A stretch of 64,000 bases of DNA from Nitratireductor sp. B36. GTDB lineage: Bacteria; Pseudomonadota; Alphaproteobacteria; Rhizobiales; Rhizobiaceae. Shown here piece by piece: positions 1 to 64,000 of this stretch. The DNA lies in contig NZ_JACKZY010000001.1 in assembly GCF_020833685.1 (NCBI RefSeq), positions 434,001-498,000 of the forward strand, read 5' to 3'. Every line of letters begins with the position of its first letter. Positions within the stretch are counted from its first letter, which is position 1. Below the pieces are notes generated by a model that saw only the letters and a list, made by a program, of their open reading frames with translations, made no database searches and had not been told where the DNA came from. The translations under genes and the position numbers were made by a program.

Positions 1-420
1 ACTTCATCAGCTCATTGGCGAAAATGGCTCTCGCCGGAAAGCCGGTGCCTCGTGCCGGTTACGAGCTTTGCCGAGCCCGATCCAGCAAGCAAGAAGGACG
101 GAGACAAGCGCACACCAAATGCATGGTTCGCGCTGAATGAAGACCGGCCGCTCTTCGTCTTCGCCGGCCTCTGGACGCCCTGGCACGGCAAGCGCATGGC
201 GCGTGAGGATCCGGACGATCACGAGGTCTATGGGTTCCTGACCACGGAGCCCAACAGCGTCGTTGCGCCGGTGCACAAGAAGGCGATGCCGGTCATTCTC
301 ACCACCGAAGATGAAATGGCCGCATGGCTTTCAGAGCCATGGGAAGAGGCAAAGAAGCTTCAACGCCCCCTGCCCGACGACAAGCTGATGATCGTCGATC
401 CGCCTGAGGTGCCGGAGTGA
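1..420 (+). CDS. SOS response-associated peptidase (SRAP/YedK-HMCES family), N-terminus cut off by the window
   Basis: SRAP proteins form a covalent DNA-protein crosslink with abasic sites through an N-terminal cysteine and so protect single-stranded DNA. The reading frame is open from base 1, with family-type sequence (HWRKWLSPESRCLVPVTSF) ahead of the first ATG, so the gene begins upstream. The visible part has the conserved tract around FVFAGLWTPW, YGFLTTEPN and HKKAMPVIL, where the histidine is the usual active-site residue. The catalytic Cys2 is not in the window. The stop overlaps a GTG start of a 50-residue ORF. Family call is firm; whether this is phage or host property is inference. 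Confidence 0.9.
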   Translation, partial: TSSAHWRKWLSPESRCLVPVTSFAEPDPASKKDGDKRTPNAWFALNEDRPLFVFAGLWTPWHGKRMAREDPDDHEVYGFLTTEPNSVVAPVHKKAMPVILTTEDEMAAWLSEPWEEAKKLQRPLPDDKLMIVDPPEVPE

Positions 421-569
421 TCGTCCCGCCGCGAGCAGTGAGGATTACCCAGATCACACCACAGATTGTCAGGCTATGCCTTTCCATCGCGGAAGTCCGC
501 CAGCGTGAACGCAACAAGGAAACCGGAAAGAAGATCAACGCATCTATTCGAGCGACGGACGGCACATAA
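417..569 (+). CDS. Small basic protein translationally coupled to SRAP
   Basis: This 50-residue ORF starts with GTG inside the SRAP stop (GTGA overlap), the same coupling used across the prophage. The product is Arg/Lys-rich (RQRERNKETGKK in the C-terminal half) with no membrane segment. I do not recognise a family. The overlap and the arrangement make it a probable gene, but its short length leaves room for chance. Confidence 0.5.
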   Translation: MIVPPRAVRITQITPQIVRLCLSIAEVRQRERNKETGKKINASIRATDGT

Positions 570-735
570 GAAAGCATACAATACTAGAAACAATTTCCTT
601 CTAAAAAATACATTCGATTAAAAAAATCATAACCGCCGAAGAAATTAAGTTAACCCCAATCCCTCAACCCGCGACAGTCTATAAGCAATTAAAAGTGCGC
701 GACGCAATAATGCGTCACGCACAAAAAAAACGGGA

Positions 736-924
736 CTATAGTAAAAACTCGTCCGAGATATTATTCTCGGTACTAAGATCACTATCAGAAATTACAAACG
801 GCCCACGCCTAGAGTCTGGACGGTTACGAACTTTTTCTGTGGCTAGACGAACAATCTCATTTAATTCGTCTCTACGAGAAGTGTCGCCTTCAATCACCGG
901 CAACGCTAACTTTGCCTCTGACAT
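736..924 (-). CDS. Small acidic protein divergent from the dCTP deaminase
   Basis: This is a 62-residue protein with a strong ribosome binding site (GGAGG seven bases before the ATG). It has a predicted helical centre (RRDELNEIVRLATEKV) and an acidic tail (SDSDLSTENN). It is read away from the deaminase gene, with about 120 bp between the two starts. No family is recognised. The position suggests an antitoxin, regulator or independent cargo gene. Composition is AT-rich like the deaminase and unlike the rest of the prophage. Confidence 0.6.
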   Translation of the reverse strand: MSEAKLALPVIEGDTSRRDELNEIVRLATEKVRNRPDSRRGPFVISDSDLSTENNISDEFLL

Positions 925-1046
925 CTGCCATCCTCCACTCTTTTTCTGAGAATCAATATTACATCAGCAATCTCAATACGCCTATCAGTTTGGATTGAAA
1001 CACGTTAATTTCGCGTGACTTTGTCGCGGGGGTAGGAGGAATCGAA

Positions 1047-2612
1047 TTGAAGAGCACAGCTACCACTAGAAACCCTGAGCTTGTTAAGAATCCCGAACTC
1101 TTCATTGGCCTCGTGGGTCCAATCGGCGTCGACCTAGATGCGATAACAAACTATCTCGACGCTGCGTTACATCGTGTCGGCTACAAAACCAAACTGGTTC
1201 ACATTACAGACCTAATGAAAGAGTTTTTTCCAAAATTACAAGTCAACGACCAATCGTATTCAGAAAAGTATAAATCTCTAATAAAGAATGCTGACAACGT
1301 TCGAAGAACAACAACGTACCAGTCTGCTTTGGCATCACTTGCGATCACTGAAATAAAACGTCTCCGAAATCACGAAACAAAACAAATTTCTCCCCCCTCT
1401 GAAACTGAGGAACCTGCATTAGGGACGGCTTACATAATTCGACAATTTAAGCGAGAAGAAGAAATAGACTTGATGCGAAGGATTTACGGTCGAAAATTCA
1501 TTCAAGTATCCGTATATCTCGATAAAGAAGAAAGAAAACAACAGTTAATAAAGAAAATTAAGGGACACGGAACGGAAATTATTGACGATGACAGCGCTGA
1601 GAAGCAGGCCATTGATCTGATTTCCATCGACAACAATGAGGTGAGTGAACACTTCGGACAAAGAGTGTCCGATGTCTTTCACCACGGGGATGTCTTTGTA
1701 ATTGGAAAGGCCAACCGAGAGGCCGAGTCGACCGTCGAACGATTCGTGCAGGCGCTATTTGGTCACAACGGATACTCTCCGAGCAAAACTGAATACGGCA
1801 TGTATGCAGCTGCTGGGGCCGCTTTGAGATCATTGGATTTGTCAAGACAAGTCGGGGCTGCGGTATTCTCACGCAACGGAGAGGTTATAACTCTCGGATG
1901 CAACGAAGTTCCAAAAGCTTTTGGTGGCACATACTGGTCGGATGACCATGGCGATAAATTTAGAGACTTTGAAGAGGGGGTGGACGGGAACCATACAAGG
2001 AAGCTTCGCGTAGTTCACGATCTTGTTGAACGCCTGAACAAGCTCGGCCTACTTTCAGACACCCTGAAAAACATGGGTTCCACAGCTCAGCAAGTAAGAA
2101 AATTACTCGAGATAAGAGAGATCTCTGACTCTCGTGTCATGGACCTTATTGAGTTTGGGCGTATCATCCATGCTGAAATGTCTGCCATCACTGACGCCGC
2201 CAGGGTCGGAAAATCACTCTCTGGGTCCACGCTATTCTGCACGACATTCCCCTGCCACATGTGCGCCAAGCACATTGTCTCTTCCGGAATCAGGAGAGTT
2301 GTTTTCTTAGAACCTTATCCCAAGAGCCATGCGATGGACCTCCATGAAGATTCAATCACGTTTTCCAATCAGGAGGCAGACCGAAAGGTGCTGTTCGAAC
2401 CCTTCATTGGCATTTCGCCTCGCAGATACCGCGACATCTTTGAGAAAAAGAAGCGAAAAGACGCTAATGGAAGTGCACGGGACTGGTACGAAGGTTCCCC
2501 CGCTCCGCGAATTGAAGACAGGAGCTCGTCTTACTTAGAAAATGAAGCACCTGCAATCTCTATGATATCAGCACACCTAGGCTCGGATGTAACTTGCAAT
2601 GATAGCAATTGA
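1047..2612 (+). CDS. Antiphage-type dCTP/dCMP deaminase (DCD/AvcD family)
   Basis: The 521-residue protein has the two-part layout of defence deaminases that deplete dCTP during phage infection. An N-terminal P-loop kinase-like region starts with GLVGPIGVDLD (about residues 21-31). A C-terminal zinc deaminase domain carries HAE at 375-377 and PCHMC with Cys403 and Cys406. The start is TTG, chosen because AGGAGGA lies at the right distance and the family-like sequence begins there. The gene is clearly AT-richer than its neighbours, which points to recent transfer. In known AvcID systems a small RNA (AvcI) upstream restrains the enzyme; the 120 bp upstream here could hold one, but I cannot show it. 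Function is inferred from family. Confidence 0.85.
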   Translation: MKSTATTRNPELVKNPELFIGLVGPIGVDLDAITNYLDAALHRVGYKTKLVHITDLMKEFFPKLQVNDQSYSEKYKSLIKNADNVRRTTTYQSALASLAITEIKRLRNHETKQISPPSETEEPALGTAYIIRQFKREEEIDLMRRIYGRKFIQVSVYLDKEERKQQLIKKIKGHGTEIIDDDSAEKQAIDLISIDNNEVSEHFGQRVSDVFHHGDVFVIGKANREAESTVERFVQALFGHNGYSPSKTEYGMYAAAGAALRSLDLSRQVGAAVFSRNGEVITLGCNEVPKAFGGTYWSDDHGDKFRDFEEGVDGNHTRKLRVVHDLVERLNKLGLLSDTLKNMGSTAQQVRKLLEIREISDSRVMDLIEFGRIIHAEMSAITDAARVGKSLSGSTLFCTTFPCHMCAKHIVSSGIRRVVFLEPYPKSHAMDLHEDSITFSNQEADRKVLFEPFIGISPRRYRDIFEKKKRKDANGSARDWYEGSPAPRIEDRSSSYLENEAPAISMISAHLGSDVTCNDSN

Positions 2613-2663
2613 TTCAGCGCCCATGCTCACCTCTTTAGGGCTATACTAAACGTGTCTGCCCAA

Positions 2664-3005
2664 TTACGGCGGCGGGCGCCCCGTCAGCCAAGTATAGGCA
2701 CCAATGATCCAGCCGGCGAGCGTCACCACCCCAATGCCGATCCGGATAAGCCATCGGCCCACCGTTCCCGCCCCCTGCGCCTGCGTCCTCAGCTTGACGA
2801 CATCATCGGTCACCGCCTGCATCTGATCGACCTTGGCTTTTGTGGTCTCGGCTTCACCTTCTAGTTGCGACAACCGGTTGCTGACTTCATCGAGCCGCCG
2901 ATGCACAACAGCCCGACTGTCATCCGCGCGCTTCAAGCGGTCATCGATGCCCTTCAGCTCGCCAAGGATTTGCCCAAGGGTCCGCTCTACGCTCGCTTCT
3001 GACAT
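2664..3005 (-). CDS. DUF1515-like coiled-coil protein with C-terminal membrane anchor
   Basis: The 113-residue protein begins with a charged helical/coiled-coil region (about residues 5-70) and ends with one hydrophobic segment near residues 83-107, followed by a Pro-rich tail. It resembles the DUF1515 family of small rhizobial proteins; this is from memory and not certain. It is the last gene of the minus-strand lysis/late block and converges with the deaminase gene. A role in lysis, or as a membrane accessory, is possible but unproven. Confidence 0.7.
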   Translation of the reverse strand: MSEASVERTLGQILGELKGIDDRLKRADDSRAVVHRRLDEVSNRLSQLEGEAETTKAKVDQMQAVTDDVVKLRTQAQGAGTVGRWLIRIGIGVVTLAGWIIGAYTWLTGRPPP

Positions 3006-3032
3006 TCGTCCCTGCCCATCAACTGGATATGG

Positions 3033-3263
3033 TCACGTCCCGCAGCGATACTTCTGATACCGGCCACGATGCTGTGCGATGGCGATCGCAGTCAGGCGAT
3101 CATTCGCCACCAGGAAAGAGTTAGTAGCCGGTGCCGGGTTGATCGGCACCAGCACGTCGCAGGGCTCAGTGATCGCCGCTGTCTGGCAGCTCGCAGCCGC
3201 CAAGAAGGGCACACAGGCCAGTGTCGTCAGCGCCAAGCGCTTCCTCATCGATTTTCCTTCCAT
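3033..3263 (-). CDS. Outer-membrane spanin-like lipoprotein (Rz1-type)
   Basis: The protein opens with a basic stretch and a hydrophobic signal ending in AAASC, a plausible though not ideal lipobox. A short mature part of about 50 residues follows, with a PINPAPA proline motif. The first methionine (3263) or the sixth (3248, MRKRL) may be the start. Its 5' end lies inside the preceding membrane-protein gene in another frame, overlapping about 98 bp. That out-of-phase overlap is the classical Rz/Rz1 arrangement. Expected role: outer-membrane half of the spanin pair that fuses inner and outer membranes at lysis. Confidence 0.6.
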   Translation of the reverse strand: MEGKSMRKRLALTTLACVPFLAAASCQTAAITEPCDVLVPINPAPATNSFLVANDRLTAIAIAQHRGRYQKYRCGT

Positions 3264-3435
3264 CTTTCAGGATTGTGATGCGGTTGGATTGGAGCCGCTG
3301 CAGGACAGAGGCAGCGCCCCGCTGGTGGCCGTAGGAGTAAATCAGGGCCACAATGACGGAAGCGCCAACAACGACGGCCAGCGCCTGCCCCAGGTTCGAG
3401 AACAGGACTTTGTAGACCAGACCGGCGCCGATCAT
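3166..3435 (-). CDS. Inner-membrane spanin-like protein (Rz-type)
   Basis: This 89-residue protein has an N-terminal membrane segment (about residues 13-32, rich in Val and Ala) followed by a soluble periplasm-facing part. Its ATG overlaps the endolysin stop (ATGA), which fixes the start; the frame is open further upstream but only as a shadow of the endolysin gene. The 3' third overlaps the lipoprotein gene in another frame. Together with the endolysin it forms a lysis cassette. Spanin function is inferred from layout and topology and not from recognised sequence similarity. Confidence 0.6.
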   Translation of the reverse strand: MIGAGLVYKVLFSNLGQALAVVVGASVIVALIYSYGHQRGAASVLQRLQSNRITILKDGRKIDEEALGADDTGLCALLGGCELPDSGDH

Positions 3436-4226
3436 GTGCCCTTCCCCTCGACCGCACCTTTGATGTCTCGAACTGCTGCCACGATCTGCGAGCGCAGGAT
3501 CACCAGGACGAGAATAACCCCGACAAGCACACCGCCGCCCGCTGCAATGGCCTTCCAGTCCATCCCGGACAACCAGCCGAGCCCCAGCGCGCCGGATCCG
3601 AACAGACCGGTTGACCACTGCCAGAAGCCGGATTTTTCCTTCACCTTCTGCTCGACCTCTTCGGGAACGGTCGGGCGCGGAACCGGCACAGGAACACGCT
3701 CCACGTCCGCCGGGCGGCCAACCATGTTCAACGCATGCTTGCGCACACCGGCGACACGACGCGTCCAGCCCTTCCCGAAGGTTGGCCAATGTTTCAGCTT
3801 GCGCAGAAACGCCATGCGCGCATCGCAGAGACGATTGATGACCTCGGCAGGGTCCATGCGCTGAACCGCGGCGATGGTTTTCGGGCCCACCCGGCCATCC
3901 ACTGTCGCACCGACGATTGATTGCAGATACTTTGCCGCCCGGCTCGGGCCGGAGTTCACGGCAAAATCGAAGACGGCATAGTCAACGCCAGAGGGCAATG
4001 CCTGGGCATTCACGGCAGCCCAATAGTGCCGATAATAAACTGTGGCGATCTGCTCATCCGTGATGGCTTTCAGGTCAGCCTTGGTCGCATCCACCTTCAC
4101 GTAGCGACGGAAGGTGTGCAGCGTGACCCCTTTCATGGTGGCTCCACCGGGATCGTCTGGATGATCGGCCCAACCGCCCTCGTCATTAAGGACGAGCGGA
4201 AGCGCCCGCGCGAAATTGCGGTCCAT
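3432..4226 (-). CDS. Endolysin: GH108 N-acetylmuramidase with C-terminal membrane segment
   Basis: The 264-residue enzyme starts with the GH108 signature NDEGGWADHPDDPGG, in which Glu16 is the expected catalytic acid, followed by a peptidoglycan-binding fold to about residue 165. It should cut the glycan strands of peptidoglycan. The C-terminal third is a Pro-rich linker and a hydrophobic stretch around residues 225-250. Many phage GH108 enzymes lack that extension. It may tether or hold the enzyme at the inner membrane. No N-terminal signal is seen. A holin is not obvious next door; the spanin-like genes follow directly. Confidence 0.88.
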   Translation of the reverse strand: MDRNFARALPLVLNDEGGWADHPDDPGGATMKGVTLHTFRRYVKVDATKADLKAITDEQIATVYYRHYWAAVNAQALPSGVDYAVFDFAVNSGPSRAAKYLQSIVGATVDGRVGPKTIAAVQRMDPAEVINRLCDARMAFLRKLKHWPTFGKGWTRRVAGVRKHALNMVGRPADVERVPVPVPRPTVPEEVEQKVKEKSGFWQWSTGLFGSGALGLGWLSGMDWKAIAAGGGVLVGVILVLVILRSQIVAAVRDIKGAVEGKGT

Positions 4227-4410
4227 TTCGTTTCCTTTCGTGCTGATAAAATCGTGCGGAAAGCAGCGCAGCCGAAGACACGCGCCTACCGGTGCAACAG
4301 ATGTCAGTAGAGGTGGCGCACTACGTCATCGCACCAGTGAAGGTTCAGGTGCCGATCGCTACCTTTGGTTGCCGACGAGTGAGTTGTCCCCCTTGAGCGC
4401 CCCCAAGCCT

Positions 4411-4434
4411 CGAGGCGTACACCCCAACGCCTCG
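4411..4434 (-). terminator. Hairpin between tail-fibre and lysis genes
   Basis: An 8-bp perfect stem (CGAGGCGT paired with ACGCCTCG) with an 8-base loop sits in the 243-bp gap between the fibre-assembly gene and the endolysin. There is no T-run on either side, so it may be a processing or pausing element and not a true terminator. The rest of the gap (4227-4469) shows no convincing gene. Confidence 0.35.
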
Positions 4435-4469
4435 CTCGTTGGCGCTATTTCTGGATGAACTATCTCCGG

Positions 4470-4901
4470 CTAAAGCGCAGCCGCCTGTTCCCACATTGCG
4501 TCAACCTGCTCCGGTGTCAGGCCAAGGGAAGAAGAGAGTTGCACGACGAGTGGGTGCAGCCTGTTGAACTGTGCGGCGTATTCCCACTCGACTTGCCCCT
4601 TTTGCCGCTCCACCGGGTCAGGGATTGCCGCAATGGCAGTCTCCACGTCTGCCAGATCAATTCCACCATCGATCAAACCAAGACGGAACTGACGGGCCGA
4701 AAGCGCTGGCATTGCGGCGCGGACCTCTTCTTTTGTGGGGTCACGCGGCGTGTGGGGCGGAATCGTGTTCCCCTCCGCTTCCCACGCCGCAATCAACTGG
4801 CGATGACGGTTGTCGGGATCGTCCGGGATAATCACGTGGCTTCCGCTGATGATCGCCTCAATGGCACCATCCTGTGTGTAGCCATGTACATTCATGATCA
4901 A
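4470..4901 (-). CDS. Tail-fibre assembly-like/hypothetical tail protein
   Basis: The 143-residue soluble protein overlaps the fibre gene by ATGA. It has a short N-terminal domain with NRHRQLIAAWEAEGN, a Pro-rich link and a C-terminal helical part. The size, position directly after a fibre and two-part layout fit small fibre-associated or assembly proteins of siphoviruses. No catalytic motif is visible, and the function is inferred from position only. Confidence 0.6.
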   Translation of the reverse strand: MIMNVHGYTQDGAIEAIISGSHVIIPDDPDNRHRQLIAAWEAEGNTIPPHTPRDPTKEEVRAAMPALSARQFRLGLIDGGIDLADVETAIAAIPDPVERQKGQVEWEYAAQFNRLHPLVVQLSSSLGLTPEQVDAMWEQAAAL

Positions 4902-6604
4902 AGCTCCGCATCCAGGAAGAAGTCCGCAGCCCAGAATGCACTACCTGAGCCTGTAGATTGGCAATAAGCGGCAATCGTGTTTTGACCCAATTGAACCGAT
5001 AGCGTTCCGCCATTCACGAGGTTGGTGGAGAAAATATTCCAAGTAACAGTTGGAGTTGCCCTCATCGCCGTCCTAAAGGCAGAAGTCTCCTTGATGCCCT
5101 GGCCGGAGGCGTTTGCGTATGCCTGGGGGCGCAATTGCAATATTTGGTAATATCGTTCGCAAAGCATCATCTCCTGCGCTGGATGACGCACGTCAAACAC
5201 AGTTGGCGAACTCCCTTGCTCGAGCTGTGGCACTGAAAACGTGCCGGCTGAGAAGCGCACTGTGACATTTGTCCCACCGGTCAAGGGGAATGACTCGCCT
5301 TTTGCGCGCGCTACCCCATTCACAGTCGCAGTAGCGGTGCCTTCCCAATTCAGCGTGTATGTTCCGGACAGAACTGCTCCCCCTTCAATTACCTGCTCAA
5401 CTCCGCCGGCTGAAGCGGTAAAGGTTCGAACACCCGCAGTTTCGGTCCATGAAAGTGACTGACCGGAAACGACAACGCGCCATCTATCCAAGGTGTATTC
5501 GTTGGCACTACTGGTCGGGTCGCCACTGTTATAGTTGCGCTGGTTGATGGTACCCAACGGATTGATTAACTTGTTCCGCATCCCTCCAATTGACGCCAAC
5601 CCGATTGATGCCCTCGCCGCCGATGCACTTGCCGCTGTTAAGAGCGATTTGCCGGTGGCGCTCGCCCCTATCGCGTCTTGTGCATCTCCTGTGGTTCCCG
5701 CTGCCAAAACGGCCTTGCCGGTGGTGCCAGCAGGGAATCCATCCTTCAAAACTTTACCGGTTGCGCCATCGAAAAGTGCGACATTGCCGTCTGTCGCTCC
5801 ATTTGGCCCGACGACGTCTCCGTCTAAACCTTTTGCAGCTACCAGATCCCAATACGTTTGCCATGAAGCACCGACACCCGGCTCTCTTGCAGCGTCGGAC
5901 GTGTGCGCCGTGGTGCAGATGTAGGACGAACCATTGTGCTCGACCCCGGCCAGCTTGTCATAAGCCGTCGCGGTTACCCATGCACCCCGCCAATCATCCC
6001 ATGGCGAGCCGGTTGCACCAGTCGGTCCGGTGATATAGGCAGGATCGCTCCAGTCTGCCGCCGCAACGCTGTTCTTTGTGTAGACCGCAGATCGGCCATC
6101 ACCGACATCGGCCACGAGGACAGTGAAGCCTGCTGCGTCATTGTCATACGCAGCGCGGCCCGCAAGATCATCCACCTGTACGTCAAAGCGCACACCGTTG
6201 ACGAGGTCTTGCTTGGCGATCAGATCCAGCGCACCGGGACCGGTGAAAATGGGCAGTTTGTTGGCGGCACCGTTCAGTCCTGCCAATGCTGAAACGTTGC
6301 CGCTCGAAAGCAACTGTCCGATTTCCTGCAACGCCTGCCGATAAGCCACATGGTAGGGCGTGAAGGAAATGCGATACGGCTCGGCTGTCTGTGTCGGCCC
6401 AGGCCATGGATATGCCAGCGTGATCTGTGTGTCGCTGTCCACGGAAGCGATCGGCACTGGCATACCGACATGCTTGCCGAAATCATCGGCAGGCCGCACG
6501 ATCTGCAGCCACGCCGTGCCCTGCCCTGTGACAACGGTCTGGCCCTGCGTAACGGATGCCGTGCCCGTTTCGTAGTAGCCCTGCTCGTAAAGATTACCCG
6601 CCAT
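4898..6604 (-). CDS. Tail fibre/receptor-binding protein
   Basis: The protein has about 568 residues and likely starts at ATG 6604 (AAGGA eight bases upstream), not at the earlier in-frame methionine. An N-terminal domain (YETGTASVTQGQTVV) is typical of fibres that attach to the tail tip. The middle has Gly-rich stretches (ITGPTGATG) and a Trp/Tyr-rich module (AYDKLAGVEHNGSSYIC) like chitin/carbohydrate-binding modules. The C-terminal third is beta-rich with repeated GTT/GAT segments. It should decide host binding. It overlaps both neighbours. Confidence 0.8.
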   Translation of the reverse strand: MAGNLYEQGYYETGTASVTQGQTVVTGQGTAWLQIVRPADDFGKHVGMPVPIASVDSDTQITLAYPWPGPTQTAEPYRISFTPYHVAYRQALQEIGQLLSSGNVSALAGLNGAANKLPIFTGPGALDLIAKQDLVNGVRFDVQVDDLAGRAAYDNDAAGFTVLVADVGDGRSAVYTKNSVAAADWSDPAYITGPTGATGSPWDDWRGAWVTATAYDKLAGVEHNGSSYICTTAHTSDAAREPGVGASWQTYWDLVAAKGLDGDVVGPNGATDGNVALFDGATGKVLKDGFPAGTTGKAVLAAGTTGDAQDAIGASATGKSLLTAASASAARASIGLASIGGMRNKLINPLGTINQRNYNSGDPTSSANEYTLDRWRVVVSGQSLSWTETAGVRTFTASAGGVEQVIEGGAVLSGTYTLNWEGTATATVNGVARAKGESFPLTGGTNVTVRFSAGTFSVPQLEQGSSPTVFDVRHPAQEMMLCERYYQILQLRPQAYANASGQGIKETSAFRTAMRATPTVTWNIFSTNLVNGGTLSVQLGQNTIAAYCQSTGSGSAFWAADFFLDAEL

Positions 6605-6836
6605 TCTTGGCATCCTTCTTTTCGGCCTTGGCCGCATCCTTTGCAGCCGCGTCCTGAAGCTGGCCGTTGACCTTGGTCAGCCGGTCGATCTCCACCTGCA
6701 TGGCGTCCATTTCCTGCTGCTTGCGCTCCAGCGCATCAGCCAGCATGAGGTTGCGGTTTCGGAAATACTCATTGAGCGCAGTCGCCTCGACGGCAGCAGC
6801 CATCGGGCTGACCTGCTTCTTGGGCTGGTCAGTCAT
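6594..6836 (-). CDS. Small coiled-coil phage protein
   Basis: The 80-residue protein is almost entirely helical: ALERKQQEMDAMQVEIDRLTK is a heptad-like region at about residues 36-55, and the tail is Ala/Lys-rich. It lies between the small receptor-type genes and the fibre and overlaps the fibre start by 11 bp. It may be a fibre trimerisation or chaperone partner, but no family is recognised. Confidence 0.6.
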   Translation of the reverse strand: MTDQPKKQVSPMAAAVEATALNEYFRNRNLMLADALERKQQEMDAMQVEIDRLTKVNGQLQDAAAKDAAKAEKKDAKNGG

Positions 6837-6873
6837 GGAATATCCGGTGTTGTGGGTGTGCGTTGTGGTGTGG

Positions 6874-6936
6874 TCAGAGGTGCGCGATCAGCGCCTTGAT
6901 TTCATCGCTGGACGATGCAGTGCTTTCGATGGTCAC
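6874..6936 (-). CDS. Possible 20-residue micro-ORF
   Basis: A GTG start overlaps the stop of the gene before it (GTGA), followed by 20 codons ending in SDEIKALIAHL. The tight coupling copies the style of this operon, but a chance ORF of this size is quite possible. Confidence 0.25.
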   Translation of the reverse strand: MTIESTASSSDEIKALIAHL

Positions 6937-7391
6937 AGGTCGTAATCCCACACGATGTAGAAAATTTCCCAGGGGCCATTCAGGAAGGAATCGCTGTTAT
7001 AATTCGTCTGAAAAACGAAGCGATTATTGAAAACATTTGCGCCATACCAGGGAATCCTGTTCGGACCATCGTAAATGAATTCAATATGGCTCCCAATGTG
7101 CTGATACCACTGCTTTGGGTTCGATATCACCGTGCGGCGAACAGCGAAGAACACAGGCGGCCGCGCTGAGAACGTCTTACCGAAATTGACGGTTACTTGC
7201 TGCGCGCCATTCCCCGGCACTGGATAGCCCTCGGGTGTAGCCGGTAAGTTGAGCACACCCCGCTTCAACACATTCAATGTGCCGTAGTCCGAGCTGAACT
7301 GGAGATCTTTCTGCTGTGCGGATAGAACATCCACACCGGGCTTGCTAACGAACAGCCCGTTCTGATCAAGAAGCACCCGATTAACCATCAA
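6933..7391 (-). CDS. Small tail/receptor-type protein, paralogue 3
   Basis: The 152-residue protein starts (M)MVNRVLLDQNGLFVSKPG and ends with an aromatic strand (FYIVWDYDL). The N-terminal NRVLL...SKPG.DVL pattern and the C-terminal aromatic strand are shared with the two genes before it, but the middle parts differ greatly. Position between tail-tip J and the fibre suggests an exposed tail-tip decoration or receptor-binding protein. No named family is recognised. Confidence 0.65.
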   Translation of the reverse strand: MMVNRVLLDQNGLFVSKPGVDVLSAQQKDLQFSSDYGTLNVLKRGVLNLPATPEGYPVPGNGAQQVTVNFGKTFSARPPVFFAVRRTVISNPKQWYQHIGSHIEFIYDGPNRIPWYGANVFNNRFVFQTNYNSDSFLNGPWEIFYIVWDYDL

Positions 7392-7773
7392 GGTTCACCC
7401 TGAACACGGCATAGAAGGTCTTGCCGGTATAATTGACACCGTCTGCCCAAACGTAAGCCGAGAAGTTCGTGTTGGAATTGTACGTGACGCGCGCCTCAAT
7501 GTCGGCCTTGATATTTATCCCTGGACCCAGAAACAGCTCGAACTCGGGCACCAGCATGATTGCCGGTCTAAAACCCAAATCAACCGGGATCGAAAACGCG
7601 GCACTTCCGCCGTTCGGAACATTGAGCGTTCCCGTCCGCACTATCTGAAGCGAAGTCCAGTCAGACGAAAAGAGCAGATTGCTTTCGCCGGTCGTGACAA
7701 CGTCGTGTCCGGGCTTCGATATGTACAGCCCGTGAGCTCCGCCCTTCGGTCCGAGAAGCACGCGATTAGCCAT
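7381..7773 (-). CDS. Small tail/receptor-type protein, paralogue 2
   Basis: The 130-residue protein starts MANRVLLGPKGGAHGLYISKP, matching the first and third copies of the triplet, and ends TFYAVFRVNLDG. Between these it is beta-rich (predicted from alternating hydrophobics) and unlike its siblings. It overlaps the next gene by 11 bp and the previous by 8 bp, so all three are translated as one unit. Confidence 0.65.
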   Translation of the reverse strand: MANRVLLGPKGGAHGLYISKPGHDVVTTGESNLLFSSDWTSLQIVRTGTLNVPNGGSAAFSIPVDLGFRPAIMLVPEFELFLGPGINIKADIEARVTYNSNTNFSAYVWADGVNYTGKTFYAVFRVNLDG

Positions 7774-8182
7774 AATTGTTCCGCAAGACGATATAGAAGA
7801 CGGTTCTCGTGCCGGGATATGAGTTCATGTGCCGATGTATCGTGAACTGATCATTGAATATCCTTAGACCGAGAGCGTGCCAGTTGTAGTTTGTGCGCGT
7901 CGCCATCCACCACTGTGAAAGGTCGTTCGGAGTTCCGGATACCCACGCAAGAACCGATGGAGGGCTACTGAAGGTTTGCCCATAGGTAATTGTTTTGGAG
8001 GTTTCGTCGTGGTTCCAGACAAATCTCCCTGATGACAGCCAATTGCCGATCTCGCTCCACCGGCTATCGAACGACAACTGGTTTGGCGTTAGGCCGGCGT
8101 TCAGAACATTGTTTCCTGGCTGCGAGGTTCGTAGAACATAGGTTCCGTCGAACGCCCCGATAACAACTCTGTTTGCCATCAA
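7766..8182 (-). CDS. Small tail/receptor-type protein, paralogue 1
   Basis: The 138-residue protein starts MMANRVVIGAFDGTYVLRTSQ and ends FYIVLRNNYG. It is coupled by ATGA to the tail-tip J gene. It shares the start and end patterns with the next two genes. The middle is rich in Trp and Asn, as in many surface-exposed tail proteins. Confidence 0.65.
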   Translation of the reverse strand: MMANRVVIGAFDGTYVLRTSQPGNNVLNAGLTPNQLSFDSRWSEIGNWLSSGRFVWNHDETSKTITYGQTFSSPPSVLAWVSGTPNDLSQWWMATRTNYNWHALGLRIFNDQFTIHRHMNSYPGTRTVFYIVLRNNYG

Positions 8183-10710
8183 TCAGCCACCAAAATTCGG
8201 TTGTTGTTCAGCTCGATGCGCATTTTGCTGTTGTTGCTTTGTATGAGCCCCGAATTCACCGTCCCGATGTTCGCTACGTTCATGCGCGCAACACCTCCAG
8301 AGATGAAAAACGGCACCAGGTCCGTTGAACCATCCGATACAATGAACTCGTCGGCTTTGAAGATGACGCGGCTCATGCCTGGCTGCGCATCCATGAAGAA
8401 CGCCGCCTGAGACCAATCCCCGCCTGACTCAAGCCGAACCTGGACGCCATAACGCGCCCATCCACCGCCAGGTGAGGCCATGGCTTCGCCGCGCATCGTC
8501 ACATTGGCTTCGACGTCATCGACCTGAGCGGTCAGCGAGGTGATTGCGTTCGCATTTGCCGTGACGCGGCCATCCACCTCGTTGATTTCTGTGGTCAGAA
8601 GATCAACGGCCTGCGCAATGTCCTCTTCAATCGTGACTTCAAGCGCTTCTATGCGCTGCGCAATGGCCGATCCCGGACCAACGGCAACAATGATTGCTTC
8701 CTGATAGGAAGCTGTGATGTTGCCCGCTGTAACAGCCGCCTCGCGACGCAGCCGCTGGATATTGCCATACTGCTGATCGAAATCAGCCATGTCCTTCGTG
8801 GCATTGTCCAACCCACGCTCGATCTCTTCGCGCGTGTTGTAGTTCAGCCAGTCCGTGGCTTCATTGATGACTTCTGGATCAATCGTCACGTCCGTGAACG
8901 GCTGGTCCGGTGTCGTAACCGCCATTGGCGCCGACCATGCAATCGGCCTTTGCGGGCTGGTAAGCAACCGCGTCCGAACCTGATATTCCGTGTCCGAAAC
9001 CACAGCTTCCGTCAGAACCGCAATGGTCTGATCATCCGCAACGGTCATACTTGCACGGGAAGCCGGATCGTCGGTCGGCCACCATTCCAGTTCGACACCG
9101 ACAACAGTCACGTCTTCGATTGCATCCCATGAGGCCTGAATGGCCGGCATGAGCTTGGTGCCGGAGCCTGCCGTTACCCCCGCGAGCTGCAGGTTCTGAA
9201 CCTCTTGCAGATAGACCGGCTTTCCGGGCGGATACGGCACCACAGGCACCGGTACCGTCACCGCGTCATAGATCGAAGCATCGCGTTGCTGGAGCGCAAT
9301 CCGCACATTGCGCGGCCCCTGGCTATCCAGAGAGTAAAGCGTGGATTCCGTCACCAGATAGGTGAGCGTGCCATAACGGTCCGACTGCCACGTAATCCAG
9401 TCACCGGCTTTCAGACCACGCCAGCGCGGCCGGAGCGTGATCTCTGCCGTAGCCTCCAGGCGGTTCTCGGCTGCATAGATTGATGCAAGCTGTTTAGCCT
9501 GCCGTGCACTCGTGACCGTGGGGAAGTCCATGACCAGATCGCGGGTGCGACGGTCCACCACGATAGCGCCGTCCAGCACCACCGGGTCATAACCAACCAT
9601 CGACCACAACTGGCTTGGATCCGGATGCGTGCCGGAGATTGAATTGACCAGCTCGGCCATTGACCGCTTGGCCTGCCAGCGCACCGGTTCACCCACGACA
9701 ATGTCATCATCGGTGATCGTGGCAACAACTGGCTGGGCAGCACCAATCATCGGCCAGGAACCGTCCGGGGCATCGATCACGACACCGCCACACGCCTTCA
9801 TGATGGATTCGATGTTGTTCCCATGGGTGGCGGTGCAATCCAGAAGGATCGAGCACCGATAGCGCTTTTCCCCTTCCACGATCTCATCACAGACGTTTGC
9901 CGCCGCCGTGAACTTGTCTAGTGGCAGATCGCTTGCAGGCATCTCCATGCCGCAGAACAGATCGCCATTGACCGATAGCCCGCGCCGATAATTGTAGTCG
10001 ATCACAATCGGATTGTCGGTCCACTCATGGGTGGAAGGATCGTTCCAGCGATGCGGGCCTGTGCCGCCCACCGTTGAATCCTTGCGCCAGTCATAGAGCT
10101 TGGCGCCTTTGAACTCGAAGAACACATCCGGCATTCCGACCGTCTTTTCTCGGTCGTACTTTGCCTTGACGATGACATAGGAGCACCCAACACCGACACA
10201 GCTTTCACCCCACCGATCGGTCGGGTTTGCATTGTCCACCAGGTCGGGATCCGCCGTGGTCTGGTTGCCGTCATGGAACTTGATCCACGCCAGGTTCGCA
10301 TATTCGCCAGACGTGACCTTGCGGTATCCGTTGGCCTGCGGGGCATCGAGCGTCACCCACTCGCCATTGATCGCGACACGCTCAAGGCTGGTGCAGGGAT
10401 AATCGGAGAGCTGATAAACGTCCTGCAGCCAGCCATTGTCGTTGCCGAACGTGTTGACGTGGATCTCATGACCGGCAATGCCCACCAAGCCACAGGCGAC
10501 TTGGCGCGGTACGTCTGCGCCGTATTCGGTGTGAATCTTGACGCCGGTCGGTTCTGGGGCCTTTTGCTTCTGTTTCAGGAGCGCGGAAGCGGCAAGGTTC
10601 AGGCCGATGCCAATTACAAGCTTGCCAAGAAAGCCAAGGCCACCGATGAACGACGCAACCGCGCCAACAGCGCTGACAATTGCGCCAATCGCAGCACCAA
10701 TAAAAGGCAT
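8179..10710 (-). CDS. Tail tip protein J-like (host specificity)
   Basis: This is the largest protein of the phage, 843 residues. It begins with a Gly/Ala-rich hydrophobic stretch (about residues 3-45), as in TipJ-type proteins of alphaproteobacterial phages. Phage-tail hub domains follow, then fibronectin-like and helical regions (about 540-720), and a C-terminal DUF1983-like part ending in IELNNNRILVAD. It should form the central tail tip through which DNA leaves, and carry the receptor-binding modules. Its place after the peptidase-like gene matches the lambda order. Confidence 0.85.
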   Translation of the reverse strand: MPFIGAAIGAIVSAVGAVASFIGGLGFLGKLVIGIGLNLAASALLKQKQKAPEPTGVKIHTEYGADVPRQVACGLVGIAGHEIHVNTFGNDNGWLQDVYQLSDYPCTSLERVAINGEWVTLDAPQANGYRKVTSGEYANLAWIKFHDGNQTTADPDLVDNANPTDRWGESCVGVGCSYVIVKAKYDREKTVGMPDVFFEFKGAKLYDWRKDSTVGGTGPHRWNDPSTHEWTDNPIVIDYNYRRGLSVNGDLFCGMEMPASDLPLDKFTAAANVCDEIVEGEKRYRCSILLDCTATHGNNIESIMKACGGVVIDAPDGSWPMIGAAQPVVATITDDDIVVGEPVRWQAKRSMAELVNSISGTHPDPSQLWSMVGYDPVVLDGAIVVDRRTRDLVMDFPTVTSARQAKQLASIYAAENRLEATAEITLRPRWRGLKAGDWITWQSDRYGTLTYLVTESTLYSLDSQGPRNVRIALQQRDASIYDAVTVPVPVVPYPPGKPVYLQEVQNLQLAGVTAGSGTKLMPAIQASWDAIEDVTVVGVELEWWPTDDPASRASMTVADDQTIAVLTEAVVSDTEYQVRTRLLTSPQRPIAWSAPMAVTTPDQPFTDVTIDPEVINEATDWLNYNTREEIERGLDNATKDMADFDQQYGNIQRLRREAAVTAGNITASYQEAIIVAVGPGSAIAQRIEALEVTIEEDIAQAVDLLTTEINEVDGRVTANANAITSLTAQVDDVEANVTMRGEAMASPGGGWARYGVQVRLESGGDWSQAAFFMDAQPGMSRVIFKADEFIVSDGSTDLVPFFISGGVARMNVANIGTVNSGLIQSNNSKMRIELNNNRILVAD

Positions 10711-10776
10711 GAGCTACCCTCCGCGCGGCGCTATGCGCCCGCGTTAAACAGTCTGATTGTCTGTGGTTGGTGGCGG

Positions 10777-11187
10777 TTAGCGGTCGCCTACCTGAAACGC
10801 CGTCTTCACCTCGGTGGCCGGCAAGAACTCGAGCGAGCGTTCGCCACGCGTCGCAAATCCGATGGAGGTAAAGACACCCCCGGAGATGACGCCGTCACGC
10901 TCCACAACGCCCAGATCGCCGCGCTGGGCCATCAATCGGCCTATCTCTGGCAGGCGAGCGCGGAAAGCGTCTTCCACGGTCTCAAACCCGCGCTTGCGAA
11001 GCTGCTTACCGGCTCCGGCTTCCGTCTTGTATCGAACGCCGGGATAAAGCTTCTCGCCTGTGATTGCCTCGAAAGCATCTGCAGGGATGAGGTAGCAGTC
11101 AGACACGCCATATTCGCTCGGCAGTGCCATGTGCTTTTCAATCACCTCGTTGAGGCGCTTTTCCCAATCAGGAACCCGTTCAATCAT
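10777..11187 (-). CDS. NlpC/P60-like (DUF6950-type) tail assembly protein
   Basis: The 136-residue protein sits where lambda has its NlpC/P60 tail protein K. A conserved-looking SDCYLIPADAF segment provides a Cys in the place expected for an NlpC nucleophile, but the canonical DCSG is absent. It resembles the small DUF6950 family (from memory). It may open the cell wall at the tail tip, or be an inactive relative. Confidence 0.6.
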   Translation of the reverse strand: MIERVPDWEKRLNEVIEKHMALPSEYGVSDCYLIPADAFEAITGEKLYPGVRYKTEAGAGKQLRKRGFETVEDAFRARLPEIGRLMAQRGDLGVVERDGVISGGVFTSIGFATRGERSLEFLPATEVKTAFQVGDR

Positions 11188-11190
11188 TGG

Positions 11191-11838
11191 CTAGATTCCG
11201 AGACGCTTGTTGATGTCATCAATGAAGCCTTGAATGGACCCGAAGCCCCGCGCCCTCTTCGGAGTGGAGCGCGCCCTGCCCCAGAAGATTTCCTCACGTC
11301 CGGTAGTGGCGGCATTCACATAGAAATTGTCGCCATCCACGCGGCGATACTGGTCCGCCATGTTGCGCTTGCGGCCATTGGTGCGGGTGTAATCGAGCGC
11401 CCGCGTTTCGCAGTCGGCTATGAGCTTGTAGCCCTCTTCCGGGTCTTCCTCGTGCGATAGCTGGTCGATATATCCGCGCCGCAATGCTTCGACGTGCAGG
11501 AGTGCGCCGGTATCCGGATGAAAGAACGCATCGTAAATGGTGACGGGCCGGTCGCGATAATCTTCCGCTTCGATGGTCTTGAGCACATCCGGCGTCAGCC
11601 CATCGTCAGGCGATTCCGCAAGCTCAATCGTGAACTGCCGCGCCGTGGTGCCCGTGCCTCCGGGGAGGTCCGACACCTTGATGATGCCACCCGGTTGATA
11701 GGTCAGACCATTCCACTCAATCGGCTGGTCCGATTTTGCAAAACCATAGGTGCCGGTGCCGAACTGGAACTTCATAAGCCCGCGAATGGCAATGCGGCCT
11801 TCATCCAGAAGGTCTTGAACGACTGTGGGGAGTGCCAT
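11191..11838 (-). CDS. Minor tail protein (DUF2163-like)
   Basis: The 215-residue protein is likely to start at ATG 11838, two bases after the upstream stop. The earlier in-frame codons lie within the previous gene. It is beta-rich with a pattern (FQFGTGTYGF, YQPGGIIKVSDL) seen in minor tail proteins beside J. It probably fills the role of lambda L at the tail tip. Only moderate certainty about the family. Confidence 0.65.
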   Translation of the reverse strand: MALPTVVQDLLDEGRIAIRGLMKFQFGTGTYGFAKSDQPIEWNGLTYQPGGIIKVSDLPGGTGTTARQFTIELAESPDDGLTPDVLKTIEAEDYRDRPVTIYDAFFHPDTGALLHVEALRRGYIDQLSHEEDPEEGYKLIADCETRALDYTRTNGRKRNMADQYRRVDGDNFYVNAATTGREEIFWGRARSTPKRARGFGSIQGFIDDINKRLGI

Positions 11839-11840
11839 CT

Positions 11841-12461
11841 CTAAACCCTGCTCTCGACAAATGAGAAGGACACCACCGGTCGCGCGCCCTCCGACACGGA
11901 CCAACTGTCCACCGGAGACCGCATGTTGAGTTCCGGCTGTTCAAAGCGCACCACAGCGCCGGCCTGCGCCACATAGGAGCGCGGTGGAGGCTCAACCGTG
12001 ATCGATCGGCTGGTTCCGGAACCCGAAACGGCGATTACGCGGTGGAGTCCTCGGAAGGTCAGGCGTTCCAAGCCAAGCAGATCGCCAGGCTGGAGCACCA
12101 GTGAAGGCGACACGCCGCTCACTGCCAGAACATTGCCACCCGAAACACCGTCCAGAACGCCCGCATCTTGCGCAGGAGCGGCCTGTGCGGGATTGCTGTG
12201 AGCAAATGGCCGGCAAGTGACATTCTGCGTTACCAGAGTGGATTTGAGGCCGCCCCGGAATTGGCTCCACCACGCGGCAATTTCCGCAAGCTCGCTCTCC
12301 CGCAAGGGGACGCTCGTGAACTGGATCGTCCAGGTCGGATCTGCAGTTTCGGTGAAGTTGATGCGCCCAGCTCCGGACGGAGAAGACGCAACAACCCGTT
12401 GTAGCCTGAACCGCGAATGCGTGAAGCGAATATGCGGGTGGGTAAAGGGGAAGGCTGTCAA
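11841..12461 (-). CDS. Minor (distal) tail protein
   Basis: The 206-residue, beta-rich protein is coupled to the tape-measure gene by ATGA. It lies between tape measure and tail tip, where distal tail or tail-completion proteins (lambda M type) are found. It has an aromatic AAWWSQFRGG segment. No catalytic motif. Function from position. Confidence 0.65.
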   Translation of the reverse strand: MTAFPFTHPHIRFTHSRFRLQRVVASSPSGAGRINFTETADPTWTIQFTSVPLRESELAEIAAWWSQFRGGLKSTLVTQNVTCRPFAHSNPAQAAPAQDAGVLDGVSGGNVLAVSGVSPSLVLQPGDLLGLERLTFRGLHRVIAVSGSGTSRSITVEPPPRSYVAQAGAVVRFEQPELNMRSPVDSWSVSEGARPVVSFSFVESRV

Positions 12462-14347
12462 AGTGCATTCCTCTTTCTGGCGTTCCCCATATTGGCGAGG
12501 AAGCGCTGATAGTTGCCCTTGTCGTACGTCTTAACGACCTGAGCGGCAGAACCCTGGCTGATCCTCTCAACAGCGGCCTGCCAGTTGCCGTCTTGGTCAA
12601 CAAACACTCGGACGTCCATTTGGCCACCGCCGGCATCTGAAGCTCGCTCCGGCATCCTCATTTCAACGGGAACCTTGCCCCCTGCCGGAAGCGGGATGAC
12701 CGCCTCTTGCCCGTGAACAATGCCCCTTGGCTGGCCTCGAGCCCCGCCCGTGTTTGCTGTGCCTGTCGCAAAACCAGGGAGCCCGCCTCCACCACCGAAA
12801 AGCCCGCCGAAGAGGCCTCCGAGCAATCCGCCGCCCCCCAATGACTTCATTGCCATCAACTGCTGGATGAGCTGGATGACGATGCCGATCATCTCGTTGG
12901 CTTCCAGCTTGCCGTCCTTGAAGGCATTGGCGATGCTGTTGATGGCATTCATGCCGATCTGTTCAAGCTCTTGATAAGCCTGCTGCTGGGCTTGCAGTGC
13001 GGCGTTCTCGTTGTATGTGGCCTCAACGAGTTGCGCGATCTTCTCACGCTGCTCTGCTGTTGCGGCAGAGCCGGCTCTACGAAGTGCGGTTGCCTTCTCT
13101 CGCTCAACTGCCGTCATTCCGATCAGGGAGCGCTCAAATTCAAGCTGATCAATCAGATCAACAACGGCTTGCTTTTCGCGCTCGATCTCTGAAATGGAGG
13201 TGGATCGGGACCCGCGGCTCCTGCCAGTTCTCGTTGCGCGTTCTGGCTCCTCGGGATCAGGGAAATACCGGTCTCTGTAGTAGGGATCATCAACGAAGCT
13301 TCGAGGATCACTCCCACGTCCGCCGCCGAACTCACTAAGTGGGATGTTCCCGCGGTCCTGAAGTCGGCTCGTCTCCTCGTTATACTTTGCTGCCCTATCG
13401 GTAGCCGCTTCGAGGGAGCTTATTACGCCCTCCAGGGCAGAACGCATACTGTTTGAGCCGCTGACCACATCGTTGGACATGATACCGGCCATCGCCTTCA
13501 TGGCACGGTTCAGCGCCTCTGTCGGGTCAAGCTTGTTGCGGACCGCTTCTTCCGCATCTTTCACCGCAAGGTTGAAAGCCCTGAACGCGGCACGCAGGCG
13601 CTCAACTTCCTGGTCGCTCTCAGCCAACTCAAACATGCTCGGCAAAAGGGCTTCCATCTCTTGCCGGGCTTCTGCGATCGCGTTTGAGAAATCGCGAAAA
13701 GTCTGATTCACGGCCTCTTGCCGTGCCTCCTCCAAAGAAGCATTATCCGCCAGCCTGTTCAGCTCTTCCGAGAACTCCTTCAGTGCCGGCAGGGCTTCCC
13801 CCCACTTATCAGCAACGCGACCGATCAGATCAGCCTGCCGCTTAAGCGCCTCGTCTGCTTCGTCGCTCTGTGCGAGCAAATCCGAGAAGTAAGAAACCGC
13901 TGTGCTGGCGAGAAGGACAAACGCCGTGGTCGCAAGGCCAAGAGGAGAGAACAGGCTGGCGACGGTGCTGCGAAGCGCGCCCATAACACCGTTCAAAGAG
14001 CCGCCGTACATCGTGATCTGCGGCAACTGCTGCGCAAGCAGCATGAAAGGCGACTGACCGGCTGCGAGCATCGTTCCGATATCTTGGAACTGGAACGCGA
14101 GGTTGCGGAAATGCTGTTGCGCCATTCGAGCCTCAGACCCAGCAAGCGCTATGCCGGCTCCAGCTCGAGAGAACGTCCCTGATACCTGATCAAAAGCGAC
14201 CGCCGTTGCGCGCCCCGCTTTCGCTACATCATCTCCCACCTTCTTCATCTTTTTGGAGAAATCAGTCTGTGCGCGCCCCACATCGCGCATGTAGCCATCG
14301 ACCTTGGCTTGCATTTCAACTACGACTTTATCAGCAGTTACCGCCAT
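12458..14347 (-). CDS. Tail tape measure protein
   Basis: The 629-residue protein has long helical regions. The motif LAFQFQDIGTMLAAGQSPF is typical of tape-measure proteins of this phage type. Hydrophobic segments occur near residues 125-165 and in a Gly-rich stretch near 510-535 (GGGGLLGGLFGG). It sets the tail length and helps DNA pass the inner membrane. At 629 residues it predicts a shorter tail than lambda's (853-residue measure). The start lacks a good ribosome binding site on its strand; its upstream region is shared with a divergent plus-strand gene. Confidence 0.88.
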   Translation of the reverse strand: MAVTADKVVVEMQAKVDGYMRDVGRAQTDFSKKMKKVGDDVAKAGRATAVAFDQVSGTFSRAGAGIALAGSEARMAQQHFRNLAFQFQDIGTMLAAGQSPFMLLAQQLPQITMYGGSLNGVMGALRSTVASLFSPLGLATTAFVLLASTAVSYFSDLLAQSDEADEALKRQADLIGRVADKWGEALPALKEFSEELNRLADNASLEEARQEAVNQTFRDFSNAIAEARQEMEALLPSMFELAESDQEVERLRAAFRAFNLAVKDAEEAVRNKLDPTEALNRAMKAMAGIMSNDVVSGSNSMRSALEGVISSLEAATDRAAKYNEETSRLQDRGNIPLSEFGGGRGSDPRSFVDDPYYRDRYFPDPEEPERATRTGRSRGSRSTSISEIEREKQAVVDLIDQLEFERSLIGMTAVEREKATALRRAGSAATAEQREKIAQLVEATYNENAALQAQQQAYQELEQIGMNAINSIANAFKDGKLEANEMIGIVIQLIQQLMAMKSLGGGGLLGGLFGGLFGGGGGLPGFATGTANTGGARGQPRGIVHGQEAVIPLPAGGKVPVEMRMPERASDAGGGQMDVRVFVDQDGNWQAAVERISQGSAAQVVKTYDKGNYQRFLANMGNARKRNAL

Positions 14348-14360
14348 AGGAGGAAGCCTC

Positions 14361-14588
14361 GTGGAGAATTGGTTGAAAGCGTTGATCGCTACGGCCTGCG
14401 GCGTCGTGATCGTGGGTGGCGGGTACTTCGTCTATTCAGAGTATCGCGAGGACCAAGTGGCAAAGGCGGCGGCAGAGGAACGCGCGGTCAGAAATAGCTG
14501 CCGATCAGCCATCGGGAAGCCTCTTCCAGCCCTAAAAGAGTTCTGCGTGGAAGAAGGTTATCTGACATACGAGGAAGCGCAGCGCTGA
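14361..14588 (+). CDS. Small membrane protein on the opposite strand inside the tail operon (moron)
   Basis: A GTG start is preceded by a strong AGGAGG with 8-base spacing. The product has 75 residues: one membrane segment at about residues 6-24 (ALIATACGVVIVGGGYFVY), then a charged helix and a short domain with two Cys (SCRSAIG, FCVEEGY). It is read opposite to all tail genes around it, lying between the tape-measure and tail-chaperone genes. That layout is typical of lysogen-expressed cargo such as superinfection exclusion proteins. No family recognised. Confidence 0.65.
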   Translation: MENWLKALIATACGVVIVGGGYFVYSEYREDQVAKAAAEERAVRNSCRSAIGKPLPALKEFCVEEGYLTYEEAQR

Positions 14589-14592
14589 CAAT

Positions 14593-14841
14593 CTACACCC
14601 TCACACTCGGATCATTGACCGTAGCTGCCGCCAGAAGCTGCTCCGCCTGCTCCCAATCTTCGTCTGACACTTGTGGTTTCGCCTTTTGCCCCTGCTTTTC
14701 CAAAGCGCGGACCATCGAAACGATCTCGTAAAGCGACATGGTGTCTATCGCTCTGGGATCTACACCGCATTGAAGGAACGATGCCCGATACCCGGCGAAG
14801 TCTATTCGGTCTGCCGGGTCTCCCCGGCTTCCTGCTCCCCC
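14593..14841 (-). CDS. Tail assembly chaperone -1 frame extension (gpGT-like), no start codon of its own
   Basis: After the G-like chaperone frame, the -1 frame encodes a coherent 80-residue stretch (starting around GDPADRIDFAGY, later MSLYEIVSMVRALEK) ending at 14593. A TGA lies just upstream in this frame and there is no ATG, GTG or TTG before the conserved part. The G-run GGGGGAG (minus strand, 14835-14841) lies inside the overlap, so a programmed -1 ribosomal frameshift giving a fusion of about 200 residues is the natural reading, as in lambda G/GT. An alternative is initiation at the internal ATG, giving only about 48 residues. Confidence 0.6.
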   Translation of the reverse strand, partial: GGAGSRGDPADRIDFAGYRASFLQCGVDPRAIDTMSLYEIVSMVRALEKQGQKAKPQVSDEDWEQAEQLLAAATVNDPSVRV

Positions 14842-15191
14842 GACGGGATATCCTCAAAGCCATGCATAGCCGCACCAAGCACAGCACGGGCGATGCTCTC
14901 GGGATTGTTTGGGCCGGCTGCAAGAGGCACAGACGGCTTGTCACGCCCGATATACATATCAGTGAGGCGCTTGGCCTCGACTGCCCCTATACCGCCGCCA
15001 ATGAGCCCCAGACGCACGGTCTGATAAATGTCAGACCAGAACCAGGTGCCAAGCATGACGCGCTGGTAGATGGCGCCGAAGCCGATCTTGCCGCACACGC
15101 TTTCGAGTTCTTCGATCTGTGCGCCTTTCAGTGCGAAATTGTACTCCCCATCGCCCCATTCCAGAACGACTTCTGCTTTCAGGCTAGCCAT
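14802..15191 (-). CDS. Tail assembly chaperone (gpG-like, gene-transfer-agent type)
   Basis: The 129-residue protein (MASLKAEVVLEWGDGEYNF at the start) resembles the tail chaperones found in phages and gene transfer agents of alphaproteobacteria. It would coat the tape measure until the tube polymerises. It lies directly after the tail tube gene and continues by a probable -1 frameshift into the next frame. Confidence 0.75.
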   Translation of the reverse strand: MASLKAEVVLEWGDGEYNFALKGAQIEELESVCGKIGFGAIYQRVMLGTWFWSDIYQTVRLGLIGGGIGAVEAKRLTDMYIGRDKPSVPLAAGPNNPESIARAVLGAAMHGFEDIPSGEQEAGETRQTE

Positions 15192-15260
15192 GAAGTGACC
15201 CTATCGGTGATCAGTGAGTGGAGGAGCTGGGCAGCATATGCCACCCAGCCGTGAGGCGGA

Positions 15261-16004
15261 TCAGGCGGGGATGACCGGCAAGGATTGTTCGGACTGCGAA
15301 TTCACACTGCCAGACACATTGGACGCCGTCTCAACGACATGCAGGCGCTTGCCAACATCTCCGGTGACCGGCGTGTAAGTGTCAGTTGTCGCACCACTGA
15401 TCGCGACGTTATTGGCAAACCACTGATAGGAAAGCGTGGGAGACCCGGTGTAGGTGCCGGGCGTCGCGGCGAATGCAACACCTTCCTGCGGTTCCGTCTG
15501 GGGAATGCTGACAGCCGTGGTCATGCCCGGTGCAGGCGGAATAGCATGCCAGTCGGGCTGTCCGTCCCAGATGATCGTTCCAGAATTGGTGTAGCGGCCG
15601 CGGTCAGAGCTTTCTTCCTGATATTCAGTCAGGGCTGCCGGGCCTTCCCAATAGCCGGCGTTCGGCTCGCCAAGATTGCGATACCAGCGGCACCAGTAAA
15701 GGTCGGAACCTTGCGACCATGCATCCCAGAGCGGCAAGGCTTCATCTGCCAGCGTTCCGGTAAATGTGGATTGCATGCGCTTCGACACAATGTCGATGCC
15801 GAGCCAAATCGGATCATCCGGAGCATTACAGGGTGGCAGCGCCACATCATTCGTGTTGGTAGTGATCTGGCGAGTAAGACCGGTGATGCCGCATGGCGCG
15901 GTGAAGATCGCACCGGCTGGAGGCTCTGTTTCGCCTGGGGTGTATTTCGGGCCAATGAGGATCTGCTGGGCTCCGAAGCGGACACTGTAATCGCGCTGTG
16001 CCAT
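15261..16004 (-). CDS. Major tail tube protein with C-terminal Ig-like domain
   Basis: The 247-residue protein has a tube-fold N-terminal part (about residues 1-160) and a C-terminal Ig-like domain (about 165-245; LSYQWFANNVAISGATTDTY). Many siphophage tube proteins carry such surface domains. It should form the stacked rings of the tail. Its place between the DUF3168-like completion protein and the chaperone pair fits. Confidence 0.82.
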   Translation of the reverse strand: MAQRDYSVRFGAQQILIGPKYTPGETEPPAGAIFTAPCGITGLTRQITTNTNDVALPPCNAPDDPIWLGIDIVSKRMQSTFTGTLADEALPLWDAWSQGSDLYWCRWYRNLGEPNAGYWEGPAALTEYQEESSDRGRYTNSGTIIWDGQPDWHAIPPAPGMTTAVSIPQTEPQEGVAFAATPGTYTGSPTLSYQWFANNVAISGATTDTYTPVTGDVGKRLHVVETASNVSGSVNSQSEQSLPVIPA

Positions 16005-16080
16005 TTGAGTTTCCTTTCCAACGGGAAATGCGCCGTCACCTCGTGGTGGCAGCGTTAGGGCTGTTTCGGTTTGTGGGTTG

Positions 16081-16506
16081 TCAGGCCGCTTCTACGACCG
16101 TGATCCTGAATTCACACCAGGAATGCCATTGGTCAGCCTCTGCGCTGTCTCTCACGCATTGAGTGCCAATCCATTCGTTTTCGATGATGCCGAGGCTGGC
16201 CGGTGCAAATGTCTTCATCGCCTCGACAATGGAAGCCGCGATATCAAGCGCCCTGTCTTCGCCCGCATAGCTGGTTGTGGTCTCAGCGAAGGCATGAAGC
16301 GTGACGCGGAAGCTGGAGCCATCCCAACAGGTCGCGTCATAAGCTGTCGTGATCGGGCTGCCGTATCGGATAAACGGCCATGACGGGCTTGAAGGCGGGG
16401 TCATGGCATAGATGCGGGATGCAGGCACGAGAGCCGTCACACCGGTGTCTGAGGCGATGTGCTCGATAATCTCTGCCTTGACCTGCCGGGAAAGATCAGT
16501 CGCCAT
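16081..16506 (-). CDS. Tail completion protein (DUF3168-like)
   Basis: The 141-residue protein has the typical DUF3168 layout: an N-terminal helix, VTALVPASRIYAMTPP, and a C-terminal strand with W and C residues. It is expected to cap the tail tube at the head side. It overlaps the preceding small gene by 11 bp. Confidence 0.75.
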   Translation of the reverse strand: MATDLSRQVKAEIIEHIASDTGVTALVPASRIYAMTPPSSPSWPFIRYGSPITTAYDATCWDGSSFRVTLHAFAETTTSYAGEDRALDIAASIVEAMKTFAPASLGIIENEWIGTQCVRDSAEADQWHSWCEFRITVVEAA

Positions 16507-16729
16507 CCTTGACCACCTGCCCCGCCTTATCGACGGAATAGCCTTTCGGCTTCTCGATTACCTCAATCACGCCAGCGGCAAGGCCAGCATCAATGCAAGC
16601 CTGTGGCCTGTAGCCAATGGAACCTTTCGGGAATGAGATCATCACATTGGTCTTCGGCTGCCAGTCGAACCGATCGCCAGTAACCCGGAACCATCGCGAG
16701 GAATGCTGTGCTGCTTTCTTGCGCGGCAT
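16496..16729 (-). CDS. Small head-tail region protein of unknown function
   Basis: The 77-residue basic protein (starts MPRKKAAQHSSRWFRVTGDR) lies between connector genes. It has no membrane segment and no known motif. Tight packing with its neighbours supports it as real. Confidence 0.6.
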   Translation of the reverse strand: MPRKKAAQHSSRWFRVTGDRFDWQPKTNVMISFPKGSIGYRPQACIDAGLAAGVIEVIEKPKGYSVDKAGQVVKDGD

Positions 16730-16730
16730 G

Positions 16731-17102
16731 TCAGGCCTCCGATGCTTGTTTCGTGGCGTGGATCACCCAATGGGAGGAAGCCGGGTCTGTGCGGACAGAA
16801 ACCGCCTTCCAGCGCTCGCCACGGGCTTCAATGACATCGTCGGTGTTAGGTGCTCTGCCTTCGACACCTGCTTGCAGGACGATCAATTTAACGTCCTCTG
16901 CGGTATACCCTGGCGATTGCCGCATGGCCTCGTCGCACCGGTCAACCTGCACCGATACGGCCACAGGGGGCTGCTCCACCGGCAGATATGTCCCGCCTGT
17001 CTGCCGCACCATGTCGATGCGGATAAGCTGCCCTGTCCCTATGATAGGCGCGAAGGCCGCGCCCATGATGTTCTTGATGGCGTCCGTATCGAGCAAGGTC
17101 AT
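16731..17102 (-). CDS. Head-tail connector protein
   Basis: The start is fixed at ATG 17102 by the ATGA overlap with the DUF4054-like gene; longer in-frame sequence upstream is only a shadow. The 123-residue product (LLDTDAIKNIMGAAFAP at the start) lies between the adaptor and the tail completion protein, where head-closure/connector proteins are expected. No specific family is assigned. Confidence 0.6.
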   Translation of the reverse strand: MTLLDTDAIKNIMGAAFAPIIGTGQLIRIDMVRQTGGTYLPVEQPPVAVSVQVDRCDEAMRQSPGYTAEDVKLIVLQAGVEGRAPNTDDVIEARGERWKAVSVRTDPASSHWVIHATKQASEA

Positions 17103-17557
17103 TGGTAGCCCCACGGCGGCGAGAACGGCACGTCTTTCGCAAATCCCGACTGTGCACCACCACAGCCACCCATGGCGATGCGAGGCCCGCCCCTTGCCAT
17201 GCGAAGAAGCTGCATGAAGAACGCGCCGCACTTGGTCTGAACGAGCCAATCGGCGTAGCTCATATCTGCTGCCGACTTCTGGAATCGCGTGAGCGTCAGG
17301 TCGCCTGATTTGACCGTTTGATACTGCGCAGCGCCGGAAGCCTGTCCTTGGCTCTCTGTGTCGGAACCTAGGCCATCCAGCGTCATGAGGTGGCAGACAA
17401 TCGATACCTGTGCAGCTTCGCAAAGCCTCTCAGGCCAGCTTTCGTCAACCCACAGCGTTCCAAGATCGATATAGGACTGCACAACAGCATCATCGACAGA
17501 TGCGAACTGCGGCTTGATCTGCTTGAACCGTGCGGGCGTGATCGGAGCGCAGGACAT
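17099..17557 (-). CDS. Head-tail adaptor (DUF4054-like)
   Basis: The 152-residue protein (starts MSCAPITPARFKQIKPQF) matches the DUF4054 pattern of helical adaptor proteins that bind below the portal ring. It has the typical VQSYIDLGTLWVDESW helix region. It is coupled to the next connector gene. Confidence 0.75.
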   Translation of the reverse strand: MSCAPITPARFKQIKPQFASVDDAVVQSYIDLGTLWVDESWPERLCEAAQVSIVCHLMTLDGLGSDTESQGQASGAAQYQTVKSGDLTLTRFQKSAADMSYADWLVQTKCGAFFMQLLRMARGGPRIAMGGCGGAQSGFAKDVPFSPPWGYQ

Positions 17558-17561
17558 GGCT

Positions 17562-17873
17562 CTAAGCCTCTAGCGCCGCATCGATGCGTTTCTGAAGCTC
17601 TTCCGCGTCCCAGCCGTGATAGGCCCGCTTGCCGACAAGCTCCTGATATTCGGCGCGCAATTTGGCGAGGTCGTCTGTATCCAGCTCCTGCGCTGGTGCA
17701 GGCTTGCCCTCGATTTCCGTGATCTCGAAATAGCGCAATGCGCGATAGAGCGGCAGATGCATCGGGTGCACCTCGACATTCTCCAGCACACCTCGCGCAG
17801 GCAGCATGGATTTCTTGCCGTCCGCCATCACGATTTCATACGGGCTGTTGGTAAGGTTCTTGATGTGCTGCAT
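17562..17873 (-). CDS. Small protein following the major capsid gene
   Basis: The 103-residue start at ATG 17873 is chosen for GGAG six bases upstream. The N-terminal part (HIKNLTNSPYEIVMADGKK) looks like a small beta domain, followed by a helical, acidic C-terminal part (DLAKLRAEYQELVGKRAY). Proteins of this kind commonly lie after the capsid gene; function unknown. A terminator separates it from the capsid gene. Confidence 0.6.
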   Translation of the reverse strand: MQHIKNLTNSPYEIVMADGKKSMLPARGVLENVEVHPMHLPLYRALRYFEITEIEGKPAPAQELDTDDLAKLRAEYQELVGKRAYHGWDAEELQKRIDAALEA

Positions 17874-17891
17874 CCGTCGCTCCATCGAATG

Positions 17892-17921
17892 AAAAGGCCC
17901 CGGCGCGATTGCCGAGGCCTT
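17892..17921 (-). terminator. Rho-independent terminator after the major capsid gene
   Basis: On the minus strand an 11-bp stem (AAGGCCTCGGC with GCCGGGGCCTT, one T-G pair) and a 6-base loop are followed by a short T-run. It lies 24-50 bp after the capsid stop. Partial termination here would make capsid mRNA more abundant than the downstream tail mRNA. Confidence 0.75.
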
Positions 17922-17944
17922 GCCGTCTTTCCCGTGTCCCGGGG

Positions 17945-18934
17945 TTACGGTGCCGGGCTGACAGCGTCCAGATACCGGATCGTGTCCCGGATCTGAATGA
18001 GCTGACCAACACGTCCGATGCCGGGCACCGCCCACTGGAGCGGGCCGTCCTGATGCACATCAAGGAAGCGATAGGGCATCGGCATCGGAAGTTCCAGAGC
18101 ATCCGGGCTGTTGCGATAGCCGATAGCGCGGCCCTGCCCTTCAACACCCGATGCTGTCGCGGCAGCGGCAAGGAACGGCTGCTCACGCACCACCACCGAC
18201 TGACCGGTGCGGCTGGTGAAGATGTTGTTCGCCTCGAAGTACTGGAGGATGGACTTGTCGGGCGAGGTCACACCATAGGGCGTCGTTGCGATGTACTGAT
18301 AGGCCAGAGGCGGCAGCAGGATCGTGTTGCCGATCAGGCTGGTCATGACGCCGGTGGCAGTTGCCGGGCCCATAAGCAGGCGGTTCAGTTCCGCAATGAT
18401 CTGCTCAGGGGTCTTGAGGCCAACGCCGTTCGCATCAACCCAGTTGCGGGCCGAGCCGGTGCCATTGTCAGGCGAAAGCGTCGGGGTCACACCGGCCATA
18501 TTGGCAAGACCGCCCCAGCCGTGGTGCCCCGCACCGTACAGCGCCGTTTCGGCACAGAAGATGTCAGCGGACTGACGGGCAGCGATTGCTTTGCGAGCCG
18601 TGAGAGGCACGCCGGCAAACTGCGCCTTGCCGACCTCTTCCACATTGTAGCGGTAGCCAACGGCATACATCGCGAACTGGGACGTGACATTGATCAGCTT
18701 CACGTCAGCAAGCGGAACGTCCTTGCTGTAGCCCGACTGCCACTGTGCGGCGCCGGTCATGTCACCGATCTGGAAGTCAACGCCGGTAGCCCACTCGGGA
18801 TAGTCGGTGTTAACCGGCACAAGCTCACGCCAGTTGATCAGGTCGTATTCCTGCTCAAAGGCGCGGCTGGATAGCACATGGGTCTGCTGGCGAAGATAGG
18901 CCAGGCCCTGTGCGTCTGTGATCTGCATGTTCAT
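17945..18934 (-). CDS. Major capsid protein (DUF2184 family)
   Basis: The 329-residue protein matches the DUF2184 major-capsid family, with early ITDAQGLAYLRQQ, the WATGVDFQIGDMTG region and the late ILLPPLAYQYIATTP segment. It should form the HK97-fold shell. It follows the decoration and protease/scaffold genes, as in many such phages. Confidence 0.85.
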   Translation of the reverse strand: MNMQITDAQGLAYLRQQTHVLSSRAFEQEYDLINWRELVPVNTDYPEWATGVDFQIGDMTGAAQWQSGYSKDVPLADVKLINVTSQFAMYAVGYRYNVEEVGKAQFAGVPLTARKAIAARQSADIFCAETALYGAGHHGWGGLANMAGVTPTLSPDNGTGSARNWVDANGVGLKTPEQIIAELNRLLMGPATATGVMTSLIGNTILLPPLAYQYIATTPYGVTSPDKSILQYFEANNIFTSRTGQSVVVREQPFLAAAATASGVEGQGRAIGYRNSPDALELPMPMPYRFLDVHQDGPLQWAVPGIGRVGQLIQIRDTIRYLDAVSPAP

Positions 18935-18961
18935 CGCAGAATGTCTCCTTTCAGGGACTGG

Positions 18962-19465
18962 TTAAGCCGCCGCAGCAACGGGGTCGTTGCCGGGGACGAT
19001 ACGGAGGCGCATGGGAACCGCCTGATCAGCCACGCCGTCCTGATCGAACTCGCAGTTCGGGAGAGGCAGACGACCGGTTGCAGAACCGCCGTAAAACTTG
19101 TTGTTGGACGGGTCGAAATAGACCTTCTGACCCTTGGTGACGGCTGCACCTGCAAGAACGAAGATGACACCCTCGTCAGCAACGCCGAGCACGTCGCCAT
19201 CTGCATAGGTCGTGGTGCTGGCTGCATCGCCCGTGGTGATGTTCTCACGGGTGATGCCGGCAAACACTTCGCCGTCTGCAAGAGCCTTCACGGTTGCCGT
19301 GCCGTCACCGGCCTGACCGTTGATGGACACAGGATGACCGAAGCCAATGGCCTTGGTCGCGGTATCGGAAGCGAACGCGGTGAAGGCGTTCCACTCTTCC
19401 ATGTTCTGGAACTGACCCGGCAGGCCAGCCACAGGCTTTGTCTTGGGAGCGGGCATAAGAGCCAT
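18962..19465 (-). CDS. Capsid decoration/cement protein (Gp24-like)
   Basis: The 167-residue, Ala/Gly/Thr-rich protein has repeated short beta motifs (VKALADGEVFAGITRE, VTKGQKVYFDPS), which fit structural cement proteins related to DUF2190. It would stabilise the expanded capsid. It lies between scaffold and capsid genes. Confidence 0.75.
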   Translation of the reverse strand: MALMPAPKTKPVAGLPGQFQNMEEWNAFTAFASDTATKAIGFGHPVSINGQAGDGTATVKALADGEVFAGITRENITTGDAASTTTYADGDVLGVADEGVIFVLAGAAVTKGQKVYFDPSNNKFYGGSATGRLPLPNCEFDQDGVADQAVPMRLRIVPGNDPVAAAA

Positions 19466-19490
19466 GATGGTTCTCCTTTCGTGCCGCTGG

Positions 19491-20021
19491 TTAAGCCGAA
19501 CGCTTGGTCATGCGGTCCACGTAGGACTGCTGAGCCTTGCTGGAATCGGTGGTGACAGGCTTGAGATGCGAGATTGCTTCACGGACCTGCTCGGAACCCG
19601 CTGCATCCTCGACGAGAATGTCAAAGCGAGCATCGATATAGGCTTCCGCCTTGTCCTTCATGGCGTCACCGAGCTTGGCGACAACCACAGCCTTGCGGAT
19701 TTCCGCATCGGACAGGCCGTCCGTTTTCACATCAGCCACGATGGACTTGGCCTTGGCGATCAGGTCGCCGCGGGCCTGCACACGTTCATCGAGTGCCGCG
19801 GTGTCGAGAACCTTGGACTTGAGATCATCAATCTCTGCATCCTTCTTGGCGATCTCGGCATCCTTGGCCTTGATGGCGTCGTTATGCTCGGACTTGGCGT
19901 CTGCCAGCTTGGCAGCAAGATCAGCCTTGTCCTTGGTCAGCTTTTCGATGGCCTGGGCACCTGCATCGGTCGTTTCGACCTGGAGCCCATCCACCATTAC
20001 CTTGCGCAGAGTGTCAGCCAT
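19491..20021 (-). CDS. Nested scaffold protein from an internal start
   Basis: In the same frame as the protease, an ATG at 20021 is preceded by AAGGAAG with about 7-base spacing. It would give a 176-residue product covering just the coiled-coil scaffold domain (starts MADTLRKVMVDGLQ). The lambda C/Nu3 genes use the same arrangement. The site falls exactly at the domain border, which supports use. Confidence 0.6.
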   Translation of the reverse strand: MADTLRKVMVDGLQVETTDAGAQAIEKLTKDKADLAAKLADAKSEHNDAIKAKDAEIAKKDAEIDDLKSKVLDTAALDERVQARGDLIAKAKSIVADVKTDGLSDAEIRKAVVVAKLGDAMKDKAEAYIDARFDILVEDAAGSEQVREAISHLKPVTTDSSKAQQSYVDRMTKRSA

Positions 20022-20606
20022 TGGGCTTCCTTTCGTGTCTGCAATGGAGGGAGTTACAGGGCTCACGCCCCATGTAGACGCACCGTCACCGATGCGAGCT
20101 TGTGAACCGGCGCGGCCGTTCTTCACGATTGCCACGTGGTTGATCTTGATATCCTTCTGGATGGCGTCGTATGGCTCGCCGTCCGGCGTCACACCGTCCT
20201 CGAAGGCAAGGTCGCAGGTGTAGCCAGCCGAAAGTTCCCGCTTGCCAGCCTCAACGGCCTTGATGGCCGCTGCATCCATGACAATGAGCGGAACGCGGAC
20301 ATATTCGCCGTCGCGGGCGATCTCGTCGCCGATCTGGCCCACCGCATAGTCACGCCAGTTGTCAGCCGTCACGGACTCGTCTGGATGGTCATTCGTAACA
20401 GGGCGATGCGCATAGGAGGCGAGGCTGTCCTTGGCGAATACCTGTTCCGCAGGACGGTAGACGCGCACAACCTGCTTTTCCGGCTTTCCAACCTCCCATC
20501 CGGCATAGTCCTGAAGGCCAGTGCGGGCGGTGCGGACCTCGGCCACAAGATAGCCGTCAGCGGTCCGTCGCGTTCCCGCGACAGATGCCGTGTCTAAGAA
20601 TTTCAT
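19491..20606 (-). CDS. Capsid maturation protease (DUF2213) fused to scaffold
   Basis: The 371-residue protein has an N-terminal DUF2213 protease domain (about residues 1-160; HRPVTNDHP and the ELSAGYTCDLAF segment with a likely active Ser). A C-terminal coiled-coil scaffold (about 196-371; KLTKDKADLAAKLADAKSE) follows. It should build and then digest the inner core of the procapsid. An internal start within this gene probably makes the scaffold alone. Confidence 0.82.
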   Translation of the reverse strand: MKFLDTASVAGTRRTADGYLVAEVRTARTGLQDYAGWEVGKPEKQVVRVYRPAEQVFAKDSLASYAHRPVTNDHPDESVTADNWRDYAVGQIGDEIARDGEYVRVPLIVMDAAAIKAVEAGKRELSAGYTCDLAFEDGVTPDGEPYDAIQKDIKINHVAIVKNGRAGSQARIGDGASTWGVSPVTPSIADTKGSPMADTLRKVMVDGLQVETTDAGAQAIEKLTKDKADLAAKLADAKSEHNDAIKAKDAEIAKKDAEIDDLKSKVLDTAALDERVQARGDLIAKAKSIVADVKTDGLSDAEIRKAVVVAKLGDAMKDKAEAYIDARFDILVEDAAGSEQVREAISHLKPVTTDSSKAQQSYVDRMTKRSA

Positions 20607-20611
20607 GGTGT

Positions 20612-21022
20612 CTATCCCTTTCGGACAGCGATCCTGACCGCGTTGGCGACCTTCTGGCCGACCTTCTTTCGGTTCTTTTCGGTGGCCGGCCTCATGAACG
20701 GGCGAGCGGCCATTTTGCTTGTGCCGTACTCCAAGGCGGCGCTGTAGGGCGCATGGCTCGTCACATGAACCGTTGGCGGGTTCTGCGCCACCACGCTTGT
20801 CTCGATGTTCGTATCCAGATGCCGCGTGTCTGCATTCGGGGGTTGACCGGGCAAGGAAGGCACATGCCCTGCCCCACTGATTGCCCCCTCCGTAATGGAC
20901 TGTTCCGCGTCGATCTCGATATCCTGCCCGGCGCTGTAGAGCGCGGCGACGACCTGCTTTGATGACTTCGCCATGTTGCGCAGGCGCTTGGTGTGCCTGT
21001 CAGCGCCTTTGATCTTCGCCAT
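20612..21022 (-). CDS. HK97 gp10-like head/tail component
   Basis: The 136-residue basic protein is of HK97-gp10 type, with the segment APYSAALEYGTSKMAARPFM near the C-terminus. Such proteins act at the neck or as tail completion proteins. The start is placed at ATG 21022, two bases after the upstream stop. Its position upstream of the protease instead of after the capsid is a little unusual. Confidence 0.75.
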   Translation of the reverse strand: MAKIKGADRHTKRLRNMAKSSKQVVAALYSAGQDIEIDAEQSITEGAISGAGHVPSLPGQPPNADTRHLDTNIETSVVAQNPPTVHVTSHAPYSAALEYGTSKMAARPFMRPATEKNRKKVGQKVANAVRIAVRKG

Positions 21023-21024
21023 GG

Positions 21025-21846
21025 CTAAAGCTCCAACACGCCCTTTGCCTTGCAACCACAGAAGGGCTGGAAGCCTGGCGGGTCTTTCTTGCCGATCTCA
21101 CTGTTCCACGGGATCACCTTCCCGTTGCGGGCCAGATGCTCCGGGCGGTAATGGATCTTGCCGCTGTGAACCCACTCGAATTTCTTCATGCCAAGCTGCA
21201 ATTGCCGGTCGCGGTCGAGCGATGCAGACAGCTTTTGCGTCTGGTCCATGGCGATACGCAGTGACCGTTTCCGACCCAGCTGCAGCGCCGCGTTGATCTC
21301 CTTGGCGACCTCGCGGGCTGGTGTCCGGCTCTGCAAGCCCCGGAAAACAATGTCCGCGATGCGACCCCGCGTCTGGTCGCTGACATTGCGCACCAAGGCG
21401 ACATTGCGAGCAACCACGTCTTCCATGGTCTCCTGCACATCACCGGCGTGCATCTGCGTCGACAGGTCAACATTCGTCGCATAGCTCAACTGGCTGATGA
21501 CCTTGCTCATGTGCCAGCGTTGAAGCGTATCGGCCCATGCCTGAAACAGACCGCGAAACGTGAAGATCGAACGGACGGCTTCACTCTCCACCGCCTCAAT
21601 CTCGACTTCCACGTCTCCGGCTCTGTCGATGGTCAGCCCGTCAGATGCCCGCTGTTCGGCCAGAGAGCGGCTGTAGGCGGGCAGAATGCGTTCCTTGGCT
21701 CCATTGGCCCACACGCGAACAATCGCCACATAGAGCCTAGCCAAGTCCTTTTCCTGCGCCGTTGTCGGCTCTATGGCCTGCATGGTGATGCGATCAGCCT
21801 TCACACCGGCAGCGCGGGCCTGTGCGGCAAGGTTGATCTTCATCAC
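21025..21846 (-). CDS. Minor head protein (Mu gpF/SPP1 gp7-like)
   Basis: The 273-residue protein has a helical N-terminal part and a C-terminal Mu F-like domain with YRPEHLARNGKVIPW and GFQPFCGCKAKGV. Members are carried inside the head next to the portal and help DNA delivery. The gene overlaps the portal stop by ATGA. Confidence 0.82.
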   Translation of the reverse strand: MMKINLAAQARAAGVKADRITMQAIEPTTAQEKDLARLYVAIVRVWANGAKERILPAYSRSLAEQRASDGLTIDRAGDVEVEIEAVESEAVRSIFTFRGLFQAWADTLQRWHMSKVISQLSYATNVDLSTQMHAGDVQETMEDVVARNVALVRNVSDQTRGRIADIVFRGLQSRTPAREVAKEINAALQLGRKRSLRIAMDQTQKLSASLDRDRQLQLGMKKFEWVHSGKIHYRPEHLARNGKVIPWNSEIGKKDPPGFQPFCGCKAKGVLEL

Positions 21847-23225
21847 TCGGCCTCAGCAATAGCGCTGGGGTCTTCCTCGCCTTCCTCAAGGTCAGGCACG
21901 TCAAGCGCAGCTTCAGAAGCGTCATAAGCCGTATCGGCGCCTGGCCATGATCCACTCTCGACCAGACGGTTCTGGACCATCTCTGCCAATGCGTCCTGTG
22001 GCACCAAACCAGAGCGGGCATAGATATCCGCAGCCTCGGCTTCCAGCTTATCCACTTCAGCCTGGGCCTTTTCATCCAGCGTCCAGAGCGGGTTCCAGCG
22101 ATACCAGATTTCCGGAGGGCGCTGTCCAAGAGCCGAGCGGATCAGCATTTCATCCAGTGTCTGGAGGGCTGGCGTATATTCGAGCTCCTGAATGGTGCGG
22201 ATGCTGTCGTAATAATGCCTCAGCGAACCGTCATCATTGCCGCTCAGGCCGGTTTGCTGCTCCATGAGCAAGCGCGTAACCGGGATATCAGCCGCACCTG
22301 CCATGATCGTGATAAGCGTTTGCGCAACGTCCGGCAGGCCCGTGAAGGTCTGTGTCTTCTGGCTCCACTCGTCTTCGCCATCCAGCATTAAGACATTGCT
22401 GATGCTTTTGAGGGCGGCAACCATGGTCCATCGACGGATGTAATCGCTCTCTGCCGCACCGGAGGCCATCTGTGCGACCATATTCTTGATGCGCACAACG
22501 TCGATCTTGGCTTCATGCAACAGCGCGTCGATCACGCCGGCAGCGTTGTCAGCAGATCGAATCGAGTCCGCCATCTGCAGCCAGATGCTGTCACCCCAGA
22601 ACTGACTGCCATTGCGGTTCGTGATTCCGGGAACAGTGCGCCCATTGATGACCACGACGCGGGACGGGTGAATATCTACCGTCACGCCATCTGCATTGAT
22701 GTTCCACTTCTCCGGCTGGCCACGCCACTCTGAAAGCGGATCGCGAATGATCTGCCCCGGCGTGATTTCATCGCGCCCTAGGATGGTCAGGAACTTGATA
22801 GAGCCCTTGCCGATACGGTCCAGATTGAGCGGCTGCGAGGGAAGGCCAGGAAGCCCGCCCGGAACAATCACAGCGCCGCCTGTATGACGGGCAGCCAGAA
22901 GCGCCTGATAGACCATCACGCGGACCTTGAGGCGCTGTTCCTCGGCTTCGATAGCCTCGATCTGGTCTTTCTCAGCCTGCCATGCGCGCCATTCCCGCAC
23001 CGCATCAGCGGCAGGGATGCGAACAATCTTGCCGTACCACGTCGAAGCCCGGTAGGCGTTATCGCGCTCCACCGGGTCTGTTTCGACCACGTAGCGCGTT
23101 GCAGCGCTCTTGACGTTGGCACGGCCCAGGCCAGTGATGACATTGGACATGCCGTCCACCATCAGGCCATTGATCGCCGTAATCTCGCCTTTCTGGTCAA
23201 CCCTGATGCGGGGCTTGTCAGTCAT
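21843..23225 (-). CDS. Portal protein (DUF1073 family)
   Basis: The 460-residue protein fits DUF1073 portal proteins: ASTWYGKIVRIPAADAVREW near residues 60-80, GGAVIVPGG, then SIWLQMADSIRSADNAAG and the conserved QQTGLSGNDDGSLRHYYD segment. It forms the ring through which the terminase packages DNA. It is coupled to terminase and the minor head gene by ATGA overlaps. Confidence 0.87.
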   Translation of the reverse strand: MTDKPRIRVDQKGEITAINGLMVDGMSNVITGLGRANVKSAATRYVVETDPVERDNAYRASTWYGKIVRIPAADAVREWRAWQAEKDQIEAIEAEEQRLKVRVMVYQALLAARHTGGAVIVPGGLPGLPSQPLNLDRIGKGSIKFLTILGRDEITPGQIIRDPLSEWRGQPEKWNINADGVTVDIHPSRVVVINGRTVPGITNRNGSQFWGDSIWLQMADSIRSADNAAGVIDALLHEAKIDVVRIKNMVAQMASGAAESDYIRRWTMVAALKSISNVLMLDGEDEWSQKTQTFTGLPDVAQTLITIMAGAADIPVTRLLMEQQTGLSGNDDGSLRHYYDSIRTIQELEYTPALQTLDEMLIRSALGQRPPEIWYRWNPLWTLDEKAQAEVDKLEAEAADIYARSGLVPQDALAEMVQNRLVESGSWPGADTAYDASEAALDVPDLEEGEEDPSAIAEAE

Positions 23226-24643
23226 GTGAATGCCTTTCGCATCTGGTCGAGGGTGTAGGCGGCATGAACCATATTCACGTTGTCCGCCGCGATTACCGCA
23301 TCTGCGAGGTTGTGCGATTTCACGCCCAGATCCTTTTTGAGCTTAAGCTTGGGCACAACACGTTTTTTGCCCTCGCTCGCTAACCACCATGGCACGCAAA
23401 GCTCGGTGAACAGGGCGTCCAGCTTCGCCTCACCCATTTCGGACGAGAACGACAAGACATCTTCTGGCTTGATCGACTGGCCACGCGTGACCGCATTGAA
23501 CGTCAGCATCGCCTTTCGGGCCGTGTTTGCCCAAGCCTGCGCCTTAAGGTTCAGATACTCGTCTTTGTTCAGCGGGCTGTTGCTGTTCTGCGGATCGCTC
23601 GGCTTGTCTCCATCCATGACGCCGCCGCCTGCATGAAAGGCGAAGTGCTGCACTTCGGCACCGTTTAGCTCGTTCTGCTCATCTATATAGCCGCCGACAA
23701 AGGCACCCACGCCGATGGTGTCGTATGAGACCAGCGCGTTACGGTGCTTCGCCTTCGCCCAGACCCTCCTGGCGTTCTGGACCAGTTCGTCCTTGCCTGA
23801 CGCCCAGTCCTCGGCGTCTTCGAACACGCCCGCAATCTTGTCAGCCGTGGCGCACCTGTCCTCGCCGTCATCTGCCGGATCGAAACCGATAACGTTCCGG
23901 CCAACCAGATTGAGGCCAAGAACCTTGTGTGCATCGACACAGGCATCCAGCCAGCGGCGCTTGAAGATAGAAAGTTCACTATCACCCAGAGGCACGCCCA
24001 GATAGACATGCTCGAACATCTCCGGGTCGCGTTCCTGCATCAGGGCGATATCACGCAACGCCTTCTGCGATAGGAATGGGTTTTCGGTGTAATTGATGCG
24101 CCTGACTACCGTGTTGGGCGGCACATTGACCACGAAATTGCGCCAAACATAATCTGTCACAAACTTCGGGTTGAAAAGTAGGATCGCGAGGCTGTCTTCC
24201 TTTCGGATCGTTGGGCCGATGATCACCCACTGTTCCTCAGTGAGCTTTTCCGCCTCCTCGACCCAAAGGATGTCGATGTCCGAGGTGCCTTTGATCTCAT
24301 CAATGTTGCGCTCGATACCGTAGAAGATGAATTCCGACCCGGTCGCGCGGTGGATGATCGTTGTCTTCTGGATATCGAACGCGTCATTCAATCCGAGGTG
24401 GCTGATCGCCCACTTCAACTCGGTGTAGACAGACTCCTGAATGCGGTTCTGATAGCGCCGGACACACATCACGCGCATCCGAACCGGGATATGATCAACC
24501 AGCCGGACGAGCTGGCAGGCCGTGTCTCTGGTCTTCGAACTGGACCGGCCACCGTGAAGAACGGCGGTGTCGGCCTGCCCTAGGAATACCTGCTCCCAGA
24601 AATCATAAAGGGCCGGGTTTGTGAGAGCGACATGCACATTCAC
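23222..24643 (-). CDS. Terminase large subunit (Terminase_3/PBSX-type)
   Basis: The 473-residue DNA packaging motor has an N-terminal ATPase with Walker A GGRSSSKT at 31-38 and Walker B ILWVEEAE at about 125-132. The C-terminal RNase H-like nuclease begins near GFDPADDGED (around residue 260). It cuts concatemers and drives DNA into the head. Confidence 0.92.
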   Translation of the reverse strand: MNVHVALTNPALYDFWEQVFLGQADTAVLHGGRSSSKTRDTACQLVRLVDHIPVRMRVMCVRRYQNRIQESVYTELKWAISHLGLNDAFDIQKTTIIHRATGSEFIFYGIERNIDEIKGTSDIDILWVEEAEKLTEEQWVIIGPTIRKEDSLAILLFNPKFVTDYVWRNFVVNVPPNTVVRRINYTENPFLSQKALRDIALMQERDPEMFEHVYLGVPLGDSELSIFKRRWLDACVDAHKVLGLNLVGRNVIGFDPADDGEDRCATADKIAGVFEDAEDWASGKDELVQNARRVWAKAKHRNALVSYDTIGVGAFVGGYIDEQNELNGAEVQHFAFHAGGGVMDGDKPSDPQNSNSPLNKDEYLNLKAQAWANTARKAMLTFNAVTRGQSIKPEDVLSFSSEMGEAKLDALFTELCVPWWLASEGKKRVVPKLKLKKDLGVKSHNLADAVIAADNVNMVHAAYTLDQMRKAFT

Positions 24644-25170
24644 TCGCCACCCTCTTCCCTCAACACCTCACGCCAGGTTTTGGTTTCGGTCTGGATAGGC
24701 CCGCCATCCCTGCCTGTGTGCTCGATGCGATCGATGAACATGCCGAGATGCTTGGCCATCTTCTCCAGAGCGCTGTTCTTGTCCCAGACCTTGATCTTGT
24801 GGATGTGCTCGACCTCGCCATCTCCAATGCTACGCTTGACCACCTCGATGGAGGAAACTGCCGCTGCGAAGTCATCATCCCAATCCTCGGGACGTTTCAG
24901 GTTCCCGTTCTCATCGAAGGCCTTGCGCATGTCGGAGAACCCGAGCCGGCGCATCTCTTCAAGAACGCGCGCAACGGTCGCCTCAGCCTTCACAGCCCCT
25001 CGCCCAACGATCTCATCAACTCTGGCCCGAATGCTTTCATTTGCTTTCAAGCGCGTGGCATTCCCCCGGTTCGGGCTGTATCCGGCCTTGTGGTACGCCT
25101 CATCCGCAGACAGGCCCTTTGCCAGCCCCTGCGCGAAGGCTTCATGCTTGACGTTCTTCAGGACGGGCAT
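24640..25170 (-). CDS. Terminase small subunit
   Basis: The 176-residue protein has an N-terminal helix-turn-helix region (AFAQGLAKGLSADEAYHKAG) typical of Terminase_2 small subunits, followed by helices and an acidic C-terminus. It recognises the packaging site, which is often in or near this gene; I could not identify the site. Confidence 0.85.
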   Translation of the reverse strand: MPVLKNVKHEAFAQGLAKGLSADEAYHKAGYSPNRGNATRLKANESIRARVDEIVGRGAVKAEATVARVLEEMRRLGFSDMRKAFDENGNLKRPEDWDDDFAAAVSSIEVVKRSIGDGEVEHIHKIKVWDKNSALEKMAKHLGMFIDRIEHTGRDGGPIQTETKTWREVLREEGGE

Positions 25171-25179
25171 GGGAAGGCC

Positions 25180-25374
25180 TCAGAATATCAATGCCCAAAC
25201 GAGCCAAGCCAGAAGCGATCCGATCACAGCTGCACCGAAGCGAAACAGTGGCATGATGTCGAAGCCGTAGTCTCCGCTGGGCTTCATTGGCGTGAAGACC
25301 GCCCACGAGAGCGACACAGCAGTGATCAGGGCCGGGATAGCCCACCATGCGAATGTGACTGTCATCTGCATCAC
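25180..25374 (-). CDS. Small membrane protein with two membrane segments
   Basis: The product has about 64 residues and two hydrophobic segments (about 7-26 and 44-63). The start is GTG 25374 (overlapping the stop before it) or ATG 25371. Located at the head of the late block before the terminase. It could be a holin-like or accessory protein; no family recognised. Confidence 0.55.
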   Translation of the reverse strand: MMQMTVTFAWWAIPALITAVSLSWAVFTPMKPSGDYGFDIMPLFRFGAAVIGSLLAWLVWALIF

Positions 25375-25583
25375 CCTTTGATCAGATCGAGCGCCTGCAC
25401 CAGTTCGCGGATATTATCGTCCGAGAGGCCAGACATGCGTTCGCCCTCGTCGCGCTGGTCCATCGGTTCGCTGCGAATGTCCCACACCGTCTTGCCGTCA
25501 TAGGTGTGCTTTCGGGTGGCGGTTACACGCCTGCCGTATGCGTCCCGGCCGATATCCACCTTTTGTTCGACAAGCTGCGGCAT
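25371..25583 (-). CDS. Small phage protein at the head of the late operon
   Basis: The 70-residue protein starts at ATG 25583 with GGAG eight bases upstream (begins MPQLVEQKVDIGRDAYGRRV). The C-terminal helix (DDNIRELVQALDLIKG) is well formed. First gene of the late minus-strand operon. Function unknown. Confidence 0.55.
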   Translation of the reverse strand: MPQLVEQKVDIGRDAYGRRVTATRKHTYDGKTVWDIRSEPMDQRDEGERMSGLSDDNIRELVQALDLIKG

Positions 25584-25605
25584 CTCAGGTCTCCACATAC
25601 GAGAA

Positions 25606-25626
25606 GCCCCAGCGCATGGCCGGGGC
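25606..25626 (-). terminator. Hairpin upstream of the late operon
   Basis: GCCCC and GGGGC arms with a short inner stem form a hairpin about 20 bp upstream of the first late gene, followed on the minus strand by TTCTC. It could be an attenuator that a late activator or antiterminator must pass. The rest of 25627-25862 holds no gene I can support. Confidence 0.4.
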
Positions 25627-25862
25627 GTTCTGTGCATTATTTGCAAATTGCTCAGGACGGAACGGCCGGGATATCCCAACCTTCTCGACTTGCGCCGCCG
25701 TCCTGATCTGATCCCCCGCCTAACAGTCTTGTCGCTCGGCGGATAAGGATGCCTCTTCCTGCGTGTGTCGCTGAACCTAAGTCGCCCCGCCAACGCTTGT
25801 CGCTGAGCGCCATGTGTGCTTACCTTCCAACTTCGTCGGGTGGTCAAATCAAGAGGAACACA

Positions 25863-26114
25863 ATGGTTCGGAATATGCTTGTCGTTGCGGTAGCGGCCAT
25901 TGCCCTAGCTGGATGCACCACTACAGAACGGGACCTCAGTGTCGGAACGGCCGCAGGAGCAGTTGTAGGTGGACTGGCCGGAGGTGGTCGAGGTGCACTT
26001 ATCGGCGCCGGTGCAGGAGCGCTTGGCGGCCTTCTCGTTCGTAACCTGCGCAATGGCTACTGTGAGTACCGTGGCCGCAACGGTCGGATATACAGGGCTC
26101 GGTGCCGCAGGTAG
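25863..26114 (+). CDS. Glycine-zipper lipoprotein (moron)
   Basis: The 83-residue protein has a signal peptide ending in the lipobox LAGC, then a glycine-zipper stretch (GTAAGAVVGGLAGGGRGALI, continuing GAGAGALGG) and a basic C-terminus with two Cys. The start at ATG 25863 has GAGGA upstream. It is read opposite to the late and early genes on both sides, as lysogen-expressed cargo would be. Such proteins insert in the outer membrane. A role in envelope change or exclusion is inference. Confidence 0.7.
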   Translation: MVRNMLVVAVAAIALAGCTTTERDLSVGTAAGAVVGGLAGGGRGALIGAGAGALGGLLVRNLRNGYCEYRGRNGRIYRARCRR

Positions 26115-26141
26115 ATTGCTGGCAGCAAGCGTTATTGATTG

Positions 26142-26214
26142 TGGTTGCAGGCCGAGGATTTGAACCTCGCAAGCTTGGCTTATGAGACCAAGCGGGGCAC
26201 CAGCCCAGCCTGCC
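26142..26214 (-). tRNA. tRNA-like gene, anticodon CAU, compact D-arm
   Basis: The minus strand folds as a 73-nt cloverleaf including encoded CCA. It has a 6-bp acceptor stem plus a G1/A72-type mismatch, a 5-bp anticodon stem with loop CTCATAA, a 5-nt variable loop, and a perfect T-arm CGAGG-TTCAAAT-CCTCG. The D-arm is odd: 4-bp stem GGGC/GCCC with only four loop bases (TGGT). Anticodon CAU means Met or, if modified, Ile. It may be a reduced phage tRNA or a pseudo-tRNA. Confidence 0.6.
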
Positions 26215-26252
26215 TTGAGAGAATTTTAACCGCGCTGCCCGACCATCCGAGC

Positions 26253-26417
26253 ATGAGGGATAACGTCTACAAATTCCGCACCCTCAAGTGGGGTGATCCC
26301 AAGAAGTTCAAGGTGCTCGCAGAAGACCTTGAGCCGAAACGGCGGCCAATTGCGTTCATCGCCTTGGTCATAGTCGCTGCGATTGCGGCCTTCGGGGCCG
26401 CCTACCTCTATTTCTAA
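26253..26417 (+). CDS. Small protein with C-terminal membrane anchor
   Basis: The 54-residue product starts MRDNVYKFRTLKWGDPKK and ends in a hydrophobic segment (about residues 33-53). No good ribosome binding site is seen at this ATG, so the true start could be elsewhere; an upstream extension would run through the tRNA-like element. It converges with the next minus-strand gene (4-bp overlap of stops). Likely cargo, function unknown. Confidence 0.45.
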   Translation: MRDNVYKFRTLKWGDPKKFKVLAEDLEPKRRPIAFIALVIVAAIAAFGAAYLYF

Positions 26418-27136
26418 GCCGCTTCCTGCTTCCGCTTCTTGGCTTCCCTCTGCCTCCGGCGCTCGTTGCGCCGTTCAGCCCAGGAGAAGTCCGCTGGATC
26501 GTTTGAGAAGTAGCTGGTGAATGCCTCGTCTGAGGCCCATGACGTGACGCCTCTTTCTTCAGCGCGCTCGTCTTCGATGTTGGGCTCAATATGCCCGTTT
26601 TCCGGGGGAACAGGGAACCCCTCACATTCAGGGTTATTGCAATTCTGCACACTCCTGCGAGCCAGATGTGCAAGAATTGATGCCAGAGCGCGATTTTTCC
26701 GCGCCCTCCCCGTCTTCGGCGTGATGTCCTGACCGGCGCACCAGTCCTTGAAGAACAGCCGCTTGTGGTCGGCCATGCAGCGTACCCAGGCGGCGAGCGC
26801 GGCTCTATTGGCCTCGTTGTCGACCAGCGCATACCAGCCCTGCGCCTCTTCGGCCTCCGAGATGTCTCGTGCAGTGTATTCAGTCTTCTCGAAGAACTCC
26901 CGCCGATAGAGCGCATGTGCGTCCTGATCTTCAAGGTGAAGGCGGCAGGCATCGGCCCGAGGATCGCGGCTGCGGCGCTCCCCTCGCCTGTGGCCCCAAT
27001 TCCTCATGTCGTCGTCGGAATGGACGTAAGGGAGCTGCTGGGCGCGCAGCGGGGCCGGTCCCACGCGGTTGCCGACGCTCTCGATCTCTGCCGCCCGGAT
27101 AAGGCGCTCTGCGATCTGAGAAGGAGTCATTTTCAT
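26414..27136 (-). CDS. Phage protein of unknown function at the end of the early block
   Basis: The start at ATG 27136 overlaps the stop before it (ATGA). The product has 240 residues. The middle (WVRCMADHKRLFFKDWCAG then KTGRARKNRALASILAHLAR) is helical and basic, and two Cys near CNNPECEG might bind metal. The C-terminus is very basic. It may act on transcription at the early-late switch, but I do not recognise the family. Confidence 0.6.
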   Translation of the reverse strand: MKMTPSQIAERLIRAAEIESVGNRVGPAPLRAQQLPYVHSDDDMRNWGHRRGERRSRDPRADACRLHLEDQDAHALYRREFFEKTEYTARDISEAEEAQGWYALVDNEANRAALAAWVRCMADHKRLFFKDWCAGQDITPKTGRARKNRALASILAHLARRSVQNCNNPECEGFPVPPENGHIEPNIEDERAEERGVTSWASDEAFTSYFSNDPADFSWAERRNERRRQREAKKRKQEAA

Positions 27137-27426
27137 TCTCCCTGATCCTTGCCTTCTGGTCTTCCGCCAAACCCCTTGACCACCCAGAGAGCTGCCAAAC
27201 CCAACAACAGTGTGATCACGGGCACTGCGACTATGCGAAAAAGCAGTTCTGAATAGTACCGCCAGGGTTCGGCATTTTGAAAAGCACACCACGGGCCAGC
27301 ACCCGTTTCGATACCAACAAACTCAAGCGGACAGGATAGGTCGCTTCCCCAGAGTTGATAGAGCGCCCAAACAACCGAGGAGACAATCCAAAGTCGAAGT
27401 AACCCACTCTTCCAGTTCACCTTCAT
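27133..27426 (-). CDS. Small membrane protein
   Basis: The 97-residue protein has two membrane segments (about residues 9-27 and 62-84) separated by a loop with two Cys. It resembles small membrane proteins common in rhizobial prophages. It overlaps both neighbours by 4 bp. Function unknown. Confidence 0.6.
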   Translation of the reverse strand: MKVNWKSGLLRLWIVSSVVWALYQLWGSDLSCPLEFVGIETGAGPWCAFQNAEPWRYYSELLFRIVAVPVITLLLGLAALWVVKGFGGRPEGKDQGE

Positions 27427-27875
27427 GGCCTCCCAAGTTGTCTACGGTCATCCAGCAGATCCAGTTGATCCGCATGCGGTCCAAGCTTACGGAATATCCG
27501 CTCGTAGACCATCCCACCGAGGGCAAATCGTGTCGGGACAACACTCCTTAGTTCCTGCGCCACAAACTGCAGTTCACCGCCGGGGATCATGTCCCAGGTC
27601 TCAAGCCATGCGCTTGCGTCACGTTCGATGATGCCCTGACAGGCCCTCACCATGTCCGAAACCATCCAGAAGCCCTCCTTATCCAAGAGTAGCTTGTTGT
27701 TGCCGGCCTCGATGATCGTGGTCATCACCATGCGGGCATGCCCGATGCCGTAGCGGTCGATGATGCGTCGAAGGGTGTCCGGCGCACGGGTCTGGCCGAC
27801 CTCCGGGTATCTGGTACCGGGGATGATCTCGACGTTGAATTCCCGGCAGAGCTCTATGACGCGCGGATCGATCAT
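27423..27875 (-). CDS. Conserved-looking phage protein, unknown function
   Basis: The 150-residue product starts at ATG 27875, overlapping the preceding stop. A central segment (HARMVMTTIIEAGNNKLLLD) looks conserved and helical. No catalytic motif is seen. It belongs to the DnaB replication operon by overlap. Confidence 0.6.
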   Translation of the reverse strand: MIDPRVIELCREFNVEIIPGTRYPEVGQTRAPDTLRRIIDRYGIGHARMVMTTIIEAGNNKLLLDKEGFWMVSDMVRACQGIIERDASAWLETWDMIPGGELQFVAQELRSVVPTRFALGGMVYERIFRKLGPHADQLDLLDDRRQLGRP

Positions 27876-28144
27876 GCCTTGACCACCTCCACAGGCCGCT
27901 TTCCGGCTCGAAACAGCTTTCCGGCTTCCCAACGGTGCTCCGCCTTGGCGCGCTCGCTGGTGTAGTTGCCGTTCATGTAGGCTATCAGGGCAGCATGAGC
28001 ACCCTCCCTCGCCTCTCTGGCATTCCGGAATGGCTTGATCTCGCCATTCTCCATCACGGGCTTGTAGGCGCCGTGTTCGCCGGCTCGGAATTCACCGATC
28101 CAGATAAAGCCATTGTGCCGGGCGCGGGCGTCGAAAGCGTTCAA
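27872..28144 (-). CDS. Small phage protein, unknown function
   Basis: The 90-residue protein (starts MNAFDARARHNGFIWIGEF) is coupled to the helicase gene by ATGA and to the next gene likewise. The C-terminal part is basic. No family recognised. Confidence 0.55.
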   Translation of the reverse strand: MNAFDARARHNGFIWIGEFRAGEHGAYKPVMENGEIKPFRNAREAREGAHAALIAYMNGNYTSERAKAEHRWEAGKLFRAGKRPVEVVKA

Positions 28145-29568
28145 AGCATTGCCTCCTGAAGCTCTGCATCGTTTTGCCGTTCCGATTTGTAGCGAGTGAA
28201 CCGCGCTTCGAAGATCAGGTTATTCTTCACCGCGGCATTCCCGAAGCGAACCTTGATCGCGCCGATCTGGGCAATGTCCTCACCCTCGATTACCGCGGAC
28301 GGGAAAGCTTTGTGAATCTTCTTCCAGTCAGAGTCCGACGCGGCGACGGCTTTCCGCTCCTCTAGGAATTTGATGTAGCGATAGACATAAAAGATCGCAT
28401 CATAGGCCTGCTTGGCCGGATCGCCGCCAAACAGATCGGCCGAGATAGGCCGTGGATTGTCCCGCTTCATGCCGTAGCTGTTGCGCTGGTTCAGAACGAG
28501 CCATGCCGCGCCGGTTTGCTCCGCGCCGGCCTTGAAGACCTTGTTGATATCCTTGGCCTTTGTGCCCTCATCCGAGAGCCGCTCCTGTGGCGTCACGGCT
28601 CCAATGTGGTCAACCACCACCAGCGGGACATTCCCGTTGCCGTAGCGCTTCACGAATGAGCGGGCAAAGGAAAGCAGTTGGGGCGCGGTCTGGTCCGTGC
28701 ATTTGACGACCTCGAAAGGCTGCCGGTCGATCCAGGTGGCAAAGTCGACCACCTTTCTCATTTCCTTCTCGGACACATCGCCGGCCCGTTGGCGCCGCGC
28801 TTCGATGTCGTGCTCCTGTGCGATCATCTGCCGGATGCACTGCTCACCCGACTGATCGTAGCTCATGAACAGGACCGGGTGCCCGCGTTTCAGGGCATGC
28901 GTGATCATCTGGAGCGTGAGGCTTGTCTTGCCTTCTCCTGAGCTGGAAAGCAGCCCGTAGAGGTTCCCGGCCTCGAAACAGGGTTCGGAGATAACTTCTG
29001 CGATTTCATCCAGGCAGATCGGAACGCCCGCGATGCTCTTGCGCTGTTGGGCGGCGGTCATGGCTTCCAGGTACTGGTGTCCAAGATTACCCGAACCACC
29101 ACCGATGTGGTCGCCACGAAGCTTGGCAAGATGATCCTCCAGCGCCGCGGAGGCTGAAAAAGGATCCACATCAGGAGACCGTGCATAAACGCCAGCAATG
29201 GTTTCCTCGCAGCCGGCGATGATCTGGCGATCGATCCAGTGGTGCAGGACACCAAGGGCATAATCGCGGGCCTGAACCGGTGCCACGGCCTCCACGGCAA
29301 GCCGAACCAGGTATTCCCCCAGTGTGATCTCGCCGACGCGCTCGCCCTCAGGCAGGTAGCTCTTGACGGTCTTCGGATCGGCCTTCCGCCCGACAGAGAC
29401 CATTTTGCCGATCACCTCAAACACCTTGCCATGCAGAGGCTCGAAGAAGTGGTGAGGCTGGATCACCTTGGATACGAGGTCAAAGCAGTTGTTGTTGACC
29501 AGCACCGCGCCAAGGATGGCTTGCTCGAGCTCGATGTTGTGAGGGAGTGGCTTCTGGATATCGGTCAT
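28141..29568 (-). CDS. Replicative DNA helicase (DnaB type)
   Basis: The 475-residue DnaB-like helicase has an N-terminal primase-interaction domain (starts after NIELEQAILGAVLVNNNCFD), a linker near residue 155 and a RecA-like ATPase with Walker A SSSGEGKTS around 208-216. It opens the phage replication fork. No separate phage primase is visible, so host DnaG is probably used. Confidence 0.92.
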   Translation of the reverse strand: MTDIQKPLPHNIELEQAILGAVLVNNNCFDLVSKVIQPHHFFEPLHGKVFEVIGKMVSVGRKADPKTVKSYLPEGERVGEITLGEYLVRLAVEAVAPVQARDYALGVLHHWIDRQIIAGCEETIAGVYARSPDVDPFSASAALEDHLAKLRGDHIGGGSGNLGHQYLEAMTAAQQRKSIAGVPICLDEIAEVISEPCFEAGNLYGLLSSSGEGKTSLTLQMITHALKRGHPVLFMSYDQSGEQCIRQMIAQEHDIEARRQRAGDVSEKEMRKVVDFATWIDRQPFEVVKCTDQTAPQLLSFARSFVKRYGNGNVPLVVVDHIGAVTPQERLSDEGTKAKDINKVFKAGAEQTGAAWLVLNQRNSYGMKRDNPRPISADLFGGDPAKQAYDAIFYVYRYIKFLEERKAVAASDSDWKKIHKAFPSAVIEGEDIAQIGAIKVRFGNAAVKNNLIFEARFTRYKSERQNDAELQEAML

Positions 29569-30137
29569 GCTGCGGCTCCTGTCCGGCGCGCCTGAACGAT
29601 CTTGAACGTCTGGCAGGACGGTCCAGCGAACGCCAATCCAACCGCGTCTGCCTGATCGTCATTGGTGACAGTGATGCGAAGCTGCCGGCATCGATCCCGC
29701 GCCGCCTTCTTCCAGTCCTTCCGGCTCCAGCCCGGCCGCCGTCCAAATCCAAGGAACTGCTTGCGCCAAGTTTCCGGCGCAACGATCTCGAACGGGATCT
29801 GATAGGCCCGAACGATGGCTGAGGCTGCGCCCGTAAGCTGGTTCAGGAGGAGTGCCGTCCCGGCGTTGATCGTCATCTCTTCATGCTCGCCGGCGAAGTC
29901 GTTTGTTTTCTTCCGATGCTGCATGACGTTTCGTGCCGGACGCTCGATCACCACGAAATCCGGGCGGGTTTGCTTCACCATCTTGATGATGCGTTGGCCC
30001 ATCTCGCCGGCGCGAACCTCGTAGCATTCACCGTCGATCTTGAACGATCCGGGCCTTACAGCTGACAGAGATGCATCTGTGTCGTACCAGGCGAAGCCAG
30101 TCGTCGTGGCGATATCCAGTCCGAGAATGAGTGCCAT
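29565..30137 (-). CDS. RuvC-like Holliday junction resolvase
   Basis: The 190-residue RNase H-fold nuclease has Asp in LGLDIATTTG (D8), Glu in VVIERP (E65), and Asp residues in TNDDQADAVGLA (D160, D163), the acidic set used for metal-dependent cleavage. It probably resolves recombination and replication intermediates before packaging. Coupled to dnaB by ATGA. Confidence 0.85.
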   Translation of the reverse strand: MALILGLDIATTTGFAWYDTDASLSAVRPGSFKIDGECYEVRAGEMGQRIIKMVKQTRPDFVVIERPARNVMQHRKKTNDFAGEHEEMTINAGTALLLNQLTGAASAIVRAYQIPFEIVAPETWRKQFLGFGRRPGWSRKDWKKAARDRCRQLRITVTNDDQADAVGLAFAGPSCQTFKIVQARRTGAAA

Positions 30138-30710
30138 CTACGCTGCCTCCCCAAATTTGCCTGCTTCATCGCCCCAGACTGTCCAGCCCGGCCGGTTGGT
30201 GCGGCTGAAAAGCTCGATCCGGCGCGCGCGGGGCATCAACTGCTCGGCAGCCCGGTAAGCTTCTTCCGGTTTGCGGGAATGCTCTCTGGCCTGCCCCATG
30301 ATCAGCGACCGGACGGACTTGGTGGTCTTTGGCTCACCCCTCGTTCCGATCAGAACGGGTTCGTGTGCGCTGCGGAAGATGTAGCCGGTGCCGAAGGCGA
30401 GTTTGCCGTTGACCGTCGTCTTGCCCCACGCCCCGGCAGTCTTAAAGGTGAAGCCCCAGGCATTCAGGACATCGAGCGCCTGCGGCAGCATTGGATTGGT
30501 GGCCCAGAGCCACAGGAGCGCGTCTGGTGCGGCCAAATCGAGAACCGGCAGCGCTTTGATCTCGTCAAGGCTCTGGCACCGGTACTGCGCCTGCGCAGAC
30601 TTGCCCTCGCCCTTCTCCGAACGAAGCTCGAATGACCAAGCAGGGTCTGCCATAATTAGATCGAAGGAATGCGGGTTGATGTCGCCAAATGGCCAGTCGA
30701 ACAATCGCAT
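30138..30710 (-). CDS. MT-A70 family adenine methyltransferase
   Basis: From the likely start at ATG 30710 (TGATG coupling with the gene before it) the protein has 190 residues. It has the MT-A70 active motif as DPAW at 22-25 (usual form DPPW) and later segments LLWLWATNPMLPQAL and RSAHEPVLIGTRG. It should methylate adenine N6 in DNA. It may protect phage DNA from host restriction. The Pro-to-Ala change in the motif is unusual but does not exclude activity. Confidence 0.85.
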   Translation of the reverse strand: MRLFDWPFGDINPHSFDLIMADPAWSFELRSEKGEGKSAQAQYRCQSLDEIKALPVLDLAAPDALLWLWATNPMLPQALDVLNAWGFTFKTAGAWGKTTVNGKLAFGTGYIFRSAHEPVLIGTRGEPKTTKSVRSLIMGQAREHSRKPEEAYRAAEQLMPRARRIELFSRTNRPGWTVWGDEAGKFGEAA

Positions 30711-30802
30711 CACTCCCCTCCCCACATAGCCGCGCCAAGGATGAGAATGCCCGCAATGGCGATGGCCCAGTTGATGATCAGAAAACGGGTGCGCTCGGTC
30801 AT
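30710..30802 (-). CDS. 30-residue membrane peptide upstream of the methyltransferase
   Basis: A short ORF (starts MTERTRFLIINWAIAIAGIL) has AAGGAAG upstream and is coupled to the methyltransferase by TGATG. It forms a single membrane segment. Too short for family assignment, but signals at both ends support it. Confidence 0.5.
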   Translation of the reverse strand: MTERTRFLIINWAIAIAGILILGAAMWGGE

Positions 30803-30876
30803 GCTGCGGCTTCCTTTAACGAAGAAGAAGGCAGGTTTTGCTTTGCTGCGATGAAGACAGATCGGGAGGGAGCCAT

Positions 30877-31692
30877 ATGACCTGGGGATATGAGGCTGGA
30901 CGCGTCTATAATCGAACCAACGACATTCATGGACGGTTCAAGGGCGAAGGCAGCCGGCAAAGCGGGATCATCACGTTCGCTACTCATCCAGTCGTAGTGA
31001 TAATCTCTGGAAAAACCGGCATCGCACACGGATATGCCGATCGATGGCGAACAGATGGAGCATTCGAGTACTTTGGTGCAGGCCAGATCGGTGACATGGT
31101 CATGTTGCGCGGCAACAGGGCCATTGCTGACCATTCCGCTGACGGAAAAAGCCTTCTGCTCTTCTTCGACACCGGAAATGGTCTTCGCTTCCATGGCGAG
31201 ATGGTATGCGAAGGATACCATATTGAACGCGCGCCCGATCAGAACGGAGACAAACGCGATGCAATCGTGTTTGAACTTCGCGACCTGGAGGCGGTTGCCA
31301 TAAAAGCAGTGGACGCGGACCTTCCGACCGATGTTTCCCTGGATGAGCTGCGAAAGCGCGCGTTGGCAGCAGTGGAGACCCCGACTTCGACGAGCGAATC
31401 CAAAGCCCGCACCGTCTATCAGCGCAGCCGCGATGTCAGAGCCTACGTTTTGGCTCGTGCGAATGGTGTTTGCGAAGGTTGTGAAAAAGAGGCGCCGTTT
31501 ATCCGGGTTGACGGGACACCCTACCTGGAACCGCACCATCTGCGACGTATCAGCGATGGTGGACCTGATGATCCGCGGTTCGTCATTGGGATATGCCCGA
31601 ACTGCCACCGCCAGGTGCATCACGGCATCGACGGGGTCGAATACAACACCGCACTGCTCAAAAAGATGAAATCGATCGAACCGACAACTTGA
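30877..31692 (+). CDS. McrA-like HNH endonuclease (moron)
   Basis: The 271-residue protein starts at ATG 30877 with GGGAGG upstream. The N-terminal domain (about residues 1-135; WRTDGAFEYFGAGQIGDM) matches the recognition domain common in McrA-like/modification-dependent HNH restriction enzymes. The C-terminal HNH has Cys199, Cys202, His220-His221, Cys240, Cys243 and His244/His248, which would bind metal and cut DNA. It is read opposite to the operon on both sides. Likely a defence cargo against modified DNA; target specificity unknown. Confidence 0.8.
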   Translation: MTWGYEAGRVYNRTNDIHGRFKGEGSRQSGIITFATHPVVVIISGKTGIAHGYADRWRTDGAFEYFGAGQIGDMVMLRGNRAIADHSADGKSLLLFFDTGNGLRFHGEMVCEGYHIERAPDQNGDKRDAIVFELRDLEAVAIKAVDADLPTDVSLDELRKRALAAVETPTSTSESKARTVYQRSRDVRAYVLARANGVCEGCEKEAPFIRVDGTPYLEPHHLRRISDGGPDDPRFVIGICPNCHRQVHHGIDGVEYNTALLKKMKSIEPTT

Positions 31693-31735
31693 TTTGCGGC
31701 GATGCATCGGAACCTCCAAGGAACGAGTTGAGCGG

Positions 31736-32245
31736 CTAAGCGGCCGCTTCGGGCTCTTCGTCGGGAAACTCGGGATCGCCCTCATTCAGGACGTGCGACA
31801 GATCCTTGTTGGCGAATGCGTGCCCGTCATTCAGGCCGCGCTGCCACTCCTGCCCTGCCTTGCTGTCGGCGCCATATGGGTTCGTCGCATCCTTGCGAAG
31901 CTTGCCGGCCGCAAGGCCTTCCTCGTATGCGCGCTCTTCAATGGGAGTGCGGTCCTCGTCGAACATGTCAAACTGGCGGGCAAGACCGTGGCCGAACATG
32001 CGAGCAATGCGCAGGCGGCGCTTCATCGTAGCGACGATCTCACCAGCGTCCTTATCCTCGAGCTCCTTTGCCCACTTCACGTCGGCTTTTGTGAAACCCA
32101 GGTTCTTGATCCGGTCGTAGATGCCGGCCATCTCGCCTTTGAGACCGGCCATGTCGGAGTCGTGCTCCTTGATCTGCCGGAAGGCATTTAGGAACTGCTG
32201 TTCCTCAAACTGCTCGCGTTCGGAGTTGTGTCCTATTTCAGTCAT
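31736..32245 (-). CDS. GapR-like coiled coil joined to ribosome-modulation-factor-like domain
   Basis: The 169-residue protein begins TEIGHNSER, a start shared by many small alphaproteobacterial DNA-binding proteins. A charged helical region (10-95; IYDRIKNLGFTKADVKWAKE) recalls GapR (DUF2312). Residues 107-145 (AYEEGLAAGKLRKDATNPY, then WQRGLNDGHAF) match the Rmf pattern of Gly-Asn-Pro-Tyr and Trp-Gly repeats. It may bind nucleic acid or ribosomes. Both domain calls rest on motif memory. Confidence 0.65.
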   Translation of the reverse strand: MTEIGHNSEREQFEEQQFLNAFRQIKEHDSDMAGLKGEMAGIYDRIKNLGFTKADVKWAKELEDKDAGEIVATMKRRLRIARMFGHGLARQFDMFDEDRTPIEERAYEEGLAAGKLRKDATNPYGADSKAGQEWQRGLNDGHAFANKDLSHVLNEGDPEFPDEEPEAAA

Positions 32246-32610
32246 AGCTGGTCCCTTTCCGCGCTTTGCGGCGGCGTCTGATTGCCTTCCAGAGCCGCTT
32301 GATCCCGCGACATAGCCGCATTGCTTTCCTCGATTGATTGGGCTTCCCGCTCGATGCGGTCGGCGGTGTTTTCGATCAGTGCGCAAAGGTGGCCGTAGGT
32401 GTTTCGAAGCCCGCGATAGACGTCAGCGTTCATCGATTTCATCTCATGCCAGCGCTTCCACACACGTTCGGCTTGAGCCGGTGTAATCCCGGCTTTTCTT
32501 GCCGCCCTGTCACGCGCCGCGGTCTGAGTGTCACCCCAGCCGCGATACTCTTGTCTCGTTGCAGCGTTCAGCATCCGGAACGCCTCCTGAGCAGCCATAC
32601 TCGTACTCAT
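32242..32610 (-). CDS. Small early phage protein
   Basis: The start at ATG 32610 is fixed by the ATGA overlap with the gene before it; a longer in-frame form is possible. The 122-residue product has a basic helix-rich centre (AARDRAARKAGITPAQAERV) and may bind DNA. No family recognised. Confidence 0.55.
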   Translation of the reverse strand: MSTSMAAQEAFRMLNAATRQEYRGWGDTQTAARDRAARKAGITPAQAERVWKRWHEMKSMNADVYRGLRNTYGHLCALIENTADRIEREAQSIEESNAAMSRDQAALEGNQTPPQSAERDQL

Positions 32611-32819
32611 TGGCTCGTCCTCAATGGGTGCGGATCCGCACCGTTTCGGGTCACACATGACCTCTCTCCGTCGCTACATTCACACTCGTAGCAACGGGGA
32701 TTTCCGGGCCTGTAGGGCTCGATCTCGAAAGGAAGGAAAGGAACGACGAATGAGCAGGACGACGCGCAAACATCAGCCTGGTCAGCTCGATTTGTTCCCT
32801 GAAACATTGCGGAGGTCAT
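32607..32819 (-). CDS. Small Cys-rich early phage protein
   Basis: The 70-residue product begins MTSAMFQGTNRADQ and has six Cys, with CYECECSDGERSC in the C-terminal half, which might bind zinc. ATGA overlaps on both sides fix its ends. No family recognised. Confidence 0.5.
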   Translation of the reverse strand: MTSAMFQGTNRADQADVCASSCSFVVPFLPFEIEPYRPGNPRCYECECSDGERSCVTRNGADPHPLRTSQ

Positions 32820-32983
32820 TTGCGCCTCCGCTGAAACGGGCTCATGGCAATGGCGGCTGCAACCGCCAGAGGCCAGACAACGCAAACTGCCCATTCACGG
32901 AGGCCCGCGGGCGCTTCCCGCTTTACGGCAGCAATCGCGCCTATGACGCCCAGCCCGTATAGGGTGATAGCGAGGATCGTCAT
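32816..32983 (-). CDS. 55-residue membrane protein
   Basis: The ORF starts MTILAITLYGLGVIGAIAAV and has two hydrophobic segments (about 2-20 and 33-47), ending in a basic tail. ATGA overlaps join it to both neighbours. Small early membrane proteins like this are common in phages; function unknown. Confidence 0.55.
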   Translation of the reverse strand: MTILAITLYGLGVIGAIAAVKREAPAGLREWAVCVVWPLAVAAAIAMSPFQRRRK

Positions 32984-33177
32984 GCTGAGCTCTCCAGAAC
33001 CGGAACTCTGGCATTCCTTAGAACGCGCTCAACCTCACAGGGAGCGCAGGGCTTGCCGGTCACATTCCGGACGGTCTTCGCAATTTGAGGAAGAGACTGA
33101 CCGCGCCGCGCTGCCGCAAGCATCAGGTCGGTGTCGGCAACGGTCCACTTGAAGTTCCACAAAGGGCGCTGGGTCAT
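32980..33177 (-). CDS. Small DNA-binding-like early protein
   Basis: The 65-residue protein has a segment (MLAAARRGQSLPQIAKTV) that looks like a helix-turn-helix. The ends overlap both neighbours by 4 bp. May be a small regulator. No named family. Confidence 0.5.
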   Translation of the reverse strand: MTQRPLWNFKWTVADTDLMLAAARRGQSLPQIAKTVRNVTGKPCAPCEVERVLRNARVPVLESSA

Positions 33178-33767
33178 GCCGCCTCCGAAAGGATCGGCGC
33201 CAAGCCTTCGGCGGTGCGGAACTCATCAACCAGTTCCAGCACCTGCCGCCATGCAACGACCTTGGGGCGCCCGCGCCCGTTGCTGATGCTGTACTTGGCC
33301 CTCTGGAAATTCAGCCGATAGCCCCATTCCTCCAGGTAGGCCTTGATCGAGAGGTAATCCGTGTTGGCGCCTCTCTCGAACCTGCGAGGCTCGCCATGCT
33401 TTGCCTTCCAGTCTGCAATCATTTCCTCGAGCGAGTGCGCCGGCCGGACTTCACCACTGCGATTTTCCAATTTGTCATCGAGAGGACGCGAGATGCCGGC
33501 CGGCTGGCCCTTGGATACCGTCTCGCACCCGAAGATCGTGCTGGAAGCCGAAGCCCCGCCACACCCAAGGGTTTTTGTGAATTCGTTGGCGGCTTGCAGC
33601 GATTTGCGGTGATGGCTAACGCCTTCGGCGTCCCGGCCTCTGACGGAAATTCCGGTCCCGCCAAATTTTTGCGCCCGCAGAGCATCGCTGCTTGTTGTGC
33701 TCGGTATGCCGCCGGATACCGCCGAAGTGCGCGGGCCGGGGAAATTCGTGTCATTGCCGCTCGTCAT
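33174..33767 (-). CDS. Early phage protein with disordered N-terminus
   Basis: The 197-residue protein has a Ser/Gly-rich, probably disordered N-terminal half (to about 105) and an ordered C-terminal part (SLEEMIADWKAKHGEPRRF, then AYLEEWGYRLNFQRAKYS) that looks like a winged or helical DNA-binding domain. The true start could be internal, as the N-terminal half looks less constrained. Function unknown. Confidence 0.5.
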   Translation of the reverse strand: MTSGNDTNFPGPRTSAVSGGIPSTTSSDALRAQKFGGTGISVRGRDAEGVSHHRKSLQAANEFTKTLGCGGASASSTIFGCETVSKGQPAGISRPLDDKLENRSGEVRPAHSLEEMIADWKAKHGEPRRFERGANTDYLSIKAYLEEWGYRLNFQRAKYSISNGRGRPKVVAWRQVLELVDEFRTAEGLAPILSEAA

Positions 33768-34000
33768 CCCGCCAGCCTCTCAATCCATTCTGCCACACCG
33801 GAGATCGCCAGGAGCATCACCCACCAGCCTGCGAGGGAGGTGAGAAGAAGCGAGACCAAAAAGGCCCAGACCAGGATGATCTTGCCGGTGCTGAGATGAA
33901 GGGTTGCCGGAGAGGATACGGGAGGAGGTGCACCCTCCCCGGCTTCCGCCGCGCGAGGGTGGGATGGGACGCGGCGTTCTTGTGTCTGGTGGGAGGTCAT
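33764..34000 (-). CDS. Small membrane protein of the early operon
   Basis: The 78-residue protein has a polar N-terminus and a membrane segment pair at about residues 45-70 (IILVWAFLVSLLLTSLAGWW). Coupled to both neighbours. Function unknown. Confidence 0.55.
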   Translation of the reverse strand: MTSHQTQERRVPSHPRAAEAGEGAPPPVSSPATLHLSTGKIILVWAFLVSLLLTSLAGWWVMLLAISGVAEWIERLAG

Positions 34001-34296
34001 GCGGCGCTCTCCCGTTCTGGGGTGGGGGATGGGGTGCGGGCAGATGCTTCCATCTCAGCTACACGCCGCTGCAAATCCTTCCGCAGCGTCTCAAGGCGCT
34101 TCACGTATTCCTCGGTCGCGCTGCCATGATTCTCAGGGAAAAACACGTCGCGCAGCGCGTTCGCGCATTCAACCAGCCGCTCAGGGCCACCGGGGAGTGT
34201 CATCACGTCCCTGCCCTTGCCGTCCAAGATGCGGGTAACTTCACCGATCTGGCCGACATGGTAGCGGCCCTTGGGATAGGTCTTGGCTTCGCTCAT
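33997..34296 (-). CDS. Small early phage protein
   Basis: The 99-residue protein starts MSEAKTYPKGRYHVGQIGEV. The second half is a long charged helix (EEYVKRLETLRKDLQRRVAE). It resembles small early proteins of many alphaproteobacterial phages without a known role. Coupled to the Cro-like gene by ATGA. Confidence 0.55.
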   Translation of the reverse strand: MSEAKTYPKGRYHVGQIGEVTRILDGKGRDVMTLPGGPERLVECANALRDVFFPENHGSATEEYVKRLETLRKDLQRRVAEMEASARTPSPTPERESAA

Positions 34297-34529
34297 GCCG
34301 CTGTCTCAGCGTTATCGTTCGGGAGAAAGTCGTCAGCGGAAAGCGCGACGTTCTTCTCCTTCGCTGCCGCCAGAAGAGCCGGAACGTGCTTGAACGGGAT
34401 AATGCCGCCCGTGCCGCCCTTTTCTTTGGCGCGAGACCAATTGGAAACACGGGTGCGATGAACGCCGGCGATTTCAGCGACCGCGCTCGGTCCACCCAGG
34501 TTCTTGATGATTGACTGTGCAGGTTCCAT
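34293..34529 (-). CDS. Cro-like repressor
   Basis: The 78-residue protein has a helix-turn-helix (SAVAEIAGVHRTRVSNWSRA, about residues 13-32) of the Cro/CI class and is read divergent from the S24 repressor. It opens the long minus-strand early operon. The start codon at 34529 lies right at the predicted transcription start, with no Shine-Dalgarno sequence, so the mRNA may be leaderless. Expected role: shut off the repressor during lytic growth. Confidence 0.8.
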   Translation of the reverse strand: MEPAQSIIKNLGGPSAVAEIAGVHRTRVSNWSRAKEKGGTGGIIPFKHVPALLAAAKEKNVALSADDFLPNDNAETAA

Positions 34530-34536
34530 GGCCGTG

Positions 34537-34564
34537 ATTGTAGCGATTATAGAAACATCTGCAA
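34537..34564 (-). promoter_or_regulatory. Early promoter of the Cro-like gene
   Basis: On the minus strand TTGCAG (34564-34559) and TACAAT (34542-34537) are 16 bp apart. An operator (34539-34557) fills the spacer and overlaps the -10 box. Transcription should start near 34530, next to the ATG. Confidence 0.65.
34539..34557 (+). promoter_or_regulatory. Repressor operator 1
   Basis: TGTAGCG-ATTAT-AGAAACA. It shares the TGTAGCG half-site with three other sites and the AGAAACA half with the site at 38762. Centre-to-centre distance to operator 2 is 33 bp, about three helical turns. Confidence 0.7.
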
Positions 34565-34571
34565 GTGATTT

Positions 34572-34590
34572 TGTAGCGAATACAGAAAAT
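34572..34590 (+). promoter_or_regulatory. Repressor operator 2
   Basis: TGTAGCG-AATAC-AGAAAAT, same orientation as operator 1. It lies upstream of the cro promoter and on the repressor side, as expected for control of both genes. Confidence 0.65.
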
Positions 34591-34623
34591 GCACCCATTC
34601 GCCGTTCGCGCTATGGCTTCTGG

Positions 34624-35196
34624 ATGTTGTCCAGATGGCTACAAGAGGCGCTTGAAGCGTCAGGGGTTTCGCAGTCCGAGCTTTCGCGTCGTCTGACCGA
34701 AATGCTTGGCCGGTCTATTGATCGTGCTGCGGTGAATAAGATGGTGAAAGGTGCGCGGGCTATAGCTGGCGACGAGTTGATTGCCATTCAGACGATTACA
34801 GGAATGGAAGCTCCGTCCGAAATCCTTGTCCCGCTGAAGGGGCGCGTCGGAGCCGGTCAGCAGGTCGAAGCAATCGACAACGGTGACGTGGATAGCGTCC
34901 CGGCGCCAAGGGATTCGCGACCGGGAACGGTTGCCGTTGAAGTGTCAGGTACATCGATGTTCCCTGCGCTGGAGGACGGCTACCTGCTCTACTACTCGAA
35001 ACACCTGCCGCCTGCCGAAATGGTGAACCGCCGAGCTGTGGTGCAGTTGGCCGATGGCCGAATATTCGTGAAGATTATCCGACCTGGGTCGGCTCCCGAT
35101 CTTTGGACGCTCCAAAGCGTGAACGCCATGTTCGAAGATATGATCGATCAGGTTGTTGAATGGGCCGCACCTATCGACTGGATACGGCCACGTTAA
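34624..35196 (+). CDS. Prophage repressor, S24 (LexA/CI-type)
   Basis: The likely start at ATG 34624 gives 190 residues. A helix-turn-helix lies at about residues 14-45 (VSQSELSRRLTEMLG). The S24 domain has the active Ser111 (GTSMFP) and Lys150 (RIFVK), and an Ala77-Gly78 cleavage site in GRVGAGQQV. Activated RecA should trigger self-cleavage and prophage induction. It should bind the operators between itself and the Cro-like gene. The start lacks a strong ribosome binding site. Confidence 0.85.
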   Translation: MLSRWLQEALEASGVSQSELSRRLTEMLGRSIDRAAVNKMVKGARAIAGDELIAIQTITGMEAPSEILVPLKGRVGAGQQVEAIDNGDVDSVPAPRDSRPGTVAVEVSGTSMFPALEDGYLLYYSKHLPPAEMVNRRAVVQLADGRIFVKIIRPGSAPDLWTLQSVNAMFEDMIDQVVEWAAPIDWIRPR

Positions 35197-35209
35197 AAGG
35201 GGGAGCTCT

Positions 35210-35821
35210 ATGCGGGGGATTTTCGTCGGTGCGGTCGTTCTGACTACGACTTGCGCGCCGGGGTTCGCGGCCGGAGAAGGCTGCATCCAGATTTCGAACG
35301 ATCTGGATCGATTGGCTTGCTACGACAAAGCGCTTGGACGGACACCAGAACAGAAGACGGAGCCGACTGCAAAAGGCAATTGGTCGGTCACGTCTGAAAC
35401 GTCCAAACTCACCGACCAAACGAATGTTTTCCTCCGCGTGGAGTCTGACGAAACGGTCAATTGCGGATGGAACAGAGGCGGGAAAGTCACGCTCTACGTG
35501 CGCTGCGTTGAAAACAAGACCGGACTGATTTTCGCCACCGGCTGCCACATGACTTCCAGCCAATACAACGACTATGGTGACGTAACCTATCGCTTGGATG
35601 ACGAGAAGGCGAAGACTGTTGGAATGCAGGAATCAACCAACAATCGATCGCTGGGCCTTTGGAGTGGCGGGCGCTCAATCCCGGTCATCAAGCAGATGTT
35701 CGGCAAGTCACAGATCGTTGTGAGGATGACGCCATACGGCGAAAACCCTTTCACCGCGACCTTCGACATCACTGGCTTGGAAGAATCCATCAATCCATTG
35801 CGGGAAGCCTGCCACTGGTAG
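35210..35821 (+). CDS. Exported VasI/TagO-like protein (moron)
   Basis: The 203-residue protein starts MRGIFVGAVVLTTTCAP, a signal peptide ending at about residue 21. The mature part begins with a CIQISNDLDRLACYD segment and continues with SKLTDQTNVFLRVES and a C-terminal LREACHW. This pattern matches VasI/TagO, best known as a type VI secretion accessory, but relatives occur in prophages. It follows the repressor on the same strand, so the lysogen can express it. Its role here is unknown; there are no secretion genes nearby. Confidence 0.75.
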   Translation: MRGIFVGAVVLTTTCAPGFAAGEGCIQISNDLDRLACYDKALGRTPEQKTEPTAKGNWSVTSETSKLTDQTNVFLRVESDETVNCGWNRGGKVTLYVRCVENKTGLIFATGCHMTSSQYNDYGDVTYRLDDEKAKTVGMQESTNNRSLGLWSGGRSIPVIKQMFGKSQIVVRMTPYGENPFTATFDITGLEESINPLREACHW

Positions 35822-35866
35822 CAGCATACCGAGACAACTCAAACTGAGGGCATAAAGGGGTAATTC

Positions 35867-36196
35867 ATGCGGGGGGAAATCATCGCGGCAATGTTGGTTG
35901 TCAGTTTGGCAGGTTGCGCCAAAAATCCGGAATCTATCGCCGCCTCAACCATGCCAATGAACGCGTATTCTGGTCTCTCCTGCAATCAGTTGGCCATGGA
36001 GCACCAACGCAGCTCGCTCGCGCTCCAGCAAGCCGAGGCAGCACAAAGACAGGCAGTTCAAGGCGATGCAGTTGGCGTATTCCTGATCGGCGTGCCAGTA
36101 AGCAGCCTCAGCGGCGCCGACAAGGAAGGCATGGTCGCACAACACAAGGGTGAGATCATCGCCATCAATGCAATGCGCAGAAACAAGGGCTGCTGA
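35867..36196 (+). CDS. Small lipoprotein (moron)
   Basis: The 109-residue protein has a signal with lipobox LAGC (Cys17), then a helical region (LSCNQLAMEHQRSSLALQQA) and VGVFLIGVPVSSLSG near the end. This arrangement is common in small envelope lipoproteins. It forms a pair with the VasI/TagO-like gene, read from the repressor side, and may alter the lysogen envelope. Confidence 0.7.
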   Translation: MRGEIIAAMLVVSLAGCAKNPESIAASTMPMNAYSGLSCNQLAMEHQRSSLALQQAEAAQRQAVQGDAVGVFLIGVPVSSLSGADKEGMVAQHKGEIIAINAMRRNKGC

Positions 36197-36219
36197 ACAT
36201 CCGGACATAGGAGGCAGGC

Positions 36220-36471
36220 ATGACGCCGCCGAGATTTCTGGAATGCCTCGCATATCTGTTTTGGACGTGAGAAACACTCGCTGAGGTGCTGGAATGCGAT
36301 CCAGCGCTTATCAATGCTTGGGCGACCGGTCGGGAGGAAATCCCGGCTGGGCTGGCAACATGGCTCGAGACATTAGCCAAGGCACACGAAGCGGCCGGCA
36401 TACCCACCACCTATCGGAAAGCGCGGTTCAGCGCTGAGCAGTGGAAAGATCGGGAAGAAAACGACCAGTAG
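36220..36471 (+). pseudogene. Small HTH-like protein gene broken by an in-frame TGA
   Basis: An ATG with AGGAGG upstream (36220) opens a frame of 16 codons (MTPPRFLECLAYLFWT), then TGA at 36268-36270. The same frame continues with coherent sequence (ETLAEVLECDPALINAWATG and AGLATWLETLAKAHE) to 36471. A single CGA-to-TGA change would explain it. Read-through gives 82 residues that look like a short helix-turn-helix protein. The downstream part could restart at GTG 36286. Confidence 0.65.
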
Positions 36472-36675
36472 CGGAACCGCGTTCGCATGTATCGGCGAAT
36501 TCTCACCGTGTGCGTGGTCGGGTGTGCAGTAAACATCGGCGGGATGTATGCGGAAATATTTGCGTGCTGACGTGATATGACCGTCAACTTCACGCTCAAA
36601 GACTCGGCTGCCGGGATGGGAATCTGGGCCAGGAGCGCGTTTTGATTATGAACATACAATTGCGCCCAACAAAGG

Positions 36676-37323
36676 TCACAGATCCACTTCCCCCTGCTCT
36701 TGAAGAAGCTCAAACTCCCGCGGGAAGAATGCCTTTTCGGCTGCTGCGACAGTCCGTCCGCAAACAATAGCGGCCGAAACCTCGAATCCCCTCTCTTCAA
36801 GCCGTTGCTTCGCGGCGAGGATGGTACCGCCGGTTGTGATTATGTCGTCGATCAGCACAACGGGGCGCGGTTTGAAATGTTCCGAGACCATCAGATGCGG
36901 ATAGACCGCGTCGACTCCCCTTAAACCGCCTTGCGAAGCAGGCAGGAGATTGCTGACAAACCGTACCGCTGGGACTATCGGGTTATCCAAATCATCAGGT
37001 ACCGCACTCTGCAACATCGTCAGAGATCGGAAGTCATCCTGACTGAATGAGTCCTTTGAGGGCACCGGTACGAGGGCGTTGCCTTGGTAGTGCAATCGAA
37101 CCGTTTCAGCGATGAACCGCCCAAAGATCAGTCGTGTCTTCGCGGCATCCTGCTCATTGATGCGTTGTGGCCCCTTCTTAAACGGAACTGTGAGATAGCC
37201 GTTCATCTTTCCATGCTTCACGGCTCCGCAGAATTTGTAGGATTGCCAAAGCTCATTCGGCCGCGGAGCTAGATTGATGTGCGCCCATTGGCTGTAGTAT
37301 GCGCAAAGGTAGTGGATCTTCAC
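36676..37323 (-). CDS. Phosphoribosyltransferase-like protein (ComF-type), partner of DprA
   Basis: The 215-residue protein starts with GTG 37323, four bases after the DprA stop. It has the PRPP-binding motif VVLIDDIITTGGTI at 155-168, with Asp159-Asp160. Upstream segments (LVPVPSKDSF at 84-93) fit a ComF-like type I phosphoribosyltransferase fold. The N-terminal 40 residues contain Tyr, Trp and Cys residues but no clear zinc finger. Substrate unknown. The pairing with DprA recalls natural-transformation genes, but in a prophage a nucleic-acid-sensing defence role is more likely (inference). Confidence 0.8.
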   Translation of the reverse strand: MKIHYLCAYYSQWAHINLAPRPNELWQSYKFCGAVKHGKMNGYLTVPFKKGPQRINEQDAAKTRLIFGRFIAETVRLHYQGNALVPVPSKDSFSQDDFRSLTMLQSAVPDDLDNPIVPAVRFVSNLLPASQGGLRGVDAVYPHLMVSEHFKPRPVVLIDDIITTGGTILAAKQRLEERGFEVSAAIVCGRTVAAAEKAFFPREFELLQEQGEVDL

Positions 37324-37326
37324 CGC

Positions 37327-38076
37327 TCACCCAATCGCGCTGAGGATATCGCCAACATCCGATAACACTTTGACCTTTGGCTCTTTCAAAAATTTCTGCG
37401 GCCATTGCAAGTCGGGGTTCTCAGCCACAGAACGCATGATGAAAAGCCATCGTCCTAGACGGACGCACTCAGTGGCTTGGTGCAGTGTACCCGACGTGTC
37501 GGATGCTTCGACAATAACACTCGCATCGGTGAGCGCAGCCATAAGTTTATTGCGCTTTGGGAAGTCGGACGGGAATGTTCTTTGGCCCGGTCGGAACTGA
37601 GAGATCAGAAGATGATCGCTATAAATTTCCTCTTGGACCTCGGCGTGCTCAATCGGATAGGCTTTGTTGATAGGTGTCCCAATGACAGCGATTGTATTGC
37701 CGCCAGCGCCCATAGCGCCTAGGTGCGCAGAGATGTCGACACCTTTGGCCAAGCCGCTTGTGACAACGACACCTGCATCGCTGAGTTCGCGCGCCACTCT
37801 TCGTGCGCGCGCTCTGCCAGCTTCTGAAACTGAACGTGCGCCGATTACACAAACGCATTTACCTTTGAGCAGTGTCAGGTCACCGGAGTAGTAGATCTCG
37901 TGATCGGTGTCGGGCTGATCGCGGAACAAGCTTGCCTGGGTCTCTGAAAATGGGCGTTCAGTGTATTTCAGGAGTTCATTCAGCCTTATTGTCGTCACGC
38001 TCGCTGGTGGAGTATACCGTGCGCGCCGGGTCATCGATTTGTCGTTGCTGTCCATGCGTAGCAACACCGGCTCCAT
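37327..38076 (-). CDS. DprA/Smf-like single-stranded DNA-binding protein
   Basis: The start at ATG 38076 has GGGGAGG upstream; sequence further 5' is open but lacks signals. The 249-residue protein has the DprA Rossmann fold: IGARSVSEAG (78-87), SGLAKGVDISAHLGA (107-121), AVIGTPINKAYP, FPKRNKLMA (172-180) and SDTSGTLHQA. Chromosomal DprA loads RecA on incoming DNA. This one lacks the N-terminal SAM and C-terminal winged-helix regions typical of many DprA proteins. It forms an operon with the phosphoribosyltransferase gene. Confidence 0.85.
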   Translation of the reverse strand: MEPVLLRMDSNDKSMTRRARYTPPASVTTIRLNELLKYTERPFSETQASLFRDQPDTDHEIYYSGDLTLLKGKCVCVIGARSVSEAGRARARRVARELSDAGVVVTSGLAKGVDISAHLGAMGAGGNTIAVIGTPINKAYPIEHAEVQEEIYSDHLLISQFRPGQRTFPSDFPKRNKLMAALTDASVIVEASDTSGTLHQATECVRLGRWLFIMRSVAENPDLQWPQKFLKEPKVKVLSDVGDILSAIG

Positions 38077-38281
38077 CTCCACCTCCCCTATCAATTGACG
38101 AATATCGCGATTCGTTCTCAACCGAGAACCCAAGCCAGCCGACACCTGTGGAAAATAAGCCAAATTCCGGCAACTTGAAATGTTCTCTTTGCCACAACTG
38201 TCGCTTCCCTTCTACGTTTGAGAGGTAGGGCTTCGGAGATATAATACTCCCTCTCAGAGCCCTATATCCTCCAATCATAAA

Positions 38282-38309
38282 CTACCGTTATTATGTTCTA
38301 CCGTTATTA
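38282..38309 (+). repeat. Direct repeats upstream of the DprA gene
   Basis: Two exact copies of CTACCGTTATTA (38282-38293 and 38298-38309) with 16-bp period. They lie in the AT-rich upstream region of dprA. They could bind a regulator. Confidence 0.7.
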
Positions 38310-38312
38310 GGG

Positions 38313-38354
38313 GTATCACTGGTGACACCCAGTCTAAGTGTCACTGGTGACACC
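38313..38354 (+). repeat. Tandem palindromic repeats upstream of the DprA gene
   Basis: Two near-identical 17-bp units (GTATCACTGGTGACACC and GTGTCACTGGTGACACC) with 25-bp period. Each holds a palindromic core (TCACTGGTGA, extended to TGTCACTGGTGACA in copy 2). They look like paired operators or iteron-like sites. The second copy overlaps the end of the preceding gene. Confidence 0.7.
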
Positions 38355-38680
38355 TAGGACTGCCATGGAAAGACCAGCCAGTAGTGATTCACGGCCCGGT
38401 TTCGGCGTCCTCGCGTGATCTGATCTCGGTCAATCAGCCCTTCCTCTCGCAGCTTCTTTGCCGACCGCTTCACGGTCTCGATGCTGAGGTTCAAATCCTT
38501 GGCTATCGTCTTCTGCTGATGCTTCGTGTGGTTATCCCGCCGGTTCATGTGCATGGCGATGAAGATCGCGACCCGCTGGCAATCGGCGGTCAGATAATCC
38601 CTCCCAAGAACATGCCTGATCCATTCATCCCGGTTTCGATACCACTGCCCGGCCGGCGATAATTCCGTCTCGTCGTTCAT
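38354..38680 (-). CDS. Winged-helix DNA-binding protein
   Basis: The 108-residue protein (start at ATG 38680) has a winged helix-turn-helix (KTIAKDLNLSIETVKRSAKK, about 56-75), like the DNA-binding part of phage replication initiators and small transcription factors. Its own promoter (TTGACA-17-TACAAA) faces away from the recombination operon. It may act on the repeats that begin at its 3' end. Regulator or initiator cannot be decided. Confidence 0.7.
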   Translation of the reverse strand: MNDETELSPAGQWYRNRDEWIRHVLGRDYLTADCQRVAIFIAMHMNRRDNHTKHQQKTIAKDLNLSIETVKRSAKKLREEGLIDRDQITRGRRNRAVNHYWLVFPWQS

Positions 38681-38728
38681 TGATTTTCCCTGAAATCCTG
38701 CCGCTCGCGCCATCGCGAGACACGCCCA

Positions 38729-38757
38729 TTTGTACGGCGCGCGGGCGGCACTGTCAA
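38729..38757 (-). promoter_or_regulatory. Promoter of the winged-helix gene
   Basis: On the minus strand TTGACA (38757-38752) and TACAAA (38734-38729) are 17 bp apart. An operator copy (38762-38780) lies just upstream of the -35 box. Confidence 0.65.
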
Positions 38758-38761
38758 AAAA

Positions 38762-38780
38762 TGTTTCTTATATCGCTACA
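38762..38780 (-). promoter_or_regulatory. Repressor operator 3
   Basis: Read on the minus strand it is TGTAGCG-ATATA-AGAAACA, nearly the same as operator 1. It lies between the divergent promoters. Confidence 0.7.
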
Positions 38781-38786
38781 ATCCAA

Positions 38787-38815
38787 TTGACAGGCTGTAG
38801 CGATTACCGCTACAT
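38787..38815 (+). promoter_or_regulatory. Promoter of the plus-strand recombination operon
   Basis: TTGACA (38787-38792), 17-bp spacer, CTACAT (38810-38815). The spacer is filled by operator 4, so repressor binding would block RNA polymerase directly. Confidence 0.75.
38796..38814 (+). promoter_or_regulatory. Repressor operator 4 (perfect palindrome)
   Basis: TGTAGCG-ATTAC-CGCTACA: 7-bp arms pair perfectly around a 5-bp spacer. This is the best copy of the four. It sits between the -35 and -10 boxes. Centre distance to operator 3 is 34 bp, close to the 33 bp of the other pair. Confidence 0.8.
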
Positions 38816-38884
38816 TCCCCTCACACACCGAGCACGAAGACGGCCCTGCCAGATCTGCCGGACACAATGGAGAGGAAGAGAACG

Positions 38885-39199
38885 ATGAGCCGATATGACT
38901 TCTGCCATACGATCCATGACGAGAAGCTTGGAATTGGCGTCGTCTATGACCTGGAATGCGAGGTTGAGCTGTCCGTCGAACTGGATGCAGGCGTCCCGTT
39001 GATCTCGGTGGATGCCGTCTACATGGACGGAAGGAACCTGTTTGACGGGACTGCGCTCACTAAATCCATTGCTGCCGAAATTGCGAACGCGGCCGAGAAC
39101 GATGAGGTCTTGAAGGCGCTTGCCGTTGCCGATGAAGGATTCGTCTACCGCGGTCTTGGCGGGAACGATCCTGAAGGCCGGTTTGTGAGGGCACTGTGA
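38885..39199 (+). CDS. First gene of the recombination operon, unknown function
   Basis: The 104-residue acidic protein starts at ATG 38885 after GAGGAAGAGAA. It has a beta-rich first half (CEVELSVELDAGVPLISVDA). No family recognised. It opens the early plus-strand operon. Confidence 0.6.
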   Translation: MSRYDFCHTIHDEKLGIGVVYDLECEVELSVELDAGVPLISVDAVYMDGRNLFDGTALTKSIAAEIANAAENDEVLKALAVADEGFVYRGLGGNDPEGRFVRAL

Positions 39200-39381
39200 T
39201 GCTCTCCTTCGAATTCTCACGCCAGCGCGCCGATTTGGAGCACGAATACCGCAAGGCCATGCGCCGCGCCCTCGTGCTGATCGATGCCGGCGAACTCTCT
39301 CACGCAGAAGCGGAGATCAGAGCCGCGAACGACTTCCGGGCAGCGATCAATGCGCTTGAGGCAGAAAGGAAGGCCGCGTGA
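39199..39381 (+). CDS. Small helical phage protein
   Basis: The 60-residue, fully helical protein (begins MLSFEFSRQRADLEHEYRKA) overlaps the neighbour stops on both sides by one base (TGATG). Function unknown. Confidence 0.55.
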   Translation: MLSFEFSRQRADLEHEYRKAMRRALVLIDAGELSHAEAEIRAANDFRAAINALEAERKAA

Positions 39382-39482
39382 TGCTCGCCCTCCTCCCATT
39401 CCCCGAACACCCGACGGCCCGCACTCTGGCTCTGATCGTCATCGGCGCCCTGCTCGTCGGGTTCTTTGAAACGCCCCACTGA
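39381..39482 (+). CDS. 33-residue membrane peptide
   Basis: The short ORF starts MLALLPFPEHPTARTLALIV, has one membrane segment and is coupled by TGATG to the preceding gene. Support comes from this coupling and the operon position just before the exonuclease gene. Confidence 0.45.
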   Translation: MLALLPFPEHPTARTLALIVIGALLVGFFETPH

Positions 39483-39492
39483 GAATTGAACC

Positions 39493-40512
39493 ATGACCGA
39501 TCTCGACACAGATGCGATGCAGTCCATCGGTGACCTTGCCTCGCGGATCGTTGGAGGCCTTTCCCAGGAGAGACAGTGGGACGGCAAGACGATCACCGAA
39601 CCGGGTGTCTATTCCGGCATCACGCTCGACCAGTATCACCAGAAGCGCGATTTGCTGGATGGACCGTCTATCTCGAAATCTGCCCTGAAATGGCTCTTGC
39701 CGGCTTACGGCGGCTCTCCCAAGGCATTCTGGGGCCGGTGGGCGTGGAACCCCGATCACGTCCGGCAGAATAGCACCAAGGCTATGGATTTCGGCAAGGC
39801 TGCTCATGCACTCCTGCTTGGCGATGAAGTGTTCTCGGCGAAGTTCGCGGTGCGGCCAGAGAAAGCCCCGGACGGCAGGAACTGGAACGCCAACAATTCA
39901 TCGTGCGCCGCATGGATGGACGAACACAAGCACCTGACAGTCATCACATCAGACCAGATCGAACGCATCAAGCGCATCGCCGAAGACGCTCAGAATTATC
40001 CGCTCATTCAGATGGGTGTCCTCAATGGCCGCGTTGAGCGATCGATGTTCTGGAAGGATGAGGAAACCGGAATCTGGCTGCGCAGTCGCCCCGATGCGAT
40101 GCCGAACGCAGATGGTGTGTTCGCGGACCTAAAGACCGCATCGAAGTTTGACGAGGATTTTCTGGAGCGCCAGATCTTCGACGCCGGCTATTTCCTCCAG
40201 GCAGCCATGACGCGGATGATTTGCCGTTCGCTCGGGATCCCCTTTGAGACGTTCGTGCTCGTCTACGTGCTGAACGACGACGTTCCGGACACGGCACATG
40301 TCGAAATCTCAGCCCATGACATCGACCGTGGCGAACGCGTCATCCGGTGGTGCCTGAACACAATCCGTCATTGCCTTGATGCCGACAACTGGCCGGGCGC
40401 GCGTCCGTTCGCGGGCGGTGAGCGGCACATCCAGATGAAGCCGTGGGCCAAATCCCGGCTCGATGACTTCCTCGACCATCAAGACCAGATCGCCCAGCAG
40501 GAGGCCGCATGA
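39493..40512 (+). CDS. RecE/exonuclease VIII-like PD-(D/E)XK nuclease
   Basis: The 339-residue protein has an entry motif MDFGKAAHALLLG (98-110) and the catalytic core RSRPDAMP (Asp201) with FADLKTA (Asp212, Lys214), typical of phage recombination exonucleases related to RecE C-terminal domains. It should chew 5' ends to give 3' single strands for the RecT-like annealing protein downstream. Confidence 0.88.
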   Translation: MTDLDTDAMQSIGDLASRIVGGLSQERQWDGKTITEPGVYSGITLDQYHQKRDLLDGPSISKSALKWLLPAYGGSPKAFWGRWAWNPDHVRQNSTKAMDFGKAAHALLLGDEVFSAKFAVRPEKAPDGRNWNANNSSCAAWMDEHKHLTVITSDQIERIKRIAEDAQNYPLIQMGVLNGRVERSMFWKDEETGIWLRSRPDAMPNADGVFADLKTASKFDEDFLERQIFDAGYFLQAAMTRMICRSLGIPFETFVLVYVLNDDVPDTAHVEISAHDIDRGERVIRWCLNTIRHCLDADNWPGARPFAGGERHIQMKPWAKSRLDDFLDHQDQIAQQEAA

Positions 40513-40715
40513 AGCGCAAATACCAGCGCGGGTCGGTCATCCGCGACCCCGATCTCGTCATTCACATCATCCGCCAAGGGCGCCATCTCTACTGGAGGGA
40601 CAAGGTACAGAACGCCGGATGGATGCAGAACCAGACAATTCGGTCAATCGAAGCGCATGCCCGCGCCGGCTACTTCGCCTTCGCCCATCCGATCAGGGAA
40701 AGGAAATCCGCATGA
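40509..40715 (+). CDS. Small phage protein between exonuclease and RecT genes
   Basis: The 68-residue basic protein starts MKRKYQRGSVIRDPDLVIHI and overlaps the exonuclease stop by ATGA. Aromatic residues (YWRDKVQNAGWMQNQTI) suggest a compact nucleic-acid-binding fold. No family recognised. Confidence 0.55.
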   Translation: MKRKYQRGSVIRDPDLVIHIIRQGRHLYWRDKVQNAGWMQNQTIRSIEAHARAGYFAFAHPIRERKSA

Positions 40716-40942
40716 TCATCGATCCAGACTTCCGCAAGGTCGATGAACCCGTCGTCACGCTCGAATTAAGCATGCAGCAGGCCGAGTGGGTCTCCAACGG
40801 CCTGTCTGACCTTCTTTGTTGGGCGCGGGGCTTCAACGCAGCCCTTTCACAAGACGACCACGACCGCAGCCCAATGGGCGTTTCTCAGGCACGCGAAATG
40901 AACATCGCCCTGAAGCGGGCAATTGAAAGGGCCGAAAAATGA
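40712..40942 (+). CDS. Small phage protein, unknown function
   Basis: The 76-residue protein starts at ATG 40712, overlapping the stop before it. Segment LELSMQQAEWVSNGLSDLL is helical. It overlaps the RecT-like gene by 4 bp. Unknown function. Confidence 0.55.
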   Translation: MIIDPDFRKVDEPVVTLELSMQQAEWVSNGLSDLLCWARGFNAALSQDDHDRSPMGVSQAREMNIALKRAIERAEK

Positions 40943-42057
40943 ACCAACTCGTCTCGCAACAGAACACTTCAATCAACCAGGTCGGCATCGCGTCTGGCAA
41001 TGGCTCTAAGATCGCGCCGCAAACGCTTGGCGAGGTCGTTCGCTTCGCAGAGGTCATGTGCAAAGCAGACATTGCGCTGCCGAAGCACCTGCGCGGCAAC
41101 GCCGGGGCATGTATGGCCGTGGCGCTTCAGGCTCTCGAATGGGAGATGAGCCCGTTTGCGGTCGCGTCGAAGTCCTATTCGGTCAATGGCCAGATTGCAT
41201 ATGAAGCCCAGCTCATCATGGCTGTGATCAACACACGATCCGGCATTGAGGGGCGCTTGAAGTTCCGCTTTGAGGGCGAAGGTCCGGAACGGGTCTGCAT
41301 CGCCCACGGGAAAATAGACGGCGAAGAGCTTGAGGTTCGCTCTCCGAAGTTCAAGGACATCACTCCGAAGAACTCCCCGCTCTGGAAGTCCGATCCCGAT
41401 CAGCAGCACTGCTACTACACCGCTCGGGCGTGGGGCCGGCGACACACGCCAGAGGTGATCCTTGGCGTCTACGACCGGGACGAAGCAGATCAGTTCCGCG
41501 GGCCCGACAACGCCAAGGACGTAACGCCTCCGTCGCTCATGTCACGCTTGCAGGCTCAGAAACCGTCTGGGGACATGCAGGAGGCGCGCGAAGGCTTCGA
41601 CATGTCCAACGTGACGCGCGAGACCGAAGGGCTCTCCAGCGGTCAGGAAATCAATCACGAACACAGTTCACCGGCAGAAAGCCCCACCGGTGACGGCAGT
41701 GGGTCACTCGCCGCCTCTCCATCAGAGCGGTCCACTGCCGACAATTCACCCGCCACGGCGGACCAGGCCGGCTCGCAAGACATGGGAGAGAGCGAAAGCG
41801 AGCCGGCTTCCGTCGATCCGGATTGGCTCAAGACGTTCGCCAAGGCGATCATAGGCGCCATCGGTGAGGATGAGGTTGTCGTCGTCAATCAGTCCAAGGG
41901 GCTCTTTGTCGAAGGCCTGAGCGACGATGTGCGGGCCAAGGCGAAGTCGATAACGAATTACGCGCGCGCCTGCTGCCGCAACGAAGTCGAACTCTCGGAC
42001 TGCATCGACATGATTGCTGGCGTGGCTGGCGTCGACCCGAAGGAGCTGGTGGCATGA
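40939..42057 (+). CDS. RecT family single-strand annealing protein
   Basis: The 372-residue protein has the RecT core (about residues 30-210; FAEVMCKADIALPKHLRGN, ALQALEWEMSPFAVASKSY, DQQHCYYTARAWGRRHTPEV) followed by a Ser/Glu-rich, likely disordered linker and a C-terminal helical part (about 285-372) not usual for RecT. It anneals DNA strands made by the RecE-like nuclease. Confidence 0.88.
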   Translation: MNQLVSQQNTSINQVGIASGNGSKIAPQTLGEVVRFAEVMCKADIALPKHLRGNAGACMAVALQALEWEMSPFAVASKSYSVNGQIAYEAQLIMAVINTRSGIEGRLKFRFEGEGPERVCIAHGKIDGEELEVRSPKFKDITPKNSPLWKSDPDQQHCYYTARAWGRRHTPEVILGVYDRDEADQFRGPDNAKDVTPPSLMSRLQAQKPSGDMQEAREGFDMSNVTRETEGLSSGQEINHEHSSPAESPTGDGSGSLAASPSERSTADNSPATADQAGSQDMGESESEPASVDPDWLKTFAKAIIGAIGEDEVVVVNQSKGLFVEGLSDDVRAKAKSITNYARACCRNEVELSDCIDMIAGVAGVDPKELVA

Positions 42058-42467
42058 GCAAGAAAGCGCATACGCCGGGACCGTGGGTTGCAGAGCCACG
42101 GCAAGGATGGGGTCACGATCCAGTAATTAGCGCAGCCGGCTGGCCTAAGCCAATTGCAACGATGGTCCCGCACCCAGATCGCTACTACCGCCATAAAACG
42201 CGGGAGGTTGATGGGGAGGAAATCACAACCTTCACCCCCGAGACAGGCGATGGCGAGGCCCGCATTGCGGAAGTTGACGCAGAACTGGAAGCCAACGCCC
42301 GCCTTATAGCTGCCGCTCCTGAAATGCTGGAAGCGCTGGAGGCATGCAAAGAGATGGCGCGGGTCATGGAAGGCCTGTGTGCCTGTCGTGGCGATGATGA
42401 CTGGGTATGGGGCATCCAAGCGAAGATCGACGCCGCTCTCTCCAAAGCCACAGGAGGCGTGTCATGA
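42054..42467 (+). CDS. Phage protein of the TPGPW/LIAAAPE type
   Basis: The 137-residue protein starts SKKAHTPGPWVAEPRQGW and contains ANARLIAAAPEMLEALE, a widely seen pair of motifs in small phage proteins of unknown function. The C-terminal part is helical with two Cys (GLCACRGDDD). Confidence 0.65.
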   Translation: MSKKAHTPGPWVAEPRQGWGHDPVISAAGWPKPIATMVPHPDRYYRHKTREVDGEEITTFTPETGDGEARIAEVDAELEANARLIAAAPEMLEALEACKEMARVMEGLCACRGDDDWVWGIQAKIDAALSKATGGVS

Positions 42468-42676
42468 TCTCCATCCGCCTCATCCGTCGCGTGATCTGGG
42501 GCTGGCAGGACTGGCGGTACCAGAACAAGCTCGAGAAGATCATCCCAGGCTACCGGGAGCGCCGCGAAGAGCTTTTCAAGGCCAAACGCCAGCATCGTCC
42601 CACACAGGCGCTCTACAGGGAGCAGCGTGACGCCATGTCCCGGCTGCTTACCAGATACGCAAGGAGGGCTCGCTGA
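42464..42676 (+). CDS. Small basic phage protein
   Basis: The 70-residue, highly basic helical protein (starts MISIRLIRRVIWGWQDWRYQ) overlaps its neighbours by ATGA and one base. May bind nucleic acid or membrane. Unknown. Confidence 0.55.
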   Translation: MISIRLIRRVIWGWQDWRYQNKLEKIIPGYRERREELFKAKRQHRPTQALYREQRDAMSRLLTRYARRAR

Positions 42677-43143
42677 TGGCCTATGCTGCGACCACAAGCG
42701 TTTCCGTAAGCAAGACCAAGGGCGAGATCGACGGACTGCTGAGGAAGCACAAGGCCGCCGGTTTCGGCGTGTTCGAGGAACGGACGCGCGCGATGCTGGT
42801 CTTTGAGATGTCAGAGCGCAGGATTGTCTTCCACCTTCCGCTCCCCGACCAGCTCGACAAAGAGTTCGTGATGACTGCCCGTGGCAAGGCCCGGTCTGCC
42901 GACGCAGCTCTTGCAGCATGGGAGCAAGCCTGCCGGTCACGATGGCGGGCATTGTTTCTCTGCATCAAGGCAAAGCTCGAGAGCATCGAAAGCGGCATTG
43001 AGAGCTTTGAAGATGCATTTCTCGCACACATCCAGATGCCGGACGGCCATTCGGTGTCTGAGCATGTCAAACCGCGGATCGCTCAGGCCTATGAGACCGG
43101 CACAATGCAGCCGCTCTTGCCGGCGCCGAAAGGTGGTGCGTGA
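42676..43143 (+). CDS. Conserved phage protein of unknown function
   Basis: The 155-residue protein begins MAYAATTSVSVSKTKGEID and has a well-packed alpha/beta start (VFEERTRAMLVFEMSERRIV), a pattern seen in many alphaproteobacterial prophages in the recombination operon. The C-terminal half is helical. Function unknown. Confidence 0.65.
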   Translation: MAYAATTSVSVSKTKGEIDGLLRKHKAAGFGVFEERTRAMLVFEMSERRIVFHLPLPDQLDKEFVMTARGKARSADAALAAWEQACRSRWRALFLCIKAKLESIESGIESFEDAFLAHIQMPDGHSVSEHVKPRIAQAYETGTMQPLLPAPKGGA

Positions 43144-43520
43144 TGGCAGTGCCCATGATCGACAACCCGCTTGGCGGCCGCAGTGTCGAGGAGTGGATCG
43201 GCTCGAGCCCGGATGCCAAAGTCCCGCAGCGTGTGATTGATCGGGTCTGGCTCCGACACAAAGGCCGCTGTCACCTGACCGGCATCAAGATAACTCCGCG
43301 CGATCAGTGGCACGTTGAGCACGTCAAACCGCTGTCCATGGGCGGCGAGCATCGAGAAAGCAATCTCGCTCCCGCTCTGGTGCCAGCTCACAAACTCAAA
43401 ACCGCCGAAGAAGCCGGCGACCGCGCCAAAGCTGACCGCATCCGCAGGAAGCACAACGGAACGTGGCCTCGCTCCAAGGCGAAGATCGCCGGACGCGGGT
43501 TCCAGAAGACGCGAGGATGA
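43143..43520 (+). CDS. HNH endonuclease
   Basis: The 125-residue protein has an HNH fold: HKGRCHLTGIKI, WHVEHVKPLSMGGEHRESNL (the H-N-H residues in EHVKP...SNL...HKLKTAEE) and a basic C-terminus (KIAGRGFQKTRG). Start is ATG 43143 or GTG 43140. Small HNH enzymes of this type assist packaging or recombination in phages, though usually beside terminase; here it sits before integrase. Confidence 0.78.
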   Translation: MAVPMIDNPLGGRSVEEWIGSSPDAKVPQRVIDRVWLRHKGRCHLTGIKITPRDQWHVEHVKPLSMGGEHRESNLAPALVPAHKLKTAEEAGDRAKADRIRRKHNGTWPRSKAKIAGRGFQKTRG

Positions 43521-43521
43521 G

Positions 43522-43740
43522 ATGACAAAGCCCCTCCGTCACCGTCGATGCGAGATCGAGAACGCCGGTCGCGTAGCCCGCGATATGGGCCTTACCGTGC
43601 GCCTTGAGGTGGATGGAGCGATTACGCTTATCCCCGATACTCACAATGACCGATTTGACAGCGCGCCTCTGAATGGCGGCAATCCCCTCCGCGCATGGAG
43701 GGACAGACACAGTGCGGGTAAATCTCGTGGGCGTTCATAG
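43522..43740 (+). CDS. Small protein upstream of the integrase (possible excision/regulatory factor)
   Basis: The 72-residue basic protein begins MTKPLRHRRCEIENAGRVAR and overlaps the integrase gene by 68 bp, or 29 bp if the integrase starts at 43712. Position and charge fit an excisionase-like factor, but no helix-turn-helix is clear. Confidence 0.5.
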   Translation: MTKPLRHRRCEIENAGRVARDMGLTVRLEVDGAITLIPDTHNDRFDSAPLNGGNPLRAWRDRHSAGKSRGRS

Positions 43741-44755
43741 CGTCAGGAAGAGACTGGCCGACGGATCGGTCAAAACCTATCACTATGCGTGGCGAGGCGG
43801 CCCGGCAATTAAGGCCGACCCAGAAACAGAGCACCGAAAATTCACCGAGGAATACCTGCGACTAACGCGCGACCGTGAAGACGCGCCGTATCAGGGCTGC
43901 ATGGCCGAGATCGTTCGCGGCTACCTGAAATCCCCGCATTACAAAGACCTGAAGCCCAGCACTCGCGAAGGCTATGACCTGGCGATCCGTGCAATCGAGG
44001 GTGAGTTCTACGACATGACGGCCGAGCGCATTTCCGGGGCCGGAAGCCGAACCCTTTTTCTCGAATGGCGTGACGAGATGGCAGAGACGCATCCCCGCAA
44101 GGCCGATCTCTACATGAGCGTTCTGCAGCGTCTGTTCTGGTTCGCCCTAGACCGGGAAATGATCGAGCGACACCCGTTGGAGCGGATCACCAAGGTAAGC
44201 GATGGCACCAGACGGGACATCATCTGGACAGATGCCGATATGAAGGCGTTCAGGGAAAAGGCACGCGAGCCACTGGTGCGAGCAATGATGCTTGCAGCAT
44301 GGACCGGGCAGAGGCAGGGAGATCTACTCGCCCTCACCTGGTCAGCCTACGACGGGAACGCCATCAGGCTCCGGCAGTCCAAAACCGGCGCCCATGTCGC
44401 CGTGAAGGTGTCTGCCGAGCTTCGCGCCATTCTGGATGCAGCCAAGGTCGAGAACGCCAAACGAGACACGCCTGCAGCGACGATCCTCACGAATCGCAGT
44501 GGCAAGCCGTGGACCTCCGGTTTCAAGTCTTCTTGGAGAAAGGCGGTTGCGGCTGCCGGGATTGAGGGAAAGACATTCCACGATCTGCGTGGGACGTTTG
44601 TCACCCTCGCCTATCGGAACGGCGCTTCAATTCGGGAGATTGCCGAGATCACGGGGCATGCGGAAAAGGACGCTGAAGGAATAATTCGCAAGCACTATCT
44701 GGTGTCGAGCGCGGCTGTGGAAAAGATCGAAACAGGAACGCGATCTGTAAACTAG
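43673..44755 (+). CDS. int: Tyrosine recombinase (integrase)
   Basis: The 360-residue enzyme has the catalytic set Arg214 (TGQRQGDLL), Lys237, His303 and Arg306 (FHDLRGT), His329 (TGHAEKD) and Tyr342 (KHYL). GTG 43712 with GGAGGG upstream may be the real start, giving 347 residues. It lies beside tRNA-Pro and catalyses integration and excision there. Confidence 0.92.
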   Translation: MAAIPSAHGGTDTVRVNLVGVHSVRKRLADGSVKTYHYAWRGGPAIKADPETEHRKFTEEYLRLTRDREDAPYQGCMAEIVRGYLKSPHYKDLKPSTREGYDLAIRAIEGEFYDMTAERISGAGSRTLFLEWRDEMAETHPRKADLYMSVLQRLFWFALDREMIERHPLERITKVSDGTRRDIIWTDADMKAFREKAREPLVRAMMLAAWTGQRQGDLLALTWSAYDGNAIRLRQSKTGAHVAVKVSAELRAILDAAKVENAKRDTPAATILTNRSGKPWTSGFKSSWRKAVAAAGIEGKTFHDLRGTFVTLAYRNGASIREIAEITGHAEKDAEGIIRKHYLVSSAAVEKIETGTRSVN

Positions 44756-44782
44756 CTGAAAAGCTGTAAACCGGCAGGCCAC

Positions 44783-44800
44783 GGCTCCAAATAGGGAGCC
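44783..44800 (+). terminator. Hairpin after integrase
   Basis: Six-bp stem GGCTCC/GGAGCC with six-base loop, 28 bp after the integrase stop. No strong T-run. It may end integrase transcription before the tRNA. Confidence 0.4.
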
Positions 44801-44829
44801 ATCCAAACAACTGAAATAAAAGAGAGAAA

Positions 44830-44906
<77 letters not shown>

Positions 44907-45028
44907 AACCGGCGCAAGGGATATAGTTTCCTCTTCCCACGCGCAAGGCCTAAAAACCGCTCAGGGACAAAAAGCCGTGTGCGAGGCCAACTTTCTCCAC
45001 GAGCCATTCCAGGAATGGAGAAAAGAAG

Positions 45029-45550
45029 CTACCGCACCTGATCAAGCAGGCGCTTGCATTCCAGAAGATCGAACAGCGCCTCCTGAAGAAGTGCCCGGTT
45101 GTCGCGCGAAAGGCTCGTGGCATCGGCGGCGACAGGTCCATCCTGCTCGCCACGACCCAGACCAAAAAAACGTTTGCTCGGCTTGGCTTTCGGCGTACCG
45201 ACCAGGACCTCCTCTTCGGAGGCAGCCTTCTCGGCCTCGGCCTGATGACTCTGGGCGATCGCTTCGACAGCGGCCACATCGCCCCGACCGATGGCCACGA
45301 CAAACTGGTTGCCGTTTTCGCGCAGAAGCTTCTGCACACCTTTGATCGTATATCCCTGATCATACAGCATATGACGAATGCCCTTGATCAGGTCTATGTC
45401 CTGCGGCCGGTAATAGCGGCGTCCGCCGCCCCGCTTCAGCGGCTTGATCTGCGAGAATCGCGTTTCCCAGAAGCGCAGAACGTGCTGAGGCAGATCGAGT
45501 TCTTCAGCCGCTTCGCTGATGGTGCGGAAAGCGTCGGGGCTCTTGTCCAT
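45029..45550 (-). CDS. MerR-family transcriptional regulator
   Basis: The 173-residue protein (start at ATG 45550) has a MerR-type winged helix ([19 protein letters not shown], then [19 protein letters not shown]) at about residues 10-75. The C-terminal half is helical and has no Cys ligand set for metals. In Hyphomicrobiales this gene regularly follows ihfA; target unknown. Confidence 0.85.
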
Positions 45551-45711
45551 GATCGCGCAATCTCCTGAAGGCCGGCGCCCTGCGCCATCCCTTTCAAACC
45601 GGGCGTTCCGACCCACGTTCTTGAAGCGTCAGAACACCCCACCGATTCGGAAGTCTAAACCACTTCCCGGCCAGGAAAAATGAGAGCGGGGCGGTTTCCG
45701 AAAAATGCGGG

Positions 45712-46047
45712 TCAGGCGCTCTTGCGCATCCGCCTTGCCTGGTGCGCCTTCAGAATTTTTTCCTTGAGCACATTCGAAGCCTTGAAAGTCATCACACGAC
45801 GCGGAGAGATCGGCACTTCTTCGCCGGTCTTCGGATTGCGGCCGATGCGCTCGTTCTTGTCACGCACCTGAAAGGTGGCAAAAGAGGAAAGCTTCACCGT
45901 TTCGCCGCGGACCACCGCGTCACAGACTTCCTGAAGAACCATTTCGACAAGCTGAGCGGATTCGGTTCGTGACAGTCCGACCTTCCGATAGACGGCCTCA
46001 GCCAGCTCGGCACGCGTCAGTGTCTTTCCCCCCATAGGGCTACCCAT
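45712..46047 (-). CDS. ihfA: Integration host factor subunit alpha
   Basis: The 111-residue HU/IHF-fold protein has the DNA-bending arm [20 protein letters not shown] typical of IHF alpha, and an early [18 protein letters not shown]. Start is Met1 (46047) or Met5 (46035). It bends DNA for replication, transcription and phage integration; the tRNA-Pro prophage nearby may depend on it. Confidence 0.92.
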
Positions 46048-46143
46048 CCAGATCTTGAAAATGCATGTGATTTCAATACGCGGCGCTGACGTTACAAAAA
46101 TTGCTTCGCAACGGTCAAGGACGATACACGTGATTTACGTCCG

Positions 46144-47118
46144 CTACCAGCGTACCAGCACCGCACCCCAGGTAAAACCGCCGCCCATGGCCTCCAGAAG
46201 CACGAGATCGCCCTTCTTGATCTGGCCGCGTTCGACTGCAACTGACAACGCCAACGGCACAGAGGCTGCCGACGTGTTGCCATGGAGATCCACCGTCACG
46301 ACAACCTTCTCCTCGGCAATGCCGAGTTTCCTGGCCGAAGCGTCGATGATCCGACGGTTGGCCTGGTGCGGAACGAACCAGTCGATATCGTCGGCGGTGA
46401 TGCCGGCCTTGGCAAAAACGTCCTCGATCACATCAGTGATCATGCCGACTGCGTGTTTGAACACTTCCCTACCCTGCATCCGCAGATGACCAACCGTGCA
46501 GGTCGTCGAGGGTCCACCGTCAACATAGAGTTTGTCTCGCTGGCTGCCGTCGGAACGCAGCGATGAAGCGATTATACCGCGCTGGTCCAGTGCGGCTTCA
46601 CCGTCTTCGGCCTCCAGAACCACCGCGCCCGCGCCATCTCCGAACAGCACACAGGTCGTGCGGTCATTCCAGTCGAGAATGCGCGAGAAGGTTTCAGAGC
46701 CGATCACCAGCATCCGTTTTGCCTGCCCCCCACGAATGTAAAGATCGGCCGTGGTGATGGCATAGACGAAGCCGCTGCAGACGGCCTGCATGTCGAAGGC
46801 GAAGCCGCCCGGCATGCCGAGACGCTCCTGGATTTCGACGGCTGTTGCCGGAAAAGTATTGTTGGGGGTGGAGGTGGCCAGAATGATCATGTCGACGTCG
46901 GCGGGCGTCAGTCCCGCGCTATCGAGAGCGGCGCGTGCCGCCGCCTCTCCCAGCGATGCGGTCGTCTCATCTTCCGATGCGATATGACGCTGGCGGATGC
47001 CGGTCCGCTGGACGATCCACTCATCGGTTGTGTCGACAAGTTTCTCGAATTCCGCATTCTTCATGATGCGGCGTGGCAGGGCGGAGCCAATGCCACGCAC
47101 AACGGATCTAGTCATCAC
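46144..47118 (-). CDS. fabH: 3-oxoacyl-ACP synthase III
   Basis: The 324-residue KAS III starts fatty acid synthesis by joining acetyl-CoA with malonyl-ACP. The Cys-His-Asn triad is seen in [11 protein letters not shown] (Cys114), [10 protein letters not shown] and [10 protein letters not shown]. It lies six bases after plsX and shares its operon. Met1 or Met2 may be used. Confidence 0.95.
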
Positions 47119-47124
47119 AGCGTC

Positions 47125-48180
47125 CTATTCATTCACGGCTGTAACGCCGGCAGCCGCTTGCGGCTTGCGGGCGTGATAGAGGTCCAGGGTGGCGCGCGTT
47201 CTGTCGAGCAGATGACTGCGCGCCATTTCATATCCAAGCTCGACGGCGGCAGCAAATCCCTCTGCATCCGCCCCGCCATGGCTTTTGACAACAATTCCGT
47301 TGAGGCCCAGAAAGACACCGCCATTCACCTTGCGCACATCCATCTTTTCGCCGAGGCGCCGGAAGGCGCCGCGCGCAAAAAGATAACCGATACGCGCCAT
47401 GAGCGTACGCCCCATGGCCTCGCGGAGATAGCCGGCAATCTGTCGCGCTGTGCCTTCAGCGGTCTTCAACGCAATGTTGCCGGCGAATCCTTCCGAAACC
47501 ACCACATCGACCGTGCCCTTGCCGATATCGTCACCCTCCACGAAGCCCTCATAGCGCATCGTGTTGAGTGCGGCCTCGCGCAGCATGCGCCCAGCCTCTT
47601 TCACCTCTTCCTGCCCCTTGATCTCCTCAACCCCCACATTCAGGAGGCCGACCGTGGGGCGATCAAGATCGAAAAGCGCGTTGGCCATGGCAGCACCAAG
47701 GATGGCGAAGTCGACCAGTTGCTGCGCATCGGCACCGATGGTCGCGCCCACATCCAGCACGATGCTTTCGCTGCGCATGGTCGGCCAGATTGCCGCGATA
47801 GCCGGTCGTTCGATATCGGCCATGGTGCGCAGGCAGAATTTGGACATGGCCATGAGCGCACCAGTGTTGCCGGCAGAAACACAAGCATCCGCCTCGCCGT
47901 TCTTGACCGCTTCGATGGCTTTCCACATGGAGGACTTCCAGCGCCCCTGGCGCAGCGCCTGGCTTGGCTTGTCGTCCATCCGCACCGCCACCTCGCAATG
48001 CGTGAAGTCGCTCACGTCCTTCAGGCCTGGTAAGCCGTCGAGAACCGGCAGGACAGCATCCTCCCGGCCATAAATGAGAAAACGGGCGTCGGGACGTCGT
48101 TCGATAACCTTGGTCAGGCCACGCAGCGTGACCTCGGGACCATGATCCCCACCCATAGCGTCAATCGAAATGCGTACCAC
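47125..48180 (-). CDS. plsX: Phosphate acyltransferase PlsX
   Basis: The 351-residue enzyme makes acyl-phosphate from acyl-ACP for phospholipid synthesis. It begins [18 protein letters not shown], the standard PlsX start, with [14 protein letters not shown] and the [12 protein letters not shown] segment. The plsX-fabH order is conserved among bacteria. Confidence 0.95.
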
Positions 48181-48290
48181 GCGTGATGTGCCTCAATGGT
48201 TGATCGGGCGCCGGTATCGGCTCAAATGTGCGGCGAAAATAGCGTTTTTGGCCGGAGGCACAACCTCGTTTCGCGCCTTCAACATGCAAT

Positions 48291-48860
48291 TCAGGACTTT
48301 TGTCCAAGCTTTCGCAGCCCTTCATACAGCGGACCGGGCTCTTTCGGCGCTTCGTCCTGAGGCTGCCCGGCTTCCATAACAGCCCCTGCCTTGCGCGGAT
48401 AGGGGTCGATGCCGAGCGTAAAGAATTCTTCTGCGAGCGCACCCACGTCAATGATGCTGCCGTGAAAAGTGTCAGGCATGTCCGGACCTTCCGCGTCGAG
48501 CACGAATTCTCCACCGTCCACTTCGTTGCGCGCCAGCCGAGAACCTTCTGGCACAAGCGTGGCTGACACGTCTTCCCTGATATGGCTTGAAACGGGCTCA
48601 AGCGTCACCACGCAGGCCTGAGTTATCTCCGCCTCGACCGTACCGGTAATGCGCACCCCGTCAGCCTTCCACGGCCGCACGGTGAGATCCGCGACAAAGC
48701 GCTCGACAGAAAGAAGATCGTGCTCCTCAGCCAGGGCTCCGCGTTGGCCTGCATCGGCCTCGATCGATACCGGCATGCCCTTTCGGGCAAGGCGATGAAC
48801 ATTCACCTGGTGTGAGACCGGCGTTTTCCTGGGTTTGTCTGTCATGGTCCTGTCGATCAT
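48291..48860 (-). CDS. DUF177 (YceD-like) protein
   Basis: The 189-residue protein belongs to DUF177: CVVTLEPVSSHIREDVSA and the FHGSIIDVGALAEEFFTLGI segment near the end. YceD-type proteins act in 23S rRNA maturation in some bacteria and plants. Its place before plsX is the usual one, though there it is often paired with rpmF, absent here. Start could be Met6 (48845). Confidence 0.85.
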   Translation of the reverse strand: MIDRTMTDKPRKTPVSHQVNVHRLARKGMPVSIEADAGQRGALAEEHDLLSVERFVADLTVRPWKADGVRITGTVEAEITQACVVTLEPVSSHIREDVSATLVPEGSRLARNEVDGGEFVLDAEGPDMPDTFHGSIIDVGALAEEFFTLGIDPYPRKAGAVMEAGQPQDEAPKEPGPLYEGLRKLGQKS

Positions 48861-48863
48861 GGA

Positions 48864-49412
48864 TCAGCGCTCCCTTTCTGCATCAGGGAATGAAATGTCG
48901 GCGGCGATCAGGTGTTCCACCTTCTGCGTTTCCAGCAAGGCCGCCGCCTCAAGCGCATAGCGGGCAAGCGGTTCGGCACCCATCCAGTTTTCGTCGTCCG
49001 GACGGATATTGCGCCGCATGGCCGCAGCCAGCGCCTCGGCATCATTCGCGTCGATGGCTTCACCATAGGTGGCGGCGCGGCCATAGAACATGCGCGCCAG
49101 CTTCTTGATCCGCTTGGGAACCCCCATGTCGCCAATGCCCAATTCGCGGATAGCGTGCTCCACATCAGCGAAGAATACGTCTGTGACCTCCTGCGCCACC
49201 TCGCGAACGGCCGCCCCATCCTCTTTGCGTACCCGGCGCAGAAACAGAATCATATGAAGTGCAATCATCTCAAAACGCCCAAGTGGCGTGTCGGGCACAT
49301 CCCAGCGCGCATAGAAGACAGGCTGCCGCGAGGCCGCCACGATTCGTTCATACAAGCCGTCGATGACCATACGGCGCGAGCGCTGTCCAAAGCCAAACAG
49401 CTTCTGGAACAT
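48864..49412 (-). CDS. Ubiquinol-cytochrome c chaperone (Cbp3-like)
   Basis: The 182-residue product starts at ATG 49412 (MFQKLFGFGQRSRRM). It has the family pattern PVFYARWDVPDTPLGRFEMI and FFADVEHAIRELGIGDMGVP. It helps assemble cytochrome b into the bc1 complex. Gene order with DUF177 and plsX is typical for the order. Confidence 0.88.
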   Translation of the reverse strand: MFQKLFGFGQRSRRMVIDGLYERIVAASRQPVFYARWDVPDTPLGRFEMIALHMILFLRRVRKEDGAAVREVAQEVTDVFFADVEHAIRELGIGDMGVPKRIKKLARMFYGRAATYGEAIDANDAEALAAAMRRNIRPDDENWMGAEPLARYALEAAALLETQKVEHLIAADISFPDAERER

Positions 49413-49537
49413 GAGAATTGCCCTCCCTTGGGGCCGGTTTGGGACAGGATCAGGTTGCATCGGCGCTTAAGCTGGTTTACCCGTTTTGCCGGCGGGGACA
49501 AGGGTTTTCGATCGAAAGCCCTCGCGCCGGGGACGCT

Positions 49538-50059
49538 ATGGAGATGTCGTTGCAGGTGAAGAAAATCAACAGTTATCCTGTCGGACGCACAATTTTGGCT
49601 GCCGGTCTCGCCGGCGCTGCGGCTGCATTGTCCGGCTGCAATGTCGCTAACACGCTCGATGCGCGCGAAACGCTTACCCAGGGTTACGTCATCGACGAGC
49701 AGGCCTTGGAGCTGGTTCCCGTGGGTTCCAGTCGCGAGCAGGTGCTGCTGGCGCTCGGTTCGCCGTCCACAACAGCAACCTTCGACAACGAAGCCTTCTA
49801 CTACATTTCGCAGAAACGCGTGCGCGGGGCCGCCTTCATGCGTCCGCGTCTCGTCGAGCAGCAGGTTCTCGCCGTTTACTTCGGCGACGACGAACGTGTC
49901 TCGAAAATCGCCCGATACGGAATGGAAGACGGCAAGGTGTTCGATTTCATTTCCCGCACCACGCCGACAGGCGGCAAGGAACAGACGTTTATCGGCCAGA
50001 TTCTCGCCGGCGCTTCCAAGGGCGGCCCGCCTTCGGGCCTCTTCGGCGGCGGCGGCTGA
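49538..50059 (+). CDS. bamE: BamE/SmpA/OmlA-type outer-membrane lipoprotein
   Basis: The 173-residue protein (start at ATG 49538) has a signal with lipobox LSGC, then the BamE core GYVIDEQALELVPVGSSREQ, VLLALGSPSTTATF and FYYISQKR. It supports the BAM machine that folds outer-membrane proteins. The tail is Gly-rich. Divergent from the cytochrome chaperone gene. Confidence 0.88.
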   Translation: MEMSLQVKKINSYPVGRTILAAGLAGAAAALSGCNVANTLDARETLTQGYVIDEQALELVPVGSSREQVLLALGSPSTTATFDNEAFYYISQKRVRGAAFMRPRLVEQQVLAVYFGDDERVSKIARYGMEDGKVFDFISRTTPTGGKEQTFIGQILAGASKGGPPSGLFGGGG

Positions 50060-50084
50060 CCAATCACGGATCTCAGGCAACAAC

Positions 50085-50116
50085 AAAAGCCCGCGAGCCA
50101 TGCTCGCGGGCTTTTT
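50085..50116. terminator. Bidirectional terminator between bamE and hppA
   Basis: An 11-bp perfect stem (AGCCCGCGAGC/GCTCGCGGGCT) with three-base loop, A-run on the left and T-run on the right, so it can serve both convergent genes. Confidence 0.9.
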
Positions 50117-50151
50117 CATTGACGGCTGCAAATGCAGCCCCTGTCAGCCTG

Positions 50152-52284
50152 TCAGTGTGCCAGAACCGCCAAGAGCAACAGCGCGATGATGTTGGTGATC
50201 TTGATCATCGGGTTCACAGCCGGCCCTGCGGTGTCCTTGTAGGGGTCTCCCACCGTATCGCCGGTCACCGAAGCCTTGTGGGCCTCCGATCCCTTCTCGT
50301 GCTTGGTGCCGTCAGCATCCACGAAACCATCCTCGAAGGATTTCTTGGCATTGTCCCAAGCGCCGCCTCCGGCGGTCATGGAAATTGCCACGAACAGACC
50401 TGTCACGATGACGCCGAGGAGCATCGCACCAAGGGCCGAGAAGGCCTCGCTCTTTCCAGCAATGGCGTAGACGACCGCAAACGCCACCAGCGGCGATAGT
50501 ACCGGCAGGAGCGAAGGCACGATCATTTCCTTGATCGCCGCCTTGGTGAGAAGGTCGACCGCCGCGCCATAGTCAGGCTTCTCCCTGCCTTCCATTATGC
50601 CCGGCTTCTCACGGAACTGCCGGCGCACTTCCTGCACGATGGCACCGCCGGCGCGGCCCACCGCCGTCATGGACAGACCGCCGAAGAGGAAAGGCAAAAG
50701 GCCACCGAAGAGAAGGCCGGCGACCACATAGGGGTTTGAGAGCGAGAAATCGACGCTTACGCCCTCAAAGAAAGTACCCGGCTGCGCATTCGCCGCGAAA
50801 TATTTCAGGTCTTCCGTATAGGCCGCGAAAAGCACCAGCGCGCCGAGACCGGCAGACCCGATGGCATAGCCCTTGGTCACCGCCTTGGTGGTGTTGCCGA
50901 CCGCATCGAGCGCGTCGGTCGTCTGGCGAACTTCGCTCGGCAGATCCGACATCTCGGCGATGCCGCCGGCATTGTCCGTCACCGGACCGAACGCATCGAG
51001 CGCCACCACCATGCCTGCCAGCGCAAGCATCGTTGTCACGGCGATGGCGATGCCGAAGAGCCCCGCCAGATTGAACGACAGGATGATGCCGGCAATAATG
51101 ACGATAGCTGGAAGCGCCGTTGCCTCAAGCGAAACCGCCAGGCCCTGAATGACATTGGTGCCATGGCCGGTCACCGATGCCTGGCTGATGGAACGCACCG
51201 GCCGATAGCCGACGCCGGTATAATATTCGGTGATCCAGATGATGAGGCCGGTCACGCCGAGCCCCACAACGCCGCACCAGAAGAGCGACATGCCGGTAAA
51301 CTCGGCACCATTGCTCGCCGAGAAGGTTGTGGAAGCGCCGAGCCAGCCCCAGACAATGCCGCCAAGCGCGACAACCGAAAGAGCGGCGGTCGCCCAGAAG
51401 CCTTTGTAGAGCGCGCCCATGATCGAGTTGTTGGAGCCGAGCTTGACGAAAAACGTCCCGATAATCGACGTCACCACGCAGGCAGCGCCAATGACCAGCG
51501 GGAAGAGCATGAGCGTCAGCGCCACCTCGCCGGTGAAGAAGATCGAAGCGAGCACCATGGTGGCGACGACCGTCACCACATAGGTCTCGAACAGATCGGC
51601 AGCCATGCCCGCGCAATCGCCGACATTGTCGCCCACATTGTCGGCGATGGTGGCCGGGTTGCGCGGATCGTCTTCGGGAATGCCCGCTTCCACCTTGCCC
51701 ACCAGATCGCCGCCGACATCCGCACCCTTGGTGAAAATGCCGCCGCCCAGACGCGCGAAGATGGAAATCAGCGAGGCGCCGAAACCAAGTGCCACCAGTG
51801 CGTCGATGACGATGCGGTCCGTTGGCGCATGGCCTAGCGGCCCTGTGAGAACCCAGAAATAGACTGACACGCCCAGCAGCGCGAGACCCGCCACCAGCAG
51901 GCCGGTGATCGCACCAGACTTGAAGGCGATGTCGAGGCCGGCGGCGAGGCTGTTGGATGCTGCCTGCGCCGTGCGCACATTGGCGCGCACCGAAACGTGC
52001 ATGCCGATGAAGCCGGCTGCAGCCGAGAGCACCGCACCGATGAGGAAGCCGATGGCCGCCACGCCGGTGAGAAGCCACCATGCGAGAATGAAGACCACGA
52101 CACCGACAATGGCGACAGTGGTGTACTGCCTTGTCAAATAAGCCTGCGCCCCCTCCCGGATGGCACCGGCGATTTCCTGCATGCGTGCATTGCCCTGATC
52201 GGCGGCCAGCACCGACCGGGTTGCCCAGATGGCATAGAGTATGGAAAGCACACCGCAGGCGATGACCACGTAAAGCATGTTCAT
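50152..52284 (-). CDS. hppA: Membrane-bound proton-pumping pyrophosphatase, K+-independent type
   Basis: The 710-residue protein (start at ATG 52284) has about 16 membrane segments and the pyrophosphate site [20 protein letters not shown], followed by [20 protein letters not shown]. The segment [10 protein letters not shown] has Lys at the place that is Ala in K+-dependent enzymes, so K+-independence is predicted. It uses pyrophosphate to pump protons. Confidence 0.95.
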
Positions 52285-52489
52285 TGCCAATCTATCCCTT
52301 GATTTCGACCCGCGACTGGAACCCCCTCCCGGGTCACGCTGAAAAGGCCGGCGGCATTCGCGCCCCTCCCGGCCCAATGCGCGCAGCTTGGGCGAAGCCG
52401 CGCGGAGACGTCAAGCGTGTGCTGGGATAAATTGTCGCAGACCCGGAGGGAATCAGCCTCGGGGCCTTGTGCTGACCGGCATTGCCGGC

Positions 52490-53707
52490 TCAGGCAAGCT
52501 GACGTCTACGCCGGCTGATCGCCATGACTCCCAATGCCAGAAGGCAGGAACCGGCAACGGGAATCACAATCCATGCGAGCATATTCCAGCCGAACGCATT
52601 GTAGATCTGGCCCGACATAAGCGAGGAGAAGGCAGTGGTCGAAAACAGCAGGAAGTCGTGCACACCCTGAACGCCGTTCTTCTCCGATGGCCGGTAGCAT
52701 TCGGCCACCATCGCCGTTGCTCCGATAAAGCCGAAGTTCCAGCCTATGCCAAGCAGGATCAGTGCAGTCCAGAATTGCCACAACGCAATGCCCGACAATG
52801 CCACGATGGCGCATGCAATCAGGGTCAGCAATCCCGTAGCCACAATGGTTTCCTTGCCGAAGCGAGCGATCAGCCGGCCAGTGATGAAACTCGGCGCAAA
52901 CATTGCCATCACGTGCCAGGAAATGCCGAGCGTGGCCTCGTCAGGCGTAAAACCGCAGCCAACCATGGCAAGAGGCGCACCCGTCATGACGAAGCTCATC
53001 AGTGCATAGGAAGCAATGCCGCAGAAAAGCGAGACCAGAAAGCGGGGCTGCAACAGAATCTGGACCAGCGGGCGGGCCGGTTCTTGATCATCAAGCACCG
53101 ACGACGGTGTTTCCTTCGGCAGGCGCAGGAAAGAGAGGATGCACGATCCCAAAAGTCCCAGCACGACGAGGGCTGCAAAAGCGCCGGCAAACTGCACCGG
53201 AGCAAAAAGGTCCCGGGTGTAGATGACGGTTTGCGGGCCGATGATTGCGGCAAAAATGCCGCCGCCAAGAACCCACGAAATGGCGCGGGGCTTGAAATCG
53301 GCCGGCGCGTTGTCGGCGGCGGCGAAACGGTATTGCTGCAGAAAGGCATTGCCTATGCCCGTGAGAAGGAGGCCAATTGCAAAAAGCCAAAAACTGCTTT
53401 GAAACAGGGCTGTTGCGGCCACGAAACCGCCGCTTGCCGTGACAAGTCCGCCGGCCATAAAACCGTTGCGACGCCCCACCGCGCGCATCAGGGCGGCAGC
53501 GGGAAGCGCGCCAAGCGCGATGCCGACATTGAAACCCGTTACGGGCGCCGTTGCGAGCGACTTGTCGCTGCCGAGCAGATAGAAACCGGCGAGACCGCCC
53601 ATGGAGATGGCGATCGGGGCAGCGGAGCCGACGATGGCCTGTGCGGAGGCAAGAATCAGTGCGGTGCGTTTTGCCTCGCGGTACAGGTCATCGCGCGTGC
53701 CGGTCAT
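52490..53707 (-). CDS. Major facilitator superfamily transporter
   Basis: The 405-residue protein has 12 predicted membrane segments with the usual centre loop (about 190-215) and a [13 protein letters not shown] motif after the second segment. Substrate unknown; drug or metabolite export is possible. It overlaps the nusB stop by ATGA, so it is expressed with the riboflavin-nusB operon. Confidence 0.85.
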
Positions 53708-54195
53708 TCCGGGTCTTTCCCCCTGCCCTCATTGCGGCTGCGCCGGGCAACCCGGTCGAGCACGGCATTGACGAGTTTTGGCTCGTCCTCGGTGTAGAAC
53801 GCCTTTGCGATGTCCACATACTCCGAGACGATCACGGCCACCGGCACATCCTTGCGCCGTGTAAGCTCATAGACGCCGGCGCGCAGGATGGCGCGCAGCG
53901 TTGAATCGAGACGCGAGAGCGGCCAGTCCTCCGTCAGCGCCTTGCGGATCACCGGGTCGATCGTCTTCTGGTCCTCGACAACGCCCGACAGAATGGCGCG
54001 AAACCATTGCGGATCGGCATCGCGGTAAAGCTCGCCGTCGATCTCCTTGCCAAGGCGGAAAAGCTCGTATTCCGCCGTGGTCTCGAGCAGGCCCGTGCCC
54101 GCCACATCCATCTGGTAAAGCGCCTGAACGGCTGCAAGGCGGGCTGAACCCCGTTTGTTGGCCGGGCGAAAGCCGTCTGCGGTCGGTTCGGTCAC
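53704..54195 (-). CDS. nusB: Transcription antitermination factor NusB
   Basis: The start is probably GTG 54195, just after the ribH stop; this gives 163 residues. Core motifs: [32 protein letters not shown] and [20 protein letters not shown]. It binds boxA RNA with NusE for rRNA transcription. ribH-nusB linkage is common in bacteria. Confidence 0.93.
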
Positions 54196-54196
54196 A

Positions 54197-54664
54197 TCAA
54201 GCTCCCATGCGCTGCTTGAGCGCAATCATCGTCAGTGCCGCTTCGGCGGCGAAATATCCCTTGCCCATGCTTTCACCGCTGGTGCCTTCGCTCTTCTCGA
54301 TTCGGGCCAGCGCCTGGGCCTCATTCTCAACGGTCAGGATGCCATTGCCGATGGCGAGATTCTTCTGCACGGCCAGATCCATGAGGGCGCGGCTCGATTC
54401 ATTGGCAACCACATCGAAATGATAGGTCTCGCCTCGAATGACGCAACCGAGAGCCACATAGCCGTGATAAAGCCCGCCTCCATTGCCGGAGGCGGCGAAG
54501 GCGATGGCTGCCGGGACTTCCAGCGCACCTGGCACGGTCACTACATCATAGGATGCACCGGCGGCATCCAGTGCTGCCTTTGCACCTTCAAGAAGGCCAT
54601 CGGCCAAATGGTCGTAAAAACGGGCTTCGACGATCAGCAACCTAAAGGCGCGCGCATCGGCCAT
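54197..54664 (-). CDS. ribH: 6,7-dimethyl-8-ribityllumazine synthase
   Basis: The 155-residue start at ATG 54664 is preferred over a slightly longer form. Motifs: [29 protein letters not shown] and [20 protein letters not shown]. It makes the lumazine precursor of riboflavin and assembles in pentamers or icosahedra. Confidence 0.93.
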
Positions 54665-54708
54665 GGACACTCTCCACACGGCATTAAATTTAGAATGAGA
54701 GCGCTGCC

Positions 54709-55323
54709 TTAAGCCTCTTTGGCGGCATCCGCAAGCCGTGCGGCGTATCGCGCCATCGTATCGACCTCGATATTGACCCGGTCGCCCACCTTTCGCTCTC
54801 CCCAGGTGGTGACGGAAAGCGAGTGGTGAATGAGCAGGACATCGAATTGCGCGCCGTCAACGCTGTTGACCGTGAGCGACGTGCCGTCCAGCGCCACCGA
54901 GCCTTTCGGCGCAATGAACTTCGCCAGTTCCTTCGGCGCTTCGAGCACGAAGCGAACGGCCTCGCCTTCATCCCTGCGCTCGACGATTTCCGCCATGCCG
55001 TCCACGTGACCCGAGACGATATGTCCCCCCAATTCGTCGCCCACCTTTAGCGCGCGTTCCAGATTGATGCGCTGTCCTTGCTGCCAGTCGGAAACCGTGG
55101 TCAGCCGGAGGGCCTCTTCCCACGCCTCCACCTCGAACCAGCGCGTGTTCGCGCCCGCTTCTGGCAGTGCGACGACAGTGAGGCACACACCGGCGCAGGC
55201 GATGGACGCACCGATATCGATGGTCTCGGGATCGAAATTGGTTTCGATGCGCAACAGCACCCCTTCGTCGCGCGGTGTGACGGACTGCACCACGCCTATG
55301 TCCGTGACAATGCCGGTGAACAT
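54709..55323 (-). CDS. ribE: Riboflavin synthase alpha chain
   Basis: The 204-residue protein starts [15 protein letters not shown] and has the two similar barrel halves of the family ([12 protein letters not shown] in the first, [15 protein letters not shown] in the second). It converts two lumazines to riboflavin. Its start overlaps the ribD end by 28 bp. Confidence 0.94.
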
Positions 55324-56426
55324 CGCTCGCCTTTCACATATTCCAGGTACACATCGTCGCCGAACCGCGTCTCGCGCAGCAGGCGAAAACCTTCCGGGAT
55401 ATGGTCGCGATCAAGAGGCGCGGCAATCCCGCCAGGGCCGATTTTCGATGGCCCAGTAAAGAGTGCAAGCCGGTCAACCAGCCCTTCCTCGAGGAACATC
55501 CGGGCCGTGTAGGCTCCACCCTCCACCATCAGGGTGAGGATGCCCCGCGCTGCCAGATCTTCCAGAAATTCCGGCAGCGCGATCTCTCCGTCATGGAGCT
55601 CGACACCGAGAAAATCGACGCCGGCTTCTGCCAGTGCCTTTCGGCGTTCCGGCTGGGAGTCTTCCGCCGCTGAAACCAGAACCGGCACATCGCGGGCGGT
55701 CCGTGCCAGAGCGGACTGCACCGGAAGCCTCATTCCCCGGTCGAGCACGACGCGCAGCGGCGAGCGATGTTCAAGCCCCGACAGCCGGCAGGTCAGCGAC
55801 GGATCGTCCGCCAGCGCCGTACCGATGCCGACGAGGATTGCGTCGCTCTCCGCGCGCATCATGTGCGCCTGCCGGCGCGACACGGGACCGGTGATCGCGA
55901 CCTGCCCCTCGCCTGTCCGCCCGATCATGCCATCGGCGGATATGGCAAGCTTGAGAGTCACTTCCGGCCGATTCTTCTCGGATCGCGTGAGATACCCACG
56001 CAGCATGTCGGCCGCCTCTTCGGCCAGTACACCCTCGACCACCTTGATGCCCGCCTCGCGCAGAATGGCGTAGCCCCTGCCGCTCACGCGCGGATCGGGA
56101 TCGCTCGCCGCCCCCACCACACGGGTAACACCGGCGGAGACAAGCGCATTGGCGCAAGGGGGGGTACGACCGTGATGGGCACAAGGTTCGAGCGTGACAT
56201 AGGCGGTCGCACCACGTGCCGCCTCACCAGCTTCCGCCAGCGCCTGCGGCTCGGCGTGCGGGCGCCCGCCAATCGCGGTGACGCCCCTGCCGACGATGCG
56301 TCCATCGCGCACGATGAGCGTTCCAACGGAGGGATTGGTGCCGGTCAGACCGAGATTGCGGCGCGACAGCCGGATCGCAGCCGCCATAAAGCGCCGGTCG
56401 AGCTCGCTTGCCGGCCCGCTCTCCAT
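55296..56426 (-). CDS. ribD: Bifunctional riboflavin deaminase/reductase
   Basis: The 376-residue protein has an N-terminal zinc deaminase (His57 and Glu59 in HAEP, Cys82 and Cys91 in PCAHHGRTPPC) and a C-terminal reductase (about 150-370; LKLAISADGMIGR, RVVLDRGMRLPVQ, MVEGGAYTARMF). It performs the second and third steps of riboflavin synthesis. Follows nrdR by 2 bp. Confidence 0.94.
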   Translation of the reverse strand: MESGPASELDRRFMAAAIRLSRRNLGLTGTNPSVGTLIVRDGRIVGRGVTAIGGRPHAEPQALAEAGEAARGATAYVTLEPCAHHGRTPPCANALVSAGVTRVVGAASDPDPRVSGRGYAILREAGIKVVEGVLAEEAADMLRGYLTRSEKNRPEVTLKLAISADGMIGRTGEGQVAITGPVSRRQAHMMRAESDAILVGIGTALADDPSLTCRLSGLEHRSPLRVVLDRGMRLPVQSALARTARDVPVLVSAAEDSQPERRKALAEAGVDFLGVELHDGEIALPEFLEDLAARGILTLMVEGGAYTARMFLEEGLVDRLALFTGPSKIGPGGIAAPLDRDHIPEGFRLLRETRFGDDVYLEYVKGERCSPALSRT

Positions 56427-56428
56427 TC

Positions 56429-56887
56429 TCAGTCCTCTTTGCCCTTCAGCTCGCCCAGCACGTCCTGAAAGTCCTTCGCTTCGCGGAAATTGCGGTAGAC
56501 CGAGGCAAAGCGCACATAGGCCACGTCATCCAGCGCCTTCAGAGCATCGATGACCAGCAGGCCGATGTCGTCTGATGGGATTTCCGTCTCGCCCGAGCTT
56601 TCGAGCTGGCGCACGATGCCGGTCACTGCGCGTTCCACGCGCTCCGGCTCCACATTGCGTTTTCTGAGCGCGATGTCGAAGGAGCGCATCAGTTTGTCAC
56701 GGTCGAATGGCACCTTGCGGCCCGACCGCTTGACCACCACCAGATCGCGCAGCTGAATGCGCTCGAAAGTGGTGAAACGCCCGCCACAATCGGGACAGGC
56801 GCGCCGTCGCCGGATCGCCGCCCCGTCTTCTGCGGGGCGGGAATCCTTTACCTGTGTGTCTTCCGACTGGCAGTAGGGACAGCGCAT
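56429..56887 (-). CDS. nrdR: Transcriptional repressor NrdR
   Basis: The 152-residue protein has a zinc ribbon (Cys3, Cys6, Cys31, Cys34) and an ATP-cone (about 49-139; [20 protein letters not shown]). It senses dATP/ATP and represses ribonucleotide reductase genes. Position glyA-nrdR-ribD is a conserved order. Confidence 0.95.
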
Positions 56888-56922
56888 GTTGGGCCCTTGT
56901 TCACGAATCCGTTCGTGACTGC

Positions 56923-58242
56923 TTACCCCAGATAGGGGTAGAGCGGAAAGCGCTCGGTGAGTGCGATCACCTTGTCCTTCACAGCCTGTTCGACCTTGGC
57001 ATTGCCCTCGTCAGAGTTCGCTGCCTTGAGACCGTCGAGCACCTCGGCGATCAGCTGGCCGATTTCGCGGAACTCGGCCGTGCCAAAGCCACGCGTGGTG
57101 CCGGCAGGCGTGCCAAGACGGATACCTGACGTCACGAAAGGCTTTTCGGGATCGAACGGAATGCCGTTCTTGTTGCAGGTGATGTTGGCGCGGCCAAGGG
57201 CAGCCTCGGCACGCTTTCCGGTGGCGTTCTTCGGACGCAGGTCCACGAGCATCAAATGGTTGTCGGTGCCGCCCGACACGATGTCGAGGCCGGTCTCCTT
57301 CAGGCTTTCGGCCAAGGCACGCGCATTCGCCACCACATCGCGCGCATAGGTCTTGAATTCCGGCTTGAGCGCCTCGCCCAGCGCAACCGCCTTGGCGGCA
57401 ATCACATGCATAAGCGGACCGCCCTGAAGACCGGGGAACACGGCCGAATTGAACTTTTTCGCCAATGCTTCGTCATTGGTCAGGATCATGCCGCCGCGCG
57501 GACCACGCAGAGATTTGTGCGTCGTGGTGGTGACCACATGGGCATGCGGCAGCGGCGACGGGTGCTGGCCACCGGCAACGAGGCCGGCAATGTGCGCCAT
57601 GTCGACCATCAGATAAGCGCCGACCTCGTCGGCGATCTCGCGGAAGCGCTTCCAATCCCAGACGCGTGAATAAGCAGTGCCGCCAGCCAGAATAAGCTTC
57701 GGCTGGTGTTCCTTGGCGAGCCGTTCCACCTCGTCCATATCGAGCAGATGGTCGTCCTTGCGCACGCCATAAGAGATGGGGTTGAACCACTTGCCGGACA
57801 TGTTGACCGGAGAGCCATGGGTCAGGTGGCCGCCCGAGTTCAGATCCAGCCCCATGAAGCTGTCGCCGGGTTGCAGGAGCGCGAGGAACACGGCCTGGTT
57901 CATCTGCGAACCGGAATTGGGCTGCACATTGGCGAACTCGCAGCCGAAAAGCTTCTTGGCACGCTCGATAGCCAGTTCCTCGACAATGTCGACATACTGG
58001 CAACCGCCATAATACCGCTTGCCCGGATACCCTTCCGCATATTTGTTGGTCAGAACCGTGCCCTGCGCCTCCATCACGGCGCGCGAAACGATGTTTTCCG
58101 AGGCGATCAGCTCAATCTCATGACGCTGGCGGCCAAGTTCCTGACGGATTGCGGAAAAGATTTCCTGGTCGCTGTCTTCGAGCGGCCGGGTGAAGAATGC
58201 GTCGGTCTCGCTGGAAGCGGCGGCGGTCGCAATTGCCATGGC
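56923..58242 (-). CDS. glyA: Serine hydroxymethyltransferase
   Basis: The 439-residue enzyme starts at ATG 58242. Motifs include [18 protein letters not shown], the PLP Lys in [14 protein letters not shown], and [12 protein letters not shown]. It makes glycine and one-carbon folate from serine. An upstream in-frame start exists but lacks support. Confidence 0.95.
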
Positions 58243-58348
58243 GGTGTGTCCCCTTCGATGATGGATCAAATGCGGAAGTGGCGCATCTAGCACTTTTCCC
58301 CCGACCTCACCACGCCTGCCGGCGAAATTTTATGCTCCAAGAACGCAA

Positions 58349-58372
58349 CAGCCGCCCGTTTCCGGGCGGCTG
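58349..58372 (-). terminator. Hairpin after the L,D-transpeptidase gene
   Basis: Perfect 10-bp stem CAGCCGCCCG/CGGGCGGCTG with TTTC loop, 26 bp after the transpeptidase stop. On the minus strand the following bases are not a strong T-run, but the stem is very stable. Confidence 0.6.
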
Positions 58373-58397
58373 CGGCAATTCACCATGGGTGGATGGA

Positions 58398-59651
58398 TCA
58401 GAGCGCCGTCGAAATCTGCAATTCGCTCGCCCCGTCCCGTCCATAAATGTCGTCGCGCAGATGCACGGCACCGTCGCCCGTCGACCAGGCCGAGATGTAG
58501 GTGAAATAGACCGGTACCGGATTACTGAGCGCCACCCGTACATCTTCCTCCGTCTGGATCGTCTGCTCGATGCGCCGGCGGTCCCAGCCATCGGTCTCGC
58601 GCAGGAGCCAGGTGACCAGGTCGCGAACGTTCTGCACACGCACGCAGCCCGACGAATAGAAACGATCCAGATCGCGGAACAGGCCCTGCTGCGGCGTGTC
58701 GTGCATATAGACCGCATGCGGGTTCGGGAAATTGATCTTGATTGACGCCATGGCGTTGATCCGGCCCGGATCCTGGCGGAACCGGTATTTGGCCGCGTCG
58801 TCTGTCGACCAGTCTACCGTCAACGGATCCACCTCGCTGCCATCGGGCGCAATCAGGCGGATATTGTTGTCGGTGAGATAGTTCGGGTTCTTGCGCATCA
58901 GCGGGATGATGTCCTTGCGGACAATCGAAACCGGCGCATTCCAGTAAGGATTAATGATGATTTCGTTGATCTTGGAATTCAGGATCGGTGTCTGGCGGTC
59001 GACCTTGCCGACGATCGCCGTATGGCGCAGCATCACACGGCCGTTGTCCACCGCTTCAATTTCGGCAGCGGGAATGTTCACAACCACATACCGGTCGCCA
59101 AGGAAGCCGGACATGGACCGGAGCCTGACCAGATTGGTTTCGAGCTGGCCAAGACGGATTGCTGCGGGAACATTGAGAGCAGCGAAGGTATGGCGCCCGG
59201 TCACCCCGTCCGCCGGAAGACCATGTCTCGCTTGAAAACGCTTTACTGCGGCATCGACGTAGGAATCGAACGATTGGGAAATCCCGGCCCGCTGGGAAAG
59301 ATCGCCGGAAATCATGAGACGGCGGCGAAGGATCTCCACATTGGGGTCAACGACACCGAGTTCCAGTTTCTTATCGTCGGGCACACGGGGCCAGCCGCCC
59401 TGCGCGACAATGTTGGAATACTCCATGATCGCGCGCTCGAGATAGGCGACCGTTTCCTGGCTGAAGATCGGAAGGTTGGTTGCCACCTTGCCGCCGCTGC
59501 TTGCCCGTGCATCGAACTGGTCGTTCCAGGCCCCGCGCCGCGGCGAACGGATGATTGCCTCAATCAGATCCTGCGCGTTGGCGGCTCCGGTCATCGCTGC
59601 CGTTGCGGCCGCGCCGGCTCCGGTTAAAAACATGCGGCGGTTCGTGTTCAT
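58398..59651 (-). CDS. ldtP: L,D-transpeptidase (YkuD), LdtP-like, Tat-exported
   Basis: The 417-residue product (start at ATG 59651) begins with a twin-arginine signal NRRMFLTGAGAAA. A peptidoglycan-binding repeat lies at about 128-160 and the YkuD domain at about 187-340, with His317 (MHDTP) and active Cys336 (YSSGCVRVQN). It makes 3-3 crosslinks in the cell wall. The LdtR-like gene next door is its known type of regulator. Confidence 0.9.
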   Translation of the reverse strand: MNTNRRMFLTGAGAAATAAMTGAANAQDLIEAIIRSPRRGAWNDQFDARASSGGKVATNLPIFSQETVAYLERAIMEYSNIVAQGGWPRVPDDKKLELGVVDPNVEILRRRLMISGDLSQRAGISQSFDSYVDAAVKRFQARHGLPADGVTGRHTFAALNVPAAIRLGQLETNLVRLRSMSGFLGDRYVVVNIPAAEIEAVDNGRVMLRHTAIVGKVDRQTPILNSKINEIIINPYWNAPVSIVRKDIIPLMRKNPNYLTDNNIRLIAPDGSEVDPLTVDWSTDDAAKYRFRQDPGRINAMASIKINFPNPHAVYMHDTPQQGLFRDLDRFYSSGCVRVQNVRDLVTWLLRETDGWDRRRIEQTIQTEEDVRVALSNPVPVYFTYISAWSTGDGAVHLRDDIYGRDGASELQISTAL

Positions 59652-59859
59652 ACGCGTATCCGTGCTCTCTAGGGTCGTCAGCCCCTTCAAAGGTGCTGCA
59701 TGCAGTCCTGCAGCCTTACATGCCGCAACTGCGTTAAGAATCCGCGAACCCTGATGATAAATTGGCAAATTCTGCCACGCGGTCTTCAGGAGGCTCAATT
59801 CCACTGGATTATGACCTTAACGTGACCACACGTCACTTTGAGCCTGATAACAAACACGT

Positions 59860-59889
59860 GAAGGCCGGCGTCCCGCCACGCCGGCCTTC
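59860..59889 (-). terminator. Hairpin after the ldtR gene
   Basis: Twelve-bp stem GAAGGCCGGCGT/ACGCCGGCCTTC with a six-base loop, 43 bp after the ldtR stop; little T-run. The remaining 59652-59931 region holds the ldtP promoter region and no gene I can support. Confidence 0.6.
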
Positions 59890-59931
59890 ATTGGCTGCAC
59901 ACCGGCGCGCAGCCAGGTGATCAAGATGAGA

Positions 59932-60447
59932 CTACATGCGATATGCGATCGAGTCGTTCCAGAAGCGATCCAGCCGCTGCAGGGCGCGATTCATCTGGCT
60001 GAACTCGTCGGGGCTGATGCCACCCACCTGCTCGATGGAGCCGATGTGGCGGTTGTAGAGCCCCTCGACCACCTTGGCGACCTGCACACCCTTGGGCGTC
60101 AGGCTGATGCGCACCGAACGACGGTCCACACGCGAGCGCTGGTGGTTGACGAAGCCGAGATCAACCAGCTTCTTGAGATTGTAGGAGACGTTGGAGCCGA
60201 GATAGTAGCCGCGAGAGCGCAGCTCGCCTGCTGTCAGTTCCGTGTCACCAATGTTGAAAAGCAGCAATGCCTGAATGGCGTTGATGTCGCTGCGTCCGTT
60301 GCGCTCGAACTCGTCCTTGATCACGTCGAGCAGACGGCGGTGCAGTCGCTCCACAAGCTGGAGAGATTCGAGATAAAGAGAACGCAGTGCATCTTTGCGT
60401 TCATCATTGTTAGCGGCAGGTTTCGCCGCGGGTCGCGAAGTATTCAT
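59932..60447 (-). CDS. ldtR: MarR-family regulator LdtR
   Basis: The 171-residue protein (start at ATG 60447) has a MarR winged helix (LTAGELRSRGYYLGSNVSYN, HQRSRVDRRSVRISLT) at about 65-120. It resembles LdtR, which in Hyphomicrobiales controls the adjacent L,D-transpeptidase gene and stress tolerance. Identification relies on neighbourhood and sequence feel. Confidence 0.85.
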   Translation of the reverse strand: MNTSRPAAKPAANNDERKDALRSLYLESLQLVERLHRRLLDVIKDEFERNGRSDINAIQALLLFNIGDTELTAGELRSRGYYLGSNVSYNLKKLVDLGFVNHQRSRVDRRSVRISLTPKGVQVAKVVEGLYNRHIGSIEQVGGISPDEFSQMNRALQRLDRFWNDSIAYRM

Positions 60448-60663
60448 AAATAAAGCCTCTCGTTTGACGCCGGTGATTTTTGTTTTTTGTCTCACCTTGG
60501 CCTGACCCTATCGAATGCTTCTAAAATTCGACTTAAACACTAGCCTTAACAACGCCTTACAAAAGTCGACCCTGCAAATACAGCTAACAGCCGGTAAACC
60601 GGACCGCAGACATTCGATGAAAGCTTGAGAGGAGAATGGACCCGCCACTGAAGACGGCGCGCG

Positions 60664-61089
60664 CTACTGCAGGGCTTTGCGCCTGCTGTGATAACGGACA
60701 AACCGCAACGCGCCATAGCTGACGGCCACCAGAAGATGAAAGCCGATCAGTGGATAATTGTCTCCAAATAGATCCGATAATGGGCCGTACATCACCACTT
60801 CGGCGGCCGCGCACAAAAACCAGATGACGGCACCCCATGGGGCGATCAGCCAAAGGCCAACCGAAGCAAAGGGATAGATGACGGCTAAAATGACGCTGGC
60901 AATCTGCCAGTGGACCGGCATCAGATCAAACCGCCACATCAGCCCGGGATAGAAACCCAGAAGGCGCACCCAATAAAAAATGCCCATGGCCAGGCAGGCG
61001 GCCGCTATGGCGCGATGAAACCCGGAATAGAGAGTGTCGAGCTGGGACGGTCGGGAAGGCGCCAGGCCCGATAGCGTCTCGCCGTTCAC
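60664..61089 (-). CDS. DUF6163-like membrane protein
   Basis: The 141-residue protein has four membrane segments (about 28-48, 60-80, 82-102, 112-130). It resembles the DUF6163 family found beside ldtR in this order (from memory). Function unknown. It overlaps the next gene by ATGA. Between it and ldtR (60448-60663) no gene is seen; the ldtR promoter should lie there. Confidence 0.7.
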   Translation of the reverse strand: MNGETLSGLAPSRPSQLDTLYSGFHRAIAAACLAMGIFYWVRLLGFYPGLMWRFDLMPVHWQIASVILAVIYPFASVGLWLIAPWGAVIWFLCAAAEVVMYGPLSDLFGDNYPLIGFHLLVAVSYGALRFVRYHSRRKALQ

Positions 61090-62129
61090 AAGCTCAGCTC
61101 CCCGCCGGTCAATGGCGCGAAATACGCGTTGATGTGGTCTTCACTGATCTCGTCCAGCGTTTCGGGCTGCCAGCGAGGGGTGCTGCCCTTTTCCACCAGG
61201 ACGGCGCGTATGCCCTCGTAGAAATCATGCCCTGCAAGCATCCGGTTGAGGATTCGGAACTCCATGGTCATGCATTCATCCATTTCCAGCATGGCGCCTG
61301 CCCGCAACTGGCGGAACGCGACGCAAAGGCTGGTGGGGGAACGCTTTTCAATCGTCGCCAGGGTCTGACGCGCCCAGTCGTCCTGATCCTGGGACAACGA
61401 TTCCAGAATTTCGGCCAGGCTTTCGAAGGAAAAATGGCGCGCTATTGCATGTCTGATGCCCTCATTCAGTTCCGGCTCGGCAGCGACACCAAAAGAGGAA
61501 AGCGTGCCGTCCACATTGTCGGCATCGCAGAGTGCTTTGGTGAGTGCCGCAAGGCTCCCGGCATCGACCGAATGCGTTGCCAGCCCCGCCGCGCAGGCAT
61601 CGCCACGACGAATGCGGTTTCCGGTCAGGGCGAGGTACATGCCCAGTTCGCCGGGCAAACGCGACAAAAGATGACTGCCGCCAACATCGGGGAAGAACCC
61701 GATTCCCACTTCGGGCATTGCGAAAACCGCATTTTCGGTCATCACGCGATGGGAGCCATGGAAGGAGACGCCGACCCCTCCGCCCATGACGATACCGTCG
61801 ATCAGCGCAATATAGGGTTTTGGAAAACGGGCAATCGCGGCGTTGAGCCGGTATTCGTCAGCAAAGAAGTCAGGGCTGGCTCTGCCTTCGAGGCCGGCAC
61901 GGTACACATCCAGAATGTCGCCGCCCGCAGAGAAGGCCCGCCCCTCCCCGCGAATGATGACGCGTTCGACTGCATTGTCGGATTCCCAGGCCGAAAGCGC
62001 CCGTGCAAGCGCGCTGACCATGCTGTGATTGATCGCGTTCAAGGATGCAGGCCGGGAAAGGGTCACAATGCCGGCACGCCCGACCTGTTCGAACAGGATA
62101 TCTCCAGCGCCACCGAAATCGACCTTCAC
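61086..62129 (-). CDS. 3-hydroxyisobutyryl-CoA hydrolase-like (enoyl-CoA hydratase family)
   Basis: The likely start is GTG 62129, giving 347 residues. The crotonase core shows LSRPASLNAINHSMVSALAR, the oxyanion region FSAGGDILDV, and GIVMGGGVGVSFHGSHRV, with MPEVGIGFFPDVGGSHLLSR. The C-terminal extension with AFRQLRAGAMLEMDECMTME is typical of HIBYL-CoA hydrolases in valine breakdown. Confidence 0.85.
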   Translation of the reverse strand: MKVDFGGAGDILFEQVGRAGIVTLSRPASLNAINHSMVSALARALSAWESDNAVERVIIRGEGRAFSAGGDILDVYRAGLEGRASPDFFADEYRLNAAIARFPKPYIALIDGIVMGGGVGVSFHGSHRVMTENAVFAMPEVGIGFFPDVGGSHLLSRLPGELGMYLALTGNRIRRGDACAAGLATHSVDAGSLAALTKALCDADNVDGTLSSFGVAAEPELNEGIRHAIARHFSFESLAEILESLSQDQDDWARQTLATIEKRSPTSLCVAFRQLRAGAMLEMDECMTMEFRILNRMLAGHDFYEGIRAVLVEKGSTPRWQPETLDEISEDHINAYFAPLTGGELSL

Positions 62130-62258
62130 CGGAACCCCCAATCGTTGCAGAAGCAGCAAACCCTTTCAGGTGATTATTCGCCGCTACCCGGGCCGTCAAT
62201 GCTATAAGCGGATGCGACCACAGGACACCGGACGCGGACTTGGTCCGATTTCACCAGC

Positions 62259-63323
62259 ATGATAGAGAGACGCCACACTGGAGTCGAAGCCGTGAACAAG
62301 TTTTCCAGCACCATCAACAGCCTGGGCACCCGCCGCACCGTGGATGAGATCACGGGTGGCCGCCGCCTGCGTCGCACCCGCAAGGCCGACTGGTCGCGCC
62401 GCCTTGTGCGCGAGACCCACCTGACGGTCGATGACCTTATCTGGCCGCTGTTCCTGATGGAGGGCGACAACCGGCAGGAACCACTCGAGGCCATGCCCGG
62501 TGTTATGCGGCACACCGTCGATCATGCGGTGAAACAGGCTGAACGAGCGGCGAAACTCGGCATCCCTGCCATCGCCACCTTCCCCAATATCGATCCGGTA
62601 CGCAAAGATGAAACCGGGTCACACAGTCTCGACCCAGACAATCTGATCAATCGGGCCACGCGCGCGATCAAGGATGCGGTGCCGGAAATCGGCGTGATAA
62701 CCGATGTCGCACTCGACCCGTTCACCAGCCACGGGCATGACGGGATTTTGCGCGATGGCGAGATTGTGAACGACGACACAGTCGCCCTCATCGCCATGGC
62801 AGCCGTGGGCCAGGCCGCGGCAGGCGCCGACATCATCGCCCCCTCCGACATGATGGATGGGCGTGTCGGAGCCATCCGAGATGCGCTCGATCAAAACGGC
62901 TTCCAGAATGTTGCGATCATGTCCTATGCGACCAAATTCGCTTCCGCCTTCTACGGACCATATCGTGAAGCGATCGGTACGGGCGGCCTTCTGAAGGGCG
63001 ACAAGAAGACCTATTATATCGACCCTGCAAACAGCGACGAGGCCATCCGGGAAGCCGAGCAGGATCTACTGGAGGGAGCGGACATGCTGATGGTGAAACC
63101 GGGCCTTCCCTATCTCGACATTGCCCGCAGACTGAAAGACACGTTTGCCGTTCCGACCTTCGCCTACCAGGTTTCCGGAGAGTACGCGATGATCAAGGCT
63201 GCAGCGGCCAATGGGTGGATTGACGGCGAGAAAGCCATGATCGAAAGCCTTCTTGCTTTCAAACGCGCCGGTTGCGACGGAATTCTCACCTATTTCGCCC
63301 CGGAAATGGCGGAATTGTTGTGA
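62259..63323 (+). CDS. hemB: Delta-aminolevulinic acid dehydratase
   Basis: The 354-residue enzyme makes porphobilinogen for haem. Schiff-base Lys residues are in SYATKFASAFYGP and LMVKPGLPYLD. The MAAVGQAAAGADIIAPSDMM segment is typical. Start is ATG 62259 or GTG 62292. Confidence 0.95.
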   Translation: MIERRHTGVEAVNKFSSTINSLGTRRTVDEITGGRRLRRTRKADWSRRLVRETHLTVDDLIWPLFLMEGDNRQEPLEAMPGVMRHTVDHAVKQAERAAKLGIPAIATFPNIDPVRKDETGSHSLDPDNLINRATRAIKDAVPEIGVITDVALDPFTSHGHDGILRDGEIVNDDTVALIAMAAVGQAAAGADIIAPSDMMDGRVGAIRDALDQNGFQNVAIMSYATKFASAFYGPYREAIGTGGLLKGDKKTYYIDPANSDEAIREAEQDLLEGADMLMVKPGLPYLDIARRLKDTFAVPTFAYQVSGEYAMIKAAAANGWIDGEKAMIESLLAFKRAGCDGILTYFAPEMAELL

Positions 63324-63396
63324 TTCCACACCGAAAAGCTTGAACCACAGGCAAGGCTCCCCATCTGTGCGCTGAACCAACCGAAAGGCATTGTTC

Positions 63397-63864
63397 ATGA
63401 CAGCCCGGCCTCTTGATGGCGAAATCCTGAATACCGCACAGGATGACGGATATCTTTATCGCGGTGTTCGCACACGCCGTATTGTGGCGTTCTTCATCGA
63501 CTACCTGCTGATCGGCCTGTTGATGATCCCCGTCGCAATCGTGGTTGCCCTGCTCGGTGTGATGACATTGGGCCTCGGCTGGCTTCTGTTCGGCATTCTC
63601 GCGCCCCTTACCGCCCTTCTCTATGTCGCGATGACTTTGGGAGGCCGCCGACAGGCGACGCTTGGCATGCAGTTCATGGACATTCGGCTTGCGCGTCTTG
63701 ATGGCGGGCGCGTCGACGCACTTCTGGCTGTGGTGCATACCGTGCTTTTCTGGGCGGGCAATGCGATCCTGACCCCGCTTATTCTTCTTGCGAGCCTCTT
63801 TCTCGATCACAAGCGCACCGTGCACGATCTTCTATTGGGAACCGTTGTCGTTCGCTCGAGCTGA
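63397..63864 (+). CDS. RDD family membrane protein
   Basis: The 155-residue protein (start ATG 63397, AAAGG upstream) has the RDD-type start RGVRTRRIVAFFIDYLLIGL and three to four membrane segments, ending KRTVHDLLLGTVVV. Some RDD proteins move ions; role here unknown. hemB-RDD linkage is common in the order. Confidence 0.85.
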   Translation: MTARPLDGEILNTAQDDGYLYRGVRTRRIVAFFIDYLLIGLLMIPVAIVVALLGVMTLGLGWLLFGILAPLTALLYVAMTLGGRRQATLGMQFMDIRLARLDGGRVDALLAVVHTVLFWAGNAILTPLILLASLFLDHKRTVHDLLLGTVVVRSS

Positions 63865-63978
63865 ATACTCCTAAAAGTTGCATTATTAACGCAATCATAT
63901 ACTTTAGATTTATGCGCTATGGGCGCCGCTGTATATTGATACCTCTACGGGGGCGTATTCGATACAGTGAGTATTTCG

Positions 63979-64000
63979 ATGACCGATACTTTTGACGACG
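63979..64000 (+). CDS. Start of the next gene, cut by the window
   Basis: ATG with seven codons (MTDTFDD) before the window ends. No clear ribosome binding site is visible, so this is only a likely start. The 114 bp before it are AT-rich and may hold its promoter. Confidence 0.35.

Follow-up and report, generated by a model that had tools for sequence, protein, structure and literature searches.

Why should a temperate phage carry, side by side, a relative of the competence protein DprA and a phosphoribosyltransferase (PRTase)? Such a gene pair is found in Nitratireductor sp. B36, in a stretch of 64,000 nucleotides that was analyzed as a whole and is called the window hereafter (unlabeled positions refer to it). 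The original prediction described a trimmed DprA and a ComF-type PRTase forming a self-contained module, possibly devoted to defense. The two genes are the following:

36676 to 37323, minus strand: PRTase gene, putative ShosT-like effector or toxin, 215 amino acids, GTG start

37327 to 38076, minus strand: DprA-like gene, putative ShosA-like antitoxin or sensor, 249 amino acids, ATG start, Rossmann core

Both are read from the minus strand, the dprA-like gene first and the PRTase gene after a gap of three bases, and the pair covers positions 36676 to 38076, which bears out the predicted two-gene unit. As start of the dprA-like gene, the ATG at 38076, preceded by GGGGAGG, is more likely than the TTG at 38163. 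The DprA-like protein matches Pfam PF02481 (DNA_processg_A) with 169.6 bits on a frame of 278 amino acids and with 170.1 bits on the frame of 249, and the only other Pfam signal is a sub-threshold match to SLOG. While it shares the Rossmann core with competence DprA, the DprA_N and DprA_WH domains, both found by Pfam in the host's own DprA as a positive control, are absent. With 249 amino acids against 377 for the host DprA, the protein was aptly called trimmed. The PRTase matches PF00156 (Pribosyltran) with 29.0 bits (cut-off of 26.3) and its PRPP loop is intact (VVLIDDIITTGGT; LIDDIITTGG/DDIITTGGT). No HAD match was detected by Pfam in its 215 amino acids and no RecQ-like helicase was found in the unit, the protein being a PRTase domain alone.

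AlphaFold models of both proteins (pLDDT of 88.7 for the DprA-like protein and 84.4 for the PRTase) were compared with known structures using Foldseek. The DprA-like model retrieved pneumococcal DprA (3uqz), Helicobacter pylori DprA (5mll) and ShosA (8zva) at ranks 1 to 3. For the PRTase model, H. pylori ComF (7p0h) ranked first, and ShosT with PRPP-Mg (8zvc) came at rank 11 (rmsd 3.0 A), with a TMq of 0.50 that is the highest among the 50 matches listed. The loop reported for H. pylori ComFC is DDIITTGTTL (PMC9005727), versus DDIITTGGT in the window. The four-cysteine zinc finger described for ComFC in the same paper is missing from the PRTase, which has three cysteines (7, 32, and 188) and no CxxC. 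The label "ComF-type" is thus adequate for the fold, but does not extend to the zinc finger. As both folds resemble competence proteins, the pair might be regarded as a relic of competence, i.e., as a host DprA and a host ComF that were captured and stand together by chance. Against such an origin argue the lack of CxxC in one protein and the loss, relative to the host DprA, of DprA_N and DprA_WH in the other.

The prediction that the pair resides in a prophage was confirmed by a set of phage genes that includes those for an integrase, RecT, exonuclease VIII, a DnaB-like helicase and an HNH protein, together with the structural and lysis genes for the large terminase, portal, major head, tape measure, and endolysin. 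An att core of 48 identical bases is found at G000:C1:427525-427572 and at positions 44827-44874 of the window, where it lies in the 3' end of tRNA-Pro, next to the integrase gene. This exact recurrence gives the prophage a length of about 51.3 kb. Within it, the pair sits between the gene of an S24 repressor (34504-35196) and the exonuclease-RecT genes (39493-42057), and none of the identified neighboring ORFs is a competence gene, which also speaks against a relic of competence. Beside the S24 repressor gene lies a gene for a protein of the VasI family, a type VI secretion family (35222-35821, plus strand); similar DNA occurs in a gene near CI of the Labrenzia phage vB_LagS-V1. A small gene (36220-36471, plus strand), whose homologue stands beside the pair in another locus (L075), looks broken here by an early in-frame stop. 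The lysogeny slot was also considered as a defense hotspot, an idea that was set aside as the cases are too few to claim it. A scan with the S24 repressor led to one contig (L161), whose 12.5 kb contain no relatives of the pair, and a scan for the same slot with the neighboring lipoprotein-like gene led to zero contigs. In the related phages phiLM21 and vB_LagS-V1, different genes follow CI.

The vicinity of the exonuclease VIII and RecT operon of the phage invites another reading, in which the pair helps recombination: the DprA-like protein would load RecT of the phage, or RecA of the host, onto single-stranded phage DNA, and the PRTase would supply or regulate nucleotides. DprA has such a loading role for RecA in competence, and an interaction with DprA is reported for ComFC of Campylobacter jejuni and Streptococcus pneumoniae (PMC9005727). 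However, the pair is located on the strand opposite to the exonuclease VIII/RecT operon and has its own candidate promoter, and its DprA-like protein is devoid of DprA_N and DprA_WH.

Comparison with known systems points to another family. The PADLOC model of ShosA (PDLC03961) scores 220 bits on the DprA-like protein, a value that discriminates little since the same model also gives 180 bits on the DprA of the host itself. The ShosT model (PDLC03962) gives a weak 25.6 bits on the PRTase, versus 141-180 bits for the proteins of phages Mana, Riah, and P2_4C9, and PADLOC ShosT models score from 18.8 to 57.9 bits on five relatives of its clade. ShosTA systems with a long ShosT (8zva of Escherichia coli APEC O1 and 8zvc, P2_4C9, and the Pf phage PfAC02a) likewise associate a DprA-like protein with a PRTase on phages, and the folds of 8zva/8zvc match those of the window proteins. 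The ShosA proteins of Riah and P2_4C9 resemble the window protein in lacking DprA_N and DprA_WH according to Pfam. ShosT counts 424 amino acids in P2_4C9 and 478 in PfAC02a, whereas the PRTase of the window has 215. The HAD-like N-terminal part, which is strong in the ShosT of PfAC02a and below the Pfam cut-off in that of P2_4C9, is absent here. The N-terminus of the DprA-like protein is shorter by about 40 residues than the PADLOC model and by about 60 than ShosA 8zva. Gene order varies as well, ShosT coming first in PfAC02a and DprA in P2_4C9 and in the window. The pairs of Mana and Riah are organized as in the window, with the DprA gene first and a short single-domain PRTase directly behind it. 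Nevertheless, their DprA has a longer N-terminus and belongs to a separate clade, and their PRTases form a different branch (141-151 bits with PDLC03962, versus 25.6 for the window). PsyrTA and RqlHI also combine a DprA-like antitoxin with a PRTase toxin, but there a RecQ-like helicase forms one protein with the PRTase, and the unit described here has no helicase.

Judged by homology, the pair is of the ShosTA type in the broad sense, i.e., a DprA-like antitoxin with a PRTase: it consists of a ShosA-kind DprA-like protein and a PRTase with a PRPP loop, arranged as a two-gene unit. It has none of the HAD part of long ShosT, the helicase fusion of PsyrTA/RqlHI, the additional domains of competence DprA, or the zinc finger of ComFC. 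It is a compact form, in which an N-terminally shortened DprA-like protein is combined with a PRTase free of the HAD part. The module is therefore not the novelty that it first seemed, as ShosTA is a known kind of toxin-antitoxin defense system. The self-contained module and its defense role are supported by homology to this published DprA and PRTase system, and the idea itself is not new. Our literature search, which covered only a minority of subscription papers and preprints, found no account of the short clade or of an exchange of PRTases.

Is the adjacency of the two genes more than a coincidence? A four-row DprA alignment led to 79 loci in viral contigs, and a PRTase HMM detected a PRTase directly downstream of the DprA relative, on the same strand, in 64 of them. 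This count is partly circular, as the HMM was seeded with 52 regex-picked neighbors from the same viral loci in addition to the window protein; all 52 are within the 64 and the HMM contributed 12 more. The 79 loci are also non-independent, some being near copies (e.g., L093/L094 and L108/L110). In the control loci L049-L068, which are lower-ranked, mostly housekeeping DprA loci with about 1.5 kb of flank per side, the PRTase was found in none of 20. The remaining 15 viral loci are diverse: in three (L074-L076) the PRTase lies on the other strand; two (L148 and L149) carry, upstream of the dprA relative, a large frame that includes a PRTase; in five (L095, L109, L112, L113, and L134) the contig ends at most 350 bases from dprA; and five of the 79 (L094, L097, L115, L129, and L147) have a DprA relative and room, yet no PRTase.

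Cellular genomes gave a similar picture. In the class sample (385 genomes), a PRTase is found beside dprA in nine of the ten best-matching loci, our own genome counted, and is absent from the tenth (L044). In the family sample (394 genomes), the three further PRTase matches all adjoin a DprA relative. The distribution is sporadic: at E <= 1e-10, the PRTase profile matched 4 of the 394 family genomes, and no PRTase was found in the six other genomes listed for the genus. A scan of the genome collection by PRTase patterns gave 4 loci out of 88 stretches, a lower bound since the scan relied on patterns. A DprA match occurs in 35 phage records and 63 plasmid records, and all four phage records examined have a PRTase or ShosT neighbor. 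Searched directly, the PRTase had no tblastn match in annotated phages and plasmids, and its alignment against viral contigs confirmed 0 relatives among 34 pattern stretches; the viral relatives were reached through the DprA alignment. The pair is no chance neighborhood. The prediction had named rarity of adjacency elsewhere as one of two outcomes that would sink it, the other being a constant location with competence genes, and adjacency was instead common in the viral, class, and family loci. Its conservation in 64/79 viral loci is also difficult to reconcile with two competence genes brought together by chance.

The pair travels on different kinds of mobile elements. The closest one, in Mesorhizobium huakuii (69% for DprA and 71% for the PRTase), has a MobA/MobL relaxase gene at a distance of 1.7 kb, and blastn similarity between this locus and the window is confined to positions 36706-37942, within the two genes. 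Another pair, in an alphaproteobacterial MAG (53% for DprA and 45% for the PRTase), is found near recombinase-like and ParB-like genes and an integrase gene; these names were given by eye, except for the integrase, which is a 24% match to that of the window. More distant pairs are those of the phages Burkholderia Mana and Pseudomonas Riah. By the genes identified, the contexts examined (phages, the MobA neighborhood, and the ParB-like element) include no competence locus, in keeping with the earlier remark that no competence genes are near. The occurrence of pairs near MobA relaxase or ParB-like genes further weakens the case for a helper of phage recombination.

The enzyme also occurs by itself. 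Two Stappiaceae, Stappia sediminis and Hongsoonwoonella zoysiae, encode a solitary PRTase (42-44%) in a syntenic chromosomal neighborhood:

L070, 10001 to 10663: solitary PRTase gene

L072, 10001 to 10663: solitary PRTase gene

The flanks of these genes, about 10 kb each, contain no DprA relative, and each genome has one long-frame DprA match (461 and 414 amino acids) and no short DprA. A PRTase deprived of the short DprA is odd for a toxin and counts against the toxin reading of the enzyme. The solitary PRTases are either harmless or restrained some other way.

The DprA phylogeny was built with 90 rows, L150, L143, L112, L149, and L110 having been dropped beforehand. Most short forms, including that of the window, constitute a group of 23 rows (SH-aLRT of 99) and long forms a group of 50 rows (97); the short rows L091-L094 and L145 fall outside the 23-row group. 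The window protein belongs to an inner group of ShosA-like rows from phages (96), and it branches together with L069, L073, L074, L075, and L076 (99). The separation of six housekeeping rows is weak (62). Despite this weak split, grouping with ShosA-like phage proteins is not what captured host genes would predict, and we find an origin of the pair as a competence relic hardly credible.

Trees of the two partners were then compared on 21 matched rows. In the DprA tree, the window, L069, and L073-L076 constitute one clade (100/99.6). In the PRTase tree, L074-L076 are found far off, and the window and L069 group with L071 and L085 (87/84). A PRTase tree constrained to keep the six in one group was worse by 38 log units (p-AU of 3.1e-5), and a DprA tree constrained to unite the window, L069, L071, and L085 was worse by 62 log units (p-AU of 2.3e-4); both p-values are optimistic because the groups were picked after the trees were seen. 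From these sequence comparisons, the PRTase partner appears to have been exchanged between related pairs. The distant PRTase genes are arranged as follows:

L074, 6713 to 7279, minus strand: PRTase gene convergent with dprA, tail to tail

L075, 6698 to 7249, minus strand: PRTase gene convergent with dprA, tail to tail

L076, 6688 to 7308, minus strand: PRTase gene convergent with dprA, tail to tail

These PRTases are unlike that of the window, and their genes run 11-21 bases into the 3' end of the dprA-like gene, a convergent layout that is unusual for a toxin-antitoxin pair. The convergent pair of L076 adjoins relatives of the S24 repressor gene and the Cro-like gene of the window, relatives of two further genes from the lysogeny region of the window are found near that of L075, and L074 has no such neighbor. 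Considering the neighbors of L076 and L075, a similar slot seems to carry unlike PRTases in different phages. An exchange of partners fits poorly with a function in recombination as well, and we regard a helper of phage recombination as quite improbable.

Upstream of the pair, the following features were found:

38282 to 38309, no strand assigned: two 12-bp direct repeats CTACCGTTATTA (copies at 38282 and 38298, spacing of 16)

38290 to 38319, minus strand: candidate promoter GTGATA-18-CATAAT, weak, 9 of 12 consensus positions

38313 to 38357, no strand assigned: two 20-bp repeats with palindromes GTGTCACYRGTGACAC (copies at 38313 and 38338, 25 bp apart)

38354 to 38713, minus strand: winged-helix gene, directly upstream of the promoter region of the pair and on the same strand

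Both repeat families sit between the pair and the winged-helix gene, and the 12-bp repeats overlie the -10 region of the candidate promoter. The two types of tandem repeats announced by the original prediction were recovered as two families of two copies each, but these are not arrays, as Tandem Repeats Finder reported no tandem repeat array in the window. With at most one mismatch allowed, the 4.19-Mb genome has two copies of the palindrome GTGTCACYRGTGACAC, both at the pair, versus 0 for a backward control pattern. With up to three mismatches and in the window alone, its two matches are not rare (15/100 shuffles). The 20-bp palindromic repeats are a possible operator. They are not common to the relatives (344 bases upstream, ten relatives), and no exact copies are present in loci L069-L151. 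The winged-helix gene was considered as a third component and left out of the unit because tblastn (threshold of 0.01) found no relative of it beside related pairs in the same loci. Elsewhere in the window, TGTAGCGRTA-like sites number 10 at no more than one mismatch versus 2.2 expected; four of them lie in the lysogeny region, at its two ends (34539, 38771, 38796, and 38805), and not at the promoter region of the pair. The TGTAGCG-type sites are perhaps operators of the phage repressor.

How might the pair act? Its relatives provide the elements of a model. A DprA and PRTase pair from P2-like phages was reported to block T7 and lambda (Rousset 2022). The PRTase domain of RqlH is described as genotoxic, PRPP-site mutants mostly losing the effect, and RqlI as interacting with RqlH. 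According to a review (PMC12593503, on Pu et al. 2025), ShosT is a PRTase and a pyrophosphatase that disturbs purine pools and leads to DNA duplications and filamentation, ShosA is a DNA-binding protein likely to recruit recombination factors, and the trigger of ShosT/ShosA is Gp0.7 of T7. On the strength of this literature, from which toxicity, neutralization, defense, and purine disturbance are all borrowed, we take the PRTase as the toxin and the DprA-like protein as the antitoxin and sensor. By analogy with these systems, we consider it likely that the pair is a compact ShosTA-type toxin-antitoxin defense cassette, which a temperate phage holds as cargo in its lysogeny region.

In such a cassette, the PRTase would be the effector, binding PRPP and upsetting purine nucleotide pools, which would result in DNA damage and growth arrest. 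The DprA-like protein would restrain the PRTase or counter its damage; direct contact between the two is plausible given the interaction of ComFC with DprA reported elsewhere (PMC9005727). Interference of an incoming phage with DNA or transcription would end the restraint, and the arrest of the infected cell would protect the remaining population of lysogens. The two palindromes probably serve the pair in regulating its own promoter. Since the HAD part is absent, the PRTase reaction would need to suffice by itself; if, as we guess, the pyrophosphatase activity resides in the HAD part, it may not apply here. A small two-gene unit of sporadic distribution, carried by mobile elements and endowed with a possible operator, could also be a pure addiction module that keeps the prophage or element in its host and has no role against other phages. 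However, the phage resistance conferred by the pair of P2-like phages (Rousset 2022) points, by analogy, toward defense, and mere addiction seems unlikely.

For the defense cassette that we favor, the short clade has practical and conceptual consequences. PADLOC ShosT models score its members weakly, and pairs of this kind could be overlooked. The clade also comprises small putative toxins free of the HAD part, which would reveal whether the PRTase alone poisons. Moreover, the disagreement between the two trees raises the questions of whether one DprA neutralizes several unlike PRTases, and whether the partner or the DprA decides which phages act as triggers. The DprA-like protein could be a general antitoxin and sensor hub that accepts many PRTases, the Stappiaceae enzymes being effectors without a keeper or tamed ones, a proposal to which we give an even chance. 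If it is true, phages would swap the enzyme beside a DprA that is kept, even when the enzyme is inverted to a convergent gene, and the Stappiaceae PRTases would have lost their keeper or been tamed for a function of the cell. The chemistry of the attack would then vary, while the part in control would remain constant.
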